Below are positions 1-64,000 of a stretch of DNA of 64,000 nt, piece after piece. The position numbers were made by a program, and so were the translations under genes. The stretch's first letter is position 1; each line of letters starts with the position of its first letter. Location: positions 124,001 through 188,000 of the forward strand of contig NZ_RAXT01000002.1 of NCBI RefSeq assembly GCF_003611475.1, given 5' to 3'. The notes under the pieces were generated by a model. The model saw only the letters and a program-made list of their open reading frames with translations. It searched no databases and was not told the origin of the DNA. The DNA is from Acinetobacter rongchengensis (lineage in GTDB: Bacteria; Pseudomonadota; Gammaproteobacteria; Pseudomonadales; Moraxellaceae).

Positions 1-1394
1 ATATTGGCTAAAGCAGAATAGGCTACTTTGTCTTTGGCATTGACTGTTGTACCTTCCATTTTGGTAAATGCCATACTACCGCCCATCAAAGCAGCATAAC
101 GATGGGTTTCCAAGAAAGCGGCTGCTTTTTCCATACCCACTTTGACTTTGACCCACATGGTTTTCTTTTGCAGAATGATTTTGGTGAAACTAGCATCTTG
201 TGGGTCTTTGTCTAAACTTTCCATAATATCTGTTGGTTGAATATTTTTAACATTCACCAAATCTTCAATTTCTTGGCTGGTCGCATGACCCAATTTAATC
301 CATTGAATTTGTGCAGTTGAGCTTTCATTCAATTCATTTAAATACTTGGCGACATACAGTGTTCCAGCAGATAAATCTTTTTCTTTATCCGCAACAAACA
401 TGAACAGTCCACCATTGGTATAGTCATCCCCCATTAACGCGGTTCGATTATCAGGCATGACTTGAATCAACTCATGTGAAATACGACCTAAGCAATAATG
501 CTTTTTCGCAGAACCTGTCCCGTCTTTATTCACTGTAATTTCAGGTAAGTGTCCATAATTATATGGTTTGGCAGAGGTCTCATCGCCATAGACATTTTTA
601 CTATAGGCTTTCATGGTCGCCATATCAGTCCCTAAACCCTGACCAAAAGCATCAGGCTCATATTCTTCACTTGAAAGATGTGTTCCCCATGGCGATAAAC
701 TTGCACCACAAGTAATCCATAATCCATGTACTTTAGACATATCGACATTGTGATATTTCACTAAAGTTAAGTGTCCCGTTTTTGGGTCTTGATCTAGCGA
801 AATCACGGCAATTGGCGATGGCAATTTTCCATACATATCACTGCCTGCTAAATCACGAGTGGTATATTCAAATTGCACAACTGCAAATACAGGATTACCT
901 TTCACACCGTCAACTTTGGCATCTTTAACGGTCAATAAAGAAGTACCGTCTGGGCAATCTGAAAAGAATTGACGTTCTTTACCTGCAACAGATTTATCCA
1001 TAATGGCTTTATTATTAATATCATAATAACCACCAGCTAAAATTTGACCACCCTTTCCATCACTCACCATATCACCCGTTTGGAAAAAGGTTTTATACGC
1101 AAGTTTATATTCAGTCTTGGTATTATCATCCCAAGTTACAGCCAAACCTGACGCCACAGTGGTAGTTGCCATCGCCGCTGCATTTGCCAATGTCGGTGCA
1201 TCCATTGGAGTAAATGTCGCTGATTTCAATTTAGCTAAATTTACAGGAGGCTTCACTGCCGTTTCGTTATTATTGTCATCATTACATCCAGCAAGCGTTG
1301 CTGAAGTTGCCATAGCCCCAAGTGGAAGAAAAGGTACACTGGCTAACCATTTTAAAATTTCACGACGGGTGTGTTGGTTGGCTGAGTTTGTCAT
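1..1394 (-). CDS. phoX: PhoX-family alkaline phosphatase (DUF839), 3' end outside window
   Basis: The first 464 codons of a secreted phosphatase are visible; the C-terminus lies beyond the left edge. The start at 1394 is an ATG with a GGAAA ribosome site about 8 nt upstream. The N-terminus carries a twin-arginine motif (T-R-R-E-I-L-K, Arg10-Arg11), then a hydrophobic stretch and a lipobox L-A-G-C with Cys37, followed by an Asp/Asn-rich linker. It is therefore probably exported folded by Tat and lipid-anchored. PhoX enzymes are Ca/Fe-dependent monoesterases that release phosphate from organic esters. The visible body has PhoX/DUF839-like stretches, for example D-P-K-T-G and G-L-W-I-T-C-G-A-S-L-S-P-W-G-T. 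A probable Pho box sits just upstream, which fits phosphate-starvation control. Confidence 0.85.
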   Translation of the reverse strand, partial: MTNSANQHTRREILKWLASVPFLPLGAMATSATLAGCNDDNNNETAVKPPVNLAKLKSATFTPMDAPTLANAAAMATTTVASGLAVTWDDNTKTEYKLAYKTFFQTGDMVSDGKGGQILAGGYYDINNKAIMDKSVAGKERQFFSDCPDGTSLLTVKDAKVDGVKGNPVFAVVQFEYTTRDLAGSDMYGKLPSPIAVISLDQDPKTGHLTLVKYHNVDMSKVHGLWITCGASLSPWGTHLSSEEYEPDAFGQGLGTDMATMKAYSKNVYGDETSAKPYNYGHLPEITVNKDGTGSAKKHYCLGRISHELIQVMPDNRTALMGDDYTNGGLFMFVADKEKDLSAGTLYVAKYLNELNESSTAQIQWIKLGHATSQEIEDLVNVKNIQPTDIMESLDKDPQDASFTKIILQKKTMWVKVKVGMEKAAAFLETHRYAALMGGSMAFTKMEGTTVNAKDKVAYSALAN

Positions 1395-1434
1395 CTAGAG
1401 TTTCCAATTTAATTTTAGAATTTTTCCTCAGCTG

Positions 1435-1468
1435 ATTTTAAAAATGCGGTATGACAGTTCGATTTCAC
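1435..1468 (-). promoter_or_regulatory. Probable Pho box with spaced -10 element for phoX
   Basis: Read on the minus strand, positions 1468-1451 are GTGAAATCGAACTGTCAT. This matches the PhoB box CTGTCATAAAGCTGTCAT at 12 of 18 positions, with a perfect downstream half-site CTGTCAT. Exactly 10 nt further downstream is TAAAAT (1440-1435), a 5/6 match to -10. A Pho box replacing the -35 and followed about 10 nt later by the -10 is the usual layout of PhoB-activated promoters. The upstream half-site is weak (4/7). Confidence 0.55.
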
Positions 1469-1654
1469 TTTTAAGTCAATTTAAAGACAAAAACTTAAAA
1501 ATTCATATTGTGATAAAAATTATAGGGATAAGTCCTAGATGATTCTCATATAGATGTTTCAAACTATATCACGCTAGAATTACCCCTTGTATTGAGCAAA
1601 TTTTGCTATACTCCAAGCTGTATTAAATTTTAACGTATAAGATTTTATAAACCT

Positions 1655-3148
1655 GTGCCTTATTCCTTTACCCCAACAACAGAACAAAGTTTTGCAATTG
1701 CAGAAGCAAAAAAGGGACAATCCTTTAAAGTGATTGCCTATGCTGGCACAGGTAAAACCACGACTTTACAGTTGATTAGCGACGCAATGCCGAATCGACG
1801 GGGGATGTATTTGGCTTTTAATAAAGCCATAGCCAGCGAAGCACAAAATAAATTTCACAACAATGTCGACTGTCGAACCTTTCACTCATTGGCGTTTCGA
1901 AGTGTGCCACGTGGTGTGACGGATAAATTACGTTTACCTCGGTTAAGTCCAAGTTTTATTGCCAAAGAATATCGTCTCGAACCCATCACACTACGACGAC
2001 TGATGGGGGGGCGTTATGAAAAATATATCTTGATGCCGAGTCGCTTAGCCAGTTTAGTGGCCAATGCTGTCAGTTATTATTGTTCAACCAGCTCACAATA
2101 CCCTGCACCTCGTCACATACAAGCACCGAGTTGGTTACATCCTGATGATGTAGAGTCTTTACAAAAACATCTTTATCCTGCTGTCGAAAAGCGTTGGTTA
2201 GAATCCATTGATCCAAACCATCAAGCAGGCATTGGACATGATATTTACTTGAAATTATGGGCATTATCAGACCCGTATATTCCTGCGGATTATGTTTTAT
2301 TTGATGAAGCACAAGATGCAGATCCTTTGATGTTGGGTATTTTACTACGCCAACGTAGCACTCAAGTGATCTATGTCGGTGATGCACATCAACAGATTTA
2401 TGCATGGCGTGGTGCTGTCAATGCCATGCAGAAAATGCCTTTACCTGAGTCACGTTTAACCACATCTTTCCGTTTTGGCGATGCCATTGCTGATGTTGCC
2501 AATCACTTACTTGGTGCTTTAGATGAAACTGTGCCGTTATTGGGTAATCCTGATATGAAATCTCATGTGGTCAATAAGCCACATACCAAAATGCGTGATG
2601 CAATTTTATGTCGCACCAATGCACGTGCGATGGAACTCTTACTTTCAGGTTTAGTGCAGGGTGATAAAGTTAGCTTACAAGCGGATCATGTCAAATTAAA
2701 TCGTTTTGTCGATGCAGCAAGCCTGCTCAAACAAGGTAAACGTGTCACAGATGTGCCTGAATTGGCTTGGTTTAATTCTTGGCATGACGTACATGAATAT
2801 TGCGAAACCAATGATGGTAGTGATATCAAACCTTTAGTTAAACTGGTTGATGATCACGGTACTGAACCGCTGAAAAAAGCACTTGCTAAAATTACCCCAA
2901 TAGAGCAAGCTGATTATGTTATCTCTACTGCGCACAAAGCCAAAGGTTTAGAATGGAATCGTGTGCATATCGAAGATGATTACCAATTTAAGATCAATGG
3001 TCTTGAACATAAAATCAGTGACGAAGAATTAAGACTGTTATATGTTGCTTGTACACGAGCAAAAGTTAGTTTAAATATTCATCATATTTATGATCTAGTA
3101 CAACAACTTAAACAAAAAGTGCCATTCAAAAATAAAGCGACTGCATAA
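1655..3148 (+). CDS. UvrD/Rep-like superfamily 1 DNA helicase, compact form
   Basis: A 497-residue SF1A helicase-like ATPase, shorter than UvrD/Rep/PcrA (about 670-720 aa). Motifs in order: Q-motif region T-T-E-Q near residue 8; Walker A A-G-T-G-K-T-T-T at 30-37; Walker B D-E-A-Q-D near 217-221; motif III G-D-A-H-Q-Q-I-Y-A-W-R-G soon after; motif V S-T-A-H-K-A-K-G-L-E-W near 425; motif VI Y-V-A-C-T-R-A-K near 462. All hydrolysis residues look intact, so it should translocate on ssDNA. The missing length suggests reduced 1B/2B subdomains. The start is GTG with no clear Shine-Dalgarno. The next gene begins 29 bp downstream, so the two are probably co-transcribed. Its role is unknown; repair, recombination or defence are all possible. 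Confidence 0.85.
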   Translation: MPYSFTPTTEQSFAIAEAKKGQSFKVIAYAGTGKTTTLQLISDAMPNRRGMYLAFNKAIASEAQNKFHNNVDCRTFHSLAFRSVPRGVTDKLRLPRLSPSFIAKEYRLEPITLRRLMGGRYEKYILMPSRLASLVANAVSYYCSTSSQYPAPRHIQAPSWLHPDDVESLQKHLYPAVEKRWLESIDPNHQAGIGHDIYLKLWALSDPYIPADYVLFDEAQDADPLMLGILLRQRSTQVIYVGDAHQQIYAWRGAVNAMQKMPLPESRLTTSFRFGDAIADVANHLLGALDETVPLLGNPDMKSHVVNKPHTKMRDAILCRTNARAMELLLSGLVQGDKVSLQADHVKLNRFVDAASLLKQGKRVTDVPELAWFNSWHDVHEYCETNDGSDIKPLVKLVDDHGTEPLKKALAKITPIEQADYVISTAHKAKGLEWNRVHIEDDYQFKINGLEHKISDEELRLLYVACTRAKVSLNIHHIYDLVQQLKQKVPFKNKATA

Positions 3149-3177
3149 CACTGTAGTTTTTTCTTTACAGGTGTCCC

Positions 3178-4548
3178 ATGAAACTACAAGCCATTCATTT
3201 TCGACATGTTTATCATTTTGCCGATTTAAAAATAAATTTTAACCATTCACATAAACCCATCACCATAATTGTCGGCGACCAAGCTTCAGGTAAAACAGCA
3301 ATTATTAAAAATATTTACCAAGCTTTAACCTGGTTTCCTGCACGTTATAAAGACTTACGTACACCTGGTGTGGTCATGCTTGATCAAGATATTATGCTTG
3401 ATCGAGTGCAAGCAAAAATTGATGTAACTATCCATATTCCAACTGAATTTGGTACATTACCTGAAAGTGATGGAACCACTGAAACAGATACACAAAGTTG
3501 TCGTTGGCAACTGTATAAAACATTGAATGCCAATGGTGTAGGCATCAGCAAAGTTGAATTAGAACAATTAGAACAAACCGTTACTTTGTATAATCAAGTC
3601 ATTAAAAAAGACCCTGTTCAAGGTCTCCCATTACTTGCCTACTACCCTGCTGAACGCTTTGTTAACGAAGTAAACATTCTCAGTAAAAATAATCCGCTTG
3701 TTCTACAACAGTACAATGCTTATGAATTGGCAAGTATTCCATACACGACATTTGCACGTTTTTTTGAATGGTTCAGAGAAATCAGTGATATTGAAAATGC
3801 ACAAACGGCGCAACTTTTTCAAAATATTCTTAAACATAAAGATACATCGAATAAATCAAATCAAGACTTTCAAAATACATTATATCTTGCGTATTCACAG
3901 TTACATGCGCCAAGCTTACAGGCTTTAAAAACCGCACTGAGAACCGTAATTCCAGAAATTACCGATATTTTTTTAGAATATCATCCCAAATTGCAATTGA
4001 TGGTTAGCTATAAAAACCAAACTTTTACCTATCAACAACTATCGAATACTGTGAAAAATTGGATTGGTTTAGTCGGTGATTTGGTACGTCGTCTGTGCTT
4101 GCTGAATCCTCTCAGTCTATACCCTTGTTTAGAGGGCGATGGTGTGCTGTTGATTGATCAAATTGATGTAGATTTAGACCAATATTCGATTCAGGTGATT
4201 TTAGATCGTTTACATCAAGCCTTTCCATTAATACAAATCATTGCAACTGGTAGTCATGAAGAATTGCTCGAACAAGCAGATGAATATCAATGTTTCCATT
4301 TGAAAAATAAGCAATTACATGAAGTTCAAGCTGATTCTGCATGGCAAGAATATCAACATATTTATGAAAATTTACTCAAAGAAGCATCGCAATATGCAGA
4401 ACAAGAATTGATTGAACCGAACGTGGATGCATTGAATGCACAACAACTGTATTTACAATTTCAGGCTTTAACTGAAGAACAACAAGTTGAATTAAAACGA
4501 TTAATTCAACAAGGTGATGACTTATCTCCACATAAATCATTACTTTAA
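3178..4548 (+). CDS. RecF/SMC-like AAA ATPase with degenerate signature and Walker B
   Basis: A 456-residue ABC-type (RecF/SMC-head-like) ATPase resembling the COG3950 group. The N-terminus has the typical start M-K-L-Q-A-I-H-F-R-H and an intact Walker A, G-D-Q-A-S-G-K-T at 33-40. Family-typical stretches Y-Y-P-A-E-R-F and F-F-E-W-F-R-E-I-S-D-I-E-N follow. The usual ABC signature (L-S-x-G-E-x) reads L-S-N-T-V-K-N-W at 288-295. The Walker B reads V-L-L-I-D-Q-I-D, with Gln328 where the catalytic Glu is expected, so hydrolysis may be slow or lost. The acidic C-terminal 90 residues are mostly helical, and no TOPRIM or nuclease motif was recognised. It follows the helicase gene by 29 bp and likely works with it. 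Function not known. Confidence 0.75.
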   Translation: MKLQAIHFRHVYHFADLKINFNHSHKPITIIVGDQASGKTAIIKNIYQALTWFPARYKDLRTPGVVMLDQDIMLDRVQAKIDVTIHIPTEFGTLPESDGTTETDTQSCRWQLYKTLNANGVGISKVELEQLEQTVTLYNQVIKKDPVQGLPLLAYYPAERFVNEVNILSKNNPLVLQQYNAYELASIPYTTFARFFEWFREISDIENAQTAQLFQNILKHKDTSNKSNQDFQNTLYLAYSQLHAPSLQALKTALRTVIPEITDIFLEYHPKLQLMVSYKNQTFTYQQLSNTVKNWIGLVGDLVRRLCLLNPLSLYPCLEGDGVLLIDQIDVDLDQYSIQVILDRLHQAFPLIQIIATGSHEELLEQADEYQCFHLKNKQLHEVQADSAWQEYQHIYENLLKEASQYAEQELIEPNVDALNAQQLYLQFQALTEEQQVELKRLIQQGDDLSPHKSLL

Positions 4549-4603
4549 ATATGGTTCTTACACCGTTCTACTGCTACAGCTCTTGATTCAAAAACGATAC
4601 GAT

Positions 4604-4636
4604 ATTTCTCAGCAGGCGATGATCAAGCTGAGAAAT
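4604..4636 (+). terminator. Possible terminator hairpin after the helicase/ATPase pair
   Basis: A perfect 10-bp inverted repeat, ATTTCTCAGC at 4604-4613 and GCTGAGAAAT at 4627-4636, encloses a 13-nt loop. It lies 56 nt after the ATPase stop codon. The downstream sequence is only weakly T-rich (TCTTTCTG), so it may be a poor or Rho-assisted terminator. Confidence 0.4.
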
Positions 4637-4853
4637 CGAGTCTTTCTGTATAAAAATAAAAAATATTCAATAAACAATTTCATCGGTTAGAAATCATTTT
4701 CAAACACTATAAAAGTGTGATGAGGCGTATAATTTGTCTTGTTTGCGCAAAAATTGACAAAATAATTTGATGTTATTCCGATCATGTAATAAGATGAAAA
4801 AATTGATTTAAATTCGATTTTATCAATCTAAATTGATCTTCCAATCGTTTTAT

Positions 4854-4988
4854 CAAGTTGCGCAACACAACTTGTTTTTGCTTATTAATTTAATTCGGCT
4901 TTCAAGATTTAAGTTCTTGGATTGCTCTTTGCGCTCCTCAAGTCCTTGAAAGATAAGATTTACATAGGTTTCTGACCTATTCACGACA
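4854..4988 (+). promoter_or_regulatory. Structured 5' leader of the mnh operon (candidate cis-regulatory RNA)
   Basis: Three successive hairpins precede mnhA. (1) CAAGTTG (4854-4860) pairs with CAACTTG (4868-4874) and is followed by TTTTT (4875-4879), an intrinsic-terminator shape. (2) CTTTCAAG (4899-4906) pairs with CTTGAAAG (4945-4952), with inner CTTG (4916-4919)/CAAG (4939-4942). (3) ATAGGT (4964-4969) pairs with ACCTAT (4975-4980), ending 8 nt before the ATG. No Shine-Dalgarno is seen between hairpin 3 and the start. An attenuator or translational switch is inferred; the rest of the 440-bp gap (4549-4853) is AT-rich with no gene. Confidence 0.45.
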
Positions 4989-7826
4989 ATGGATACGCGT
5001 GTGCTTCCGATTATTGTATTGTTACCATTAATACTTGGCACAACCCTTGTCCTGTGGCTGAAGCAGTTTTCTCGCGGGTTAACAGCTTTAGGAGCGATAG
5101 GGGTTAGTCTAAGCAGTTTTATTCTATTACTGACTCAAACCAAATCAGTATTCAGCGGTCAAACTGTTTTAGAACATTGGCAATGGTTACCTCAAATTGG
5201 TATCGATTTCAGCTTTCGCTTAGATGCGCTCAGCCTTATTTTTGCTTTGTTGATCAGTGGCATAGGTACATTGATCTATATTTATGCCTATTATTATTTA
5301 AATCCTAAAAACTCTCTCAGCAAACTTTATGTATTGCTCATGATGTTTATGACAGCAATGTTGGGAATATCGCTGTCTAATAATTTAATGATTCTGTTGG
5401 TCTTTTGGGAACTAACCAGTATTTCCTCGTTCTTATTGGTGGGATATTGGAGCAACTATGATGCTGCACAACGTGGTTCTCGTATGGCACTGACCATCAC
5501 GGGAATGGGTGGTTTGGCTATGCTCGGTGGTTTCGTCTTATTGGGACAAATCACAGGAACATATCAGATTGACCAACTCACCACGATGGCGACAACCATT
5601 CAAAGTAGCCCACTGTTTGTTCCTGCTTTATTACTCATTTTACTTGGTGCATTCACCAAAAGTGCACAATTTCCGTTTCACTTTTGGCTACCCAATGCCA
5701 TGGCAGCCCCAACCCCAGTATCTGCCTATTTACATTCAGCAACCATGGTCAAAGCTGGGATTTTCTTATTGGCTCGCTTGTTGCCAATATTTGTTGGTTC
5801 AGCGCTGTATCACAACCTAGTTACAACAATTGGTCTCTTTACCCTATGCATGGCCGCTTTTTTTGCCATATTCAAAGAAGACTTAAAAGGCTTATTGGCA
5901 TATTCAACGATCAGCCATTTAGGCCTGATCATGTGTTTATTGGGAATAGGCTCCCCGCTTGCTGTCGCTGCTGCGATTTTCCACATTATCAACCATGCGA
6001 CATTTAAAGCTGCATTATTCATGCTTGCTGGTATTATTGACCATGAGTCTGGGACACGTGATTTAAGAAAATTAAGTGGACTGTGGCAACTGCTTCCATT
6101 TACTGCAACACTCACCATGATTACCGCAGCAAGCATGGCTGGTGTACCACTCACCAATGGCTTCTTATCTAAAGAAATGTTCTTTACCGAGTTATTGGCG
6201 AATTTATCTGGTGGTTTTGTCGTACTGGCGGCTATTGTTGCAACACTGGCTGGTTTATTTGCTGTTGCTTATTCAGTTCGCCTCGTACATGGCGTATTTT
6301 TTGATGGTGATGTCGGGAAAGATGTTCCAAATAAAGATGCACATGAGCCACCTTTAGGCATGCGTGCACCTGCAATTTTATTGGCGACATTGTGTATTTT
6401 GGTGGGTATTCTACCTGCGCTATTGGTTGAAAATATTGTCAATTCGGGAACACGTGCCAGTACACAACTGCCTGCTTTTGAAGGGATTCATTTAGCCCTT
6501 TGGCATGGTTTCAATCTTCCGTTATTGATGAGTGCAATTGCACTATTGGGTGGTATCGCTTTTTATTTCTTTTTGGCAAAAGGTAGTCGTATTCGCCATA
6601 TTGACCTTGACCCAATGATTGGAAAGCTCCAAGGTAAACTTGTTTTTGAAAATTTCCTTAAAGATTTATTGTTATTCTCACGCAAAGTTAAACTCAAAAC
6701 TGAAACAGGTTCATTACAAAATTATCTTTTATGGATCGTTGTATTCAGTATTGCGCTGGTTGCTACACCACTACTGAATCAAAATTTGACCACAGGTGCT
6801 CGCGAATTAACGCATGCGCCATTCATTGCCATTGTACTTTGGTTATTGCTGTTTTCAGCGTGCTGGATGATGCTCTGGTTTCACCATGAACGCATTAAAG
6901 CCGTGCTGATCAGTGGTGCAGTAGGTTTAGTGGTCACCATGATTTTTGTGACTTTGTCTGCACCTGACTTGGCCCTAACCCAAATCACAGTCGATGTGGT
7001 AACAACGGTTCTACTGTTGATGAGTTTATCATTATTACCACAACTTACTCCTTATGAATCTAGCCAAACACGCCGCTGGAGAGATGCCATCGTTGCAATT
7101 GGTGGTGGCTTAGGGGTTGGTTGGATTGCATGGTTAATCATGACCCGAGATCATAATTCTATCTCATGGTTCTTTGTACAGCAGTCTTTACCGCTTGGTG
7201 GTGGTTCAAATATTGTCAACGTTATCCTCGTCGATTTCCGTGGTTTTGATACCTTCGGTGAAATCACAGTACTCGGGATTGCTGCCATTGGCGCACTTTG
7301 TTTAATGGATGGTATGCGTGCACACGGCACCACCATGACCCAAGGTTTAAGCTACCGTTTTAACCCTTCACCACTGATGTTCCGTATGACGGCATCGTGG
7401 GTACTACCGATTGCATTGGTGGTAAGCCTCTACATTTTCTTACGTGGTCATAACTACCCAGGTGGTGGCTTTATTGCAGGTCTAATCACCTCAATGGCGT
7501 TGATTATTCAATATATTGCACTTGGACAAGATCAAGCTGAAAACATGCTAAAAGCCAAATCAGGGCGTCTATATGAAGTGTGGATTGGGATTGGTTTAAT
7601 GATCGCAGGCTTAACAGGTATCGCAGCATGGCTTTGGAACCGACCATTCCTCACCAGTGCGCATGTCTATGTTGAATCAGGTATTTTTGGAAAATTCCAC
7701 TTTGCATCTGCAGCTGCATTTGACCTCGGTGTATACGGCACTGTTGTCGGCGCAACCATGTTGTTAATTTCTGTACTGGGCGACTCTCGACATTCGAGTA
7801 TGTCTGGTCCTGTGCCTAAGGAGTAA
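4989..7826 (+). CDS. mnhA: Monovalent cation/H+ antiporter subunit A (MnhA-MnhB fusion)
   Basis: A 945-residue polytopic inner-membrane protein, the largest subunit of the Mrp/Mnh/Pha antiporter that exports Na+ or K+ in exchange for protons. Residues about 1-500 form the NuoL/ND5-like proton-channel module, with the stretch [26 protein letters not shown] containing the conserved Lys/His path. A ring of further helices follows. From about residue 795 to the end is an MnhB-type domain ([10 protein letters not shown] and [12 protein letters not shown]). This A+B fusion is normal for Gram-negative Mrp operons and explains the absence of a separate mnhB. The start at 4989 is forced by an in-frame stop at 4965. 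It heads a tightly packed six-gene operon. Confidence 0.95.
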   Translation: [945 protein letters not shown]

Positions 7827-7829
7827 GCC

Positions 7830-8195
7830 ATGATCAGTTTAGAATTTTTAATTGCATCTGCGATTGGATTACTCATTTCAACAGGGATTTATTTAATCCT
7901 GCGTGCACGTACCTTTCCAGTGGTTCTTGGTTTGGCAATGATTGGTTATGCTGTCAATATTTTTCTATTTGCCATGGGGCGATTACAAGTCAGCTCCCCT
8001 GCTATTTTAACCAATGCAAGTAAAGTGACCGACCCGCTTCCACAAGCTTTGGTTTTAACAGCCATTGTTATTGGCTTTGCCACAACCGCTTTTATCGTTC
8101 AATTGGCTTTACGCAGTCGTTTTGAATCTGGAAACGACCATGTCGATTCTAAAGATGAATTAAATACTTTTGACTCGCGTGAGGATGAGCCTTGA
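7830..8195 (+). CDS. mnhC: Monovalent cation/H+ antiporter subunit C
   Basis: A 121-residue NuoK-like membrane protein with three predicted helices (about 4-22, 29-47, 72-94). It starts 3 bp after the mnhA stop, behind an AAGGAG ribosome site within the end of mnhA. The core N-I-F-L-F-A-M-G and the segment D-P-L-P-Q-A-L-V-L-T-A-I-V-I-G-F-A are typical of MnhC/NuoK. The C-terminal 25 residues are charged and cytoplasmic. The stop TGA shares its last base with the next gene's ATG. Confidence 0.95.
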   Translation: MISLEFLIASAIGLLISTGIYLILRARTFPVVLGLAMIGYAVNIFLFAMGRLQVSSPAILTNASKVTDPLPQALVLTAIVIGFATTAFIVQLALRSRFESGNDHVDSKDELNTFDSREDEP

Positions 8196-10000
8196 TGATG
8201 ACTTTTCTCAATTTTTGGCATACTCACACGCCTATTCTGAGTATTTTAATCCCTGCTTTTACAGCATTTTTATTGGTATTACTGGGCAATCCGGGTTCAG
8301 GCTCTTTAGCGCGTGACTGGCGTCAACCTTGGCGTCGAGCCCTCAGTTTAATTTCTGCGATACTTGGACTAGCAACAGCAATCACTTATTTGATTCAAGC
8401 CAGTTCAGGACAAATCTTTGTTTATCAACTGAGTGAATGGTCTGCACCTTTTGGTATTGTCCTTGTATTAGATCGTTTATCAGCCTTGATGGTGGTTTTA
8501 ACATATACGCTTGCCGTTCCTGTCTTGTGGTTTTCAAGTAAACAATGGGATGAACGTGGTCGTTATTTCCATGCCATGTTTCATTTTTTGTTAATGGGAA
8601 TTTGTGGTGCATTTTTAACAGGCGACTTATTTAACTTATTTGTATTTTTTGAAATATTGTTAATGGCCTCCTATGTTCTTCTCTTGCATGGGCAAGGTAA
8701 AGCGCGCTTCCAACTCGGTATTCATTACGTCACCATCAATTTAGTTGCTTCTGCACTATTTCTTATCGGCTTAGGCATGATTTATGGCGCAGTAGGCAGC
8801 TTAAACATGGCGGATGTTGCTCGCTTATTACCAACACTTGAAAATGATCAACATCAATTAGCCATTTCTGGTGGTTTACTGTTATTCGCAGTTTTTGGAA
8901 TTAAAGCAGCTATGCTTCCAGTTGGCTTCTGGTTACCCAAAACCTATGCTGTCGCTGCAACCCCTGTTGCGGCTATTTTTACCATCATGACCAAAGTCGG
9001 TATTTATGCGATTTTACGTGTCAATGGTACAGTTTTTCATGATGATTTAGCACAAAACTATTTGAACTATTGGTTATTACCGATTGGTTTAATCACTTCA
9101 CTTTATGGGGTGATTGCGGCGATGGGGGCAGATCGTTTAAGACGCTTTGCTGGCTTTATGGTGCTGTCATCCGTCGGAACTATTCTGATTGCCATATCGA
9201 TTATGAATACCTCTGCTTGGGCAGCAGGACTTTATTATTTGGTTCATAGTACGCTTATTGCAGCCGCATTTTATTTACTGTGCGGTTGGATCACATCACA
9301 ACGTGGCGAGTTTAAAGATCATTTAAAAGTTGCTCCAAAAATGAAGCAAGATGGATTGGTCGCTGCAACATTCTTTATTATTGCTTTAATGATGGCAGGC
9401 TTACCACCCTTTAGTGGCTTCTTAGGCAAGGTACTGTTACTTCAATCAACAGCAGATTTCCCTTATCAAGCATGGGTGATTGCAATTGTCTTGGTTGTTA
9501 GTCTTTTAAGTATTATTGCGTTTACCCGTGTTGGTTTTATCCTCTTTTGGCGTGCGACCACACCCGAAACAGATGCTCGAAAACCTACTTTTGCAGCCTA
9601 TCAAGCGCTACCTGAAAAAGCACCACCTCGTAACGACAAAAGTATTTACCTTTTACTTTCAGGTTTAATGCTCTATGTCATTTGTGCGGCGCCTATTCTC
9701 AAATATATGGATCAAACGGCATTACAACTTGTAAATAGTACTGCATACGAGCAGGCTATTTTGAAGAAAGATGCACAAGGTAATACCATCAGTGTACAAC
9801 CTTATGATGCTCACTACGTGCCTGAAACCAAATATGGTGGAGAAATTGCCGACAAAAATGCACAATATATTCCGCATATCATTGATAAAAATACTCTACA
9901 AGGCGAGCATATTTCACAATACAAACAACAGCAAATACAGCAGCAGGTGAAACAAAGCCATACACCTGACGATGCTAAACTCAAACCAATGGAGCAATAA
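8195..10000 (+). CDS. mnhD: Monovalent cation/H+ antiporter subunit D, with long hydrophilic tail
   Basis: A NuoM/NuoN-like proton-translocating subunit of about 601 residues. Conserved parts include the D-L-F-N-L-F-V-F-F-E-I-L-L-M-A-S-Y segment with its key membrane Glu, the K-A-A-M-L-P-V-G-F-W-L-P segment, and the F-S-G-F-L-G-K segment. I chose ATG 8195, which overlaps the mnhC stop as TGATG; a TTG three bases earlier is also in frame. The C-terminus after the last helix (about residues 515-601) is a soluble, Gln-rich tail that ends in Q-Q-Q-I-Q-Q-Q-V-K-Q and a Lys/Pro segment. Classic MrpD proteins are about 490-550 aa, so this tail is an extra. Confidence 0.94.
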   Translation: MMTFLNFWHTHTPILSILIPAFTAFLLVLLGNPGSGSLARDWRQPWRRALSLISAILGLATAITYLIQASSGQIFVYQLSEWSAPFGIVLVLDRLSALMVVLTYTLAVPVLWFSSKQWDERGRYFHAMFHFLLMGICGAFLTGDLFNLFVFFEILLMASYVLLLHGQGKARFQLGIHYVTINLVASALFLIGLGMIYGAVGSLNMADVARLLPTLENDQHQLAISGGLLLFAVFGIKAAMLPVGFWLPKTYAVAATPVAAIFTIMTKVGIYAILRVNGTVFHDDLAQNYLNYWLLPIGLITSLYGVIAAMGADRLRRFAGFMVLSSVGTILIAISIMNTSAWAAGLYYLVHSTLIAAAFYLLCGWITSQRGEFKDHLKVAPKMKQDGLVAATFFIIALMMAGLPPFSGFLGKVLLLQSTADFPYQAWVIAIVLVVSLLSIIAFTRVGFILFWRATTPETDARKPTFAAYQALPEKAPPRNDKSIYLLLSGLMLYVICAAPILKYMDQTALQLVNSTAYEQAILKKDAQGNTISVQPYDAHYVPETKYGGEIADKNAQYIPHIIDKNTLQGEHISQYKQQQIQQQVKQSHTPDDAKLKPMEQ

Positions 10001-10528
10001 ATGAAGCAAAACATGTCTTTACTTGATCGTTGCTTACCGCATCCATTTGTTTCGGTGATTGTTGCTGTGAGTTGGTTGATGCTGAATCACAGTGCAGAAT
10101 TATTTGATTTTGTTGTTGCGATTATTCTTGGCTTCATTATTCCCAAAATGATTCAACCCTTTATTGTCAATACACCCAATATTCATTGGCGTTTGGCAGT
10201 TGAATTGTTTTTTATCGTGGTTTGGGATATTTGTATTTCCAATATTCGTGTCGCAAAACAAGTGCTTGGTCCAACGAAAGATTTACAGCCAAAATGGTTC
10301 CGTGTTCCTTTAGATACTGACCACGAACATGTAAATTCACTGCTTGCGATGATTATTACTACAACCCCTGGAACTGTCAGTGCAGGGATCGATCAAGAAC
10401 GTGGTGATATTCTGGTGCATGCCTTAAGTTCAGATGACCCTGAAGCTGAAATTCAGGAAATTAAAGCACGTTATGAATATCGTTTGCTGGCCATTTTTAG
10501 CGTTCAACAAGGAGAATCATCATCATGA
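10001..10528 (+). CDS. mnhE: Monovalent cation/H+ antiporter subunit E
   Basis: A 175-residue MnhE protein, abutting the mnhD stop without a gap. Two or three N-terminal helices lead into a cytoplasmic C-terminal domain that has the family segment I-T-T-T-P-G-T-V-S-A. It is needed for antiporter complex assembly but is not itself a channel subunit. Its stop overlaps the mnhF start by 4 bp (ATGA), which suggests translational coupling. Confidence 0.93.
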   Translation: MKQNMSLLDRCLPHPFVSVIVAVSWLMLNHSAELFDFVVAIILGFIIPKMIQPFIVNTPNIHWRLAVELFFIVVWDICISNIRVAKQVLGPTKDLQPKWFRVPLDTDHEHVNSLLAMIITTTPGTVSAGIDQERGDILVHALSSDDPEAEIQEIKARYEYRLLAIFSVQQGESSS

Positions 10529-10797
10529 TATTGCCTTATGCACTCGGGATTTGCTTGATTGCTGTCACAATCTCCATGTTGCTTTGCCTTGTTCGCCTCG
10601 TCATAGGGCCTTCTATCGTTGACCGATTATTGGCTTTAGACACATTATTCTTGAATGCAACTTGTCTAATTATCATTCTCGGAATTTATTGGGCAAGTAC
10701 CTCTATGTTCGAAGGTGCATTATTGGTTGCAATGCTCGGTTTTGTATCTACCGCTGCATTAGCACGCTATTTCACAACGGGTCATGTTGTGGATTAA
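10525..10797 (+). CDS. mnhF: Monovalent cation/H+ antiporter subunit F
   Basis: A 90-residue membrane protein with three predicted helices. The family signature R-L-V-I-G-P-S-I-V-D-R-L-L-A-L-D-T is clear near residues 28-44. The start overlaps mnhE by ATGA. MnhF and MnhG together form the small membrane part at the edge of the Mrp complex. Confidence 0.93.
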   Translation: MILPYALGICLIAVTISMLLCLVRLVIGPSIVDRLLALDTLFLNATCLIIILGIYWASTSMFEGALLVAMLGFVSTAALARYFTTGHVVD

Positions 10798-10809
10798 AAG
10801 GAGAGATTC

Positions 10810-11205
10810 ATGGAAAATAATATGCAACTTATTATGGAAATTATTGTTTCTTTCTTTTTAATCATTGGTGCCTTTTTTACTCTGGTTGGAGGGATTGGCA
10901 TCGTAAAGCTTCCTGACTTGTTTATGCGTTTACATGCACCAACCAAGTCCAGTACTTTAGGGTTGGGAAGTTTTTTGATCGCGGCGATGATATATGCAGC
11001 ATTTAATCACCGCTTTGGTTTCGCAGAAGGATTAATTACTTTACTTGCCTTCATTACTGCACCTGTATCTGCAAACTTAATTGCCCAAGCTGCAATACAT
11101 TTGCGGTTACGTTCCAGATCTGGTGATGTCCCTGAAGCGTTAGATCGACCATTGCCATGGCAACGCCAAAAAGTGATCAAACAATTTAAAGATGGTAAAT
11201 TTTAA
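10810..11205 (+). CDS. mnhG: Monovalent cation/H+ antiporter subunit G
   Basis: A 131-residue protein with three helices and the family motif G-I-V-K-L-P-D-L-F-M-R-L-H-A-P-T-K. A strong AAAGGAGAG ribosome site sits a few bases before the ATG at 10810. It is the last gene of the mnh operon and converges on the ferritin-like hydrolase gene, with a palindromic repeat between them that could stop transcription from both sides. Confidence 0.93.
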   Translation: MENNMQLIMEIIVSFFLIIGAFFTLVGGIGIVKLPDLFMRLHAPTKSSTLGLGSFLIAAMIYAAFNHRFGFAEGLITLLAFITAPVSANLIAQAAIHLRLRSRSGDVPEALDRPLPWQRQKVIKQFKDGKF

Positions 11206-11234
11206 GGATCTAGAATCCGTATAAAAATAACTGC

Positions 11235-11459
11235 AATAAAAAGCCAATGTTCATCATTTAATACTGATCAGTTAAGAGTAATTTAGTAGTTACTCATTTA
11301 AGAATCTCCCCTAACCCCTCTTTAAAAAAGAGGGGAATTGTTGAGAATTTAAAAATAATTTTAGATTCTGGATACTCCCTCCTTTATCAAAGGAGGGTTG
11401 GGGAGGATTTAAAAAGACTTAACTGACTGGCATTCAATATTCATCATTGGCTTTTTATT
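11235..11459. repeat. Palindromic intergenic repeat element, copy 1
   Basis: The ends form a perfect 15-bp inverted repeat, AATAAAAAGCCAATG at 11235-11249 and its complement at 11445-11459. Inside is a second near-palindromic pair at 11264-11276 (CTGATCAGTTAAG) and 11418-11430 (CTTAACTGACTGG). Two internal hairpins follow: CCCCTCTTT (11315-11323)/AAAGAGGGG (11327-11335) and CCCTCCTTT (11377-11385)/AAAGGAGGG (11389-11397). There is no ORF. A diverged relative lies at 37825-38017. It fits a small non-autonomous, MITE-like element and may act as a two-way terminator between convergent genes. Confidence 0.75.
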
Positions 11460-11492
11460 TATTTCTATTTATTTCATAGACAGAGCAATCCA

Positions 11493-12383
11493 TTAACTAT
11501 ATAGCTTTGGATGTACTTCTTCTTGAAAGCTTTCCATACCATATTCTTCCGCTAATTTTTCTTTCCAATATGCCACAATTTTACTGTAATCAATTTCGTC
11601 AGGATGAAAGTCAGCTTTGTAATAAGATAAATATTCAGGGATCAATGAAATCAACATTTTTGAAATCAGATAGATACCATACAGATTCTGTGTCACTTTC
11701 GGTACACTTTGGCGCCAATCCTGTATAAACAAACGCGTTGCAGAATAAAAAGTTAAACTTGCAAAACCTGTGGTTACATTACGCATGACTGTCCGACGAG
11801 TCTGATTATCCTTATAAATCGCTTGGTAGACATCAAAAGCCACTGCACGATGCTCTATTTCCTCAATCGCATGCCAAACCCAAAGTTTGATTGCATCATC
11901 ATCTAAAGTACTCAGTACTTGTGGATTACGTAAAATATATCCGCCTAATAAAGCGGTAAAATGCTCAAAAGCGCAGGTTACCGCCAACTGCAATTTTGGA
12001 TGAACACTTTTAATAAAATCATCACGGCGAGCCAGCCATGCTTGAAAATTATCTAGGTTATAGTCATCACGACGCCACGCATCATTAAATTCTGCATGTG
12101 CTTTAGAATGCATGGCTTCTTGACCAATAAAGGCAGCAATCTGAGCTTGTAGTTTTTCATCGCTGATTTTGTCACGCACATTACGCACACTACGCACAAA
12201 AAATTGCTCACCAATAGGGAATGTGGATGATAATGCGGTTAATAAATGTGACATTACAGGTGAGTTAGCAAAAAAATGCCTACGAATGGCTTTCGGATTA
12301 AAGCTGGGTTTACGGACTTTAATACCAATGGCTTTTGGACGATTTAAATATGCTTTTTCTGCCGTCGCTTGAGCTACTGTCAT
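11493..12383 (-). CDS. Metal-dependent hydrolase family protein (ferritin-like, PF10118 type)
   Basis: A 296-residue protein with no signal peptide. It has the E/H pattern expected for a di-metal helical bundle: I-G-Q-E-A-M-H-S-K-A-H near residue 87, F-E-H-F-T-A near 140, and H-A-I-E-E-I-E-H-R-A-V-A-F-D-V-Y near 171-186. These match the uncharacterised 'predicted metal-dependent hydrolase' family found in Acinetobacter and Pseudomonas. The true substrate is unknown. It is a single gene converging on mnhG. Its upstream gap is about 300 bp and contains a small palindrome at 12578-12590. Confidence 0.8.
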   Translation of the reverse strand: MTVAQATAEKAYLNRPKAIGIKVRKPSFNPKAIRRHFFANSPVMSHLLTALSSTFPIGEQFFVRSVRNVRDKISDEKLQAQIAAFIGQEAMHSKAHAEFNDAWRRDDYNLDNFQAWLARRDDFIKSVHPKLQLAVTCAFEHFTALLGGYILRNPQVLSTLDDDAIKLWVWHAIEEIEHRAVAFDVYQAIYKDNQTRRTVMRNVTTGFASLTFYSATRLFIQDWRQSVPKVTQNLYGIYLISKMLISLIPEYLSYYKADFHPDEIDYSKIVAYWKEKLAEEYGMESFQEEVHPKLYS

Positions 12384-12577
12384 AGGTCTAATCCTACATT
12401 TGTCTGAATATAAATCTATATTGGCAGAAACTATACATTTGTATATTGCAAAATAAATCTCAGAATGGCCAGAATGCTCAGTTTATGGAAAAAGCAATGA
12501 TATGAAACTGCAAATATGTGCATGAATAAAATAAAACTTTATGATTATTATAAGTTTAACAGTTTTTTTTATTTTCA

Positions 12578-12590
12578 ATGTGATTCACAT
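12578..12590. promoter_or_regulatory. Perfect 13-bp palindrome, possible operator
   Basis: ATGTGATTCACAT is a perfect dyad about one base. It lies between the hydrolase gene (start 12383) and the gltD terminator. The spacing TGTGA-N1-TCACA is too short for a CRP site. It may bind a GntR-type repressor, but this is a guess. Otherwise the gap 12384-12620 is AT-rich with no gene. Confidence 0.25.
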
Positions 12591-12620
12591 CTTGTCACTA
12601 AAACGATTGCGTATCCGATG

Positions 12621-12650
12621 AAAAACAAAGCCCGCATATATGCAGGCTTT
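12621..12650 (-). terminator. Rho-independent terminator of gltBD
   Basis: On the minus strand AAAGCCTGCA and TGCGGGCTTT form a stem with one mismatch around a short centre, followed by GTTTTT. It lies 33 nt after the gltD stop. Confidence 0.8.
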
Positions 12651-12682
12651 GAAAATAAGTTTAAGAGATTGAGGTTTTAGAA

Positions 12683-14137
<1,455 letters not shown>

Positions 14138-14176
14138 TTATCAGCTGCACCTGCCTATATATCTACAGTAGTGGAA

Positions 14177-17100
14177 TTATTGTGGATCAGCTTGAGTTGT
14201 TTTCAACAACGTCTGTAAATTTGCAGCTTTTGGTTTTACTAGCCAGAATTTACGACCATAGAAATCAAACTCATTGCGGATCTTATACGCCCAAGCACTA
14301 CCTGTTTCTTTAATATGCTCATCTAAGATACGACCTAAGAACTCTTTGTGCTCTTCCATCGATTCTGTAGAAATACGATTTAACTCAATCAACTCGTGAT
14401 TATAATGATCGACAAAGTCATTATCTAAATCAAGCACATAGGCAAAACCACCCGTCATACCTGCACCAAAGTTATGACCCACTTTACCAAGTACAGTCAC
14501 AATACCACCCGTCATGTATTCACAACAGTGATCACCTGCACCTTCAATCACGGCAAATGCACCAGAGTTACGTACAGCGAAACGCTCACCCGCAGTACCA
14601 GCAGCAAATAGTTTACCACCAGTTGCACCATATAAACATGTGTTACCAATGATTGCTGTTTCTTGAGTTTGGAAAGGCGAACCTTTTGGTGGGAAAATCG
14701 ATACTCGACCACCTGCCATACCTTTACCAACGTAATCGTTCGCATCACCTTCAAGTTTGATATGCAAACCACCTGCATTCCAAACACCCAATGATTGACC
14801 CGCAGTACCGGTTAAATTCACTTTTACAGGATGCGCTTCCATGCTCAAGTTACCATAGCGTTTCGCAATTTCACCTGAAATACGCGCCCCGATAGAACGG
14901 TCACAGTTACCTACGGTAAAATGATATTCACCACCTGTACCTGCTTCAATTGCTGGAAGCATTTCGGCAATCATTTTTTCTGCAAGTACACCTTTGTCAA
15001 ATGGAGCATTCCCCTGAACTTGACAATACTGTGCCTTACCTTCAGCAGATGGATGTGATTCAAGTAAAGCACTTAAATCAAGGTGTGCGTGTTTCTCAGT
15101 CTCACCAGGCAGTACTTCTAGTAAATCTGTACGGCCAATCAAGTCTTTCAGTGATGCAACACCTAAAGCAGCGAGCCATTCACGTGTTTCTTCCGCAATA
15201 AAGTGGAAGAAGTTGATGAGCATTTCTGGCTCACCAATATAATGCTCTTGGCGTAATTTATCTTGTTGTGTAGCAACACCAGTCGCACAGTTATTTAAAT
15301 GGCAAATACGTAGGTATTTACAACCCAATGCGATCATTGGCGTTGAACCAAAGCCGAAGCTTTCAGCACCAAGAATTGCGGCTTTCACAACGTCTAAACC
15401 TGTTTTTAAACCGCCATCTGTTTGTACACGTACTTTACCACGTAAATCATTTACCCGAAGTGCTTGGTGCGCTTCAGAAAGACCTAATTCCCATGGCGAA
15501 CCCGCGTGGTGAATCGAAGACAATGGAGAAGCTGCAGTACCACCGTCATAACCAGAAATGGTAATGAAGTCTGCGTATGCTTTTGCTACACCCGCTGCAA
15601 TGGTTCCCACACCTGGCTCTGATACGAGTTTCACAGAAACCATAGCTTGAGGGTTGACTTGTTTCAAGTCAAAAATCAATTGTGATAAGTCTTCGATTGA
15701 ATAAATATCATGATGCGGTGGTGGAGAAATAAGTGTTACACCCGGAACTGAATAACGTAAACGTGCAATTAAGCCATTCACTTTACCACCCGGTAACTGA
15801 CCGCCCTCACCCGGTTTTGCACCTTGAGCAACTTTAATTTGTAGAACTTCAGCAGAAGTTAAATATGCAGGTGTTACACCGAAACGACCCGAAGCAATCT
15901 GTTTGATTTTCGAGTTACGAATCGTACCGTAACGTGCAGGATCTTCACCGCCCTCACCTGAGTTTGAACGACCACCAATTGTGTTCATTGCAATCGCAAT
16001 CGCTTCATGCGCTTCAGGTGATAAAGCACCCAAGGACATACCCGCAGAGTCAAAGCGTGGCAAAATTTCTTCCACAGACTCAACTGCTTCCAATGGAATC
16101 GAATGATCCGTTTTTAATTTAAATAAATCACGAATCGTTGCAATTGGACGATTATTTACCAATTCCGCATATTCTTTAAAGTCAGCATAGTTGCCTGAAC
16201 GCACTGATTTATGTAATGCATTGATTACATCAGGGTTAAATGCATGATATTCCTTATCGAAAACGAATTTTAATAATCCGCCTTGTTCAATAGGTTTACG
16301 TGCTTTCCAAGCAAGTTCAGCGAGTTTTTTCTGATCATTTTCAAGGTCAACAAAAGTTGCACCTTTGATACGGCTTGGTACACCTGTGAAGCATTTATTC
16401 ACAACTTCTTCAGATAAACCCACCGCTTCAAATAATTGACCACCACGATAAGACGCGACCGTAGAAATACCCATTTTCGAAAGGACTTTTAGTAAGCCTT
16501 TTTCAATACCTTTACGGAAGTTTGCTTGAGCATGGATTGGGTCACCCAATAACTCACCCTTCGCAATCAAATCATTGATCACGTCATACGCTAAATATGG
16601 GTAAATTGCCGTTGCACCAAAGCCCAAGATCACAGCAAATTGATGCGGATCACGTGCAATCGCAGTTTCGACAATAATATTGGCATCCGTACGTAAACCA
16701 ACGCTGATCAGGTAATGGTGGATCGCACCAGTCACCATCGCAGTATTCGCAGGTAAATAACCTTCACGAATTTTTTTATCGGAAATAACCAATAAAGTTT
16801 TACCATCACGTACCGCTTGCGCCGCTTCTTCACAAATACGTGTAATTGCTGCTTCTAAACCTTCCGCTTCCGCATAGTTCATATCAATATCAGCAATTTC
16901 GTAACCTTTACGACCAATGGTACGAATTTGGTGCATTTTTGAATTTGAAAGTACCGGGCTTGAAATAATCAAACGATCCGCATGTTCTGGGCTTTGCTCA
17001 AATACATTTTGCTCACGGCCTAGACACGTTTCCAATGACATCACAATTGATTCACGTAATGGATCAATTGGTGGATTAGTTACCTGAGCAAATTGTTGAC

Positions 17101-18658
17101 GGAAATAATCCGTTACATGACGTACTTGGCGTGACAAGACTGCCATTGGCGTATCGTCACCCATCGAACCTACAGCTTCCTGACCACTTTCAGCGATAGG
17201 ACGAAGAAGTTGATCACGCTCTTCAAATGTCACCATAAACATTTTCTGAGCAGCTTTTAGATCATCACCTTTCAAACCTTGATCACATAAGTATTCTTCA
17301 AGCTCTGGGCTACCTTGTAAATGGATCGAGTGTTCACGTAACCATTCACGATAAGGGCGCATTTTTTTCAAATGGTTGCTAACATCTTTAGTGTCAAGCA
17401 TTTTACCTGTAAAGGTATCAACCACAAGGATTTGACCTGGGCCTACACGACCTTTAGACACCACATCTTCAGGCTCATAACCCCATACACCAATTTCTGA
17501 TGCAAGTGTAATATAGCCATTTTTAGTAATGACCCAACGCGCTGGACGTAATCCATTACGGTCTAACATACAAATCGCATGACGACCATCTTGAATAACT
17601 AGACCTGCAGGGCCATCCCAAGCTTCCATATGCTTCGAGTTAAACTCATAGAATGCACGTAAGTCTGCATCTAAAGTTTCTACGTTCTGCCAAGCTGGTG
17701 GAACAAGCATACGTAATGCACGGAACAAGTCCATACCACCACCAACGAGGATTTCAAGCATATTGTCCATACTTGATGAATCTGAGCCTGTACGATTGAC
17801 GATCGGATTAAGCTCAGTTAAACCTGGTAATAGTGGGTTTTCAAATTTAGGTGTACGCGCAGCAGCCCAATTACGGTTTGCTGTAATAGTATTTATTTCA
17901 CCATTGTGCGCTAAATAGCGAAATGGTTGTGCCAAAGGCCAACGTGGTAAAGTATTGGTTGAGAAACGCTGATGGAACACAACAATATGTGAATCTAAAC
18001 GCTCATCTGCAAGGTCTGTATAGAATTCTGCAATATATGCAGGCATCATCAAACCTTTATAGCTAATCACGGTAGAACACAGTGTAGTCACATAAAAGTA
18101 TGGATCATTAGTAATTTTTTGTTCTGCACGACGACGTGCCATAAATAACTTACGATTGAATTCTGCTTCTGTTACACCCATTGGGCAATTCACAAAAATT
18201 TGCTCAAACGCAGGTAATGACTGCATTGCAATCGAACCTAAAGCATCATTATTGGTTGGAACAACACGCCAACCAATCACACGGCAACCTTCTTCTTCGA
18301 TTTCTTTGGTCAAAATTTGCTTTGCATGCGCGGCTAATGCTGGATCTAAATTTAAGAATACAGTTCCAACAGCAAATATTTCGCTCAGTGTAATATCACT
18401 AATTTTTTTTGCTTCTTCACGGAAGAATGCTTTCGGCATAGCCAAGAGCAATCCGCAACCATCACCGGTCTTACCATCTGCAGCAATACCACCACGGTGC
18501 GTCATACAACTTAGACTATGAATTGCGGTCTTGACCAAGTCGTGACTTGCATCACCTTGCATATGGGCGATTAAGCCGAAACCACAGTTATCTTTAAACT
18601 CATCCGGTTGGTATAAACCTTGAGCGGGAGCTACAGTGTTAGGCGATGGCATGTGCAT
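14177..18658 (-). CDS. gltB: Glutamate synthase (NADPH) large subunit
   Basis: A full-length 1493-residue subunit. The N-terminal propeptide should be cleaved before Cys25 (D-N-C-G-F-G), the nucleophile of the class II glutamine amidotransferase domain (about 25-430). A central domain follows, then the FMN/2-oxoglutarate synthase domain (about 830-1200), which contains the 3Fe-4S ligand run [12 protein letters not shown]. The C-terminus is the Gly-rich beta-helix domain ([12 protein letters not shown]). I chose ATG 18658 because AAGGG lies 6 nt upstream; an in-frame ATG two codons later is possible. With GltD it forms the GOGAT route of ammonium assimilation. Confidence 0.96.
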
Positions 18659-19076
18659 AGCGTACCCTTCTTTCTACATAGGCCCATTAAGGGCGAAAAA
18701 CATTCAAACCTTAAATTACGACTTTTCAGGCATTTTCGTAAGCTAGTAAACCACTTAGTTACAATGAAACACCAGTCTCTTTTCACTTTAATTGAAAAAT
18801 TGTTTTACAACTTTCGCACTGTATTAAAGCACTTAAATAGACGAATATCGCACACCAATTGAATCATTTCGCGCCAAAATAGGGACAATTAACTCAATTA
18901 GCGCAACAATAAAGCAAAAAATATGCCAATTATTATTCTTAGTCACCAAACTACTCAAATATATTAAAATAAAAGCCTTGCTATAAATTTGCTTAAATAC
19001 CTAATCAATCTTTAAGCACCAATAGTGATCAAAAATAAGTTTATTACTTAAAATTGCACCATATTAGAGCTGAATA
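18659..19076. other. Intergenic gap upstream of gltB
   Basis: About 418 bp, AT-rich, between the SPOR gene stop and the gltB start (both minus strand). It must hold the gltB promoter unless the whole block is one transcript. I found no convincing sigma-70 or sigma-54 promoter, terminator or small gene. The AAGAAGGG ribosome site of gltB lies at its left end. Confidence 0.4.
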
Positions 19077-19940
19077 TTAATTAAAAGGATCACTGATTTC
19101 GTGCTCTACTGGCTTTTTCTCAGTAGAAGTCACAGTTGGATCTTTGGTCTTGTTTTGTGGTTGTGCAATTGTTGATTGTGATTTTTGCACATCTACGACC
19201 GTACCCGATTCATCACGACGAGTAATTGTTGTTTGTGTAGTATTGAGCGCTGCTGAACCAATGGCCGTAAGCGCTGATTTTGCTTGAGCCAATAAAGATT
19301 CATCAATCACAGGAAGTGGTGCTGATTTCAATTTCACTTCATAAAGCTTATTTGTACCCATCATTTCATCTGATCCTAGATCATTCACCAAGGATGCATA
19401 TTTTTCGAATTGAATTGCTTGAGGATGGATCGTATTAGGAAACTTAAAGTTTAGTTGTTTTAATTGCGCCTGAGCTTGATCATCATTTTTGAATACACCA
19501 TAAACCAAAACATATTGTTCAGTTTGATTTTCACCACTTAGACGGAAATAGATAAAGTTCTTACGATCGAGCTGCTTTTGTAAAAAGCTACGAATAATAT
19601 CTTCATCCGTTACTTTAAATAGCTCGACTGTCCAAGTCTTCTTATTTTCTTGGAAGAATTTAGTCCCACGAAATTCAGCAGCATGATTCCCTGCGGTTAC
19701 AACACGAGTCGTCATTTCAAGTGGGCGCACCTCGTCCATCAAACTTCCCAAATGAGCAGATGCAGCAACTTTTTCAGGCTGAATCTGGACTTGAGTTTCA
19801 CCAATTGGATTTGTTACCGTAACCAAATCTTTGGTATCCGTGATTGCCCAAAAAATCAAAGCCACAAGGAGACACAGCAATCCGCCAACTAACCAAATAT
19901 ATTGTCGAATATTTTGCCAATTTGTACGAATTGCTACCAT
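19077..19940 (-). CDS. SPOR-like inner-membrane protein (DamX position)
   Basis: A 287-residue protein with a short cytoplasmic N-terminus, one membrane helix at about 13-33 and a periplasmic remainder. The middle part (residues about 95-175) has the pattern of a SPOR fold: W-T-V-E-L-F, R-S-F-L-Q-K-Q-L, N-F-I-Y-F-R, Y-V-L-V-Y-G-V-F. SPOR domains bind denuded septal glycan. The C-terminal 90 residues are low-complexity and polar. It follows aroB by 17 bp, the same place damX holds after aroK-aroB in enterobacteria. This supports a role near the division site or pilus, but the SPOR match is by pattern only. Confidence 0.7.
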   Translation of the reverse strand: MVAIRTNWQNIRQYIWLVGGLLCLLVALIFWAITDTKDLVTVTNPIGETQVQIQPEKVAASAHLGSLMDEVRPLEMTTRVVTAGNHAAEFRGTKFFQENKKTWTVELFKVTDEDIIRSFLQKQLDRKNFIYFRLSGENQTEQYVLVYGVFKNDDQAQAQLKQLNFKFPNTIHPQAIQFEKYASLVNDLGSDEMMGTNKLYEVKLKSAPLPVIDESLLAQAKSALTAIGSAALNTTQTTITRRDESGTVVDVQKSQSTIAQPQNKTKDPTVTSTEKKPVEHEISDPFN

Positions 19941-19957
19941 GTAAAACTAACCTTTTT

Positions 19958-21037
19958 CTATACTTGATTTGCTAAAATCGCTTGTTTCATCAATTCTACA
20001 TCAAAATCTTTCGTGATAATCGCCTGACCAAGCTGCTTCAACAAGACTAAACGGAGTTGCCCATTCAATACCTTTTTATCATGCGACATATATGCTAAAA
20101 ACTCATCGAGTGGAATTTTAGGACATGCTACAGGCAATTGAGCACGTTGTATGATGTTTTTTGTACGCTCTACATCATTTTGCGAAATCCACCCCATTCG
20201 ATAAGATAAGTCTGCAGCCATCACCATACCTGTTGCCACAGCCTCACCATGCAACCATATCCCATAACCAAGATATGACTCAATGGCATGACCAAAAGTA
20301 TGTCCTAGGTTAAGTAAAGCTCGCTCTCCTTGCTCTTTTTCATCATTTGCAACAATACGTGCTTTATGCGCACAAGAACGATAGACCGCCTCAGCGAGTA
20401 ATTCAAAATCTCTTGCTACCAACCCCTCAATATTGGTTTCCAACCAAATCAAAAAGTCTTCATCACCCAACAAAGCATATTTAATTACTTCGGCTAGACC
20501 TGCTGATAATTCACGTGCTGGTAAAGTTTTTAACTGAGCCATATCAGCTAAAACAACTTGGGGTTGTTGAAAAGCCCCTATCATATTTTTACCCAATGGG
20601 TGATTAATCCCCGTTTTTCCACCTACACTTGAATCCACTTGTGACAATAAAGTTGTAGGTACTTGAATAAAATATACGCCACGTTGGAAACATGCGGATG
20701 CAAAACCTGCCATATCACCAATAACACCACCACCTAAAGCCAGTACCGTACAATCACGATTAAAACCTGCTTCAAGCAAAGCATTGAAAATAAGATTTAA
20801 ATGTTCAATGTTTTTATACTTTTCGCCATCAGGCAATACACATACCGCAACCTGCTTACCCAGTTCTTCAATCGCTTCTACATAATGAGATAAATATAAA
20901 GGTTGCACTGTAGTATTGGTGACAACCATGACCTGACGCCCATGGATATAGGGCTCAAGTAATTGCTGTGGATTTAAATGACTACCAATAAAAATTGGAT
21001 AACGACGTTCACCCAGTTCTACATGTAAAGTTTGCAT
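19958..21037 (-). CDS. aroB: 3-dehydroquinate synthase
   Basis: A 359-residue enzyme of the shikimate pathway that closes DAHP to 3-dehydroquinate with NAD and a divalent metal. NAD-site parts P-D-G-E-K-Y-K-N (near 69) and [14 protein letters not shown] (near 101-114) are intact. Metal ligands fall in the [13 protein letters not shown] region and H-G-E-A-V-A-T-G-M. It is the usual length. It sits 36 bp after aroK and before the SPOR gene on one transcript. Confidence 0.96.
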
Positions 21038-21073
21038 GATTCTGCCAAATAATAAATAAAGCTGATTTATAAA

Positions 21074-21616
21074 TTAAACAATCTCTTTTGAAACAATAAG
21101 CTGCAATATTTTCAAAGCTAAATCTCGTGCAGCACCTTGATTGGTTTCAATAATATAATGTGCAACATCTCGATATAGCGGATCACGGATTTTAAGCAAA
21201 TCTTTTAATTTCTGTTCTGGATGCTCAACTTGTAATAAAGGACGATTTTTATCTCGATGTGTACGTAACAGTTGAATTTCCACAGGTGTGTATAAATAGA
21301 TCACAATACCTCTATGCTTGAGATACTCTCGATTCATCACTTGTGTCACAGCGCCACCACCTGTTGCGACAACTAAATTTTTCTTGGAAGTTAAATCATC
21401 TATAACGATGGTTTCTCTTGTGCGGAAACCTTGCTCACCTTCTTTCTCAAAAATCCAAGGAATCGACGCCCCAGTTTTTCGTTCTATTTCATGATCGCTA
21501 TCTAAAAATTCACGACCTAACAGTTCTGCCAAATGCCGACCGACTGTTGTTTTGCCTGCTCCCATGGGCCCTACCAAATAAATATTTGGTAGGGTTTCAA
21601 ACTCTTTGCTTGGCAA
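21074..21616 (-). CDS. aroK: Shikimate kinase
   Basis: A 180-residue cytoplasmic kinase that phosphorylates shikimate with ATP. The P-loop G-P-M-G-A-G-K-T-T is at 16-24. The shikimate-binding D-S-D-H-E-I and the G-F-R-T-R-E and G-G-G-A-V motifs are all present. The start appears to be TTG at 21616: AGGTGA lies 5 nt upstream, and no ATG or GTG is in frame after the upstream stop. The weak start may keep levels low relative to aroB. It follows pilQ by 36 bp. Confidence 0.94.
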   Translation of the reverse strand: MPSKEFETLPNIYLVGPMGAGKTTVGRHLAELLGREFLDSDHEIERKTGASIPWIFEKEGEQGFRTRETIVIDDLTSKKNLVVATGGGAVTQVMNREYLKHRGIVIYLYTPVEIQLLRTHRDKNRPLLQVEHPEQKLKDLLKIRDPLYRDVAHYIIETNQGAARDLALKILQLIVSKEIV

Positions 21617-21652
21617 GGAGTCACCTATCGAATTGCTTTCATTGAAAGTATA

Positions 21653-23824
21653 TTAATGATTTCTAGTGCGACTGTCATTAACAATTCTAGGTGTCACAAA
21701 GATTAATAACTCACGCTTGTTATCAGATTTCACATCTTTACGGAATAAACGACCTAGATAAGGAATATCCCCTAAGAACGGAACTTTAGTCTGGCTATTT
21801 TGAGTTTGTTGTTCAAAAATCCCCCCCAAAACAACAGTTTCGCCATTATCCACCAATACATTGGTATTGATTTCATTTTTATTCAATGTCAACTCACCAT
21901 TTGGTGCAGGAGCACCCACAGTATCACTGGTAATATTGAGTTGCATTTGTACTTTACCGTCAGGGGTAATACTAGGTGTTACATCTAAACTCAACAACAC
22001 ATCTTTAAATGAAGTTGTTGCAGTTGCAGTACCTCCGGCCGTTTCTACAGATTGGTAAGGAACCTGTTGACCCGAAGCTACTTTGGCTTTTTGCTTATCC
22101 GCAGTCATCACTTTTGGAGTAGAAATGACCTCACCATAACCATCAGCCTGTAATGCAGATAGCTCTAAGTCCAACATAAAATCAGACAAACTGATTAAAC
22201 CAAAGGCAATTTTACCCGCTGCATTCTCAATACCTAAATCTACGTTTAGGTTATCTGGACGATTGATTGTATATTTTCCATCATCGTCAGGTGTTTTTAA
22301 ATCCCATAAAGTTGTATCACTGCCGCCAACCAGCAAATCATTATTTTGGTTAATTCCTTTAGATAAAATACCCCACTTTACCCCCATCTCTTTGGTAAAA
22401 TCAGTACTCGCTCGCACAATACGCGCCTCAACCATGACTTGTTTTACCGACACATCTAATAAATCAATCATTTTACGCACTTTATCAATATTCTGAGCGG
22501 TATCATTGATAATTAATGTATTGGTACGGGTATCTGCAACCACACTTCCTCTTGAGCTCAATAAACTCTCTAAAGCCAAAGAATCTGAGGCGCTTGTACG
22601 ATTAGTCTGCGCATTCTTAGGTTCTCTTGAATCTTCTAATAACTTTAAAATATCAGCAGCTTTGGTATAACTTAGTTGGATATATTCCGTTTGTATTGGC
22701 GCAAGTTTTATGCTTTGCGCAAGTGCTTTAGCCTCTTCTTCTTCGGCTTTAATCAACTCTGTTACTGGCGCAATCCAAATCACATTACCATTACGACGTT
22801 TATCGAGATTTTTGGTTTTTAAAACAATATCTAGCGCCTGATCCCATGGTACATCTTTTAAGCGCAAGGTAATATTGCCCTGTACGCTATCCGAAGCCAC
22901 CATATTGATTCCCGTAAAGTCAGCAAGTAATTGTAGTACACGACGTACTTCAATATCTTGGAAATCTAAAGATATTTTCTTCCCTGTATAGGATTGGCTT
23001 GCACTTGGTCGAGCAAGTTTATTTTCAACAGGACGTTTCAAACTGACAGTTAGCTTATTTTCAGCCTGATAAGCCATATATTCATAACTACCAGAAGACT
23101 GAATTGTGATAACACCATTTGCACCATCGTTATAAGCATCAACTGATGAGACTGGCGTTGCAAAATCATTGACGTTTAAACGACGAATTAAATGTGCTGG
23201 GATTTTATTCCCCAAGGTACGAATAACAACTTTACTCCCCTGTTGTTGCACATCAATCGGCGTATTCGCTCCAGCCAAGGTCACAAAAACCTGACCTTCA
23301 CCAACATTTCCTCGCTGAAAACCAATATCTGCAATCCCTTGTTGAGCCTGCTTTGTAGCAACAGGCGTTGAATACGTTGGTAACGCTGTTGCTTGGCTTG
23401 CACTATTCATTTTCAAAATAAAGGTATTGCCTTCAACTCTTGTTGTAAAAACACCGCTATTTTTTAAATTCACCGTTAAACGGGAACGCTGATCATCAGC
23501 ACTTACATCTACAGAGGATGCCTCTTCACTTGCTACTGGAATTGTCGTTTGCGTTAGATTTTGTTTTGCATTATCAAAATCCAAAATTAATCGAGATGGA
23601 TTTTCTAATTGATATGCTTGTGGCTGTGGTGGTAGGCCATTAAACATGACACGAATCTCAGTCCCTTGCCCAGGTATTTTCATTGGCACGACATTGGTCA
23701 TCGTTGTTTGTGCTGTTGCAACTTGCATTACTGCAATCGATACAGCCGCCATAGTGAATTGACGAAGGTGACTATTCATAAATTGACCATCCCCACTAAA
23801 CATGCTTTTCAAACTATTTTTCAT
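21653..23824 (-). CDS. pilQ: Type IV pilus secretin PilQ
   Basis: A 723-residue outer-membrane secretin through which the type IV pilus passes. N-terminal residues 1-38 include a signal peptide ending A-T-A. Two AMIN-type beta domains (about 40-260) bind peptidoglycan. An STN/N0 domain follows (I-S-L-D-F-Q-D-I-E-V-R-R-V-L-Q-L-L-A-D near 285), then an N1 domain and the C-terminal secretin pore with V-P-L/V-P-F-L-G-D-I-P-Y-L-G-R-L-F. I kept ATG 23824 because AAGGA lies 6 nt upstream; ATG 23779 would give a shorter leader. It is the last of the five pil genes. In Acinetobacter these pili also serve DNA uptake. Confidence 0.95.
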   Translation of the reverse strand: MKNSLKSMFSGDGQFMNSHLRQFTMAAVSIAVMQVATAQTTMTNVVPMKIPGQGTEIRVMFNGLPPQPQAYQLENPSRLILDFDNAKQNLTQTTIPVASEEASSVDVSADDQRSRLTVNLKNSGVFTTRVEGNTFILKMNSASQATALPTYSTPVATKQAQQGIADIGFQRGNVGEGQVFVTLAGANTPIDVQQQGSKVVIRTLGNKIPAHLIRRLNVNDFATPVSSVDAYNDGANGVITIQSSGSYEYMAYQAENKLTVSLKRPVENKLARPSASQSYTGKKISLDFQDIEVRRVLQLLADFTGINMVASDSVQGNITLRLKDVPWDQALDIVLKTKNLDKRRNGNVIWIAPVTELIKAEEEEAKALAQSIKLAPIQTEYIQLSYTKAADILKLLEDSREPKNAQTNRTSASDSLALESLLSSRGSVVADTRTNTLIINDTAQNIDKVRKMIDLLDVSVKQVMVEARIVRASTDFTKEMGVKWGILSKGINQNNDLLVGGSDTTLWDLKTPDDDGKYTINRPDNLNVDLGIENAAGKIAFGLISLSDFMLDLELSALQADGYGEVISTPKVMTADKQKAKVASGQQVPYQSVETAGGTATATTSFKDVLLSLDVTPSITPDGKVQMQLNITSDTVGAPAPNGELTLNKNEINTNVLVDNGETVVLGGIFEQQTQNSQTKVPFLGDIPYLGRLFRKDVKSDNKRELLIFVTPRIVNDSRTRNH

Positions 23825-23844
23825 TTTTATTCCTTAATTCAGTT

Positions 23845-24375
23845 TCAATCCACTGGACCTATTAGAACCAAACTACGTGGTCGCTCTATATAACCGTCCC
23901 GACCATCTGGTACTATTTCTAATAAATCAATACGAGTAGGTGTAATCTCAATGATTCGTCCCTGATTCATTCCCATATAGTTACCACGTTGTACACGTTC
24001 AATTTCACCATCAGGCGTTTGAATTAAACCAACTATTTGTCCCGTATTGCTTTTCATGCTGCCTTTAAGTGTCAAGGACTCCAAAGGGTAACTTTCAAGG
24101 GGTTGAGACTGTCTAGAAAAGTTCGGATAAACGCGCTTACCAGACATAATTTTTAATTCATTTGCCAAGGAGCTTGGTAAAAAGGGACTACGCAACTGTT
24201 GAGCTGAATAGTTAAAACTCGGAACAGGTGTAAATACAGGAGCAGGCTCAATGGGTAATGGCTGTTCATTCCTAATATTAGCCATTTGTTGATTTACTGC
24301 ATCAATTCGTGAATCACAACCCACCAATAACGCAGCAAATGAGATCCCACAAATTATTTTATAGACCTTTTTCAT
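23845..24375 (-). CDS. pilP: Type IV pilus lipoprotein PilP
   Basis: A 176-residue lipoprotein with signal peptide and lipobox L-L-V-G-C (Cys20). It links the inner-membrane PilMNO platform to PilQ. After a flexible Pro-rich linker is the beta-sandwich domain with L-K-G-S-M and the G-N-Y-M-G-M-N-Q-G-R-I motif. Its start overlaps the pilO stop by 4 bp (ATGA). Confidence 0.94.
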   Translation of the reverse strand: MKKVYKIICGISFAALLVGCDSRIDAVNQQMANIRNEQPLPIEPAPVFTPVPSFNYSAQQLRSPFLPSSLANELKIMSGKRVYPNFSRQSQPLESYPLESLTLKGSMKSNTGQIVGLIQTPDGEIERVQRGNYMGMNQGRIIEITPTRIDLLEIVPDGRDGYIERPRSLVLIGPVD

Positions 24376-25121
24376 TGTGGCTTCCCTCCTTGCGGTGGTG
24401 TCGTTGTACCAGGAGCAACATTATTTGTTTGCGTATTTTTTTGATTTTCATCGCTACCGACATAACGATAAGTTTTTGCTTTAATTGTATAATCAATGAC
24501 AGGTACATCCGATTTTTTATCATTACTCGGTGTTCCAGTAATCGTAAAATCATGGAGCGTCACAATACGTGGCAACACTGCAATACTACTCACAAAACTA
24601 CCAAAAGAGTGATAATCACCTGTCGCATCAATCGAAATCGGTTGTTCAATAAAGAATTCTTGCTTAACCTCAGGTTCCAATTTGATATTTTTAAATTTCA
24701 AACCAGAACTTACGCCAGTAACGTTAATATCTTCAACCAAACTTGGAATTTCAGTTTCTTTCGGAAGTTGTTCTAATTGCTGAGTAAAGTTGATTTCCAT
24801 TTGCTGTAATTGCGCCTGATATTGCTGCAAATTTCTTAGCTTAGAATCTTTCTCTTTAAACTCATTCAATAAATTTTGTTCAACCGTGCGGGCTTGATCA
24901 ATCGCATCCAATTTCGGTTTAATCGCTAAGAAATAACCGATTGCACATACAACAAAGAATAAGAATAACCAACAAGTGATTTTGACCGAGAAAGGCCAAC
25001 TTCCATAGTTATTCATATCCAATGTATTAAACTGTTGAAAAAATTTCTCAACGGTCATGCTGTTTTTCTTTGGCGCATCTTTGACGGATGAATCTATTTT
25101 TTCTAAATCTTCACGATTCAT
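24372..25121 (-). CDS. pilO: Type IV pilus inner-membrane platform protein PilO
   Basis: A 249-residue bitopic protein. A cytoplasmic N-terminus is followed by one helix at about 44-67, a periplasmic coiled coil (about 75-130) and a ferredoxin-like domain. It dimerises with PilN. The C-terminus ends in a Thr/Pro/Gly-rich tail. The start overlaps the pilN stop by 4 bp. Confidence 0.94.
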   Translation of the reverse strand: MNREDLEKIDSSVKDAPKKNSMTVEKFFQQFNTLDMNNYGSWPFSVKITCWLFLFFVVCAIGYFLAIKPKLDAIDQARTVEQNLLNEFKEKDSKLRNLQQYQAQLQQMEINFTQQLEQLPKETEIPSLVEDINVTGVSSGLKFKNIKLEPEVKQEFFIEQPISIDATGDYHSFGSFVSSIAVLPRIVTLHDFTITGTPSNDKKSDVPVIDYTIKAKTYRYVGSDENQKNTQTNNVAPGTTTPPQGGKPQ

Positions 25122-25768
25122 TTCGCACCCCCAGCAGCTGGAACTTGTTCAGCTTTATTCGCAGTATTTTCATCTGTTGTTGTAGATACTGCAATTTCCC
25201 CTAAATCTACCGTAACCACAAAACTTCCATACGACTCTTCAACGCGTGGAATAACAGATGTTGGTGTTTTATTTTTGTTTTCTTCTACAGCTAAGAAAGA
25301 ATTCATAAACGCATTACGATACCATTCTGAAGCCTCTAAGCCACGTAAAAGCTCTGCAACTGTGTTTGGACTTTCAGCTCGACCTTCGATGGTAAATTTA
25401 TCACCTACTCTACTGAATTTCGTCAAATACATTTGTGCAGGTGTAACTCGCACTAATTCATCAACCAAACGTACCGTAACAGGGCGTTGTCCTTGTAAGC
25501 CTTGAATCAACTTCATTCGCTCAATAATGGCATTGCGACGCTCTTGCAAGCCATCTAATGTTTTTAATTGGGCATCCAAATTTTGATTAGTACTGGTAAT
25601 CAGTTGATTGGCTTGCTCTTGATCTTCTAATTTATGATCAAAATAGAACCAAGTCAGTAATACACTCAATAGACCTAAAAGTGCAACCCCAATACAAATC
25701 GCAATAAATTGTTTTTTTCGCTGTTCTCTTAGCTCATCACGCCAAGGGAGTAAGTTAATCTTTGCCAT
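25118..25768 (-). CDS. pilN: Type IV pilus inner-membrane platform protein PilN
   Basis: A 216-residue protein that begins M-A-K-I-N-L-L-P-W-R, the conserved cytoplasmic peptide that docks in PilM. One helix lies at about 22-44, then a periplasmic coiled coil and a ferredoxin-like domain. Its start overlaps the pilM stop by one base (TAATG), so translation is coupled. Confidence 0.95.
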   Translation of the reverse strand: MAKINLLPWRDELREQRKKQFIAICIGVALLGLLSVLLTWFYFDHKLEDQEQANQLITSTNQNLDAQLKTLDGLQERRNAIIERMKLIQGLQGQRPVTVRLVDELVRVTPAQMYLTKFSRVGDKFTIEGRAESPNTVAELLRGLEASEWYRNAFMNSFLAVEENKNKTPTSVIPRVEESYGSFVVTVDLGEIAVSTTTDENTANKAEQVPAAGGAK

Positions 25769-26826
25769 TAATCAAAACTCCTCAAAGCTAAGCCGCACGC
25801 TACCATCAACGATGGCGCATCATTCTCTATTTTGTTTAAGTCAATTTGTGGAGAGAATCCCATTTGTAAAAAAGGGTTTGCTATAGTGACGCGGTAGCCT
25901 AGTTTTTGTTGTAATAATTTTGCTAGCCCTGGAATATTTGCATTCCCCCCAGCCAACAGAATATGGTCAATCTCATTAAACTGAGAAGATGAAAAAAAGA
26001 ATTGCAATGAACGTGCAGCTTGTTGAACAACAGCTTCAAGAAATGGCATGAGTACTTCTGTTTCAAAATCATCAGGTAAAGTTCGATCTTTTTTGGCACG
26101 GCCTGCTTCTTCATAAGACAAACCATAACGATTTTGCACGTCTTGGGTTAATTGCTTTCCACCAAAAACTTGTTCACGGGTATAGATAATCTTGCCATTT
26201 TGCATCACAGAAAGTGTCGTCATGGTATGGCCGATATCCAAGACACCCACCATATTTGCGCCGATCGGCAAGGTATCTGAAAAAACATCAAAAGCCCGTT
26301 CAATTGCATAACTTTCGACATCAGCAATTTTTGGGGATAGACCTGCAATCTCTAAGACTTCAATACGAGAATCAATATTTTCTGTACGTGTTGCAACCAA
26401 TAAAACATTCACACGGTTTGAAACTGCTAATTTATCTTGAAGAACCTCAAAATCCAGACTCACTTCATCCAATGGGAATGGAATGTATTGCTCTGCATCC
26501 ATTCGAATCTGAACTTCCCGCTCTTCATCAGACATATCAGCATCCATTTCTATGACTTTATGAATCACCATAGAGGTTGGAACTGCAACAGCTACATTTT
26601 GCGATTGAGGATTGGCAATATTGACTGCTCTTTCCAACGCATCAGCAACTGCTTCTGGATTCAGAATGTTTTTTTCTACAACACTCCCATCAAGCAAGGG
26701 GCTTAATCCATAGCTTTCAACCCAGTAACGACCGTTCTTAACAGAGAGTTCTAATATTTTTACAGAAGTAGAACTAATATCTACTCCTATTAACCCCTTA
26801 TTTGGCTTACGATATAGTCTAAGCAC
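25768..26826 (-). CDS. pilM: Type IV pilus actin-like protein PilM
   Basis: A 352-residue cytoplasmic ATP-binding protein of the actin/FtsA fold. The phosphate-1 motif G-V-D-I-S-S-T-S-V-K is at about 14-23, phosphate-2 V-L-D-I-G-H-T-M-T-T near 196, and the adenosine motif L-A-G-G-N-A-N-I-P-G near 292. It recruits PilN to the membrane platform. The start is GTG at 26826 with AGGA 8 nt upstream. It is the first gene of pilMNOPQ and divergent from ponA over a 164-bp gap. Confidence 0.95.
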   Translation of the reverse strand: MLRLYRKPNKGLIGVDISSTSVKILELSVKNGRYWVESYGLSPLLDGSVVEKNILNPEAVADALERAVNIANPQSQNVAVAVPTSMVIHKVIEMDADMSDEEREVQIRMDAEQYIPFPLDEVSLDFEVLQDKLAVSNRVNVLLVATRTENIDSRIEVLEIAGLSPKIADVESYAIERAFDVFSDTLPIGANMVGVLDIGHTMTTLSVMQNGKIIYTREQVFGGKQLTQDVQNRYGLSYEEAGRAKKDRTLPDDFETEVLMPFLEAVVQQAARSLQFFFSSSQFNEIDHILLAGGNANIPGLAKLLQQKLGYRVTIANPFLQMGFSPQIDLNKIENDAPSLMVACGLALRSFD

Positions 26827-26990
26827 GATACATTTCCTATTATTTTTTTATCCCCAATACATAACACAAACCGACTGCAATTGGTCTTAATTTTTTACAG
26901 ATACAATATCCCATCTAACAATCTATCAAATGAAAAGCTATACTGACCAGCAATTAGTTTGCCATTAGCTATTATTAAAACTTACTTGTT

Positions 26991-29522
26991 ATGAAAAAGC
27001 TATCTTGTTCAGGTCATATTCATCCATTTTTTTTGCTGATTATTATTATTTTAGTCGCAATTCCGATGGGCTTTTATGGTATGTATCTATATATTGCCCC
27101 ATCGTTGCCAGAAATGAGCTCTTTAAAAAAGGCGCCATTGCTTAAACCTATGCAAGTTTATTCAGCTGATAATCAGCTAATTGCAGAATATGGAGGCAAA
27201 CTTTCTGTACCTGTTGAATACGATCAGATCCCTCCGCATTTCATTCATGCATTTTTAGCTGCAGAAGATTCTTCATTTTTTGAACATAGTGGAATTAGCT
27301 TCAAAGGTTTAGGTCGAGCTGTGAGTGAAAGTGTGACAGGCTCGAACGTCCAAACTGGTGGCTCGACCATCACCATGCAAGTGGCTAAAAACTATTATTT
27401 ATCCCCAGAACGAACTTTAAAGCGCAAACTGACTGAAGTTTTTTTAGCACGTAAAATAGAACAGAACTTATCTAAAGAAGAAATTTTATCGTTATATGTC
27501 AATAAAATCTTTTTGGGTAAAAATGCATATGGTATCGCCGCTGCTGCAAAAATTTATTATAACAAGAATTTAGATCAGCTTAGTGTTGCCCAAATGGCCA
27601 TGATTGCAGGCTTACCCAAAGCACCTTCCAAGTATAACCCTGTGGTTAATCCTGAACGTGCTTTAGAACGTCGCAATTGGATTTTAGGGCGAATGTTACA
27701 ACTGGGTTACCTCAACCAAACCGAGTATCAAAAAGCAGTTGCCGAGCCGATTAATCTGAGCATGCCAGATCGTGGTTTAAGCAATAAATTTCCATATGTT
27801 GGAGAAATGGTTCGTTCAGAATTGGTCGAAAAATTTGGTGAACTAGCGATTGATTCTGGCTATAAGGTGTACACAACTATTGACAGTAAACGCCAACAGT
27901 ATGCTGAGGATGCCGTACAAAAAGGTTTAGAGGATTACGATCGACGCCATGGCTGGCGTGGTGCGGAAGCACATGATAAGCCCTTAAAAGATTTTACACC
28001 TTATGCAAATACTTACCCTGCTGAAGTAGTCAAAGTCAGTAATAATAGTTTTGAAGCAAAATTACAAGATGGTTCAACCGTTACTGTGCCTTGGTCAGGC
28101 ATGTCATGGGCTCGAAAATATATTAATGCCAATGCTGTGGGTGGAGCACCAAGCCGAGCATCTCAAATTGTTACGGTAAAAGATATTATCCGTTTAAGAC
28201 CGAATGACAACAAAACAGCATGGTCACTGGTTCAAACCCCTAAAGTTCAAGGCCAATTGATTGCGATCAATCCCAATGATGGCTCGATTGAAGCTGTTGT
28301 AGGTGGCTATAACTTTTATCAATCTAAATTTAACCGTGCAATCCAAGGCTGGCGTCAACCTGGTTCAACCATTAAACCATTCATTTATGCATTGGCACTT
28401 GAACGTGGTATGACCCCTTATTCGATGGTAAATGACAGCCCAATTTCAATTGGTCGCTGGTCACCAAAGAACTCTGATGGACGTTATTTAGGAATGATTC
28501 CTTTACGACGTGCCTTGTATTTGTCCCGTAATACTGTTTCTGTTCGATTACTACAAAATGTTGGGGTAGAACGTGCACGACAATTATTGATGGATTTTGG
28601 ACTTCAAGAAGATCAAATTCCACGTAATTTCACCATTGCCCTAGGAACACCACAAGTATTGCCTGTGCAAATGGCAACAGGTTATGCAACCATTGCAAAT
28701 GGTGGTTATCGTATCCAACCCCACTTTATCAGTCGTATTGAAGATGCTTATGGCAAAGTGATTTATGAAGCCAATCCCGATTATGCATGTATTCCATGTA
28801 TTAACACTAAAGATACTAGTGCTGATCCTGAAGTTACCCCAGATGACGAAGTAATTGAAGGTGCAACTCAAGATGCTGTTGAACCAGAAACTACTCTTAG
28901 CAAAGAAGAACAAAGCAAATACCGCCAAGCACAACGTATTTTAAAATCACAGTCTGCCTTTGATATGGCAAATATTTTACGTGATGTGATTGTACATGGT
29001 ACTGGTCGTGCAGCACTTAAAATTGGTCGTGATGATATTGGCGGTAAAACAGGAACCACCAACGATGCAAAAGATGCGTGGTTTGCTGGCTTCAACGGTA
29101 AGTTGGTTGCCATCGCTTGGGTCGGTTTTGACCAACCCACTACGCTAGGGCGTCGTGAATATGGGGGGATCGCAGCATTACCTGTATGGACAAGTTTCAT
29201 GGGTAAAGCTTTGGATGGCACACCATCTTCATGGGTACATTTCGATAAAAATGCCAAAGCACCTATTTCTCGTGAACAACGAGGACAGCCTTCCGCTGAT
29301 CAAAATAATGAGGAATACCGTACTTCGCCACCTTTAGCACGTCCTCTTTATCGCCCAACACCAACTACGCCAACGCGTAATCCATCAAATGACTTTGATG
29401 ATTTACCTGATGAGGCAGAACAACCGCTTAAGCCAAGTACTGCAACACCACCATCAATGGATCAAAGTCCACCAAAACGTGAAAGTGACGCATTGGAAAA
29501 CTTGATTAATGAAGTCCAATAA
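26991..29522 (+). CDS. ponA: Penicillin-binding protein 1A (bifunctional glycosyltransferase/transpeptidase)
   Basis: An 843-residue class A PBP that polymerises and crosslinks peptidoglycan on the periplasmic side. An N-terminal membrane anchor is at about 12-35. The GT51 domain has E-D-S-S-F-F-E-H-S-G and the Q-T-G-G-S-T-I-T-M-Q-V-A-K motif. An OB-like insert follows, then the transpeptidase with active-site Ser459 in S-T-I-K, the S-R-N motif soon after and K-T-G-T at 686-689. The tail is Pro/Thr-rich and disordered. No clear Shine-Dalgarno precedes the ATG. It ends at a strong terminator. Confidence 0.95.
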   Translation: MKKLSCSGHIHPFFLLIIIILVAIPMGFYGMYLYIAPSLPEMSSLKKAPLLKPMQVYSADNQLIAEYGGKLSVPVEYDQIPPHFIHAFLAAEDSSFFEHSGISFKGLGRAVSESVTGSNVQTGGSTITMQVAKNYYLSPERTLKRKLTEVFLARKIEQNLSKEEILSLYVNKIFLGKNAYGIAAAAKIYYNKNLDQLSVAQMAMIAGLPKAPSKYNPVVNPERALERRNWILGRMLQLGYLNQTEYQKAVAEPINLSMPDRGLSNKFPYVGEMVRSELVEKFGELAIDSGYKVYTTIDSKRQQYAEDAVQKGLEDYDRRHGWRGAEAHDKPLKDFTPYANTYPAEVVKVSNNSFEAKLQDGSTVTVPWSGMSWARKYINANAVGGAPSRASQIVTVKDIIRLRPNDNKTAWSLVQTPKVQGQLIAINPNDGSIEAVVGGYNFYQSKFNRAIQGWRQPGSTIKPFIYALALERGMTPYSMVNDSPISIGRWSPKNSDGRYLGMIPLRRALYLSRNTVSVRLLQNVGVERARQLLMDFGLQEDQIPRNFTIALGTPQVLPVQMATGYATIANGGYRIQPHFISRIEDAYGKVIYEANPDYACIPCINTKDTSADPEVTPDDEVIEGATQDAVEPETTLSKEEQSKYRQAQRILKSQSAFDMANILRDVIVHGTGRAALKIGRDDIGGKTGTTNDAKDAWFAGFNGKLVAIAWVGFDQPTTLGRREYGGIAALPVWTSFMGKALDGTPSSWVHFDKNAKAPISREQRGQPSADQNNEEYRTSPPLARPLYRPTPTTPTRNPSNDFDDLPDEAEQPLKPSTATPPSMDQSPPKRESDALENLINEVQ

Positions 29523-29530
29523 TCAGCTCT

Positions 29531-29563
29531 CAAAAAACGCCATCCAATGATGGCGTTTTTTAT
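29531..29563. terminator. Bidirectional terminator between ponA and rlmA
   Basis: AAAAAACGCCATC and GATGGCGTTTTTT form a perfect GC-core stem with a CAAT loop. It has an A-run on the left and a T-run on the right, so it can serve both convergent genes. Confidence 0.92.
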
Positions 29564-29591
29564 TGAAAATTGATTGTGAAAATAGACCAGA

Positions 29592-30395
29592 TTATTTTTT
29601 CTGGAATAAATAAATTTGAAATGCTGCTTTTAATTGAGTCTTTGTTTGAGCTTCTAAAGCCAAACGCTTTTCAGGTTTTGCTTTATATGCATAAGGGGTC
29701 ATGGCGATAAGATTTTTCAATTGCACTTGATCTAATTCGAAAACAGACTCAACAATAGGATGCTCAAGCAATTCAAAATGTTCTCTTAACTGCTCCACAA
29801 ACTTATGCGGTTCATGTGCTTTAACTTCTTCAAACAACCCTTCACGCATAGCCAATAAGTGCTCAGGTGCAGGTGTGACAACGATAAGATATGCTTTAGC
29901 TTTAAGTACACGTAGAATTTCTTCTTGCGGAATTGGACTAAATAAACTAGTACACAAATCAATAGAATGATCTAATACAGGTAAAGTTGCCCCAGTACCG
30001 ACAACCCAAGTCACCTCTTTATTGAGTTTCGCCGCAACTTGTACTGCATTTTTGGCAATATCTACGCCTACACATTGCATGACTTCCTGTTGCATTGCAT
30101 CTGTGTAATAGCCTTCACCACAGCCTATATCCAACAGATTTTCAATTCTTAAATCACGAATTTTTTCAACAATGGCTTGTTGCAAGGGTGCATAAAAACC
30201 ACCACTCAAAAATGCACGGCGTGCTTGAACAGATTCAGGCGTGTCTCCCGGATTTTTACTGTGTTTATGCTGTACGACATGTAAATTGACATAGCCTTGT
30301 TTTGCCACATCATAGCTATGATTGTTTATACAGCGCCACGTTTTATCCGTTAAGCTGAGTGCTTCACGACAGACTGGGCACATCAACACATTCAT
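29592..30395 (-). CDS. rlmA: 23S rRNA (guanine(745)-N1)-methyltransferase
   Basis: A SAM-dependent methyltransferase of 267 residues. The N-terminal zinc site is Cys6, Cys9, Cys22 and His26 (C-P-V-C then C-I-N-N-H), diagnostic for RlmA-type enzymes. It is followed by G-Y-V-N-L and the SAM motif D-I-G-C-G-E-G-Y-Y. The start is ATG 30395, because GGAG lies 6-7 nt before it; a TTG four codons upstream is in frame but overlaps that ribosome site. It modifies G745 in helix 35 of 23S rRNA. Confidence 0.92.
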   Translation of the reverse strand: MNVLMCPVCREALSLTDKTWRCINNHSYDVAKQGYVNLHVVQHKHSKNPGDTPESVQARRAFLSGGFYAPLQQAIVEKIRDLRIENLLDIGCGEGYYTDAMQQEVMQCVGVDIAKNAVQVAAKLNKEVTWVVGTGATLPVLDHSIDLCTSLFSPIPQEEILRVLKAKAYLIVVTPAPEHLLAMREGLFEEVKAHEPHKFVEQLREHFELLEHPIVESVFELDQVQLKNLIAMTPYAYKAKPEKRLALEAQTKTQLKAAFQIYLFQKK

Positions 30396-30422
30396 AACAT
30401 TCTCCAAACTCTTTTAAAGCCA

Positions 30423-30450
30423 TAAAAAAAGCCGGCAACTGCCGACTTTC
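30423..30450 (-). terminator. Rho-independent terminator after mraY
   Basis: On the minus strand AAAGTCGGCA and TGCCGGCTTT form a stem with a short loop, followed by a run of T. It lies 16 nt after the mraY stop and ends the rsmH-to-mraY cluster. Confidence 0.88.
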
Positions 30451-30465
30451 TCAAACAACTTTTGC

Positions 30466-31584
30466 TTAACGCAATTTTAAAGTCATTAGACCTAAAACTA
30501 CCAGCATAATTGTAATAATCCAGAAACGAATCACCACTTGGGTTTCACGCCAACCTTTTTTCTCATAATGATGATGCAAAGGCGCCATAAGAAATACACG
30601 CTTATTACGCATACGCAATGAACCGATTTGCAAAAATACAGAAATGGCTTCAACCACAAACACACCGCCCATTATTGCAAATACAATCTCCTGACGAACC
30701 ATTACTGCAATCGTACCAAGCATTGCACCCAATGATAATGCACCAACATCCCCCATAAATACTTGAGCTGGGTGTGCGTTATACCAAAGGAAAGCCAAGC
30801 CTGCACCAATCATTGCTGCGCAGACAATGACCAATTCAGAAGTATATTTAACATACGGAATATGTAAATAATTGGCAAAACGAATATCACCAGCCAAATA
30901 GGCAAATACACCTAAACCTGCCGCAACCAATACAATTGGCATAATAGCCAAACCATCCAAGCCATCTGTTAGATTCACTGCATTTGAACCACCATTAATC
31001 ACCAAATACGTGAAAATAATGAAACCTATACCCAATGGGATTGCAGAGAGTGGAATACTGAGATTTTTAAAGAATGGGATCAATAAATCTAGCATATTTG
31101 CAGTATGTACAGGATTTTCTTGTTGTGTCGCAATGATATACAACGCAATCCCAGCACCCAATGAACCCACAGAAGTCCAAAAGAATTTCTTCTTGGCAGG
31201 TAATCCAGCATTGTCTTTGTAACGAACTTTAATCCAATCATCCGCCCATCCAACAGCACCAAAAATTACCATAACACCCAGTACAATCCATACATACGGA
31301 TTAGATAAATCAGCCCAAAGTAAGGTACTGATACCAATTGAAAGTAGGATTAGAATCCCACCCATCGTTGGCGTTCCCATTTTCTTTGCATGGTTTTCAG
31401 GTGCAAATGAACTCACAGCTTGCCCATATTTCAAGGCCTGCAATCTACGAATCATGACTGGACCTAAAGCCCAACCAATCGCCAATGCAGTCAATACACT
31501 TAGCAGTGCTCGAAATGACAAATATCGAACAACTTGGAATGCATTTTCATAACCCGCCAAGTGCTGAAATAACCAAAACAGCAT
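30466..31584 (-). CDS. mraY: Phospho-N-acetylmuramoyl-pentapeptide-transferase
   Basis: A 372-residue, about ten-helix inner-membrane enzyme that moves phospho-MurNAc-pentapeptide to undecaprenyl phosphate, giving lipid I. Signatures: [14 protein letters not shown], the [10 protein letters not shown] loop, and [13 protein letters not shown]. Its ATG overlaps the murF stop by one base. It is the last gene of the cluster here. Confidence 0.97.
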
Positions 31585-32993
31585 TAAACTTTCTCCATCA
31601 AATCAGCCATCAACGTTTCCATATGGGTATAACGAGAACCTTTAAACAGGAAACTCATGGACTGTGGTTGATGTGTTTCAATTAAACTTAATAATAAAGG
31701 TAATGCTTGTTCTTGGTTAAGAAAAGCTTGCATTTTTTTACCGTACTGAGTGCTTCTTGCACCTTCTTGTGTCGCAGGTGAAAATTCACCAACAGCAACC
31801 ACAAAATTAATCCCTTTTACTGAAACAAGGTCACGTCCCAACATATAATGCTGTTGAGCAGCCGAATCCCCAAGCTCGCCAATATCACCAATCACCATTA
31901 CCCGGATCCCTTCTTGTTGAGCGAGTACTTCTGCTGCTGCACGCATCGAGGTCGGGTTAGCATTATAAGTATCATCAATAAATAAATAATTGCCTTTATG
32001 GATAAAGTTTAAACGACCTTTGGCACCTTGGGCAGACTCTAAACCCTGTACAATATCATCTAAATCAATACCAATCGCCAAAGCAAATGCTGTCGCGGCT
32101 TCGGCATTATGTACATTATGCTCACCTGCAAAAGGTAAGTTTACTGTACGAACACCTACAGGCGTATTGATTGTAAATGTTGCAGATTGAGCCTGTAATT
32201 GGATTTCTGTTGCAAATACTTCACCACTCTGCCCAAAACTCAACGCCTTTTCAGTCTGTACTGCTTGGCGAATCGTATCCGTAAAATCATCAACAGCAGG
32301 GACGATTGAGGTTCCTGTCGAATCAATATGTGCATAAATTTCTGATTTAGCACGGCAAATGCCATCACGCCCACCAAACTCACCCAAATGCGCAGTTCCG
32401 ATATTGAGAATACCTGCCACATGTGGTTGAACTAAGTTTGAAGTGTAATCAATTTCACCTTGATGACTTGCACCCAACTCCATCACTGCATATTGATGTT
32501 CAGCTCGAAGTTCTAACAACATCATCGGCACACCCAAATCATTATTGAGGTTACCACGTGTAATTAAGGTCGGCGCTAAACGTGAAAGAATACTGCCCAA
32601 CATTTCTTTAGTAGTGGTTTTACCACTACTACCTGTCAATGCAATCACTTTTAACTGAGGATGTTGCGCTCGACGATAAGCACCTAAATGCCCCAATGCC
32701 AAACGCGTATCTGCTACAACCCATTGGCAAATATCAACTTCAACAGGATGACTTACTATCGCAATTTGACAACCATTGGCCGCAACCTGCGCTACAAAAT
32801 CATGTGCATCAAAACGCTCGCCTTTAAGGGCTAAAAATGCATCGCCAGATTCTGCATGACGAGAATCGGTTAAAATACGTTTAATTTCACCTTGTGGTGC
32901 TTTATCTAAATACCAATAACCTTGAGTCGCTTCAGCAAGTTGCTCTGCTGACCATGGCTCCAAAGGCACAGTACTGGTGGTAGAGGTGTGCAT
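31584..32993 (-). CDS. murF: UDP-N-acetylmuramoyl-tripeptide--D-alanyl-D-alanine ligase
   Basis: A 469-residue cytoplasmic ATP-dependent ligase that adds D-Ala-D-Ala to the UDP-MurNAc tripeptide. The ATP loop is [10 protein letters not shown] near 118-127. The central domain has [11 protein letters not shown] and the C-terminal domain [11 protein letters not shown]. The start at 32993 has an AGGAAAAG ribosome site. It is 8 bp after murE. Confidence 0.96.
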
Positions 32994-33001
32994 CTCTTTT
33001 C

Positions 33002-34498
33002 CTACTGAGCTGGATAAGCTGAATTTGGTTTATGGTGTTGTGCATCAATCGCTGATTGCACCTCCACGACATCATCAAACCAATGGCGTACGCCATCAAT
33101 TTCTTGATAATTTTCATGCCCTTTGCCTGCGATCACAACGATATCACCTGCTTGAGCATGTTTTACAGCATACTTAATTGCTTCACGACGATCATGAATT
33201 TCATAAACATCATGTTGGCTAAAATCAATATCACGTTTCATATCTGCAAAAATTTGCTCAGGATCTTCTGTGCGAGGATTATCTGACGTTAGCATCACAG
33301 GATTCGCTTGTTCCAATGCTGCTTTCGTCATCAATGGTCGTTTACCACGATCGCGATCACCACCACACCCAAACACAGCCCAAAGTTGATTTTCAACATG
33401 ACGCTTTAAGGTTTTTAATACTTGTGTTAAAGCATCGGGGGTATGCGCATAATCAACGACAAATAGACGATCCTGATCACGAATCACCTGCATTCGCCCT
33501 GGTGCGCCTTTAAGTTTAGGAACGGCTGCAATTAGTTGCTCAAGGTCAAAACCTGCCTGTTCAGCAACAATTAAACTCGCAACTAAGTTTTCAATATTAA
33601 AATGCCCAAGCAAAGGACTATTCACAGTGAACTCACCTCTCACTGTTTTTAAATGAAAACTGGCGCCTTCCAGACTGTATTTAATTCCAAAGACTTGATA
33701 ATCCGCAGCTTTAGACGTTGAATAGGTCAATACTTTAGGATGAGCAAGATTACTACTTGCAGCATTCAGCATGATATTGGCATATGTGTCATCGATATTG
33801 ATGACAGCAACTTTTAAGCTTGAGAATTTAAATAGGCGAGATTTAGCTTCTGCATATGCTTCAAGCGTTCCGTGATAATCCAAGTGATCACGACTTAAAT
33901 TACTATACGCGGCAATCTCAATATTACAGCCATTTAAACGACCTTGCTCCAAACCATGCGAACTTGCTTCAAGCGAAACAAATTCCGCACCTTGTTGAGC
34001 AAAATCATGCAGTAAATTTTGTAAATGTAATGCATCCAAGGTGGTATGCGATGAGGCTTCTAGCTGAGGTAAAATACCATTCCCCGTCGTCCCCATCACT
34101 GCACACTTTTGACCTTGCAACATCAATAACTCAGCAACTAAGCGCGAAATGGTGGTTTTACCATTGGTTCCTGTCACCGCGAGTACATGCGCTGCTTGAA
34201 CTGGATCAGTTGCTTGTAAAAACTGCTTTTGCCATTGCCCCATGTGTTGACGAACTTCAGGATAAATCAGAGCATTTGCAAGTCCCAAATCTGTTTCACT
34301 CACAACTGCCAAAGCACCTTTTTCTAAAGCAGATTGTGCAAATTGCAGTGTTTTCTCTGGTTGCGAATAACTGGTCAAAGCAATAAAAATTTGCCCTTTT
34401 TGTATATAGCGGCTATCTAAACTGAATCCAGCAAAGGGCTCAGACATCCAAGGTAGTTGCGTTTCGACATTTACGATGTCTTGAAAATGTATCGTCAT
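33002..34498 (-). CDS. murE: UDP-N-acetylmuramoyl-tripeptide synthetase MurE
   Basis: A 498-residue ligase that adds meso-diaminopimelate to UDP-MurNAc-L-Ala-D-Glu. ATP loop T-G-T-N-G-K-T-T; carbamylated-Lys region near Y-H-G-T-L-E-A-Y-A-E-A-K. The D-N-P-R motif (S-D-N-P-R-T-E-D-P) marks specificity for meso-DAP over lysine, as expected for a Gram-negative. It lies 7 bp from ftsI. Confidence 0.96.
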   Translation of the reverse strand: MTIHFQDIVNVETQLPWMSEPFAGFSLDSRYIQKGQIFIALTSYSQPEKTLQFAQSALEKGALAVVSETDLGLANALIYPEVRQHMGQWQKQFLQATDPVQAAHVLAVTGTNGKTTISRLVAELLMLQGQKCAVMGTTGNGILPQLEASSHTTLDALHLQNLLHDFAQQGAEFVSLEASSHGLEQGRLNGCNIEIAAYSNLSRDHLDYHGTLEAYAEAKSRLFKFSSLKVAVINIDDTYANIMLNAASSNLAHPKVLTYSTSKAADYQVFGIKYSLEGASFHLKTVRGEFTVNSPLLGHFNIENLVASLIVAEQAGFDLEQLIAAVPKLKGAPGRMQVIRDQDRLFVVDYAHTPDALTQVLKTLKRHVENQLWAVFGCGGDRDRGKRPLMTKAALEQANPVMLTSDNPRTEDPEQIFADMKRDIDFSQHDVYEIHDRREAIKYAVKHAQAGDIVVIAGKGHENYQEIDGVRHWFDDVVEVQSAIDAQHHKPNSAYPAQ

Positions 34499-34505
34499 AT
34501 TTTAC

Positions 34506-36341
34506 CTATTTGGATACTTGCGCAGTTTCAAGCGGCTTATCTAATGGAACATTCATCAATCTTAATGATTCTTGCATAATTCGAGCAAATACGGGCGCTG
34601 CCACCAGACCACCATAGTATTGTCCACGCGGGTTTTCGACCACTACAATAATCGCTAAACGTGGGTCACTAATTGGTGCAACACCTGCAAATAAAGCACG
34701 ATATTCAGTATTTGAATAGCCTCTATGGTCAGGACGCAACTTATGTGCCGTACCTGTCTTCCCACCTACACGATAACCTGGAATATTGGCCTGTTTTGCA
34801 GTACCACCCGGCATCGTTACCTGCTCAAGCATCAGTAAGACTTCATCCGCAATTTTAGGCTCTAAAACTTGCTTACCTTTAGGTTGATCTTCGAGCTTAT
34901 ATAAACTCAGCGGATATTCAACACCATGATTTGCCAACATGGCATAGCCTTGAGCCAACTGTAGAATAGTTGCATTTAGACCATAACCATAAGCCATTGT
35001 TCCGATTTGTGACGAATTTAATTTTTCAGGTGGAAGAACTAAACCACCACTTTCACCCGGAAATTTGACTGCTGAACGCTGACCAAAACCAACTTTTCTA
35101 AAGAAACTGGGTAATGTTTCCTTAGGAAGAGATAACGCAATTTTTGCAGAGCCAACGTTTGATGATTTAATAATCACCCCAGTCACAGTCAATGAACCAT
35201 AGTTATGCGTATCTCGAATGGTATGAGAACCCAAACGCATAGAACCCGGACCCGTATTAATCACTGTATTTGGTGTGTACTGACCACTTTCCAAACCTGC
35301 AGCAATTGTGAAAGGCTTCATGGTTGAACCAGGCTCAAACATGTCAATTGCACCACGGTTACGCATTGCATCTTTATTGCTTAATCCATCTTTATCATTT
35401 GGATTATAAGATGGCCAACTGGTCATGGCTAAAATTTCACCCGTCTTCACATCAACAGCAATTGCCGAAGCAGAACGGGCACTATTTGCAACACCAACAG
35501 CAGTTAACTCACGGTACATAATATATTGCAACCGTGAATCAATACTCAGCGTAATATTTTCACCTGTTTTAACTTCTTTAACGACTTCAGGTGTTGTAAT
35601 GCGGTTACCGTGTTTGTCACGAGAAATTTTTTGCTCACCGTCCTCACCAGCAAGACGAGTATTGAGCTGCATTTCCAAACCTTCAATACCTGTACCTTCG
35701 CTATTGGTCAAACCAATAATTTGTGCATTCGGTTGAGGCTGAGGGTAATAGCGTTTATAGGTTTTTTCCGCATACACACCTGCAAACTTGCGTTGTGTAA
35801 TTAAATCAGCTTGCGGTGGTGGGACTTCCTTTTTAAGGACCAAATAACGTGAGCGCGGACGATCTGCTAACTTTTTCTTTAAATCAGCTCGATCGATACC
35901 TACAACATCTGCCAACTCATCTAAATTTAAATTTTCATCAGGTAATTGACGTTTTAATTTACGACTGTTCGGTGTTTTTTGTAATTCGGCTGTGATTTTG
36001 TCGAACTGTTCTTTGGTCTCAAAATATTCACGTGGATCAATCACCACTTTCATAATCGGCGAACTGATGGCCAAAGGAACACCATGTCGATCACTAATCA
36101 CGCCACGCATGGCTTTCAACTTTTCAGAACGTAAAATATTGGCATTGGCTTTATTTTGTAAAAAGTCTTTATTAATCACCTGAACATAAAATGCACGCCC
36201 AACCAATCCGACAAAGCAGAGTAAAACGACACCCCACAATAAATAAAAACGCCACATTTCCAAAGAAACTGTATTTTTCTCTGTAATTGATGGCTGCTTT
36301 TTACGTGGCTGCCGAGTCTGTTTCGTTTGCTTATCTACCAT
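34506..36341 (-). CDS. ftsI: Peptidoglycan D,D-transpeptidase FtsI (PBP3)
   Basis: A 611-residue class B PBP for septal crosslinking. A basic cytoplasmic N-terminus is followed by one helix at about 30-52, a pedestal domain, then the transpeptidase with S-T-M-K (near 336), S-S-N (near 393) and K-T-G-T (near 527). It is the beta-lactam target PBP3. A ribosome site AAGG precedes the ATG. It lies 9 bp downstream of ftsL. Confidence 0.96.
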   Translation of the reverse strand: MVDKQTKQTRQPRKKQPSITEKNTVSLEMWRFYLLWGVVLLCFVGLVGRAFYVQVINKDFLQNKANANILRSEKLKAMRGVISDRHGVPLAISSPIMKVVIDPREYFETKEQFDKITAELQKTPNSRKLKRQLPDENLNLDELADVVGIDRADLKKKLADRPRSRYLVLKKEVPPPQADLITQRKFAGVYAEKTYKRYYPQPQPNAQIIGLTNSEGTGIEGLEMQLNTRLAGEDGEQKISRDKHGNRITTPEVVKEVKTGENITLSIDSRLQYIMYRELTAVGVANSARSASAIAVDVKTGEILAMTSWPSYNPNDKDGLSNKDAMRNRGAIDMFEPGSTMKPFTIAAGLESGQYTPNTVINTGPGSMRLGSHTIRDTHNYGSLTVTGVIIKSSNVGSAKIALSLPKETLPSFFRKVGFGQRSAVKFPGESGGLVLPPEKLNSSQIGTMAYGYGLNATILQLAQGYAMLANHGVEYPLSLYKLEDQPKGKQVLEPKIADEVLLMLEQVTMPGGTAKQANIPGYRVGGKTGTAHKLRPDHRGYSNTEYRALFAGVAPISDPRLAIIVVVENPRGQYYGGLVAAPVFARIMQESLRLMNVPLDKPLETAQVSK

Positions 36342-36350
36342 ACAGATGCC

Positions 36351-36683
36351 TTACTTTTTCTGCTCTGATTCGGACGGTAATGAAATGACAACTGTTTGAG
36401 CAGCTGGCGGTGAATACATTCTAAGTTGTGTAACGGCTCGAGTACCAATCTGAGCTGTTGCGCCAAAAGTTTGTTGTTCTATGAGCAAACGCCCCCATTC
36501 GGCATTGATATCTTCACGCTCACGCATATAGCTATTTAAATCACGAAAGTCATGACGATAAGCAAAAACTTGCATGACCACCATAAATGCACTCATCAAT
36601 ACCAAAAAAATCAATATGCCATAAACAATAAATTTTTTGATGGTCAACTTCTGCGTTGATTCTTCTACAATTTGTTCTTTCAT
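36351..36683 (-). CDS. ftsL: Cell division protein FtsL
   Basis: A 110-residue bitopic protein with one helix at about 19-43 and a periplasmic coiled coil. It forms the FtsQLB complex that activates FtsWI. ATG 36683 overlaps the rsmH stop by 4 bp (ATGA); a longer reading frame to 36725 would run into rsmH and add an unlikely basic leader. Identity rests on size, topology and position between rsmH and ftsI. Confidence 0.92.
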   Translation of the reverse strand: MKEQIVEESTQKLTIKKFIVYGILIFLVLMSAFMVVMQVFAYRHDFRDLNSYMREREDINAEWGRLLIEQQTFGATAQIGTRAVTQLRMYSPPAAQTVVISLPSESEQKK

Positions 36684-37606
36684 TCTGCGCCTTTTTGCTC
36701 TAAGCGTTCTGCAACTCGAAGCCAAGCACTACGTGAACGAGGGTTTACTTTCACCTCTTCTTCACTTGCACGAATTCGATCTACTTTTTTCAGTCTACGT
36801 GTATCTTGGACTTTTTGTGGTAATCCCCAACCATTATCTTCTGCTAAAGTTGATTCTTTTTGAATGAATTGTTTAATAATTCGGTCTTCAAGTGAGTGAA
36901 AACTAATCACAGCTAAGCGTGCATGTGATTTTAACAAATCTACAGCTTGAGGTAAAAAATGATGAACATCTTCGAGTTCTTTATTGATTTCAATACGAAT
37001 CGCTTGAAAGGTCCGTGTTGCTGCATGTTTATTTTTTTCCCACTTTGGATGGGCAACTTTCACAATTTCAGCCAGTTGAGCCGTGGTTTCAATATAACCT
37101 GCATTTTTAATAGCTTTGGCAATACGGCGACTATAACGCTCTTCACCGTATTGAAAAATCACATTCGCCAAATGCTCCTCTTCAACATCAACCAACCATT
37201 CAGCAGCGGTCTGCCCTTGTGAATTGTCCATACGCATATCTAGTGGTCCATCTTTCATAAAACTAAAACCACGATCTGCTTGATCTAACTGTGGCGATGA
37301 AACACCTAAATCTGCCATAACACCATCCACCTGATAAATATCAAGTCGATTGAGTTCTTGTTGTAAATCTGCAAAGCTGGCATGAATAATTTTAAATCTT
37401 GAATCTTCTTTTTCGAGCTGATAAGCCACTTCTAAAGCTTGAGGATCTTTATCAAAAGCATATACACGTGCATTTTCATCTAATTTAGACAGCAATAAAC
37501 GGGTATGACCACCCCGCCCAAATGTTCCATCCACGTAAATTCCTGTATTGCGATCTGCAAGTAGAGCATCGACAGTTTCATGTAGTAATACAGAAATATG
37601 AGACAT
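36680..37606 (-). CDS. rsmH: 16S rRNA (cytosine(1402)-N4)-methyltransferase
   Basis: A 308-residue SAM methyltransferase (MraW). Motifs: H-I-S-V-L-L-H-E-T-V at the start, D-G-T-F-G-R-G-G-H-T near 27-36, the F-D-K-D-P-Q-A motif, and D-L-G-V-S-S-P-Q-L-D. It methylates C1402 in the ribosomal P site. It is the first gene of the cell-wall cluster; no mraZ is found upstream, where a repeat element and a sulfate-binding protein gene lie instead. Confidence 0.96.
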   Translation of the reverse strand: MSHISVLLHETVDALLADRNTGIYVDGTFGRGGHTRLLLSKLDENARVYAFDKDPQALEVAYQLEKEDSRFKIIHASFADLQQELNRLDIYQVDGVMADLGVSSPQLDQADRGFSFMKDGPLDMRMDNSQGQTAAEWLVDVEEEHLANVIFQYGEERYSRRIAKAIKNAGYIETTAQLAEIVKVAHPKWEKNKHAATRTFQAIRIEINKELEDVHHFLPQAVDLLKSHARLAVISFHSLEDRIIKQFIQKESTLAEDNGWGLPQKVQDTRRLKKVDRIRASEEEVKVNPRSRSAWLRVAERLEQKGAE

Positions 37607-37675
37607 AAGTATGGTTCAGTTCAAGCAAAAAAGTAACTGCACATTATTACCTTGTTTTGCCAAAGCTCCAAACGA

Positions 37676-37710
37676 CTTTTTGTAGGGAAATATTACTTTT
37701 TATAGGGAAA
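37676..37710. promoter_or_regulatory. Two direct repeats upstream of rsmH
   Basis: CTTTTTGTAGGGAAA (37676-37690) and CTTTTTATAGGGAAA (37696-37710) differ at one base and are spaced 20 bp, two helical turns. They lie 70-104 nt upstream of the rsmH start. The arrangement suits a dimeric DNA-binding protein. It is not the TGGGA-N5 array of MraZ. The rest of the gap 37607-37824 is AT-rich and should hold the cluster promoter. Confidence 0.35.
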
Positions 37711-37824
37711 ACCGTTTTATGATTGATTGAATCAAATTTAAGTGCAAAAAAACACCAAAACATAATCAAATTGGTGTGTGATTAAACCATTCTCATCACA
37801 ATAAAAAAACCTCCAAAGTAGATA

Positions 37825-38017
37825 ATGCCAGTCAGTTAAGAGTAATTGAGTAGCTACTCATCTAAGCCCCCCTAACCCTGTGCAATATATGGCGCAAGGA
37901 AAAGAGGGGGAACTACTTAGAATTTAAAATAATTTTAGATCCCTTGCGTAGCAGTACTGCTCATCCCTTGTTTATCAAAGGTGAGGAGTACACTCCGCAA
38001 GGGGGAGGATTAAAAAA
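37825..38017. repeat. Palindromic intergenic repeat element, copy 2 (diverged)
   Basis: Starts with ATGCCAGTCAGTTAAG, shares AGAGTAATT, the central AATTTAAAATAATTTTAGAT and GGGGAGGATT with copy 1 at 11235-11459, in the same order. Both hairpin arms are longer here. The right arm pairs CCCTTGCG (37941-37948) with CGCAAGGG (37996-38003), enclosing a nested stem GTACTGCTCA/TGAGGAGTAC. The right terminal repeat is missing, as the element runs directly into the stop codon of the sulfate-binding protein gene. Confidence 0.7.
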
Positions 38018-39037
38018 TTAGCGTTTCGAACTATAAATTTGATCAAACACCCCACCATTTACAAAATGCGTTTGTTGCGCTTTCGCCCAACCACCAAACA
38101 CTTCGTCAATGGTGAAGGTTTTTAACGGCGGAAATTGTTTTGCATATTTTGCTAAAACTTTTTCATTTCGTGGACGATAGAAATGACGAGCCGCCATTTC
38201 TTGACCCAATGGAGAATATAAATAGTTGATATAGCCTGTTGCTAACCATTTATTGCCATTCTTCTCTACGGTCTTATCCACAATCGCGACTGAGGGCTCA
38301 GTTAAAATCGAAATAGATGGGTAAATAATATCAAATTTATTTCCTAAGGTTTTCTTACTGATCATGGCTTCATTTTCCCAAGTCAGTAATACATCACCGA
38401 TGCCACGTTCTGCAAATGTTGTCATTGAAGCACGTGCTGCTGGATCCATAACCTTCACATTATGGTACATCTTCGATACAAATTCACGTGCTTTGGCATC
38501 ATTACCCCCCGGTTGCTTAAGTGCATACCCCCATGCCGATAAATAAATCCAACGTGGTAATCCACCCGTTTTAGGGTTAGGCGTAATAATCTGCACACCC
38601 GGCTTGGTCAAATCAGTCCAATCTTTAATATTTTTTGGGTTACCTTTACGTACCATGAACACAATAGTTGAAGTATAAGGCGCAGAATTATAAGGGAATT
38701 CTTTCTCCCATCCTGCATTAATCTGCCCCGATTTAGCAATTTCATTGATGTCATTTGCCAAAGCCAAAGTCACCACATCGCCTTTTAAACCATCAACGAC
38801 TGCACGTGCCTGTTTTCCAGAACCGCCATGCGATTGTTTGAAATTAACCGTTTTTCCAGTGCGTTTTAACCAATATGCACCAAATGATTGATTAAATTCA
38901 TCATAAAATTCACGTGTTGCATCATAAGAAACATTCAAAAATTCACGATCAGCAGCATGCGACGCTGTTGTGAGCGTTAAATTCAAACCAGCGACACAAA
39001 GTGTTGAAGCGAATAACGCTTTAAAATTGATTTTCAT
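38018..39037 (-). CDS. Sulfate ABC transporter substrate-binding protein (copy 1)
   Basis: A periplasmic sulfate/thiosulfate-binding protein of about 339 residues. The signal peptide M-K-I-N-F-K-A-L-F ... S-H-A is followed by the mature start D-R-E-F-L-N-V-S-Y-D-A-T-R-E-F-Y. The sulfate loop S-H-G-G-S-G-K-Q-A-R-A is typical of Sbp/CysP. I chose ATG 39037, which gives a normal signal peptide; ATG 39052 with a weak AGAG site adds five residues and is possible. No CysT/CysW/CysA genes are in the window. Its stop abuts repeat copy 2. A close paralogue lies upstream. Confidence 0.9.
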   Translation of the reverse strand: MKINFKALFASTLCVAGLNLTLTTASHAADREFLNVSYDATREFYDEFNQSFGAYWLKRTGKTVNFKQSHGGSGKQARAVVDGLKGDVVTLALANDINEIAKSGQINAGWEKEFPYNSAPYTSTIVFMVRKGNPKNIKDWTDLTKPGVQIITPNPKTGGLPRWIYLSAWGYALKQPGGNDAKAREFVSKMYHNVKVMDPAARASMTTFAERGIGDVLLTWENEAMISKKTLGNKFDIIYPSISILTEPSVAIVDKTVEKNGNKWLATGYINYLYSPLGQEMAARHFYRPRNEKVLAKYAKQFPPLKTFTIDEVFGGWAKAQQTHFVNGGVFDQIYSSKR

Positions 39038-39228
39038 CACTATATCAATCATTCATCTCTAATGAACTTCAATATATGAGATTGGCTAATAAACTTCAAT
39101 TTCATATTCATAAATGATTAAATAGAAAGTTTTATAGATTCAGCTTTTACCTCGCTTAGTTTTTAATCTGTGAGAATAAATCAAGTTATTCCTTTATATT
39201 TCTACTACTTTGAGTAATAAATACATGG

Positions 39229-39272
39229 AAAAAATTTAAGGCTTCTTCAACAAAATTGAATTTAGAAGCCTT
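39229..39272 (-). terminator. Terminator between the two sulfate-binding protein genes
   Basis: On the minus strand AAGGCTTCT (39272-39264) pairs with AGAAGCCTT (39246-39238) across a 17-nt loop, then AAATTTTTT. It follows the upstream paralogue by about 40 nt, so the two genes are likely transcribed separately. Confidence 0.75.
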
Positions 39273-39311
39273 AAATTGAGTCATATTGATTATCTCTCAG
39301 AGGTAAATTGA

Positions 39312-40304
39312 TTACCTTTCAGCAGTAAATTGGTCGTAAATTCCACCATTGGCAAAATGTGTTTTCTGTGCTTTTGCCCAGCCACCAAAAACTTGATCTA
39401 TGGTGAATAATTTAATTCTCGGGAATTTTCCTGCGTACTTTTTAGCTGCTTGAGCATTGCGTGGACGGAAATTATATTTTGCTGCAAGGTCTTGTCCTAC
39501 AGGTGAATATAAATAATTCAAATAGCCTTTGGCTAAATTCCGATTGCCATCTTTATCTACAGTTTTATCGACAATCGCAACCGATGGTTCTGCCAAAATT
39601 GAAATTGAAGGATAAATAATTTGATATTTATCTTTATCAGGCCCTGATGTTGCCAAAAGCGCCTCGTTTTCCCAAGACAGCAAAACATCTCCTATTCCAC
39701 GTTCTGCAAAAGTCGTTAATGAACCTCGCGCACCTGAATCTAATACTTTGACATTTTTATAGAGTTGCTTTACCAGCGCCCTTGCTTTTGTATCATTTCC
39801 GCCTGGTTGCTTTAAAACATAGCCCCATGCCGATAAATAAATCCACCGTGGTGCTCCACCTGTTTTTGGATTCGGCGTAATAATTTCAACCTCAGGTTTT
39901 ACAAGATCATTCCAGTCTTTAATCCCTTTGGGATTGCCCTTTCGTACTAAAAACACCACTGTCGAAGTATATGGCGCTGAATTATTTGGAAATTCTTTTT
40001 GCCAGTTTTTATCGATTAAGCCTGCATTGACGATTTCATCAATATCATTCGCCAAAGCCAAAGTCACAACATCCGCTTGCAGGCCATCTACAACTGAACG
40101 AGCCTGTTTTCCAGAGCCTCCATGCGATTGTTTAAACTCAACATCTTGTCCCGTTCTTTGTTTCCAAAAAGTACCGAAGCTTTTGTTATATTCCTGATAG
40201 AACTCACGGGTTGGATCATAAGACACATTCAAAAACTCTTTTGCTGCATAACTTTGCCCCGCACCCACCAAGCTGATCAAACCTAATATCAGTAATTTTT
40301 TCAT
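39312..40304 (-). CDS. Sulfate ABC transporter substrate-binding protein (copy 2)
   Basis: A 330-residue paralogue of the neighbouring gene, highly similar over its whole length (for example shared S-H-G-G-S-G-K-Q-A-R, N-S-A-P-Y-T-S-T, G-I-G-D-V-L-L, and V-F-G-G-W-A-K-A-Q). The signal peptide is M-K-K-L-L-I-L-G-L-I-S-L ... S-Y-A. The pair is a tandem duplication whose copies have since drifted apart. They may differ in ligand (sulfate, thiosulfate or a sulfonate) or in regulation; the sequence alone does not tell. Confidence 0.9.
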   Translation of the reverse strand: MKKLLILGLISLVGAGQSYAAKEFLNVSYDPTREFYQEYNKSFGTFWKQRTGQDVEFKQSHGGSGKQARSVVDGLQADVVTLALANDIDEIVNAGLIDKNWQKEFPNNSAPYTSTVVFLVRKGNPKGIKDWNDLVKPEVEIITPNPKTGGAPRWIYLSAWGYVLKQPGGNDTKARALVKQLYKNVKVLDSGARGSLTTFAERGIGDVLLSWENEALLATSGPDKDKYQIIYPSISILAEPSVAIVDKTVDKDGNRNLAKGYLNYLYSPVGQDLAAKYNFRPRNAQAAKKYAGKFPRIKLFTIDQVFGGWAKAQKTHFANGGIYDQFTAER

Positions 40305-40623
40305 TTAATTTCTCATTAAAAATCAATTTATCGACGATTAAATGCACTATATTCAGGATATTTTATTTTAACAATCATATAGTTATAATATTTAATACTA
40401 TCAAATTCATAATTCGTGATATCTAAAAAAATGTTAACTTTATCTTTATTTATTTGAATATCTAGGCAACAACATGGATTAAAGTGAAATTCTTCACTAT
40501 TCATTCATATTTATATGTTATTTATTAAATTATTACATTTCGTTTCAATGATTGTTTGTTAGACATTTTTTGTGTAGTATTATTAAAAAATGTGACGCAG
40601 TTATACATTTTAGTAACTAAGTT

Positions 40624-40632
40624 TGCTACAAT
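40624..40632 (+). promoter_or_regulatory. Extended -10 promoter for the 40680 gene
   Basis: TGCTACAAT is a TGn-extended -10 with a 5/6 match to TATAAT, 47 nt before the start codon; no good -35 is seen. The rest of the gap 40305-40623 between divergent genes is very AT-rich with no gene recognised. Confidence 0.45.
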
Positions 40633-40679
40633 TTAGTCTGTGGAAAACAATAATCAACCATCTAGGGGGAGTTGATGGC

Positions 40680-40982
40680 ATGGACAAACAATTCATCAGT
40701 ATTTTAGGTTTTAGCCTTGCTTTACTTGCGCAAACTGGTCATACAGCTGCAATTAAAGATACCAATAAACCAATTCAATCTATGATTGTTATAGATAAGC
40801 AATCACCGATTGAAAAAGCTTTAAGCCAGCAAAAGCGTGGCGATTATCTATTGGTTTCAGATAAAGACCAAATCAAAGTGTTAACGTCAATTAAAGTGGC
40901 ACCAGCACAGAGTTTTTTAGCTGAACAACACCAAAAATTTTCACGTTTTGTTCAAGCTTTATTTCAACCACATAGCTCTTAA
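40680..40982 (+). CDS. Small exported protein of unknown function
   Basis: A 100-residue protein starting at ATG 40680, where GGGGGAG lies 8 nt upstream. Residues 1-22 look like a signal peptide (hydrophobic core I-L-G-F-S-L-A-L-L-A, then H-T-A-A). The mature part of about 78 residues has no cysteine and no motif I recognise; it contains D-Y-L-L-V-S-D-K-D-Q-I-K-V and a basic C-terminus. A longer frame from 40623 would overlap the apparent -10 element. Likely periplasmic; function unknown. Confidence 0.6.
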   Translation: MDKQFISILGFSLALLAQTGHTAAIKDTNKPIQSMIVIDKQSPIEKALSQQKRGDYLLVSDKDQIKVLTSIKVAPAQSFLAEQHQKFSRFVQALFQPHSS

Positions 40983-41032
40983 AATTTTGATTTAAATTAA
41001 ATAAATTCAAAACTCCCCAAAAGAATTTATTG

Positions 41033-41079
41033 GCCCAGTTGTTTATTGGTGAATTAACCGTTAAGCGATTGGGCTTTTT
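41033..41079 (+). terminator. Probable terminator before gltX
   Basis: GCCCA (41034-41037 region) pairs with TGGGC (41070-41074), followed by TTTTTC. The loop is long (about 32 nt) and contains AATTAACCGTTAA, which can fold further. It lies 50 nt after the small exported protein gene. Confidence 0.5.
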
Positions 41080-41082
41080 CGT

Positions 41083-41088
41083 TATAAT
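41083..41088 (+). promoter_or_regulatory. -10 box of a likely gltX promoter
   Basis: A perfect TATAAT lies 33 nt before the gltX ATG, directly after the preceding terminator. The matching -35 is poor (TTAAGC with a 16-bp spacer). Confidence 0.4.
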
Positions 41089-41121
41089 GTCCTTAATTTA
41101 CATTCTGAATAATATTTAGTT

Positions 41122-42630
41122 ATGAAAGTCCGTACTCGTATTGCACCCTCTCCTACTGGTTTTCCGCATGTAGGTACTGCCTATATTGCATTGTTTAACT
41201 TATGTTTTGCTAAACAACATGGCGGCGAATTTATTCTTCGTATTGAAGATACCGATCAACTGCGCTCAACCCCTGAATCTGAGCAAATGATTTTAGATTC
41301 ACTACGTTGGTTAGGTTTAAATTGGTCAGAAGGACCGGATATTGGTGGACCACATGCACCTTATCGCCAATCTGAACGTATGGGCATTTATAAAGATTAT
41401 GCTTTGGAACTGATTGAAAAAAACCATGCTTTCTATTGCTTTGCAACAGCTGAAGAGCTTGATCAAATGCGTGCAGAGCAACAAGCACGTGGTGAAACAC
41501 CTCGTTATGACGGTCGTGGTTTAAAACTTTCCCAAGACGAAGTACAACAACGTTTAGCCAATGGCGAACCACATGTCATTCGTATGAAAATACCTGAAGA
41601 AGGTGTTTGTAAATTTAATGACTTATTACGTGGTGAAGTTGAAATTCCTTGGTCACAAGTCGACATGCAAATCCTACTGAAAACTGATGGATTACCGACT
41701 TACCACTTGGCCAATGTCGTTGACGATCATTTAATGCAAATCACACATGTGATTCGTGGTGAGGAGTGGATTCCATCTGCACCTAAACACCAGTTACTTT
41801 ACCAATACTTTGGTTGGGACATGCCTGTTTTATGCCATATGCCATTATTGCGTAACCCAGATAAATCAAAATTATCTAAACGTAAAAACCCAACCTCAAT
41901 CAACTATTACAAAGATATTGGTGTGCTTCCAGAAGCCTTGTTGAACTATCTAGGTCGTATGGGTTGGTCTATGCCTGATGAAAGTGAAAAATTCACATTG
42001 GCAGAAATGATTGAACATTTCGATATTCAACGTGTATCTTTAGGCGGTCCAATTTTTGATGTTGAAAAATTGAACTGGCTGAATGGCCAATGGATCAAAG
42101 GTTTAACACCTGCTGAATTGTTAAACAGACTGATTGCGTGGAAATCTGATCGTCAAACATTAGAAGAAATCGCAGCAGCAATTCAACCACGTATTCATTT
42201 ATTGTCAGAAGCTGTGAATTGGGCAGGATTCTATTTCAACCAATTCCCAACCCTGTCAAAAGAGCAATTTGAAAGCAAGAAACTGTCTGAAGAACAAGTT
42301 CGTCAAAGTTTACAGTTTGCAATTTGGCGTTTAGAGAGTTTATTTACGTGGAATAATGACACGGTAAGCCAAACCTTAATGGATCTGGCAAATCAAATGG
42401 AGATTAAACTGCGTGATTTCATGCCTGCATTCTTCATTGCGATTGCAGGTTCAACTTCATCTACACCAGTGATGCAATCTATGGTGACTCTCGGTCCTGA
42501 TTTAACCTTCGCTCGTTTACGTCATGCACTGGAAATTGTAGGTGGCCCGAGTAAAAAAGAAGCGAAAGTTTGGGAAAAACTCAACGAAAGCTTAAAATTG
42601 CCGAAAAATGATGCAATCGATGAGGCATAA
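41122..42630 (+). CDS. gltX: Glutamyl-tRNA synthetase
   Basis: A 502-residue class I synthetase that charges tRNA-Glu. The HIGH-type motif sits in [13 protein letters not shown] (His16), and K-L-S-K-R is at 250-254. There is one catalytic half and a C-terminal anticodon-binding helical domain, with full length and no break. It is directly followed by tRNA-Ala and tRNA-Glu genes on the same strand, so enzyme and substrate RNA may share transcription. Confidence 0.96.
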
Positions 42631-42687
42631 TTAAATTTCCTGTTGACGTATGAGCGTAATATCCCTAATATTGCGCTCACACAGACT

Positions 42688-42763
42688 GGGGTCATAGCTC
42701 AGTTGGTAGAGCGCTACAATGGCATTGTAGAGGTCAGCAGTTCGATCCTGCTTGGCTCCACCA
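42688..42763 (+). tRNA. tRNA-Ala (anticodon GGC)
   Basis: A 76-nt cloverleaf with encoded CCA. The acceptor GGGGTCA pairs with TGGCTCC; D-arm AGCTCAGTTGGTAGAGC; anticodon stem CTACA/TGTAG with loop ATGGCAT, so the anticodon is GGC; T-arm GCAGTTCGATCCTGC. Confidence 0.96.
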
Positions 42764-42794
42764 CTTTTAAATCCTCTGTTGTGTTGCCTCACTT

Positions 42795-42870
42795 GTCCCT
42801 ATCGTCTAGAGGCCTAGGACATCGCCCTTTCACGGCGGTAACCGGGGTTCGAATCCCCGTAGGGACGCCA
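42795..42870 (+). tRNA. tRNA-Glu (anticodon TTC)
   Basis: A 76-nt cloverleaf with encoded CCA. The acceptor GTCCCTA pairs with TAGGGAC; the anticodon loop CTTTCAC gives TTC; T-arm CGGGGTTCGAATCCCCG. It lies 31 nt after tRNA-Ala and 164 nt after gltX. Confidence 0.97.
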
Positions 42871-42893
42871 TATTCAAGATGGCGACATCTTAA

Positions 42894-42929
42894 TAAAAAA
42901 CCCAAGCATTGTGACTTGGGTTTTTTATT
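42894..42929 (+). terminator. Terminator of the tRNA-Ala/tRNA-Glu unit
   Basis: AAAAAACCCAAG and CTTGGGTTTTTT form a strong stem with a CATTGTGA loop and a T-run. It is symmetrical and could work in both directions. Confidence 0.92.
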
Positions 42930-43032
42930 GCCTAAATTTTATTGATAAGATTGACTTGGCATTTTCTTACGGCTTTTGCATTCTGCCTAATTACGATTAA
43001 AATGGCAGTCAGATGAAAAATATGGAGCAACC

Positions 43033-43374
43033 ATGCAATACCAATGTCCAAAATGTCAGAGTCGGAAAATCATTCCAGTTGCGAGTGCAAATGAACCTGC
43101 AGTACGTCCCGTTGTACCTAAAAGCCTTGTTTTTTTGATTCCTTTGCTTTTTATTCTACTGTTGTTGGTTGTCATTAGTATTGCAATGTGGCTTTTTGGC
43201 GATGGTGCAGGACAAACCTTACAAATCGCAACTGTGGTTGTGTTTATTGCAACCGTGATCGCAGGTTTATTATTTTGGCGTGATCTTCCTGATTTTAAAA
43301 TTTCTATGCAATCTTTCATGCAAGCCAATAAAGAATGGAAATGTCGTGATTGTAATCACCAATGGAAGATTTAA
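43033..43374 (+). CDS. Small membrane protein with split zinc ribbon
   Basis: A 113-residue protein. The N-terminus has C-P-K-C (Cys5, Cys8). Two membrane helices lie at about 31-54 and 63-83. The C-terminus has W-K-C-R-D-C-N-H-Q-W (Cys104, Cys107). The two Cys pairs, on the same side of the membrane, could bring together one four-Cys zinc site. Each half resembles the knuckles of zinc-ribbon proteins. Function unknown. It is monocistronic and ends in a clear terminator; the CDF zinc exporter gene lies just beyond, convergent. Confidence 0.75.
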   Translation: MQYQCPKCQSRKIIPVASANEPAVRPVVPKSLVFLIPLLFILLLLVVISIAMWLFGDGAGQTLQIATVVVFIATVIAGLLFWRDLPDFKISMQSFMQANKEWKCRDCNHQWKI

Positions 43375-43413
43375 TTTTCTAAATTGCTTTTAAAAATAGG
43401 CTTCGTCAAATAC

Positions 43414-43446
43414 AACAGCACCGATTTATCTGGTGCTGTTTTTCTT
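43414..43446 (+). terminator. Terminator after the zinc-ribbon membrane protein gene
   Basis: AACAGCACC (43414-43422) and GGTGCTGTT (43432-43440) form a perfect stem followed by TTTTTC. It lies 39 nt after the stop codon. Confidence 0.9.
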
Positions 43447-43456
43447 TATATCTTTT

Positions 43457-44422
43457 TTATAATGAGTTCTTTTTCTCATCGTGATCGTGATCGTGATCGT
43501 GATCGTGATCGACATGTTCCTTTGATTCGTGTGAATACACCATGCACTCATCATCCTCAATCTGCAAAGTCATTTCAGTAATACCATGCTCATGGCTCAA
43601 TACTTCAATCGCATCTTGATACACTTGCTTACGATCCGCGGTAGGCGCAAATAAATGCACAGTTAAATGTATATTTTTAGAGGTAATTGCCCAAACTTTT
43701 AATTGGTGAATACTTTCAACGCCATCCACTGTTAATAAATCATGACGGAGTTTTTCTATATCAATTTCTTCAGGCACACCTTCCAATAAAATATTGATAC
43801 TTTGCTTCAATAAAATCCAAGTTCGAGGTAAAACCCAAAACCCGATTAAAACCGCAATCACTGTATCGACCCACATCCACCCTGTAAAATAAATGATTGC
43901 ACCACCGATAATGACCCCGATCGAACCGACTGCATCACTCAATACTTCAAGATAAGCACCTTTTACATTTAGGCTCTCTTGCGAGCTTGAGAATAGAATT
44001 TTCATCGAAATCAAATTGATGACCAGTCCAATCACCGCAACAATCATCATGCCCATACTTTGAATTTCGGGAGGATGGCTAAAACGTTGGTATGCCTCAA
44101 ACAAGATATAAATGGCGACCATGAATAACATACAAGCATTGAACAACGCAGCCAAAATCTCAAAGCGCTGATACCCAAAAGTGCGTTTATCATCGGCAGG
44201 TAATTTACCAATTTTGATTGCCACCAAAGCAATCGCAAGTGCTGCAGCATCTGTAAACATATGTGCTGCATCTGATAACAAAGCCAAACTCTGTGTCATA
44301 AAACCAGCGATGACTTCAATGATTAAAAATGCTGTTGTTAATGCCAGCGCAAAAGTTAGCTTTTTAGCATTGCCTTCTGTGACAACTGCATGATTGTGAT
44401 CATGCCCAGCGTGCTCACCCAT
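43457..44422 (-). CDS. czcD: CzcD-type cation diffusion facilitator (metal/H+ antiporter)
   Basis: A 321-residue CDF exporter of Zn2+ and related metals. Six helices lie in residues about 20-210, then a cytoplasmic dimer domain. TM2 has the metal-site run L-L-S-D-A-A-H-M-F-T-D, and TM5 L-E-V-L-S-D-A-V-G-S. Both ends are His-rich: H-A-G-H-D-H-N-H at the N-terminus, and an (Asp-His)5 run near the C-terminus encoded by a hexanucleotide tandem repeat. A GAGG ribosome site is 8 nt before the ATG. It is divergent from a DUF4198-like gene; a Fur-box-like site lies between them. The gene name is by family; its metal is not proven. Confidence 0.88.
   Translation of the reverse strand: MGEHAGHDHNHAVVTEGNAKKLTFALALTTAFLIIEVIAGFMTQSLALLSDAAHMFTDAAALAIALVAIKIGKLPADDKRTFGYQRFEILAALFNACMLFMVAIYILFEAYQRFSHPPEIQSMGMMIVAVIGLVINLISMKILFSSSQESLNVKGAYLEVLSDAVGSIGVIIGGAIIYFTGWMWVDTVIAVLIGFWVLPRTWILLKQSINILLEGVPEEIDIEKLRHDLLTVDGVESIHQLKVWAITSKNIHLTVHLFAPTADRKQVYQDAIEVLSHEHGITEMTLQIEDDECMVYSHESKEHVDHDHDHDHDHDEKKNSL
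43478..43511. repeat. Hexanucleotide tandem repeat (GTGATC)5 inside czcD
   Basis: Five perfect GTGATC units occupy 43481-43510, with partial units on both sides. On the coding strand it reads as alternating Asp and His codons near the C-terminus of the CDF exporter. The 6-bp unit keeps frame, so slippage would change the number of His-Asp pairs without breaking the protein. Confidence 0.95.
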
Positions 44423-44480
44423 GACTTACCTCTTTTGAGTTGTTCATTTTTATGACCATTTAAATTCAACACCAAAAAAC

Positions 44481-44499
44481 AATAATGATAATTATTATC
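44481..44499. promoter_or_regulatory. Fur-box-like operator between czcD and the DUF4198-like gene
   Basis: AATAATGATAATTATTATC matches the 19-bp Fur consensus GATAATGATAATCATTATC at 17 positions. It lies 59-77 nt upstream of czcD and 83-101 nt upstream of the divergent gene, so it could control either. A Zur-type or other Fur-family protein is a possible alternative reader. Confidence 0.6.
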
Positions 44500-44581
44500 A
44501 AACAATAATATTCTCATATATACTCTTCAACCAATGAGCGCTTGTATAAATAATCGTTTTACACTTATAGGACTATTTCAC

Positions 44582-45397
44582 ATGAAAAAATACATCATTC
44601 CTAGCTTAGTACTTAGCTCACTTTTTTGCTCGATCGTACAAGCCCATGAACCCTATGTTGCGCCCTTAGGCTATATCACATCCAATACCCAGATTCCTGT
44701 CATCGGTGGTTATGCAGAGGAAGCGTTAAATGCCGAACATGCACTCGGCAAAATATCGTTCACCATTATCCAACCAGACAATAAAAAATCTGAAATTCAA
44801 ACCTCAGAAAATGCAAAAACAGCCACTGTCTTTGATTTAACACTCAAAGATCAGGGGACTTATCAAATTTCTGCTCAAACCGCTTACCCATTAAAATATG
44901 TTCAACACAATAAACAATGGAAAATGTTGTTTGATATGCCAGCAGATCAAGCTTCACCCATTAGTGAACGTGATTACGTCATCCCATCCGACTTTAAAAA
45001 AGTCCCAACACCTGTAGAAATTACCCGTGAATGGTCTATTCAAAGTTTTGTATCTAAAGAGAAAACTTCTCCAGTACACAGCATCACCACTTCGCCAATT
45101 CAAGTTGAGTTTAAAACACATCCGAATAGCATTTACGCGCAGCAACCTGTACAAATCATCATTAAAAAATCAGATCAAGCACTGAAAAATGTAGAACTTT
45201 TAGTTCGAGCTCAAGGTCAAACAGACAAACAAGCTCAAAAAGTTATAGTCAGTTCAGATGGCTCAGCGACTTTAAATTTCCCTCATTCAGGTCAATATTT
45301 AATTGAAGTCAGTGAAACAATCGATACCACAACAAAACCTGTGAATCAGTACTACACCATAATTAGTTTGGGGGTTTTACCTGTTTCGACAGAATAA
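44582..45397 (+). CDS. DUF4198-like periplasmic protein
   Basis: A 271-residue secreted protein; the signal peptide M-K-K-Y-I-I-P-S-L-V-L ... V-Q-A is followed by the mature start H-E-P-Y-V-A-P. It looks like two Ig-like beta domains, the second with I-Q-V-E-F-K-T-H-P-N-S. DUF4198 proteins often sit beside metal uptake or efflux genes and begin with a metal-binding-type His after cleavage. I chose ATG 44582, the start of the signal peptide; a frame from 44534 adds 16 residues without sense. Role unknown, but a link to metal homeostasis is suggested by its divergent czcD, the Fur-like site and the following czc operon. Confidence 0.65.
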   Translation: MKKYIIPSLVLSSLFCSIVQAHEPYVAPLGYITSNTQIPVIGGYAEEALNAEHALGKISFTIIQPDNKKSEIQTSENAKTATVFDLTLKDQGTYQISAQTAYPLKYVQHNKQWKMLFDMPADQASPISERDYVIPSDFKKVPTPVEITREWSIQSFVSKEKTSPVHSITTSPIQVEFKTHPNSIYAQQPVQIIIKKSDQALKNVELLVRAQGQTDKQAQKVIVSSDGSATLNFPHSGQYLIEVSETIDTTTKPVNQYYTIISLGVLPVSTE

Positions 45398-45470
45398 TAA
45401 ATGAATAAATAAGGTCGATAGATTGAATCATGCGCTTGTAGATTCATCACCATCTATTCAAGACCTGCTG

Positions 45471-45519
45471 ATAGAAAGCTTCCTCATTTCACTTTAAGAC
45501 AAGCAAGGAAGCTTTCTAT
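45471..45519. terminator. Long hairpin between convergent DUF4198-like gene and czcA
   Basis: ATAGAAAGCTTCCT (45471-45484) and AGGAAGCTTTCTAT (45506-45519) are perfect 14-bp complements around a 21-nt loop. There is no T-run on either side, so termination is likely but not certain. Confidence 0.55.
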
Positions 45520-45602
45520 AACGTCAATACACCATCCTTCGAAAGAATAGGTTATTTAAGGATCTAGGCAGATACCATCATCCTCCTAAATCACTATTCA
45601 CA

Positions 45603-48600
45603 TTAAAATGTCGCTTTACTGATCTGTACTCGCTTAGACTTGATTTTACTTCCCTCATTCATCCAGCGATAAATCACTGGCAGAATTAACAAGGTTAAAA
45701 GTGTTGATGAAACAATTCCACCAATAACCACTGTCGCCAAGGGACGTTGTACTTCTGCCCCTGTGCCCGTCGCAAGCGCCATAGGAATAAAGCCTAATGA
45801 AGCGACACATGCAGTCATTAGCACAGGTCTTAGACGTAGGATTGCACCTTGCCATGTCGCTTGATCAATAGCCATGTGTTGGCGTAGTTCTTTAATAAAG
45901 GTCAGCATTACCAAACCATTCAAAACAGCCACACCAGATAAAGCAATAAAACCTACCCCTGCAGACATTGACAGTGGAATATCACGTAACCACAATGCGA
46001 CCAAACCACCACATAATGCAAAAGGCACACCCGTAAAGACCAATAAACTTTCCTTAACGTTATGGAAAACAGCCATGAGTAAAATAAAGATGGTGATCAA
46101 AGCCAAGGGCACAACCAACTGCATTCTCGCTTTTGCAGAAGTTAAATTTTCAAACTGTCCACCGTAATTCAGCCAATACCCTGCTGGCATGTCTTGTTTA
46201 GCAAGCGTATTTTGTAGTTCCATGACAAATGAACCTAAATCACGCCCCTCGACATTGGCAGTCACCACCACACGGCGTTTACCATCCTCACGACTCACTT
46301 GATTAATCCCGAGAATATTTTCAACCTTGGCGACATCTTGAAGCTGAATCAGACCACCATTCGGGGTTTGTATGGGCAATACAGCCAAATGCTCAGATGT
46401 CCGTTGTGCATCATCTAAACGAATCACAAAGTCAAAACGGCGATCGCCTTGTAGAATCTGCCCAACATTTTGCCCACCGACACTGGTTGCAACCAAGTCC
46501 TGAATGGCTCTCACGGAAAGCCCATATTGAGCAGCAATCGCTTTATTCACTTCCACATTAATCAAAGGCAAACCAGACGTTTGCTCTACATTGACCGCTG
46601 TAGCGCCTGAAATAGTCTTGATTTGCTGTGCAATATGATTGGCTTGTTGGTTTAAAACCGCCATATCATCACCGAAGATTTTTACTCCGACATCACTACG
46701 TACACCTGAAATAAGTTCATTAAAACGCAATTCAATCGGTTGAGAGAATTCACTATTATTTCCAGGCAGTGTACTTAGAAAAGCGATCATCCGTTGACGC
46801 AATTCATCGGTACTTTCTTGGGGATTAGGCCATTGTTGCTGTGGCTTGAGTAATACCACTGCATCGGAAATATTAGGTGGCATGACATCGGTTGCGACTT
46901 CTGCAGTTCCAGTACGTGCAAATATAGCTTTGATCTCTGGAAATGCCTTCAAGAGTAACTTTTCCGTATTTTCCTGCATACGCAAAGACTGCTCTAAGCC
47001 TGTACTTGGTGAACGCATTTGCTGTACAGCGAAATCACCTTCACTTAACGTCGGTGCGAATTCACTGCCAATCTTAGTAAACAGCACGCCTGTTAGAATG
47101 AGAATGCATACCGCAAAAGTAACCACGAAGAATTTAAATTCATAAGCAATATTGAGTAATTTTTCGTAGTTTCGCTTTAACCACAGCATCCAACGACTTT
47201 CCGTTTCTTTCACCTCTCCTGTGACGAATAAAGCCACGGCAGCAGGTACAAAAGTCACTGAAAGAATGATTGCCCCGACCAATGCCAACACCACGGTCAT
47301 CGCCATAGGATGGAACAATTTTGCTTCTACACCTAATAAAGCGAAGATCGGTAAATACACGACGAGGATGATCAATTGCCCAAAAATCAATGGACGACGT
47401 GCCTGCCGTGCGGCAAGAAAAACTTCTTTAAAGCGTTCATTTTTCGTCAATAAACGCCCTTTGGCATGCTGTGCTTCAGCCAAGCGTCGAATACAATTTT
47501 CGACAATCACCACTGCACCATCCACAATAATACCGAAGTCTAAAGCCCCCAAGCTCATCAGATTGGCACTGATTTTTTGCTCAGCCATACCCGCTAATGT
47601 AAAGAGCATCGACAAAGGAATGACACAGGCGGTAATTAGTGCAGCTCGGAAATTTCCTAAAAATAGAAAGAGAATCACAATAACCAGAATCGCCCCTTCA
47701 ACGAGATTTTTCTGAACAGTGGTTATCGCTCGTTCGACTAAGTCAGTACGATCATAAACAGTTTCAATCACCACACCTTTCGGTAAAGATTGCTGAACTT
47801 CTTTGACTTTCGCATCGACTGCTTTCGCCACAGTTCGGCTATTTTCACCCATCATCATCATGGCGATACCCAAAACAGCCTCCTCGCCATTATAGGTTGC
47901 ACCACCAGTCCGCAAATCATGCCCAATCGATACCGTGGCAACATCAGCAACACGGATTGGAAAACCATTTTTATGTGCAATACTGACATTTTGAATATCT
48001 TCAATACTGTTCAGTGTTCCTGGTACACGTACCGTCATTTGCTGACCGTTATTTTCAATAAAACCAGCACCACGGTTTTCATTATTTTCAGTTAAAGCTG
48101 CTTGTAGATCACGCACAGGAATCTGTAACTGTTGTAAACGATTCAGATCAGGTCTGACCACATAGGTTTTATTAAAACCACCTATAGAATTGACCTCAGC
48201 CACGCCTGCAACACGTTGTAACTGTGGGCGTACAATCCAATCTTGGATTTCACGTAAGTCCATCGCAGTATAGGATGTACCATCGGCTTTTTTTGCATTC
48301 GGCTCAGCTTTAATAATCCATTGATAGATCTCACCTAGGCCTGTCGAAACAGGTGACATGGTCGGTGTAATGCTATTCGGTAATTCAGCCTGCGCTTCCT
48401 GTAAGCGCTGATTGATCTGCTGTCTAGCCCAATAGATATCTGTACCATCTTTAAAAATAATGGTCACTTGTGATAAGCCATAGCGAGAGATGGAACGGGT
48501 TTGCTCTAACTTTGGCAACCCAGCCATCGAGTTTTCGATGGGATAGGTAATCCGTTGTTCAATTTCTAAAGCAGTAAAACCTGGTGCTTGCGTATTAATC

Positions 48601-48857
48601 TGTACTTGAGTATTGGTAATGTCAGGTACAGCATCTATGGGGAGCTTTTGATAGCTATAAATACCCACAGCAATCCAAGTGATGGCAAACAGCATCACCC
48701 AAATTGTATTTTGAATAGAAAATTGAATCAGTCGATCAAATATACCTTCAGGCTTCGGTAATGTCGCATCTAACTCAGAACTGGTATCTGAGTTTAAATG
48801 GACGTTTGAGTTTGAATGCGCATTTGATTCAGAATTTGGAGAATCATTAGTGCTCAT
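45603..48857 (-). CDS. czcA: CzcA-type heavy-metal efflux RND pump
   Basis: A 1084-residue inner-membrane RND pump of the heavy-metal (HME) class that drives Co/Zn/Cd out using the proton gradient. Twelve helices and two large periplasmic loops are seen. TM4 has the HME signature D-F-G-I-I-V-D-G-A-V-V-I-V-E-N, with both Asp residues and the Glu. The N-terminal 35 residues are an extra Ser/Asn/Asp-rich stretch before the usual F-D-R-L-I-Q-F-S-I. The ATG overlaps the czcB stop by 11 bp behind an AAGGAG site. It is the last gene of czcICBA. Confidence 0.93.
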   Translation of the reverse strand: MSTNDSPNSESNAHSNSNVHLNSDTSSELDATLPKPEGIFDRLIQFSIQNTIWVMLFAITWIAVGIYSYQKLPIDAVPDITNTQVQINTQAPGFTALEIEQRITYPIENSMAGLPKLEQTRSISRYGLSQVTIIFKDGTDIYWARQQINQRLQEAQAELPNSITPTMSPVSTGLGEIYQWIIKAEPNAKKADGTSYTAMDLREIQDWIVRPQLQRVAGVAEVNSIGGFNKTYVVRPDLNRLQQLQIPVRDLQAALTENNENRGAGFIENNGQQMTVRVPGTLNSIEDIQNVSIAHKNGFPIRVADVATVSIGHDLRTGGATYNGEEAVLGIAMMMMGENSRTVAKAVDAKVKEVQQSLPKGVVIETVYDRTDLVERAITTVQKNLVEGAILVIVILFLFLGNFRAALITACVIPLSMLFTLAGMAEQKISANLMSLGALDFGIIVDGAVVIVENCIRRLAEAQHAKGRLLTKNERFKEVFLAARQARRPLIFGQLIILVVYLPIFALLGVEAKLFHPMAMTVVLALVGAIILSVTFVPAAVALFVTGEVKETESRWMLWLKRNYEKLLNIAYEFKFFVVTFAVCILILTGVLFTKIGSEFAPTLSEGDFAVQQMRSPSTGLEQSLRMQENTEKLLLKAFPEIKAIFARTGTAEVATDVMPPNISDAVVLLKPQQQWPNPQESTDELRQRMIAFLSTLPGNNSEFSQPIELRFNELISGVRSDVGVKIFGDDMAVLNQQANHIAQQIKTISGATAVNVEQTSGLPLINVEVNKAIAAQYGLSVRAIQDLVATSVGGQNVGQILQGDRRFDFVIRLDDAQRTSEHLAVLPIQTPNGGLIQLQDVAKVENILGINQVSREDGKRRVVVTANVEGRDLGSFVMELQNTLAKQDMPAGYWLNYGGQFENLTSAKARMQLVVPLALITIFILLMAVFHNVKESLLVFTGVPFALCGGLVALWLRDIPLSMSAGVGFIALSGVAVLNGLVMLTFIKELRQHMAIDQATWQGAILRLRPVLMTACVASLGFIPMALATGTGAEVQRPLATVVIGGIVSSTLLTLLILPVIYRWMNEGSKIKSKRVQISKATF

Positions 48858-50145
48858 GACTGGCTTCTCCTTTTTCTAATTCAGACTTCAACAGAAAACT
48901 GCCCTGTGCAGCATATTGCTGTCCTTGGACTAGACCCGACTGAATTTCAATCCATTGCCCATCACTAGAGCTTTGCCCGAGAATCACAGCCTGCGCTTTA
49001 AATTCAATTTTCTGATCATGTTCAGATGCAACGAAAACCACATCCTTCCCTTCAACCTTTTGTATCGCACTTTTTAAAACACGAAGTGCTTGAGTTGAAC
49101 CCGCTTGTTGAAGTTGAACATTGACCATGAGGTTTGGACGCAACTCAGCCGCATTTGATAAAACTTTGGCACGGACTTGAAGACGACCTGTTTGTGCATC
49201 AGCTTCACTATTTAGACTTTGCACTTGCGCTGTAAAAATATTGCCTGTTTGTAAGGATTTAAATTCAATCTTCTGATTTGGTGAAAGTGCTGTAAACTCT
49301 GCATTTGGCGCAATAAACTCAAGCCATAACTGATCCAATTGGTCGATTATAAAAAGTTGATCGGCAAGTTGGACATTCTCACCCACCACCAAATCTTTTT
49401 TGCTAATCACCCCTGAAATCGGTGCAGTTAACACATAGCGACCATTTGAGCTAGATGCAGCACCAAAAGCAGATAAGCGCGACTTTGCTGCCTGTAATTG
49501 AATCTGTGCTTGCTTATATGCATTATAAGCACGTTGATAATCCTGCTTAGCTGAAATACCTTGCGACCACAATTGGCGCTCACGCTCATAATCCTGTCGA
49601 GCGAGCTGTAAATTGGTTTGGACAATGTGTAAATTGGCTTGTTGATCAACTAAATCAGGGACCAGTAACGTAGCTAAAGCTTGCCCCTTTTTCACATGCT
49701 GACCTAGCTCTACATTCACCGACTCTACATGACCACTAAAAGCAGGTGACACATGCGCTTGACGATCGGTATTGACCATAATTTTGGCAGGATAAGAAGC
49801 AGATTTAGTCACCACGCCCATTTCAGCTTTTGCTAACTGAACACCTTGCTCTGTGATTTGCTGAGCAGTCAGGATAATGGTTTCAGCATGTTGTTCTTCA
49901 GCTTCAACATGATCTGCTTTATTTCCTTCTTTTCCACCTTCTTTTCCACCTGCTTTTTCACTTTCTTCATGCGCATGCTCTGCGGTTTCCGCATGTCCAT
50001 CCGCATCAGCTTTGACAGGTTGGTCTTTACCTGAAATAAACAAGCCTATCGCCAGTAAAGCTGTAATAATTAATACGATCATGATCAATAGCTTTTGAGA
50101 AACTTTACCAGTTTGGATATTCAGTTTTGAGTGTAAATTTCGCAT
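48847..50145 (-). CDS. czcB: CzcB-type membrane fusion protein
   Basis: A 432-residue periplasmic adaptor joining CzcA to CzcC. One N-terminal helix lies at about 20-40. Next is a low-complexity region rich in His, Glu, Gly and Lys (about 50-90: E-H-A-H-E-E, K-E-G-G-K-E-G-N-K, H-V-E-A-E-E-Q-H), probably metal-binding. Barrel-sandwich, helical hairpin and beta-barrel domains follow, and the C-terminus is also His-tagged (S-H-E-H). I chose ATG 50145, which has GGGGGG 6-8 nt upstream and starts one base before the czcC stop; a longer frame lacks a ribosome site. Confidence 0.92.
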   Translation of the reverse strand: MRNLHSKLNIQTGKVSQKLLIMIVLIITALLAIGLFISGKDQPVKADADGHAETAEHAHEESEKAGGKEGGKEGNKADHVEAEEQHAETIILTAQQITEQGVQLAKAEMGVVTKSASYPAKIMVNTDRQAHVSPAFSGHVESVNVELGQHVKKGQALATLLVPDLVDQQANLHIVQTNLQLARQDYERERQLWSQGISAKQDYQRAYNAYKQAQIQLQAAKSRLSAFGAASSSNGRYVLTAPISGVISKKDLVVGENVQLADQLFIIDQLDQLWLEFIAPNAEFTALSPNQKIEFKSLQTGNIFTAQVQSLNSEADAQTGRLQVRAKVLSNAAELRPNLMVNVQLQQAGSTQALRVLKSAIQKVEGKDVVFVASEHDQKIEFKAQAVILGQSSSDGQWIEIQSGLVQGQQYAAQGSFLLKSELEKGEASHEH

Positions 50146-50146
50146 A

Positions 50147-51511
50147 TTAATTCCCCCCACCAATGACTGGTAAAGCCTGTGTCTCTTGCCATAAACTTTG
50201 ATTGATCTGTGCAACTGCATCCTTCGCCATCACCTGACTTGGCTCGATGCCCAAACTTAAACTCTCTGCTTCAATGGCACGTTGCCAAGCGTCTTTTAAC
50301 AGTTGCACCTTGCGCAGACGTACATCCTGTAACTGCAAAGTTGCTTGCTGTACATCAGTCACTGCAAATTTGCCTGCACTAAACCCCTGCAAAGTTTTAT
50401 GTTGTACCTGACTTGCAAGCGGAAGTTGAGTTTGCTCAAGCGTCTTAAACTGCACCTCCAAACCCTGCAATTCAGTTAATAATGCACCTATTTGTAGCGC
50501 ATTTTGCTTGATATAAAACGACTGCTGTTTAGCCAATAAATCCTGTTTGGCTTGCGCAATCTCCACACCATATTGCTGACGATTAAAAATATTTAACGGA
50601 ATCGAGACACCTAGGACGAATGTATTTTCTGTCGATGTTTCAGGGGATTGGGTTCGATTCATCCCTACATTGAGTGTTGGATTCGGACGTGCAGAGATCT
50701 TGAGTTGGTCAATTGTGGCCTGAGTTTCTAACACTTGTAACTGACGTGATTTTTCAAACAGATTTTCAGCAAGATACTGTTGTACCTGTTGATGGGTCGA
50801 TGAAGGCCATAAAGACTGTGGAGTTAAACCGATCGCAAAAGATTTATCGGCCTCTCCCCACAGATTGGACAATTGCTGTGTCAGCACTTGTACTTGCAAA
50901 TCGGCTTGATGATACAAGCGACCATTTTCAGCATGACTTAAACGAGCACGATCCACATCAACCTGCGCAATACTGCCGGCCTGATAACGCTTTTGAATTG
51001 CATTCAGGTTTTCTTGGCTTACGTTTAACTGTTCTTGAACGATATTTCGTTCAAGTTCAAAAATAGCCAACTGCGACCATAGATATTTCACAGCCAATGC
51101 AAGCTGTGCTTGATAAATTTTTTGTTTCAACTGCGTTTGATCTTTCGAAATTTGTGCCAACTTTTGGGTTGCCTTTCGCTCACCAAACACATCTAAGCGC
51201 TGTGAAATACCAATCGAAAACTCTTTTTCCTTATCCGAATCAAAGCCCGATTGCTCTATGGACAACTCAGGATTTATCCACAGTTTTGATTGTTTTATAT
51301 TCGCAGATGCGATTTGCTGTTGAGTTTTCCACACGTCTTGTGATTGCTGATACTGCTCAACGCGTTGAATAGCTTGGGTTAATGTCAGCGTGTTTTGCAC
51401 AGTATTTGCATAGATTGAGGATGAAAATACCCCCAACCACAATCCACCGATCACAGATAATTTAAGCACAGCACCACGTCTGACTTTGAAACGACATAAA
51501 TTTTTAGACAT
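50147..51511 (-). CDS. czcC: CzcC-type outer-membrane efflux factor
   Basis: A 454-residue TolC-like outer-membrane channel. A signal peptide ends near S-I-Y-A (about residue 35). The two halves have repeated long helices (for example R-A-R-L-S-H-A-E-N and Q-A-T-L-Q-L-Q-D-V-R) that form the tunnel. It is followed immediately by czcB, with which it makes the export path across the envelope. Confidence 0.92.
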   Translation of the reverse strand: MSKNLCRFKVRRGAVLKLSVIGGLWLGVFSSSIYANTVQNTLTLTQAIQRVEQYQQSQDVWKTQQQIASANIKQSKLWINPELSIEQSGFDSDKEKEFSIGISQRLDVFGERKATQKLAQISKDQTQLKQKIYQAQLALAVKYLWSQLAIFELERNIVQEQLNVSQENLNAIQKRYQAGSIAQVDVDRARLSHAENGRLYHQADLQVQVLTQQLSNLWGEADKSFAIGLTPQSLWPSSTHQQVQQYLAENLFEKSRQLQVLETQATIDQLKISARPNPTLNVGMNRTQSPETSTENTFVLGVSIPLNIFNRQQYGVEIAQAKQDLLAKQQSFYIKQNALQIGALLTELQGLEVQFKTLEQTQLPLASQVQHKTLQGFSAGKFAVTDVQQATLQLQDVRLRKVQLLKDAWQRAIEAESLSLGIEPSQVMAKDAVAQINQSLWQETQALPVIGGGN

Positions 51512-51573
51512 CTGAATGCCCCACTAACTAAATGAAATAATGAGTGGTGAGCAATGTTTTTGGCTACCCCACC

Positions 51574-51990
51574 TTATAGCGGGGCAGATATAGGCGGGGG
51601 ATTTTGCAGAAATAAATGCGGGGACTGGTATAAATTTTCCCAGTCAATAAAAGCAGAACCCAAATAAGCCATCGATTTGGGTTGATCTGTCTGTTGTTGT
51701 ATATCTGCTAGAATAAAATGAGCAAATGAAGGCAAATGATCACGATGATCATCCTGAAAATTATTCAAAAAGTCGCTACTAAGTTGACTATCTGTATATA
51801 CAGCAGTCTTTTGATGACTGGCATCACTTTCACCATGTAATGCAACATGATGCCCAAAGTGTGACTGGGCATTTTGGATATGGGTGATTTTCAGGTTTTC
51901 ATGTCCACAAAAAGCCGCCGCCACATTCCAAAGACTTTGGAACATGAATAAACTCAATATGACTGTAATAAAAATTCCTGAACGCTTCAC
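51574..51990 (-). CDS. czcI: CzcI-like small periplasmic protein
   Basis: A 138-residue secreted protein. It has a hydrophobic leader, then A-F-C-G-H-E as in CzcI-type proteins, which are putative modulators of czc expression. The mature part is His-rich (H-F-G-H-H-V-A-L-H, D-H-R-D-H). The start is GTG 51990, forced because an in-frame TGA lies four codons upstream; no strong ribosome site is seen. It heads the czcICBA operon (63 bp before czcC), downstream of a palindromic operator-like site. Confidence 0.75.
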   Translation of the reverse strand: MKRSGIFITVILSLFMFQSLWNVAAAFCGHENLKITHIQNAQSHFGHHVALHGESDASHQKTAVYTDSQLSSDFLNNFQDDHRDHLPSFAHFILADIQQQTDQPKSMAYLGSAFIDWENLYQSPHLFLQNPPPISAPL

Positions 51991-52037
51991 ACGTTTGGCT
52001 CAAATTTTGAATCAACGCCAATATAACAAATAAACAC

Positions 52038-52054
52038 ATGTAATAAAATTACAT
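52038..52054. promoter_or_regulatory. 17-bp palindrome upstream of czcI, candidate operator
   Basis: ATGTAATAAAATTACAT is two perfect 7-bp arms with a 3-bp centre, 48-64 nt upstream of the czcI start. The arms resemble Fur-family metal operators (TAAT/ATTA), but the centre is longer. No czcRS two-component genes are in the window, so another zinc-sensing regulator could read it. Confidence 0.4.
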
Positions 52055-52261
52055 CACCCATTCGGCCAAGATAAAGATGTGATAAATCCCATAAATATTC
52101 ACGACAACTCTACATATAATAAAAAGCATACAATTCGCAATTGACAAATTACATTTAGTTATTTGCAAAGTCAGGAAAACACGCTAAATTAAGTATATCT
52201 AATCATTTTAGTGATTAGCTGTCTCTTTTACTTTGTTAATGGATTAGCAAGGAGGTTGTAT

Positions 52262-52627
52262 ATGTTAGTGCATATTTTGAACCGTTTTTTAGGAGATTCG
52301 ACATCTCGCTACGCATTTGAAAAAAATGTTTCGGAAGCATCTTTAGAAAAATCTCAAGCACACGATTTTGAAAGCAAAAACTCGTTTCAAGAAACGCCAT
52401 CAGACTCGGTGGATAATCGTAATGCAATGTGGTGTTATCTAAGAGCGGCTTTACGAGGAGATCAAGAAGCGCAATATAAAATGGGTTTAAGTTATTTAAA
52501 TGGACAACTTGGTTTAGATCGTAGTTATAGCCATGCTGAAAAATGGCTTGAACAAGCAGCCCACCAAGGTCATAGCCATGCAAAGGAAGAGCTCAAAAAA
52601 GCGTATGACGAACTCGCTTTCTCATAA
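52262..52627 (+). CDS. Sel1-repeat protein
   Basis: A 121-residue protein with one recognisable Sel1/TPR-like repeat near 66-110 (A-L-R-G-D-Q-E-A-Q-Y-K-M-G-L-S-Y-L-N-G ... A-E-K-W-L-E-Q-A-A-H-Q-G-H). The N-terminal half is polar and unrecognised. I chose ATG 52262 because AAGGAGG lies 8 nt upstream; a frame from 52211 would add an unlikely leader. There is no signal peptide. Sel1 repeats bind protein partners; none is apparent here. It ends at a perfect terminator. Confidence 0.7.
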   Translation: MLVHILNRFLGDSTSRYAFEKNVSEASLEKSQAHDFESKNSFQETPSDSVDNRNAMWCYLRAALRGDQEAQYKMGLSYLNGQLGLDRSYSHAEKWLEQAAHQGHSHAKEELKKAYDELAFS

Positions 52628-52657
52628 ATTACGAAAGAAATATTACATTATTTGTCT

Positions 52658-52692
52658 ATAAACAGAGTTAAATCTAACTCTGTTTATTTGCA
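52658..52692 (+). terminator. Terminator after the Sel1-repeat gene
   Basis: ATAAACAGAGTTA (52658-52670) and TAACTCTGTTTAT (52675-52687) make a perfect 13-bp stem with an AATC loop. T-rich sequence follows. Confidence 0.8.
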
Positions 52693-52984
52693 ATATCTAG
52701 ACATATTTTATTGAATTTATTTGATTATTTTTCAACCCATTTCGCCATATTTAGGCTTTGAATCTCGCAAGATATATGGTAAAAATCATCTAATAAATGG
52801 GAAGCTAATAGAGCAATTACTCTAAAAATATTTTGTAAATTCATAAACTTAAGTCTAGTATTTTTATTTTTTTGTATATTATTGCGCCCAATAAATCTGA
52901 TCACCTTTTATACAAAGCCATGATCGCCCCTGGAACAACAAATACAGCCCATATATTCATTTAAAGTCAATTAGGGAAACAGCT
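52693..52984. other. AT-rich gap upstream of acr1
   Basis: About 290 bp with no reading frame of note and no clear promoter boxes. It must hold the acr1 promoter and 5' leader. An AGGG ribosome site lies 8 nt before the acr1 ATG. Confidence 0.35.
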
Positions 52985-53872
52985 ATGAATCAAAAATTAG
53001 AGCAACTTTTTCAATCAAAAGTTCAAGGTAAAATTGCACTAATTACAGGTGCATCAAGTGGTATTGGTTTAACGGTTGCAAAAAAACTCGCTGCTGCTGG
53101 TGCACATGTACTTCTCGTTTCCCGTACAGAAGAAACCTTAAAAGAAGTTCAAGCTGATATTATTGCTGCAGGTGGTCAAGCTGATATTTTCCCTTGTGAT
53201 TTGAATGATATGAATGCGATTGATGAAGTCTCTAAAAAGATCATCGCATCTGTTGATCATATCGATATTTTAATCAATAACGCTGGTCGCTCAATTCGCC
53301 GCGCTGTGCATGAGTCTGTAGACCGTTTCCATGACTTTGAACGTACAATGCAGTTGAATTATTTCGGTGCTGTCCGTTTGGTTTTAAATGTTTTACCACA
53401 AATGATGGTTCGTAAAGACGGCCAAATCATCAATATCAGTTCAATCGGTGTTTTGGCAAATGCAACTCGTTTCTCGGCTTATGTTGCATCAAAAGCGGCA
53501 TTAGATGCATTTAGTCGTTGCTTATCTGCGGAAGTACATTCACATAAAATTTCAATTACGTCAGTTTATATGCCTTTAGTCCGCACGCCGATGATTGCAC
53601 CAACCAAAATTTATAAATACGTACCGACACTTTCACCAGAACAAGCAGCTGACTTAGTCGCTTATGCAATTGTGAAACGTCCGAAGAAAGTTGCAACAAA
53701 TCTTGGCCGTTTAGCATCAATCACTTATTCAATTGCACCTGAAATCAATAATAAATTGATGTCAATTGGTTTTAACTTATTCCCAAGCTCTACAGCATCT
53801 GTAGGTGAACCTCAAAAGTTGAATCTAGTTCAACGTGCTTATGCACGCTTGTTCCCGGGTGAGCATTGGTAA
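52985..53872 (+). CDS. acr1: Fatty acyl-CoA reductase (Acr1 family)
   Basis: A 295-residue short-chain dehydrogenase that, from memory, closely matches Acinetobacter Acr1 over its full length, including the end Y-A-R-L-F-P-G-E-H-W. Acr1 reduces long-chain acyl-CoA to fatty aldehyde with NADPH, the first step in wax ester formation. The cofactor motif T-G-A-S-S-G-I-G is at 21-28, N-N-A-G near 98, the catalytic Ser near 152, and Y-V-A-S-K at 166-170. The wax ester synthase is not in the window. Transcribed alone, it converges on the LysR gene. Confidence 0.85.
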   Translation: MNQKLEQLFQSKVQGKIALITGASSGIGLTVAKKLAAAGAHVLLVSRTEETLKEVQADIIAAGGQADIFPCDLNDMNAIDEVSKKIIASVDHIDILINNAGRSIRRAVHESVDRFHDFERTMQLNYFGAVRLVLNVLPQMMVRKDGQIINISSIGVLANATRFSAYVASKAALDAFSRCLSAEVHSHKISITSVYMPLVRTPMIAPTKIYKYVPTLSPEQAADLVAYAIVKRPKKVATNLGRLASITYSIAPEINNKLMSIGFNLFPSSTASVGEPQKLNLVQRAYARLFPGEHW

Positions 53873-53892
53873 GTTTTTAATTCATCAATGCG

Positions 53893-54789
53893 TTAAATCA
53901 AGTTGGAAAGTTTATTTTTAAGTAGGCTTTCCAACCATTTTATAAAATACTGAAAATAAGCTGGACGATATTTGCGCTCTAAAAATAAAAAATTAATTTC
54001 CAATTTTAAACATTTCTCTTCTTCCAAAACTCTGATTAACTCTTGCTCTTGTATCAATGGTATTGCATCAAAATCAGGTATTTGAAATATTCCTAGACCT
54101 TGTAAACCTGCTTTTAAATAGCTTTCAGTATCCTCAACCACTAACTGATAAGGCAATTCGATCTGCCGATCTTGAAACACCAATTCACTCAACCCAAAAT
54201 ATGTATTTTCCACCTGATATCCGACAATAAAATGATTGTGTAACTGATCAATATGAATCGAATGAGGATTGTTACTCAAATATTTTTTGGAAACGACAGT
54301 ATATAAATCAGCTTTGGCAATCGGCCGTACAATGAAATGATTTTCCATGACATTGCCCACTCTAACAACACAATCCAAACGTTCCTCAAGTAAATTTGAG
54401 AAATCATCACTGCTATGAATGAGCACTTTTACTTTTGGATATTGTTGATAAAATTCACTGAGATGTGGAATCAAATACTGCGTTGCCATTCTTATCGGTA
54501 AGCCAATTCTGATTTGTCCAACATGTTCGCGATTCTGTAGCTTAAATTGATTTAATTTTTCAGATTGAAAGATTAACTGTCTAACTTCTTGATAGAATAA
54601 AACACCATCATTGGTTAAATTCACTTTCCTCGTCGTTCTATTCAATAACAAAACTTCATATTCTTTTTCAAGTGACTGCACCGCATAGGTAATACTTGAC
54701 CGAGGAAGATCCAACTGATTTGCGACTTTGGCAAATGATTGCTTCTCTGCGACCAAACAAAATATTTTAAAGCGTTCAATTTTATCCAT
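53893..54789 (-). CDS. LysR-family transcriptional regulator
   Basis: A 298-residue protein. The N-terminal winged helix-turn-helix has V-A-E-K-Q-S-F-A-K-V-A-N-Q-L-D-L-P-R-S-S-I-T near 12-33. A co-inducer-binding domain follows (about 90-290). It is divergent from an SDR gene across 107 bp, the classic LysR arrangement, and likely controls it. Three TATTC(G)AA repeats lie in that gap. The last codons hold a hairpin (GTTGGAAAG/CTTTCCAAC at 53902-53934) that may also terminate acr1. Confidence 0.85.
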   Translation of the reverse strand: MDKIERFKIFCLVAEKQSFAKVANQLDLPRSSITYAVQSLEKEYEVLLLNRTTRKVNLTNDGVLFYQEVRQLIFQSEKLNQFKLQNREHVGQIRIGLPIRMATQYLIPHLSEFYQQYPKVKVLIHSSDDFSNLLEERLDCVVRVGNVMENHFIVRPIAKADLYTVVSKKYLSNNPHSIHIDQLHNHFIVGYQVENTYFGLSELVFQDRQIELPYQLVVEDTESYLKAGLQGLGIFQIPDFDAIPLIQEQELIRVLEEEKCLKLEINFLFLERKYRPAYFQYFIKWLESLLKNKLSNLI

Positions 54790-54795
54790 AGTTAT

Positions 54796-54824
54796 TATTC
54801 AATTTATTCGAACAGTCTATTCAA
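54796..54824. promoter_or_regulatory. Three TATTC(G)AA repeats in the LysR/SDR gap
   Basis: TATTCAA (54796-54802), TATTCGAA (54805-54812) and TATTCAA (54818-54824) are spaced 9 and 13 bp apart, 7-35 nt upstream of the lysR start and 73-101 nt upstream of the SDR start. They suit a LysR tetramer site that controls both promoters. Confidence 0.45.
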
Positions 54825-54896
54825 TTTTACGTACTATTTAGCATAAAAAATAGCGCATACAATCAATTTTCTTAGCGATTAATTGGAAAATAAAAA

Positions 54897-55652
54897 ATGA
54901 CTCAACATGCTTTAAACGGTAAAACAGCAATTATTACAGGCGGTGCAAAAAACTTAGGTGGACTGATTGCCCGTAAATTTGCAGAACATGGCGCAAACTT
55001 GGTGATTCATTATAATAGTGCTGCAACATTAGAAGACGCTGAAAAAACACTTGCTGATGTTCAAAGCCTAGGCGCCAAAGCTGTCCTTGTACAAGCGAAT
55101 TTATCTGATATTCAGCAAATTGAAAACTTATTTATTAAAGCAAAAGAAGCATTTGGTGGTGTAGATATTGCCATTAATACTGTAGGTCGTGTATTAAAAA
55201 AACCTTTTGTCGATACAACTGAACAAGAGTTTGACGAAATGAATGACGTCAATAATAAAATTGCTTACTTCTTTATCCAAGCTGCAGGTAAGCATTTAAA
55301 TAATAACGGTAAAATCTGTTCAATCGTCACCAGCCTTTTGGCCGCGTATACTGGTTTATATTCAACTTATGAAGGCTTAAAAGCACCTGTTGAGCACTAT
55401 ACTCGTGCTGCATCTAAAGAATTTGGTGAGCGTGGTATTTCAGTGACCGCTGTCGCACCCGGCCCAATGGATACACCGTTCTTCTATGGTCAGGAAGCAC
55501 CTGAAGCCGTGGCTTACCATAAATCTGCTGCGGCACTCGGCGGTTTAACCAAGATTGAAGATATTGAACCTTTAGTACGCTTTTTAGTGACTGAGGGTTG
55601 GTGGATTACAGGTCAAACGATTTTCGCCAATGGCGGTTATACCACACGCTAA
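54897..55652 (+). CDS. Short-chain dehydrogenase/reductase
   Basis: A 251-residue classical SDR without signal peptide. The cofactor motif T-G-G-A-K-N-L-G is at 14-21. The usual N-N-A-G is I-N-T-V-G. The catalytic Ser is in S-I-V-T-S near 142-146, and Y-E-G-L-K is at 158-162. The end G-Q-T-I-F-A-N-G-G-Y is typical of 3-oxoacyl-ACP-reductase-like members. The substrate cannot be told. Probably the target of the divergent LysR. Confidence 0.85.
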   Translation: MTQHALNGKTAIITGGAKNLGGLIARKFAEHGANLVIHYNSAATLEDAEKTLADVQSLGAKAVLVQANLSDIQQIENLFIKAKEAFGGVDIAINTVGRVLKKPFVDTTEQEFDEMNDVNNKIAYFFIQAAGKHLNNNGKICSIVTSLLAAYTGLYSTYEGLKAPVEHYTRAASKEFGERGISVTAVAPGPMDTPFFYGQEAPEAVAYHKSAAALGGLTKIEDIEPLVRFLVTEGWWITGQTIFANGGYTTR

Positions 55653-55678
55653 TCCCCTTCCTTTCAATTTCATCATAT

Positions 55679-55712
55679 GCGGTTCTATCAACAGATGTGT
55701 GAATAGAACCGC
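55679..55712 (+). other. Hairpin between the SDR and small membrane protein genes
   Basis: GCGGTTCTAT (55679-55688) and ATAGAACCGC (55703-55712) are perfect complements around a 14-nt loop. No T-run follows; the next gene's ATG is 12 nt away, so the stem may act on transcript stability or translation as well as termination. Confidence 0.4.
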
Positions 55713-55723
55713 TGGAATTAAAT

Positions 55724-55969
55724 ATGCGCACGCTGATTATTATTGCGATAGGTCTTTGTATTGATTTAGCTTTAATGGGTTTTATTCCTAAAAAATTCCA
55801 AATCATTGTAGGGATCATTTTTAGTCTTATTTGGGCAGCTGTGGTATTTTGGAATTTACGTCTTGGACTATCACATGGTTATAGCTTGGCAGAAGAAGCG
55901 CCAATTCAGCTTTTAATCCTTATCCTTCCTCTTGCGGTGTATTGGGGATATTTTTTGTTTAAGAACTGA
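55724..55969 (+). CDS. Small membrane protein of unknown function
   Basis: An 81-residue protein with three likely helices (about 3-19, 26-45, 58-78), few charged residues and no cysteine in the membrane parts. A GGAATT site lies 6-8 nt before the ATG. No family recognised. It is in the same direction as the SDR gene 71 bp upstream and might be its operon partner. Confidence 0.6.
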   Translation: MRTLIIIAIGLCIDLALMGFIPKKFQIIVGIIFSLIWAAVVFWNLRLGLSHGYSLAEEAPIQLLILILPLAVYWGYFLFKN

Positions 55970-55997
55970 GTTTTCTGAAAACTTAATCCTCTCCATA

Positions 55998-56028
55998 GAA
56001 AAGACACCCACTTATTTAAATGGGTGTT
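55998..56028 (-). terminator. Terminator after the extended SDR reductase gene
   Basis: On the minus strand ACACCCA and TGGGTGT pair around an 11-nt AT-rich loop, followed by CTTTTC. It lies 9 nt after the stop codon. Confidence 0.7.
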
Positions 56029-56036
56029 ATGTTAAA

Positions 56037-57128
56037 TTATAAATGAATATTCTTATCTACCCAAACTGTTGTATTTCTAATATTTTTATCTAAATCAGTG
56101 ACTGGAATTTGCCATTTTTGATTGAAAACTAAAAATGGTTCTATGTTTAATTTCTCTGTTCTTAAAAAATTTAAAGATTCAGGGGACATTTCTAATCTTG
56201 TCGCTAAGTATTTACACTTCAAAATTAATTTTAAAAACAATAAAGATATAAATTGTGTAGGCGCTTTCACATTCAATGCTTCAGCCATGCTGATGATCAT
56301 TTGCTGTAAAGACATCTGTGCTGGATTAGCGATTAGGATTTCTTGATTAATCGTATGTGGATCTTGTGCTGCATGTATAATTGAATCCACTAACATATTT
56401 AAAGAAACCACTGGTAAATAATGTTGCGGTGTTGCAGGAATTGCTGCCATTTTACCGTGTTTGATTTTAGAAATTAAATCCGTAATAGGCTGATTTTCTG
56501 TAATTTCACCAGAAGCCTCTTCGCCAATTACAGTGGCAGGGTGAATCACTGTCCAATTGATATTTAGTCGCTCCGCAGTTTTGATCCATGTAAAGTGACC
56601 TTCTATTTTTGAAGCTTCATAAGCCCCTAAGCGCTTATAAACTTTATCCCAATTCGTTTGATCTATTTGCGCTAAGTTCACACCAACAGCTTGTAAATGC
56701 TGAGTTAACGTTAGCATATAACCCGACAGATGAAATGCTCGTTTTAATTGACAATGCAAATGTACACAGTTTAATACGTTCACCAACCCTTCAACATTTA
56801 CCGCTCGAGCTTGCTGCATGGATAAATTCCATGCAAATAAAGCGCTCATGTTAAAAAGATAATCGACATTTTTAAGCGCTTGCCAATCCTCATCGGATAG
56901 CCCCAAATGGGCAGATGTTACATCACCCTGTATACATTTTAATGATTGGGTATCAATATTCTTTCGCTCTAACCAATTTTGTAATGATTCCGCTTGCTCT
57001 ACTACATTCCGACACATTGCAAATACCTGAAAGTTATCTTGCAATAAACGTGCAATCAGAAAACGACCTGTAAATCCTGTTGCGCCGATAACCAAAGCGA
57101 CCTTGTTTGTTGTTTGATGATCTTGCAT
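56037..57128 (-). CDS. NAD(P)-dependent epimerase/reductase (extended SDR)
   Basis: A 363-residue extended SDR. The cofactor fold V-I-G-A-T-G-F-T-G-R-F-L is near 15-26, and Y-E-A-S-K is the catalytic pair in the middle. It resembles dihydroflavonol-4-reductase/NAD-epimerase relatives. I chose ATG 57128 because AGGG lies about 10 nt upstream; longer starts to 57260 overlap the promoter. A MerR-type promoter is directly upstream, facing this gene. Likely a stress-induced aldehyde or ketone reductase, but the substrate is unknown. Confidence 0.8.
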   Translation of the reverse strand: MQDHQTTNKVALVIGATGFTGRFLIARLLQDNFQVFAMCRNVVEQAESLQNWLERKNIDTQSLKCIQGDVTSAHLGLSDEDWQALKNVDYLFNMSALFAWNLSMQQARAVNVEGLVNVLNCVHLHCQLKRAFHLSGYMLTLTQHLQAVGVNLAQIDQTNWDKVYKRLGAYEASKIEGHFTWIKTAERLNINWTVIHPATVIGEEASGEITENQPITDLISKIKHGKMAAIPATPQHYLPVVSLNMLVDSIIHAAQDPHTINQEILIANPAQMSLQQMIISMAEALNVKAPTQFISLLFLKLILKCKYLATRLEMSPESLNFLRTEKLNIEPFLVFNQKWQIPVTDLDKNIRNTTVWVDKNIHL

Positions 57129-57159
57129 GAAGTTATACCCTTTTGAATTCTTCATACAT

Positions 57160-57191
57160 AAGCTAAACTGTGGAGTATGCTCTATGGTCAA
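57160..57191 (-). promoter_or_regulatory. MerR-type promoter with 20-bp spacer
   Basis: On the minus strand TTGACC (57191-57186) and TAGCTT (57165-57160) are 20 bp apart, longer than the normal 17. The spacer contains the dyad GAGCATACTC. MerR regulators activate such long-spacer promoters by untwisting the DNA. The divergent merR gene starts 48 bp away. Confidence 0.65.
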
Positions 57192-57238
57192 GCCCCAATA
57201 ATCAAACATTTTGAATAAAAAGAGCACTGGAGAATTTG

Positions 57239-57622
57239 ATGCTGATTGGTGAGTTATCAAAATATTTGGATTTGAGCCGTGATACGATTCGTTTTTATGA
57301 AAAACTTGATCTTATTCAACCCTTAATTCGAAATAATGGCTATAAAGATTATTCTGAACAAAATATTCAACAATTAAGGCTCATCCAAACAGCAAAAAGT
57401 TTAGGATTTACTTTAACTGAAGTGAAACAAATTACAGATCTTATGAGTGTTAATGAGATTCCCGCTGAGCAATTCCATGAGATTTTAGAAGACAAACTGA
57501 ATGTTGTAAGAAACAAGATTTTGCAACTACAAAACATTCAATCTTTACTAGAAAACTTAATCACGCAAGAACCCTGCCCTTTTCAGAAGGATTGCGACGT
57601 TTCAAACATTCATAAACAATAA
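57239..57622 (+). CDS. MerR-family transcriptional regulator
   Basis: A 127-residue regulator. The N-terminal MerR helix-turn-helix and wing is at 1-68 (L-I-G-E-L-S-K-Y-L-D-L-S-R-D-T-I-R-F-Y-E-K). A coiled coil follows, then a C-terminal Cys113 and Cys119 in C-P-F-Q-K-D-C, placed like the metal-binding loop of ZntR/CueR. The start is ATG 57239 with GGAG 6 nt upstream. A metal or reactive electrophile may be the signal; its target is the divergent reductase gene. Confidence 0.85.
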   Translation: MLIGELSKYLDLSRDTIRFYEKLDLIQPLIRNNGYKDYSEQNIQQLRLIQTAKSLGFTLTEVKQITDLMSVNEIPAEQFHEILEDKLNVVRNKILQLQNIQSLLENLITQEPCPFQKDCDVSNIHKQ

Positions 57623-57646
57623 AAAACCGCCTTTCGGCGGTCTTTT
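57621..57646. terminator. Bidirectional terminator between merR and tex
   Basis: AAAAAACCGCC and GGCGGTCTTTT form a stem with a TTTC loop. It lies between two convergent genes and directly overlaps the merR stop. Confidence 0.88.
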
Positions 57647-57671
57647 ACTGAATAACTCTAGAAATCAAAAG

Positions 57672-60038
57672 TTACTTCGAACCTTTAATCCCTGCTTGCA
57701 ATAATAATGCACCTAAACCACCAATTTTGTTTTCTTGTGGCTTCTTGTCATGGCGAGGCGCTTTGTCTTTATTGTCATGATTTTTATCATGGTTTGGACG
57801 AGCACCCTGTGGACGTTTACTTTGTGGCTTACGCTCACCACGTTGTTCATTATTGAACTCACGTTTTTGGCGAGGTGCTTTAGCAGGTGCTTCTGAACCT
57901 TCTGGACGCATAGACAGGTTCACGCGATTACGTTCAGCATCTACAGTTAAAACGCGTACTTGAACGATTTGACCTGGTTTTACCACTTTATGTGGGTCAG
58001 AAACAAATTCATTGGCAAGTTCAGAAATATGGATTAAACCATCTTGATGCACACCAACATCAACAAAAGCACCGAAGTTGGTCACATTGGTGATCACACC
58101 TTCCAATTGTAAACCTTCTGTCAGTTGACCTACTTCTGTAATGTCTTCACGGAATTTCGCTGTACGGAACTCTGGACGAGGGTCACGACCTGGTTTCTCA
58201 AGTTCACTTAATACATCTTGAATGGTTGGTAGACCAAACTGATCATCAACAAAACTTTCCGCTTGTACCTGACGAATGATTTCAGTATTACCAATAATAT
58301 CTTTTACTGTGGTTGCTTTTGCTTCAACAATTTTATTCACCAAACCATAAGATTCAGGGTGAACAGCAGATGCATCCAAAGGCTCAGAACCCGCTTGAAT
58401 ACGAAGGAAGCCAGCCGCTTGTTCAAATGTACGCTCGCCTAAACGTGGTACATTTTTGAGTGCTTGACGATTATCAAAACGACCGTGTTCTTTACGATAA
58501 TCAACAATTTGTTGCGCAATAGACTTATTTAAACCTGCAATATAAGACAGGATTGCAGGTGATGCCGTATTCACATCGACACCCACAGAGTTCACACAGT
58601 CTTCAACCACAGCTTCAAGTGTTTTAGCCAAACCAGTTTGATTCACATCATGTTGATATTGACCTACACCAATCGACTTAGGATCAATTTTTACCAGTTC
58701 CGCTAAAGGATCTTGTAAACGGCGAGCAATAGACACTGCTCCACGAATAGAGACATCAAGATCAGGCAATTCAGCAGATGCCAATTCAGATGCTGAATAA
58801 ACAGATGCACCAGCTTCAGATACTGAAACACGTGTTAATTTCAGATCACTATTTGTCGTCATCATTTCTGCAACAACAGCTTCTGTTTCACGACTTGCAG
58901 TACCGTTGCCGATCGCAATCAAATCAACATTATATTCACGACATAAGCGAGCAAGTTCAGCAATAGAACCTTCTTTATCTTCTTTTGGTGCAAATGGATA
59001 GATTGTGCTATGTGTAACCACATCACCCGATTCATTCACAACAGCCAATTTCACACCCGTACGAATACCTGGGTCGACACCCAATGTACAACGTGAACCA
59101 GCAGGCGCAGAAAGTAATAAGTGACGAAGGTTTTCAGCAAAGACATCCATTGCTTCAGCTTCAGCAGCAAGACGTTTTTCTGTGAGTAATGAATGTTCAA
59201 TCGTCGGACGAACTTTACCTAACCAGAACAATTTTGCAGTTTGTTTTAAGAAATCTTGACGCGTTTGTGGTTGAGCCGTTTCAAGATTGTATTCTGTTTC
59301 AACACGAGCTAAAGGTGCATCATCTTGACCATCAACCTTCAGACCCAACACATTTTCTTGGCGGCCACGTAACATTGCCAATAAGCGGTGTGAAGGTACT
59401 TTATTGAGATTTTCAGAGAAATCAAAGTAGTCACGGAATTTCTTACCGACTTCCTTTTTCTCATCAGAAGCCACTAAACTTTTTAATACCGCTGTTTTGG
59501 CGAATGTTGTTTTCAGTTCCGCAGTTAAGCCAATATTTTGAGCCCACTCATCAATGATGATGTGTTGAATTGCATCTAACTGACTTTCAACATCTGCATA
59601 ATCTTCGTGGCTGAAACCAGCTAAAGCTTCTGTTGGATCAATATTTTCATTGAGAATTTTTTCTGCAATTGGGCCTAAGCCAGCCTCTTTTGCTTTAAAT
59701 GATTTACTGGTGCGTTTCGGGCGGTATGGTGCATAAAGTTCTTCTAATGCATTTTTTGTTTCCGCAGCGTTCACTCGCGCAAGTAAGTCATCCGATAACT
59801 TGTTTTGTTCTTTTAAAGATTCAATTACTTTTTCACGACGCTCAAACAAATCACGTAAATAAACAAGGCGTGTATCAAGTTGGCGTAATTGTGTATCGTC
59901 TAAGCCTTGCGTTACTTCTTTACGGTAACGTGCAATAAATGGAACACTAGAACCTTCATCAATCAGTTTAATGGCAGCTTCTACTTGGTTTGGACGTACG
60001 GCAAGCTCACTTGCCAACTGCTGAACTAAGTCAGTCAT
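57672..60038 (-). CDS. tex: Tex-family RNA-binding transcription accessory protein
   Basis: A 788-residue nucleic-acid-binding protein. Parts in order: N-terminal helical region (V-P-F-I-A-R-Y-R-K-E near 34), YqgF/RNase H-like domain near 330-460 (V-D-P-G-I-R-T-G-V-K), helix-hairpin-helix region near 495-570 (V-D-V-N-T-A-S), and an S1 RNA-binding domain near 645-715 (G-A-F-V-D-V-G-V-H-Q-D-G-L-I-H-I-S-E-L). The C-terminus is basic and Arg/Lys/Gly-rich. ATG 60038 gives the usual N-terminus; a GTG at 60053 is in frame but lacks a ribosome site. Confidence 0.94.
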   Translation of the reverse strand: MTDLVQQLASELAVRPNQVEAAIKLIDEGSSVPFIARYRKEVTQGLDDTQLRQLDTRLVYLRDLFERREKVIESLKEQNKLSDDLLARVNAAETKNALEELYAPYRPKRTSKSFKAKEAGLGPIAEKILNENIDPTEALAGFSHEDYADVESQLDAIQHIIIDEWAQNIGLTAELKTTFAKTAVLKSLVASDEKKEVGKKFRDYFDFSENLNKVPSHRLLAMLRGRQENVLGLKVDGQDDAPLARVETEYNLETAQPQTRQDFLKQTAKLFWLGKVRPTIEHSLLTEKRLAAEAEAMDVFAENLRHLLLSAPAGSRCTLGVDPGIRTGVKLAVVNESGDVVTHSTIYPFAPKEDKEGSIAELARLCREYNVDLIAIGNGTASRETEAVVAEMMTTNSDLKLTRVSVSEAGASVYSASELASAELPDLDVSIRGAVSIARRLQDPLAELVKIDPKSIGVGQYQHDVNQTGLAKTLEAVVEDCVNSVGVDVNTASPAILSYIAGLNKSIAQQIVDYRKEHGRFDNRQALKNVPRLGERTFEQAAGFLRIQAGSEPLDASAVHPESYGLVNKIVEAKATTVKDIIGNTEIIRQVQAESFVDDQFGLPTIQDVLSELEKPGRDPRPEFRTAKFREDITEVGQLTEGLQLEGVITNVTNFGAFVDVGVHQDGLIHISELANEFVSDPHKVVKPGQIVQVRVLTVDAERNRVNLSMRPEGSEAPAKAPRQKREFNNEQRGERKPQSKRPQGARPNHDKNHDNKDKAPRHDKKPQENKIGGLGALLLQAGIKGSK

Positions 60039-60637
60039 CGTGTTTAATTCCACAAGGATAAGGACTAAAAGTTAGTGATTATAAAGACCGAGACCATAAA
60101 ATCCACAATTGTTTTACAAATTAGCAGTGAAAAAAATGATTAAAGATCATTTTTGTTAACTTTTTATCATGTAAAAGGCGATTTTATTGATATTTGAATG
60201 CAACATTGCTTTGTAAAATAGTTTTTCCAAGATGTCTTTTTACCTTTTTATTTAACTAAAAATAAAAAGTAATATTGCTTTTTTTAATCTAAACTTATTG
60301 TGTATCCCTGTTTGGATTACTTCAATTAGGACATGATTCAAAATTATTCCAAAACAGCTCATTTATAGTGACTGGTATTGCCAATGATAAAAATGATGAA
60401 TATATATGCTTAAACAAAAACTTATTGTCAAAATACATCAATTTTTCATTTGCAAATGTTATATCTTTTTATTTATAAACATAGAAGCAGCTCGATAATT
60501 TCAACATGTTGTTTTTTGGTTTCAAAACAGGCTTAAAATTGTAATTTTGAGCAATTTGATACATAGTCTTAACAAGAACTTAGGCATTATACTGAGATTA
60601 ACGATCGATATAATTTACAATATTAAGGGAGTGCATC
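60039..60637. other. Long intergenic gap between tex and ompR
   Basis: About 600 bp, strongly AT-rich, with divergent genes on both sides. No gene recognised. Structures seen: a perfect stem AAAAATGAT/ATCATTTTT at 60132-60154, an A/T-only stem at 60244-60269, and a 22-bp quasi-palindrome GCTTAAAATT-GT-AATTTTGAGC at 60531-60552, 86-107 nt before ompR. The last could be an operator. The gap is long enough to hide a small RNA, but nothing proves one. Confidence 0.4.
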
Positions 60638-61402
60638 ATGAGTTTGGTTGTACCTGCTGAAAATACAGATGTTGTACAAAACGAAACTGACCGTGTCGAA
60701 CGCATTTTAGTTGTCGATGATGATGTGCGTTTGCGTACCCTTTTACAGCGGTTCTTGGAAGATAAAGGTTTTGTGGTAAAAACTGCACACGATGCAACAC
60801 AGATGGATCGTTTACTGCAACGTGAACTGTTTTCATTGATTGTTTTAGATTTCATGCTTCCTGTAGAAGATGGTTTAAGCATTTGCCGTCGTTTGCGCCA
60901 ATCAAATATTGATACACCGATCATCATGCTCACAGCACGTGGTAGCGATTCTGACCGTATTGCAGGTCTTGAAGCAGGTGCAGATGATTACTTACCAAAA
61001 CCATTTAATCCGAATGAGTTATTGGCACGTATTCGTGCAATCTTGCGTCGTCAAGTCCGTGAAGTTCCAGGTGCGCCGAGTCAAAACGTAGAAGTTGTTT
61101 CATTTGGCCCATGGTCACTGGATCTTTCAACACGGACATTAACTCGTGAAGGTCAAGTTGTTACGCTCACGACTGGTGAATTTGCTGTCCTGAAGGCATT
61201 GGTACAGCATCCTCGCGAGCCATTAACCCGTGATAAGTTAATGAATCTTGCGCGTGGTCGTGAATGGGGTGCAATGGAACGTTCAATTGATGTTCAAGTC
61301 TCTCGTTTACGTCGTTTGATTGAAGAAAACCCTGCCCGTGCTCGCTATATCCAAACTGTTTGGGGCGTAGGTTATGTCTTCGTTCCAGATGGCGCTGAAT
61401 AA
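60638..61402 (+). CDS. ompR: Response regulator OmpR
   Basis: A 254-residue response regulator. The receiver domain has acidic D-D-D near the start, phospho-acceptor Asp71 (L-D-F-M-L-P), Thr in L-T-A-R-G and Lys in P-K-P-F. The C-terminal winged-helix DNA-binding domain ends V-W-G-V-G-Y-V-F-V-P. Compared with enterobacterial OmpR (Asp55) there are 16 extra N-terminal residues. It acts with EnvZ on osmotic and envelope genes. A GGGAG ribosome site precedes the ATG. Unusually, a terminator separates it from envZ. Confidence 0.92.
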   Translation: MSLVVPAENTDVVQNETDRVERILVVDDDVRLRTLLQRFLEDKGFVVKTAHDATQMDRLLQRELFSLIVLDFMLPVEDGLSICRRLRQSNIDTPIIMLTARGSDSDRIAGLEAGADDYLPKPFNPNELLARIRAILRRQVREVPGAPSQNVEVVSFGPWSLDLSTRTLTREGQVVTLTTGEFAVLKALVQHPREPLTRDKLMNLARGREWGAMERSIDVQVSRLRRLIEENPARARYIQTVWGVGYVFVPDGAE

Positions 61403-61414
61403 TATTTGAGTTAA

Positions 61415-61446
61415 AATAAGCCTATCTCGATAGGCTTATTTTATTT
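61415..61446 (+). terminator. Intrinsic terminator between ompR and envZ
   Basis: AATAAGCCTAT (61415-61425) and ATAGGCTTATT (61430-61440) form a perfect 11-bp stem with a CTCG tetraloop, followed by a T-rich run. It lies 12 nt after the ompR stop. Confidence 0.85.
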
Positions 61447-61569
61447 TGCATATCCAATATCAACAGCAAAACATGATTTAGATAAAGTATTTTGCTATTT
61501 TTAATCCTATCATCTTAAATTTTATAATATTAATATTTGATTCACACTTGAAAATATCTGGATGTATCA

Positions 61570-63030
61570 GTGAAATTAGACCCTATAGATCCGCAAGCAT
61601 TTACAGATTTTGAGACCTACCAAGAAAGAAAACGTACACCTTGGGAACGCTTCTTAGACAAAATCAAACCACGTTCCGCAGCCATGCGTACTACTGTGTT
61701 GGTTTTATTTGTGGTTTTTTTTAGTCTCTTCATGTCACTGTGGTTCTTTTGGAAAACACTCTACTTACCTGAAATTCAACAACATGCAAGATTTTTAGCT
61801 GTTGAATTGGAAATGATTAATAATCCCCGTTTGCAGATTTATCATGATGAAGTGCAACTCGATATTGATCAATGGTTAAAACAAAGAGTTGGGGTTGAAT
61901 ATGTCACTGATCCTAAAGAATATCCAAATGTTAAAGATAAAATAATTGCAGACTTTTTCACGAACCGTATTGAGCGTCAACTTGCTAAAGAGTTGAATAT
62001 GAAAAATGTCACGGTCTACTTTCAGTTTAAACCAAGTCCAAGAATCTGGGTACAAACCCCTGAAATGAATGGTAATTGGGTTCGTGAACCATTGAAGACC
62101 TATGCCAATTACAGCCCTGAACTTATTTTAGGCTGGTTATTGGGTATTCCCCTGATCGCAGCGGCAATTATTTTAACCTTGGTTCGACAGCTTAACCGTC
62201 CATTACGCCGTCTACAAAATGCTGCCAATAATTATAGTAAAACAGGGAAAGCACCCTACTTAGAAACCAACCACGGCCCACAAGAGATTCGTGAAGTAAA
62301 TCAAGCCTTTAATCATATGATTTACACCCTAGAACAGACTGAACGAGATCGCCAGATCATGCTCGCAGGGATCTCACATGATTTACGTACACCACTCACC
62401 CGAATCCGTTTAAGCGCCGAAATGATGTCGGATGATGACTTTCTGAAAGAAGGTATGATTTACGATGTGGATGATATGGATGCAATCCTAAGTCAATTTA
62501 TTTCCTATATGCGAGATGGTTCAGATGAGGAGCTTCAAGACACCAATATCAATATTTTATTACAAGAATTAGTGATTCAATTCAAGCCTTTGGATATTCG
62601 TTTTACTCCGAATGAATTACCGATGATGACTGCACGTTCGTTATCCTTGAAACGACTGATTGGAAACTTGATTAATAACGCAAAACGCTATGGTGCTGAG
62701 CCGATTGAACTCAGTGCTTATGTTGAAGACGAACATATCAAAATCTGCGTCGCTGATCATGGTGAAGGTATTCCTGAAGACCAAATTGAAGACCTGATGC
62801 AACCTTTTGTTCGTGGAAATTCAGCAAGAACCGTACAAGGTAGTGGTTTAGGCTTGGCCATTGTAAAACGTATTGTCGATATTCATCAGGGTGAATTGTC
62901 AATTTCTAACCGAGCGACGGGTGGCTTACAAGCCATTATTTCATTACCGATTGCAATAAAAACTGAAGAAGAAGTACCTTTAAGCAATCCAATTCAAAAA
63001 ATTAAGCAAACTTTGAGTGATCGTTTTTAA
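61570..63030 (+). CDS. envZ: Sensor histidine kinase EnvZ
   Basis: A 486-residue membrane sensor. TM1 is at about 38-60 and TM2 at about 190-210 with a periplasmic loop between. A HAMP linker follows, then the phospho-acceptor His270 in S-H-D-L-R-T-P-L-T-R, N-box N-L-I-N-N-A-K-R-Y and G-boxes D-H-G-E-G-I-P and G-S-G-L-G-L-A-I-V. The start is GTG 61570 with a weak ribosome site. It lies 167 bp after ompR, with a terminator in the gap, so its expression is likely separate or reduced. Confidence 0.92.
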   Translation: MKLDPIDPQAFTDFETYQERKRTPWERFLDKIKPRSAAMRTTVLVLFVVFFSLFMSLWFFWKTLYLPEIQQHARFLAVELEMINNPRLQIYHDEVQLDIDQWLKQRVGVEYVTDPKEYPNVKDKIIADFFTNRIERQLAKELNMKNVTVYFQFKPSPRIWVQTPEMNGNWVREPLKTYANYSPELILGWLLGIPLIAAAIILTLVRQLNRPLRRLQNAANNYSKTGKAPYLETNHGPQEIREVNQAFNHMIYTLEQTERDRQIMLAGISHDLRTPLTRIRLSAEMMSDDDFLKEGMIYDVDDMDAILSQFISYMRDGSDEELQDTNINILLQELVIQFKPLDIRFTPNELPMMTARSLSLKRLIGNLINNAKRYGAEPIELSAYVEDEHIKICVADHGEGIPEDQIEDLMQPFVRGNSARTVQGSGLGLAIVKRIVDIHQGELSISNRATGGLQAIISLPIAIKTEEEVPLSNPIQKIKQTLSDRF

Positions 63031-63053
63031 TGATCGGTTATTTAAGCAACATT

Positions 63054-63090
63054 CGGTTGTGTTGATTTAACGCACAGCCGACATTATTTT
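63054..63090 (+). terminator. Probable terminator after envZ
   Basis: CGGTTGTG (63054-63061) and CACAGCCG (63073-63080) pair with one G-U wobble around an 11-nt loop; a T-rich stretch (ATTATTTTATT) follows. Confidence 0.55.
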
Positions 63091-63172
63091 ATTAATAAAT
63101 AACAACTTGAAAATCATCATTATTTTTTATACCCACATTTTTTGAAAAAATTAGACCTTAGCATTAGAGGCA

Positions 63173-63201
63173 TGCACAATTTAGTTTTAGGGCGGTACAA
63201 T
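63173..63201 (+). promoter_or_regulatory. Possible promoter of the CoA-transferase gene
   Basis: TGCACA (63173-63178; 4/6 match to -35) and TACAAT (63196-63201; 5/6 match to -10) are spaced 17 bp, 34 nt before the start codon. Confidence 0.4.
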
Positions 63202-63235
63202 CCGTCTAGTTTTGAACAAGAATTGAGCGTAAACC

Positions 63236-64000
63236 ATGTCTTTAGATCGTATCCGTTTAGCATCTCTCCATGACAAAGTCATGAGCGCAGAACAAGCTGC
63301 AACTTTTATCCAAGATGGTATGACGGTAGGTATGAGTGGTTTTACTCGTGCTGGTGAAGCGAAAGCTGTGCCGTTAGCATTGGTAAAACAAGCCAAAGTG
63401 AATCCTTTAAAAATCACGTTAATCACAGGTGCAAGTCTGGGTAACGATCTAGACAAACAATTGACTGAAGCAGGTGTACTTGCACGTCGTTTACCATTCC
63501 AAGTGGATAACACGCTTCGTAAAGCAATCAACACTGGTGATGTAATGTTCATCGATCAGCATTTGTCTGAAACCGTTGAACAAATGCGTAATCTTCAATT
63601 GAAAAAGCCTGATGTTGCTGTAATTGAAGCGATTGCGATTACTGAAGATGGTGGCATTATTCCAACAACTTCTGTCGGTAACTCTGCAAGCTTTGCAATT
63701 TTTGCTGAGAAAGTCATTGTTGAAATCAATACCAACTTAAACCCTGCGTTTGAAGGCTTACACGATATTTATATCCCAACGTATCGCCCGACTCGTCAAC
63801 CGATTCCATTGACTCAAGTTGACGAACGTATTGGTACATCTGCAATCAACATTGATCCTGCAAAAATCGTGGGTATCGTATTTAACAGCGAATTCCATGA
63901 TTCGCCATCGACTGTGACTTTACCAGATGATGAAACTCAAGGGATTGCCAACCATTTAATTGCTTTCTTTGAAAAAGAAGTGGCTGAAAAACGCTTACCT
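63236..64000 (+). CDS. Acetyl-CoA hydrolase/transferase family protein, 3' end outside window
   Basis: The first 255 codons of a class I CoA-transferase, typically about 500 aa; probably succinyl-CoA:acetate CoA-transferase. The N-terminal half has G-M-T-V-G-M-S-G-F-T near 28-37 and L-I-T-G-A-S-L-G. A-I-T-E-D-G-G-I-I-P-T-T-S-V-G-N-S appears near 138-154. The catalytic Glu region lies beyond the right edge, so hydrolase versus transferase cannot be told. There is no clear signal peptide; cytoplasmic. Confidence 0.85.
   Translation, partial: MSLDRIRLASLHDKVMSAEQAATFIQDGMTVGMSGFTRAGEAKAVPLALVKQAKVNPLKITLITGASLGNDLDKQLTEAGVLARRLPFQVDNTLRKAINTGDVMFIDQHLSETVEQMRNLQLKKPDVAVIEAIAITEDGGIIPTTSVGNSASFAIFAEKVIVEINTNLNPAFEGLHDIYIPTYRPTRQPIPLTQVDERIGTSAINIDPAKIVGIVFNSEFHDSPSTVTLPDDETQGIANHLIAFFEKEVAEKRLP

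What the first reader, a model, noticed from the sequence alone, without database searches (positions are those of the whole stretch)
1655..4548. Compact UvrD-like helicase paired with an ATPase lacking its catalytic glutamate
The helicase keeps all motor motifs but is about 200 residues shorter than UvrD. The neighbouring RecF/SMC-like ATPase has a normal P-loop, yet reads D-Q where Walker B needs D-E (Gln328), and its ABC signature is L-S-N-T-V. A natural E-to-Q change usually traps ATP and locks the dimer, so the second protein may be an ATP-gated clamp rather than an enzyme. The pairing recalls two-gene defence modules such as Gabija, but the order and the lack of a TOPRIM nuclease differ.
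Basis: partly seen in the sequence, partly recalled or inferred. Interest (0 to 1): 0.62.

Follow-up and report, generated by a model that had tools for sequence, protein, structure and literature searches.

The report
Helicase with a retired defence ATPase
Most Acinetobacter species examined carry, next to a highly conserved DNA helicase, a relative of an anti-phage ATPase that still looks able to hold ATP but has lost the parts needed to split it, which suggests a defence protein recycled as an ATP-holding helper.

Summary
The window is Acinetobacter: a 497-aa SF1A helicase (1655-3148) lies 29 bp ahead of a 456-aa ABC-type ATPase (3178-4548) reading D327-Q328. The Gabija comparison fails. 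The helicase is an FBH1 relative (PDB E 4e-42; GajB about 3e-4), present in 175 of 175 Acinetobacter genomes and not truncated for its family. The ATPase has the Septu/retron PtuA fold (VIA Z 36; AriA and SMC heads 17-20), but no PtuB nuclease was found beside it. Orthologues occur in 154 of 175 Acinetobacter genomes and not in 51 genomes of 15 other genera of the family. In 147 aligned orthologues the ATP-binding residues G38, K39, S/T40 and D327 are invariant, while hydrolysis residues are lost: signature Gly291 0, H-switch His359 1, catalytic Glu328 7 of 147 (Q69 A47 H10 N8 D4 G2); 28 of 28 PtuA-like controls keep all three. Purifying selection (median omega 0.068) says it is not junk. So the lineage kept ATP binding and dropped hydrolysis, rather than fixing one E-to-Q change. 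Most likely it is a domesticated PtuA pseudo-ATPase serving the helicase; that partnership rests on gene order alone.

The parts
1655..3148 (+). 497-aa SF1A (UvrD-superfamily) helicase, FBH1-like, core gene of Acinetobacter
1745..1762 (+). helicase motif I (Walker A, GTGKTT, residues 31-36)
   Evidence: invariant in 148 Acinetobacter helicases
2303..2317 (+). helicase motif II (DEAQD, residues 217-221)
   Evidence: invariant in 148 Acinetobacter helicases
3149..3177 (+). 29-bp gap between the two genes, same strand; probable operon
   Evidence: gaps of 12-123 bp in 147 of 149 genomes
3178..4548 (+). 456-aa PtuA-fold pseudo-ATPase (predicted to bind, not hydrolyse, ATP)
3274..3297 (+). Walker A / P-loop GDQASGKT (residues 33-40); G38, K39 and S/T40 kept in 147 of 147
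4039..4053 (+). degenerate ABC signature L-S-N-T-V (residues 288-292); Gly291 of PtuA lost in 147 of 147
4144..4161 (+). Walker B VLLIDQ (residues 323-328); D327 kept in 147 of 147, Glu328 in 7 of 147
4177..4179 (+). Asp334, in place of the LHP histidine of PtuA; D in 147 of 147, H in 28 of 28 controls
4246..4260 (+). degenerate H-switch (TTHSP in most controls; TGSHE here, residues 357-361)
1607..1612 (+). TATACT, probable -10 element ahead of the helicase; also seen upstream in 6 of the 9 hisIE-less relatives printed
   Evidence: consensus recalled; not tested

Best explanation
The pair is a chromosomal, vertically inherited operon-like unit of Acinetobacter. The first gene is an FBH1-type SF1A helicase/translocase and probably a housekeeping motor that unwinds DNA or strips proteins such as RecA from it (inferred from family). 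The second gene descends from a Septu/retron-type PtuA ATPase. By the ancestor of the known Acinetobacter copies it had no PtuB nuclease partner and had lost the ABC signature glycine and the LHP histidine; the catalytic glutamate and the H-switch then went too, while the residues that hold Mg-ATP stayed invariant. It most likely works as an ATP-binding, non-hydrolysing accessory of the helicase: an ATP-stabilised scaffold or clamp that positions or regulates the motor on particular DNA. Shown here: gene order and conservation, predicted fold, residue losses, purifying selection. Inferred: ATP binding, absence of hydrolysis, order of the losses, physical partnership, and the DNA-repair role.
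For: ATPase beside the helicase on the same strand in 149 genomes, 147 of them 12-123 bp apart; helicase in 175 of 175 and ATPase in 154 of 175 Acinetobacter genomes. PtuA fold: Foldseek E 2.7e-25, VIA Z 36.5 against 19.5 for AriA and 18.5 for the best SMC head; NCBIfam PtuA E 1.3e-45, below its cut-off. Residues: K39, S/T40, D327 147 of 147; G291 0, H359 1, E328 7 of 147; controls 28 of 28 for each. On the tree G291 and D334 changed once, residue 328 at least 22 times. Median omega 0.068 for the ATPase, 0.015 for the helicase, in 215 close pairs, which are not independent. No PtuB in the 64-kb window or in 80 named loci, against a PtuB-like HNH ORF (named by eye) beside 9 of 11 control loci inspected. 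FBH1 is the best solved relative of the helicase, E 4.4e-42; fission yeast Fbh1 disrupts Rad51 filaments (PMC4148199, abstract).
Against: No experiment shows ATP binding, contact between the two proteins, or any phenotype. The ATPase is dispensable to the helicase: 21 of 175 genomes have no match, 2 more hold only remnants and 2 a gene split by a frame change. Rate covariation of ATPase and helicase (partial r 0.44) is no stronger than that of the ATPase with the neighbouring antiporter gene (partial r 0.54), so there is no specific coevolution signal. Genomes that recently lost the ATPase show no clear change in the helicase: more differences from the consensus than a chosen sister in 4 of 6 pairs, equal in 1, fewer in 1. 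The helicase structure prediction failed (pLDDT 38.7). Adjacency could partly reflect the frozen order of this locus.
Confidence: 0.5

Rival explanations
1. A two-gene anti-phage defence module that works like Gabija or a nuclease-less Septu: the ATPase senses phage DNA or nucleotide state and the helicase is the effector.
For: Both genes have defence relatives: PADLOC PtuA E 1.5e-57 for the ATPase; for the helicase a DRT-associated helicase E 3.6e-17 and GajB E 4e-16. The ATPase evolves faster than the helicase in 214 of 215 close pairs, as a sensor in an arms race might. Its Walker A Lys and Walker B Asp, the motifs whose mutation abolishes defence in an E. coli Septu (PMC13096335, passage), are kept.
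Against: Near-core, one locus, between hisIE and mnh rather than in a defence island; no nuclease domain matched in either gene and no PtuB beside them; hydrolysis residues lost across the genus; omega shows purifying selection, not diversification.
Confidence: 0.15
2. The ATPase is a free-standing PtuA-derived protein that merely sits next to the helicase; its role (for example a dominant-negative decoy that poisons incoming Septu/retron PtuA, or a regulator of something else) is unrelated to helicase action.
For: The helicase does well without it: all 21 genomes without an ATPase match keep the helicase, and so do several other genera of the family. No specific rate coupling. Many positions near-invariant here are shared with close PtuA controls (43 positions).
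Against: Each best-scoring ATPase copy that was read (151 of 154 genomes) lies at the helicase locus, however old the split. One genome (G146) carries both this gene and a retron-type PtuA/PtuB-like locus, so exclusion of Septu-type systems is not absolute.
Confidence: 0.25
3. The ATPase is a decaying relic of a Septu system with no present function.
For: Loss of catalytic residues, 21 absences among 175 genomes, remnants in G049 and G168, split frames in G055 and G135, one in-frame stop in G139.
Against: 147 copies of full length, 146 of them without a stop; 43 invariant residues; median pairwise identity 52% (130 genomes); median omega 0.068; ATP-binding residues G38, K39, S/T40, D327 kept in all 147.
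Confidence: 0.07

Closest known systems
PtuA of Septu and of type I-A retrons (Ec78/Eco7, Ec83/Eco4)
   Same: Same fold over residues 1-388, about 18-26% identity in structural alignments, a shared conserved block around FFEWFREISDIENA, intact P-loop and Walker B Asp.
   Different: No PtuB found, no reverse transcriptase among annotated neighbours; signature Gly, catalytic Glu, H-switch His and LHP His lost; below the PtuA equivalog cut-off (151-156 bits against 500).
FBH1 (F-box DNA helicase 1), 9xzj
   Same: Helicase core aligned over residues 20-473, E 4.4e-42, the best solved relative by far.
   Different: Aligns only to residues 384-858 of the 972-residue FBH1 chain, so without the part before it; bacterial. 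RecA as target is inference only.
Gabija (GajA + GajB)
   Same: A UvrD-like protein and an ABC-type ATPase encoded side by side.
   Different: Helicase far closer to FBH1 than to GajB among solved structures (4e-42 against 2.5e-4); ATPase is PtuA-like with no TOPRIM match; gene order reversed (recalled); GajB lacks elements important for helicase function and did not unwind DNA (PMC10681800, abstract).
Plasmid and phage UvrD-like helicases (phrog_1967; annotated '3'-5' exonuclease' or DNA helicase)
   Same: 33-45% identity along nearly the full length in the rows listed, leaving out six rows that are Acinetobacter copies at 90-91%; same compact size.
   Different: Carried by mobile elements; no PtuA-like neighbour in the one plasmid record inspected (its gene table may be incomplete).

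Membership tests
Septu (PtuA-PtuB) | PtuA-fold ABC ATPase | tested here: met
   Foldseek E 2.7e-25; VIA Z 36.5 to retron PtuA, 34.0 to Septu PtuA; PADLOC PDLC00271 E 1.5e-57
Septu (PtuA-PtuB) | HNH nuclease PtuB encoded beside PtuA | tested here: not met
   PtuB profile built from 9 control loci finds none in the window or in 80 named loci; it finds all 9 controls, which are its own building sequences
Septu (PtuA-PtuB) | complete ABC catalytic set (signature Gly, Walker B Glu, H-switch His) | tested here: not met
   0, 7 and 1 of 147, against 28 of 28 for each in the controls
NCBIfam PtuA equivalog NF041760 | score above the curated cut-off of 500 bits | tested here: not met
   156.4 bits
Type I-A retron effector | reverse transcriptase and msr/msd beside PtuA | tested here: inconclusive
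   annotated neighbours in two relatives are hisI, other metabolic genes and mnh/mrp genes, no RT; two control loci, L275 and L276, do show an RT-like ORF (named by eye). No RT profile was run and msr/msd was not searched for
Gabija | GajA: OLD-type ATPase with TOPRIM nuclease | tested here: not met
   no TOPRIM match among Pfam and NCBIfam rows, nor among the 25 of 48 PADLOC rows shown; the model is PtuA-like to residue 388 with short helices after it
Gabija | GajB-type helicase | tested here: inconclusive
   GajB models match at 4e-16, but FBH1 is far closer among solved structures; no tree of the superfamily was built
UvrD/PcrA/Rep | score above equivalog cut-offs | tested here: not met
   rep 44.1 bits against 951; uvrD 38.5 against 1144; pcrA 34.9 against 911
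FBH1-like SF1A helicases | closest sequence match to FBH1 over the helicase core, motor motifs intact | tested here: met
   9xzj_F E 4.4e-42, residues 20-473; motifs invariant or nearly so in 148 sequences
FBH1-like SF1A helicases | translocation and removal of recombinase from DNA | not testable with these tools
   needs biochemistry
ABC ATPases locked by E-to-Q | conserved Gln in place of the catalytic Glu with signature and H-switch intact | tested here: not met
   residue 328 is Q in 69 of 147 only; signature Gly and H-switch also lost

The most novel reading that the evidence does not exclude
Acinetobacter domesticated an anti-phage PtuA ATPase into a permanent, ATP-loaded but non-hydrolysing DNA clamp or loading platform for its core FBH1-type helicase, so that a defence sensor became a genome-maintenance subunit. 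The pattern of residue loss (signature at the base, Glu328 drifting afterwards) suggests it changed from an ATP-cycling switch to a fixed ATP-bound scaffold.
Probability: 0.3. Interest if true: 0.75.

Novelty: new variant of a known kind. Interest (0 to 1): 0.52.

Why it matters
It looks like a clean case of an ABC-type defence ATPase turned pseudoenzyme and kept as a near-core gene across one bacterial genus, with the binding residues kept and the hydrolysis residues lost in 147 aligned copies. It gives a workable system (the A. baylyi type strain carries the pair, L270) to ask whether ATP binding alone is enough for a PtuA-fold protein to do work, and whether an uncharacterised bacterial FBH1-like helicase has a dedicated partner. 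It also warns that PtuA profiles such as PADLOC's can match this gene strongly (three copies tried) where no Septu nuclease is encoded beside it.

Tried and rejected
Rejected: Gabija-like module, E-to-Q locked dimer as a conserved feature, pseudogene, and 'truncated UvrD' (see the report).

Led nowhere: AlphaFold model of the helicase (28 similar rows, pLDDT 38.7). Rate-covariation test, no specific signal. Search for helicase positions that change where the ATPase is missing: 15 positions listed, mostly in early-branching genomes; five early-branching genomes that have the ATPase are about as divergent, so this was not read as an interface. Searches for a bacterial FBH1 and for pseudo-ATPases of this kind listed no title or abstract describing this pair; only listings (capped), abstracts and the named passages were seen. 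C-terminal residues 389-456 of the ATPase have low confidence and were barely covered by the structural comparison, so no fold is claimed for them. PtuA-like genes on four records were inspected for a helicase neighbour: in three the listed genes show none, the fourth has no annotation in that stretch; these gene tables are incomplete.
Full report
WHAT IS THERE. The window lies in a 4.1-Mb genome whose relatives are Acinetobacter: the closest named relative of the ATPase is A. piscicola, 94% identical. Downstream, after 440 bp, comes the large subunit A gene of the mnh/mrp antiporter (named from annotated relatives). Upstream, on the other strand, lies a 464-aa protein that I would call PhoX-like from recall only.

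THE HELICASE. Pfam, NCBIfam and PADLOC place it in the UvrD/SF1A superfamily, far under the cut-offs of UvrD, PcrA and Rep; the best PADLOC rows are a DRT-associated helicase (3.6e-17) and GajB (4e-16). Among solved structures the clear best match is FBH1 (F-box DNA helicase 1, E 4.4e-42 over residues 20-473); GajB, UvrD and Rep are at 2.5e-4 to 7.7e-4 (two other entries, an armadillo-repeat protein and a designed-looking chain, match at about 5e-6 over some 30 residues). PHROG 1967 (DNA helicase) matches at 1.4e-101. Matches at E up to 1e-10 occur in 1,864 plasmid records, 1,763 of them covering at least 80% of the query, and in 252 phage records, 250 of them likewise; six of these, at 90-91% identity, are Acinetobacter copies in records that look chromosomal. 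So the small size is usual in this family, not a loss of 200 residues. It is present in 175 of 175 Acinetobacter genomes, in 217 of 249 genomes drawn from the family, 8 of 16 genera, at E up to 1e-60, and at E up to 1e-30 in 3 of 145 genomes drawn from the order, all three of the window's own family. In Acinetobacter it is very conserved: 49% of positions invariant in 148 sequences, median omega 0.015.

THE ATPASE. Sequence and structure agree that it is a PtuA-type protein. NCBIfam PtuA E 1.3e-45, but 156 bits against a cut-off of 500; PADLOC PtuA E 1.5e-57; PDB best match the retron Ec83 ATPase, E 2.7e-24. The AlphaFold model (64 sequences, mean pLDDT 82) matches retron and Septu PtuA with Foldseek E down to 2.7e-25 and VIA Z up to 36.5 (rmsd 2.3 over 324 residues), while AriA, SMC and Rad50 heads score 17-20. 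Orthologues occur in 154 of 175 Acinetobacter genomes at E up to 0.001, two of them only as remnants. In 51 chosen genomes of 15 other genera of the family only 8 give any match, each at most 34% identical and none over the full length. A scan of named genomes kept its best 80 of 218 relatives; 79 of those 80 are titled Acinetobacter and one is a Moraxellaceae bin.

THE ACTIVE SITE. I read 151 of the 154 positive genomes: 147 are of full length (one of them with an in-frame stop), 2 are split by a frame change, 2 are remnants; the last four were left out of the residue counts. In the 147: G38 147, K39 147, S/T40 147, D327 147. Signature position 291: Gly 0 (S113, T33, H1). Position 328: Q69 A47 H10 N8 E7 D4 G2. 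H-switch position 359: His 1 (N95, S27 and others); a His lies somewhere in 358-361 in 16. As a control I took 28 PtuA-like proteins of at least 380 aa from genomes of the same order (12 close, the rest more distant ABC-type relatives; one, L276, from an Acinetobacter genome; shorter and duplicate hits were dropped): K39, S/T40, S289, G291, D327, E328, H334 and H359 are each 28 of 28. Of the 147, 124 have none of E328, G291 and a His at 358-361; 16 have only the His; 7 have only the Glu. None has the full set. On an ATPase tree rooted with 12 controls and built without columns 291, 328, 334 and 359, G291 and D334 changed once, between the controls and the Acinetobacter copies; residue 328 changed at least 22 times and the H-switch at least twice. 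The first Acinetobacter branch (5 copies, support 81) holds E or D at 328, the rest mostly Q, A, H or N, with Glu again in a few later lineages (quick tree, long branches flagged by the program). I infer that the signature went first and the glutamate was then free to drift. That argues against a specific E-to-Q trap and for a general loss of hydrolysis with ATP binding kept.

SELECTION. In 215 close pairs (ATPase identity over 80%, dS 0.1-1.5; pairs share genomes and are not independent) median omega is 0.068 for the ATPase and 0.015 for the helicase; the ATPase is higher in 214 of 215. This is purifying selection on both, looser on the ATPase. Median pairwise identity in 130 genomes is 52% for the ATPase and 88% for the helicase.

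GENE ORDER. In 149 genomes the two genes are same-strand neighbours; the gap is 12-123 bp in 147, and 377 and 1,913 bp in the other two. In 70 of 80 named loci hisIE lies upstream on the same strand, within 1-25 bp in 66 (one of the ten misses starts at a contig edge), and in 78 of 80 the antiporter gene lies downstream, median 345 bp. This is a chromosomal housekeeping setting, not a defence island. Of the 21 genomes without an ATPase match 14 were read: in 9 of them the antiporter gene follows the helicase within about 0.3-0.7 kb, in 5 other genes lie after the helicase, and no remnant was found in any at E up to 0.001. On a helicase tree of 170 genomes, outgroups included and remnants counted as absent, the presence/absence pattern needs 7 changes. 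One gain in the Acinetobacter ancestor with several losses is my reading; the tree does not prove the direction.

NO NUCLEASE. 9 of 11 control PtuA loci inspected have a PtuB-like HNH ORF (named by eye) next to PtuA. A profile from those nine finds no PtuB in the 64-kb window or in the 80 named loci.

INTERPRETATION. In an E. coli Septu, mutating the Walker A or B motif of PtuA (K43 or D316) abolishes defence (PMC13096335, passage); the matching Lys and Asp are kept here, so this speaks for the value of the ATP site, not for or against a defence role. That ATP inhibits Septu PtuAB (Li et al. 2024) is recalled. In retron Eco8 an OLD-type effector with no detectable ATPase activity still needs its ATP-site residues for defence (PMC12887533, passages): a precedent for the nucleotide site mattering without measurable turnover. 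[quoted passage not shown] Put together, the best reading is a domesticated PtuA pseudo-ATPase serving an FBH1-like helicase as an ATP-holding accessory. The partnership itself rests on gene order; rate covariation gave no specific support.

VERDICT. Observation confirmed and strengthened; interpretation partly supported. It is a new variant of a known kind (PtuA family) in a new setting. Among the papers listed I saw no title or abstract describing it; the lists are capped and the library lacks most subscription journals.

Noticed in passing
L305 (CAKLQH020000005.1) and CAKLQF020000005.1: Records titled 'Acinetobacter phage MD-2021a': the first carries ubiB, hisI, this helicase-ATPase pair and mnh genes, and the second has the same pair, so these contigs look like bacterial chromosome labelled as phage.
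   Followed up: partly
L306 (CP035931.1): A 1.02-Mb A. baumannii 'plasmid' holds the same chromosomal locus (ubiquinone gene, ATPase, mnh genes), so it is probably a chromosome piece.
   Followed up: no
L194, G000:C204:11668-13176 (-): The window's own genome has a second FBH1-like helicase, 37-39% identical to the first, on an 18-kb contig; possibly a mobile element.
   Followed up: partly
window 1-1395 (-): In the window a 464-aa protein (PhoX-like, from recall) lies upstream of the helicase; hisIE was not found upstream in 10 of 80 named loci (one starts at a contig edge), among them A. piscicola and A. guillouiae.
   Followed up: partly
window 4177-4179 (Asp334): The His of the PtuA 'LHP' motif is Asp in 147 of 147 Acinetobacter copies, one change on the tree: a gained, fixed residue beside the lost active site, unexplained.
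   Followed up: partly
L174 (G168), L173 (G049), L172 (G055), L169 (G135): Four genomes carry broken ATPase genes (two remnants, two split frames) next to a helicase gene without a break.
   Followed up: partly
L276 (G146:C32): One Acinetobacter genome (G146) holds both the pseudo-ATPase and a retron-type locus with RT-like, PtuA and PtuB-like ORFs (RT and PtuB named by eye).
   Followed up: no
rows G070, G144, G009, G316, G290: Helicase matches that hold one TAA; in the three Acinetobacter ones the open frame ends within about ten residues of the match end.
   Followed up: no
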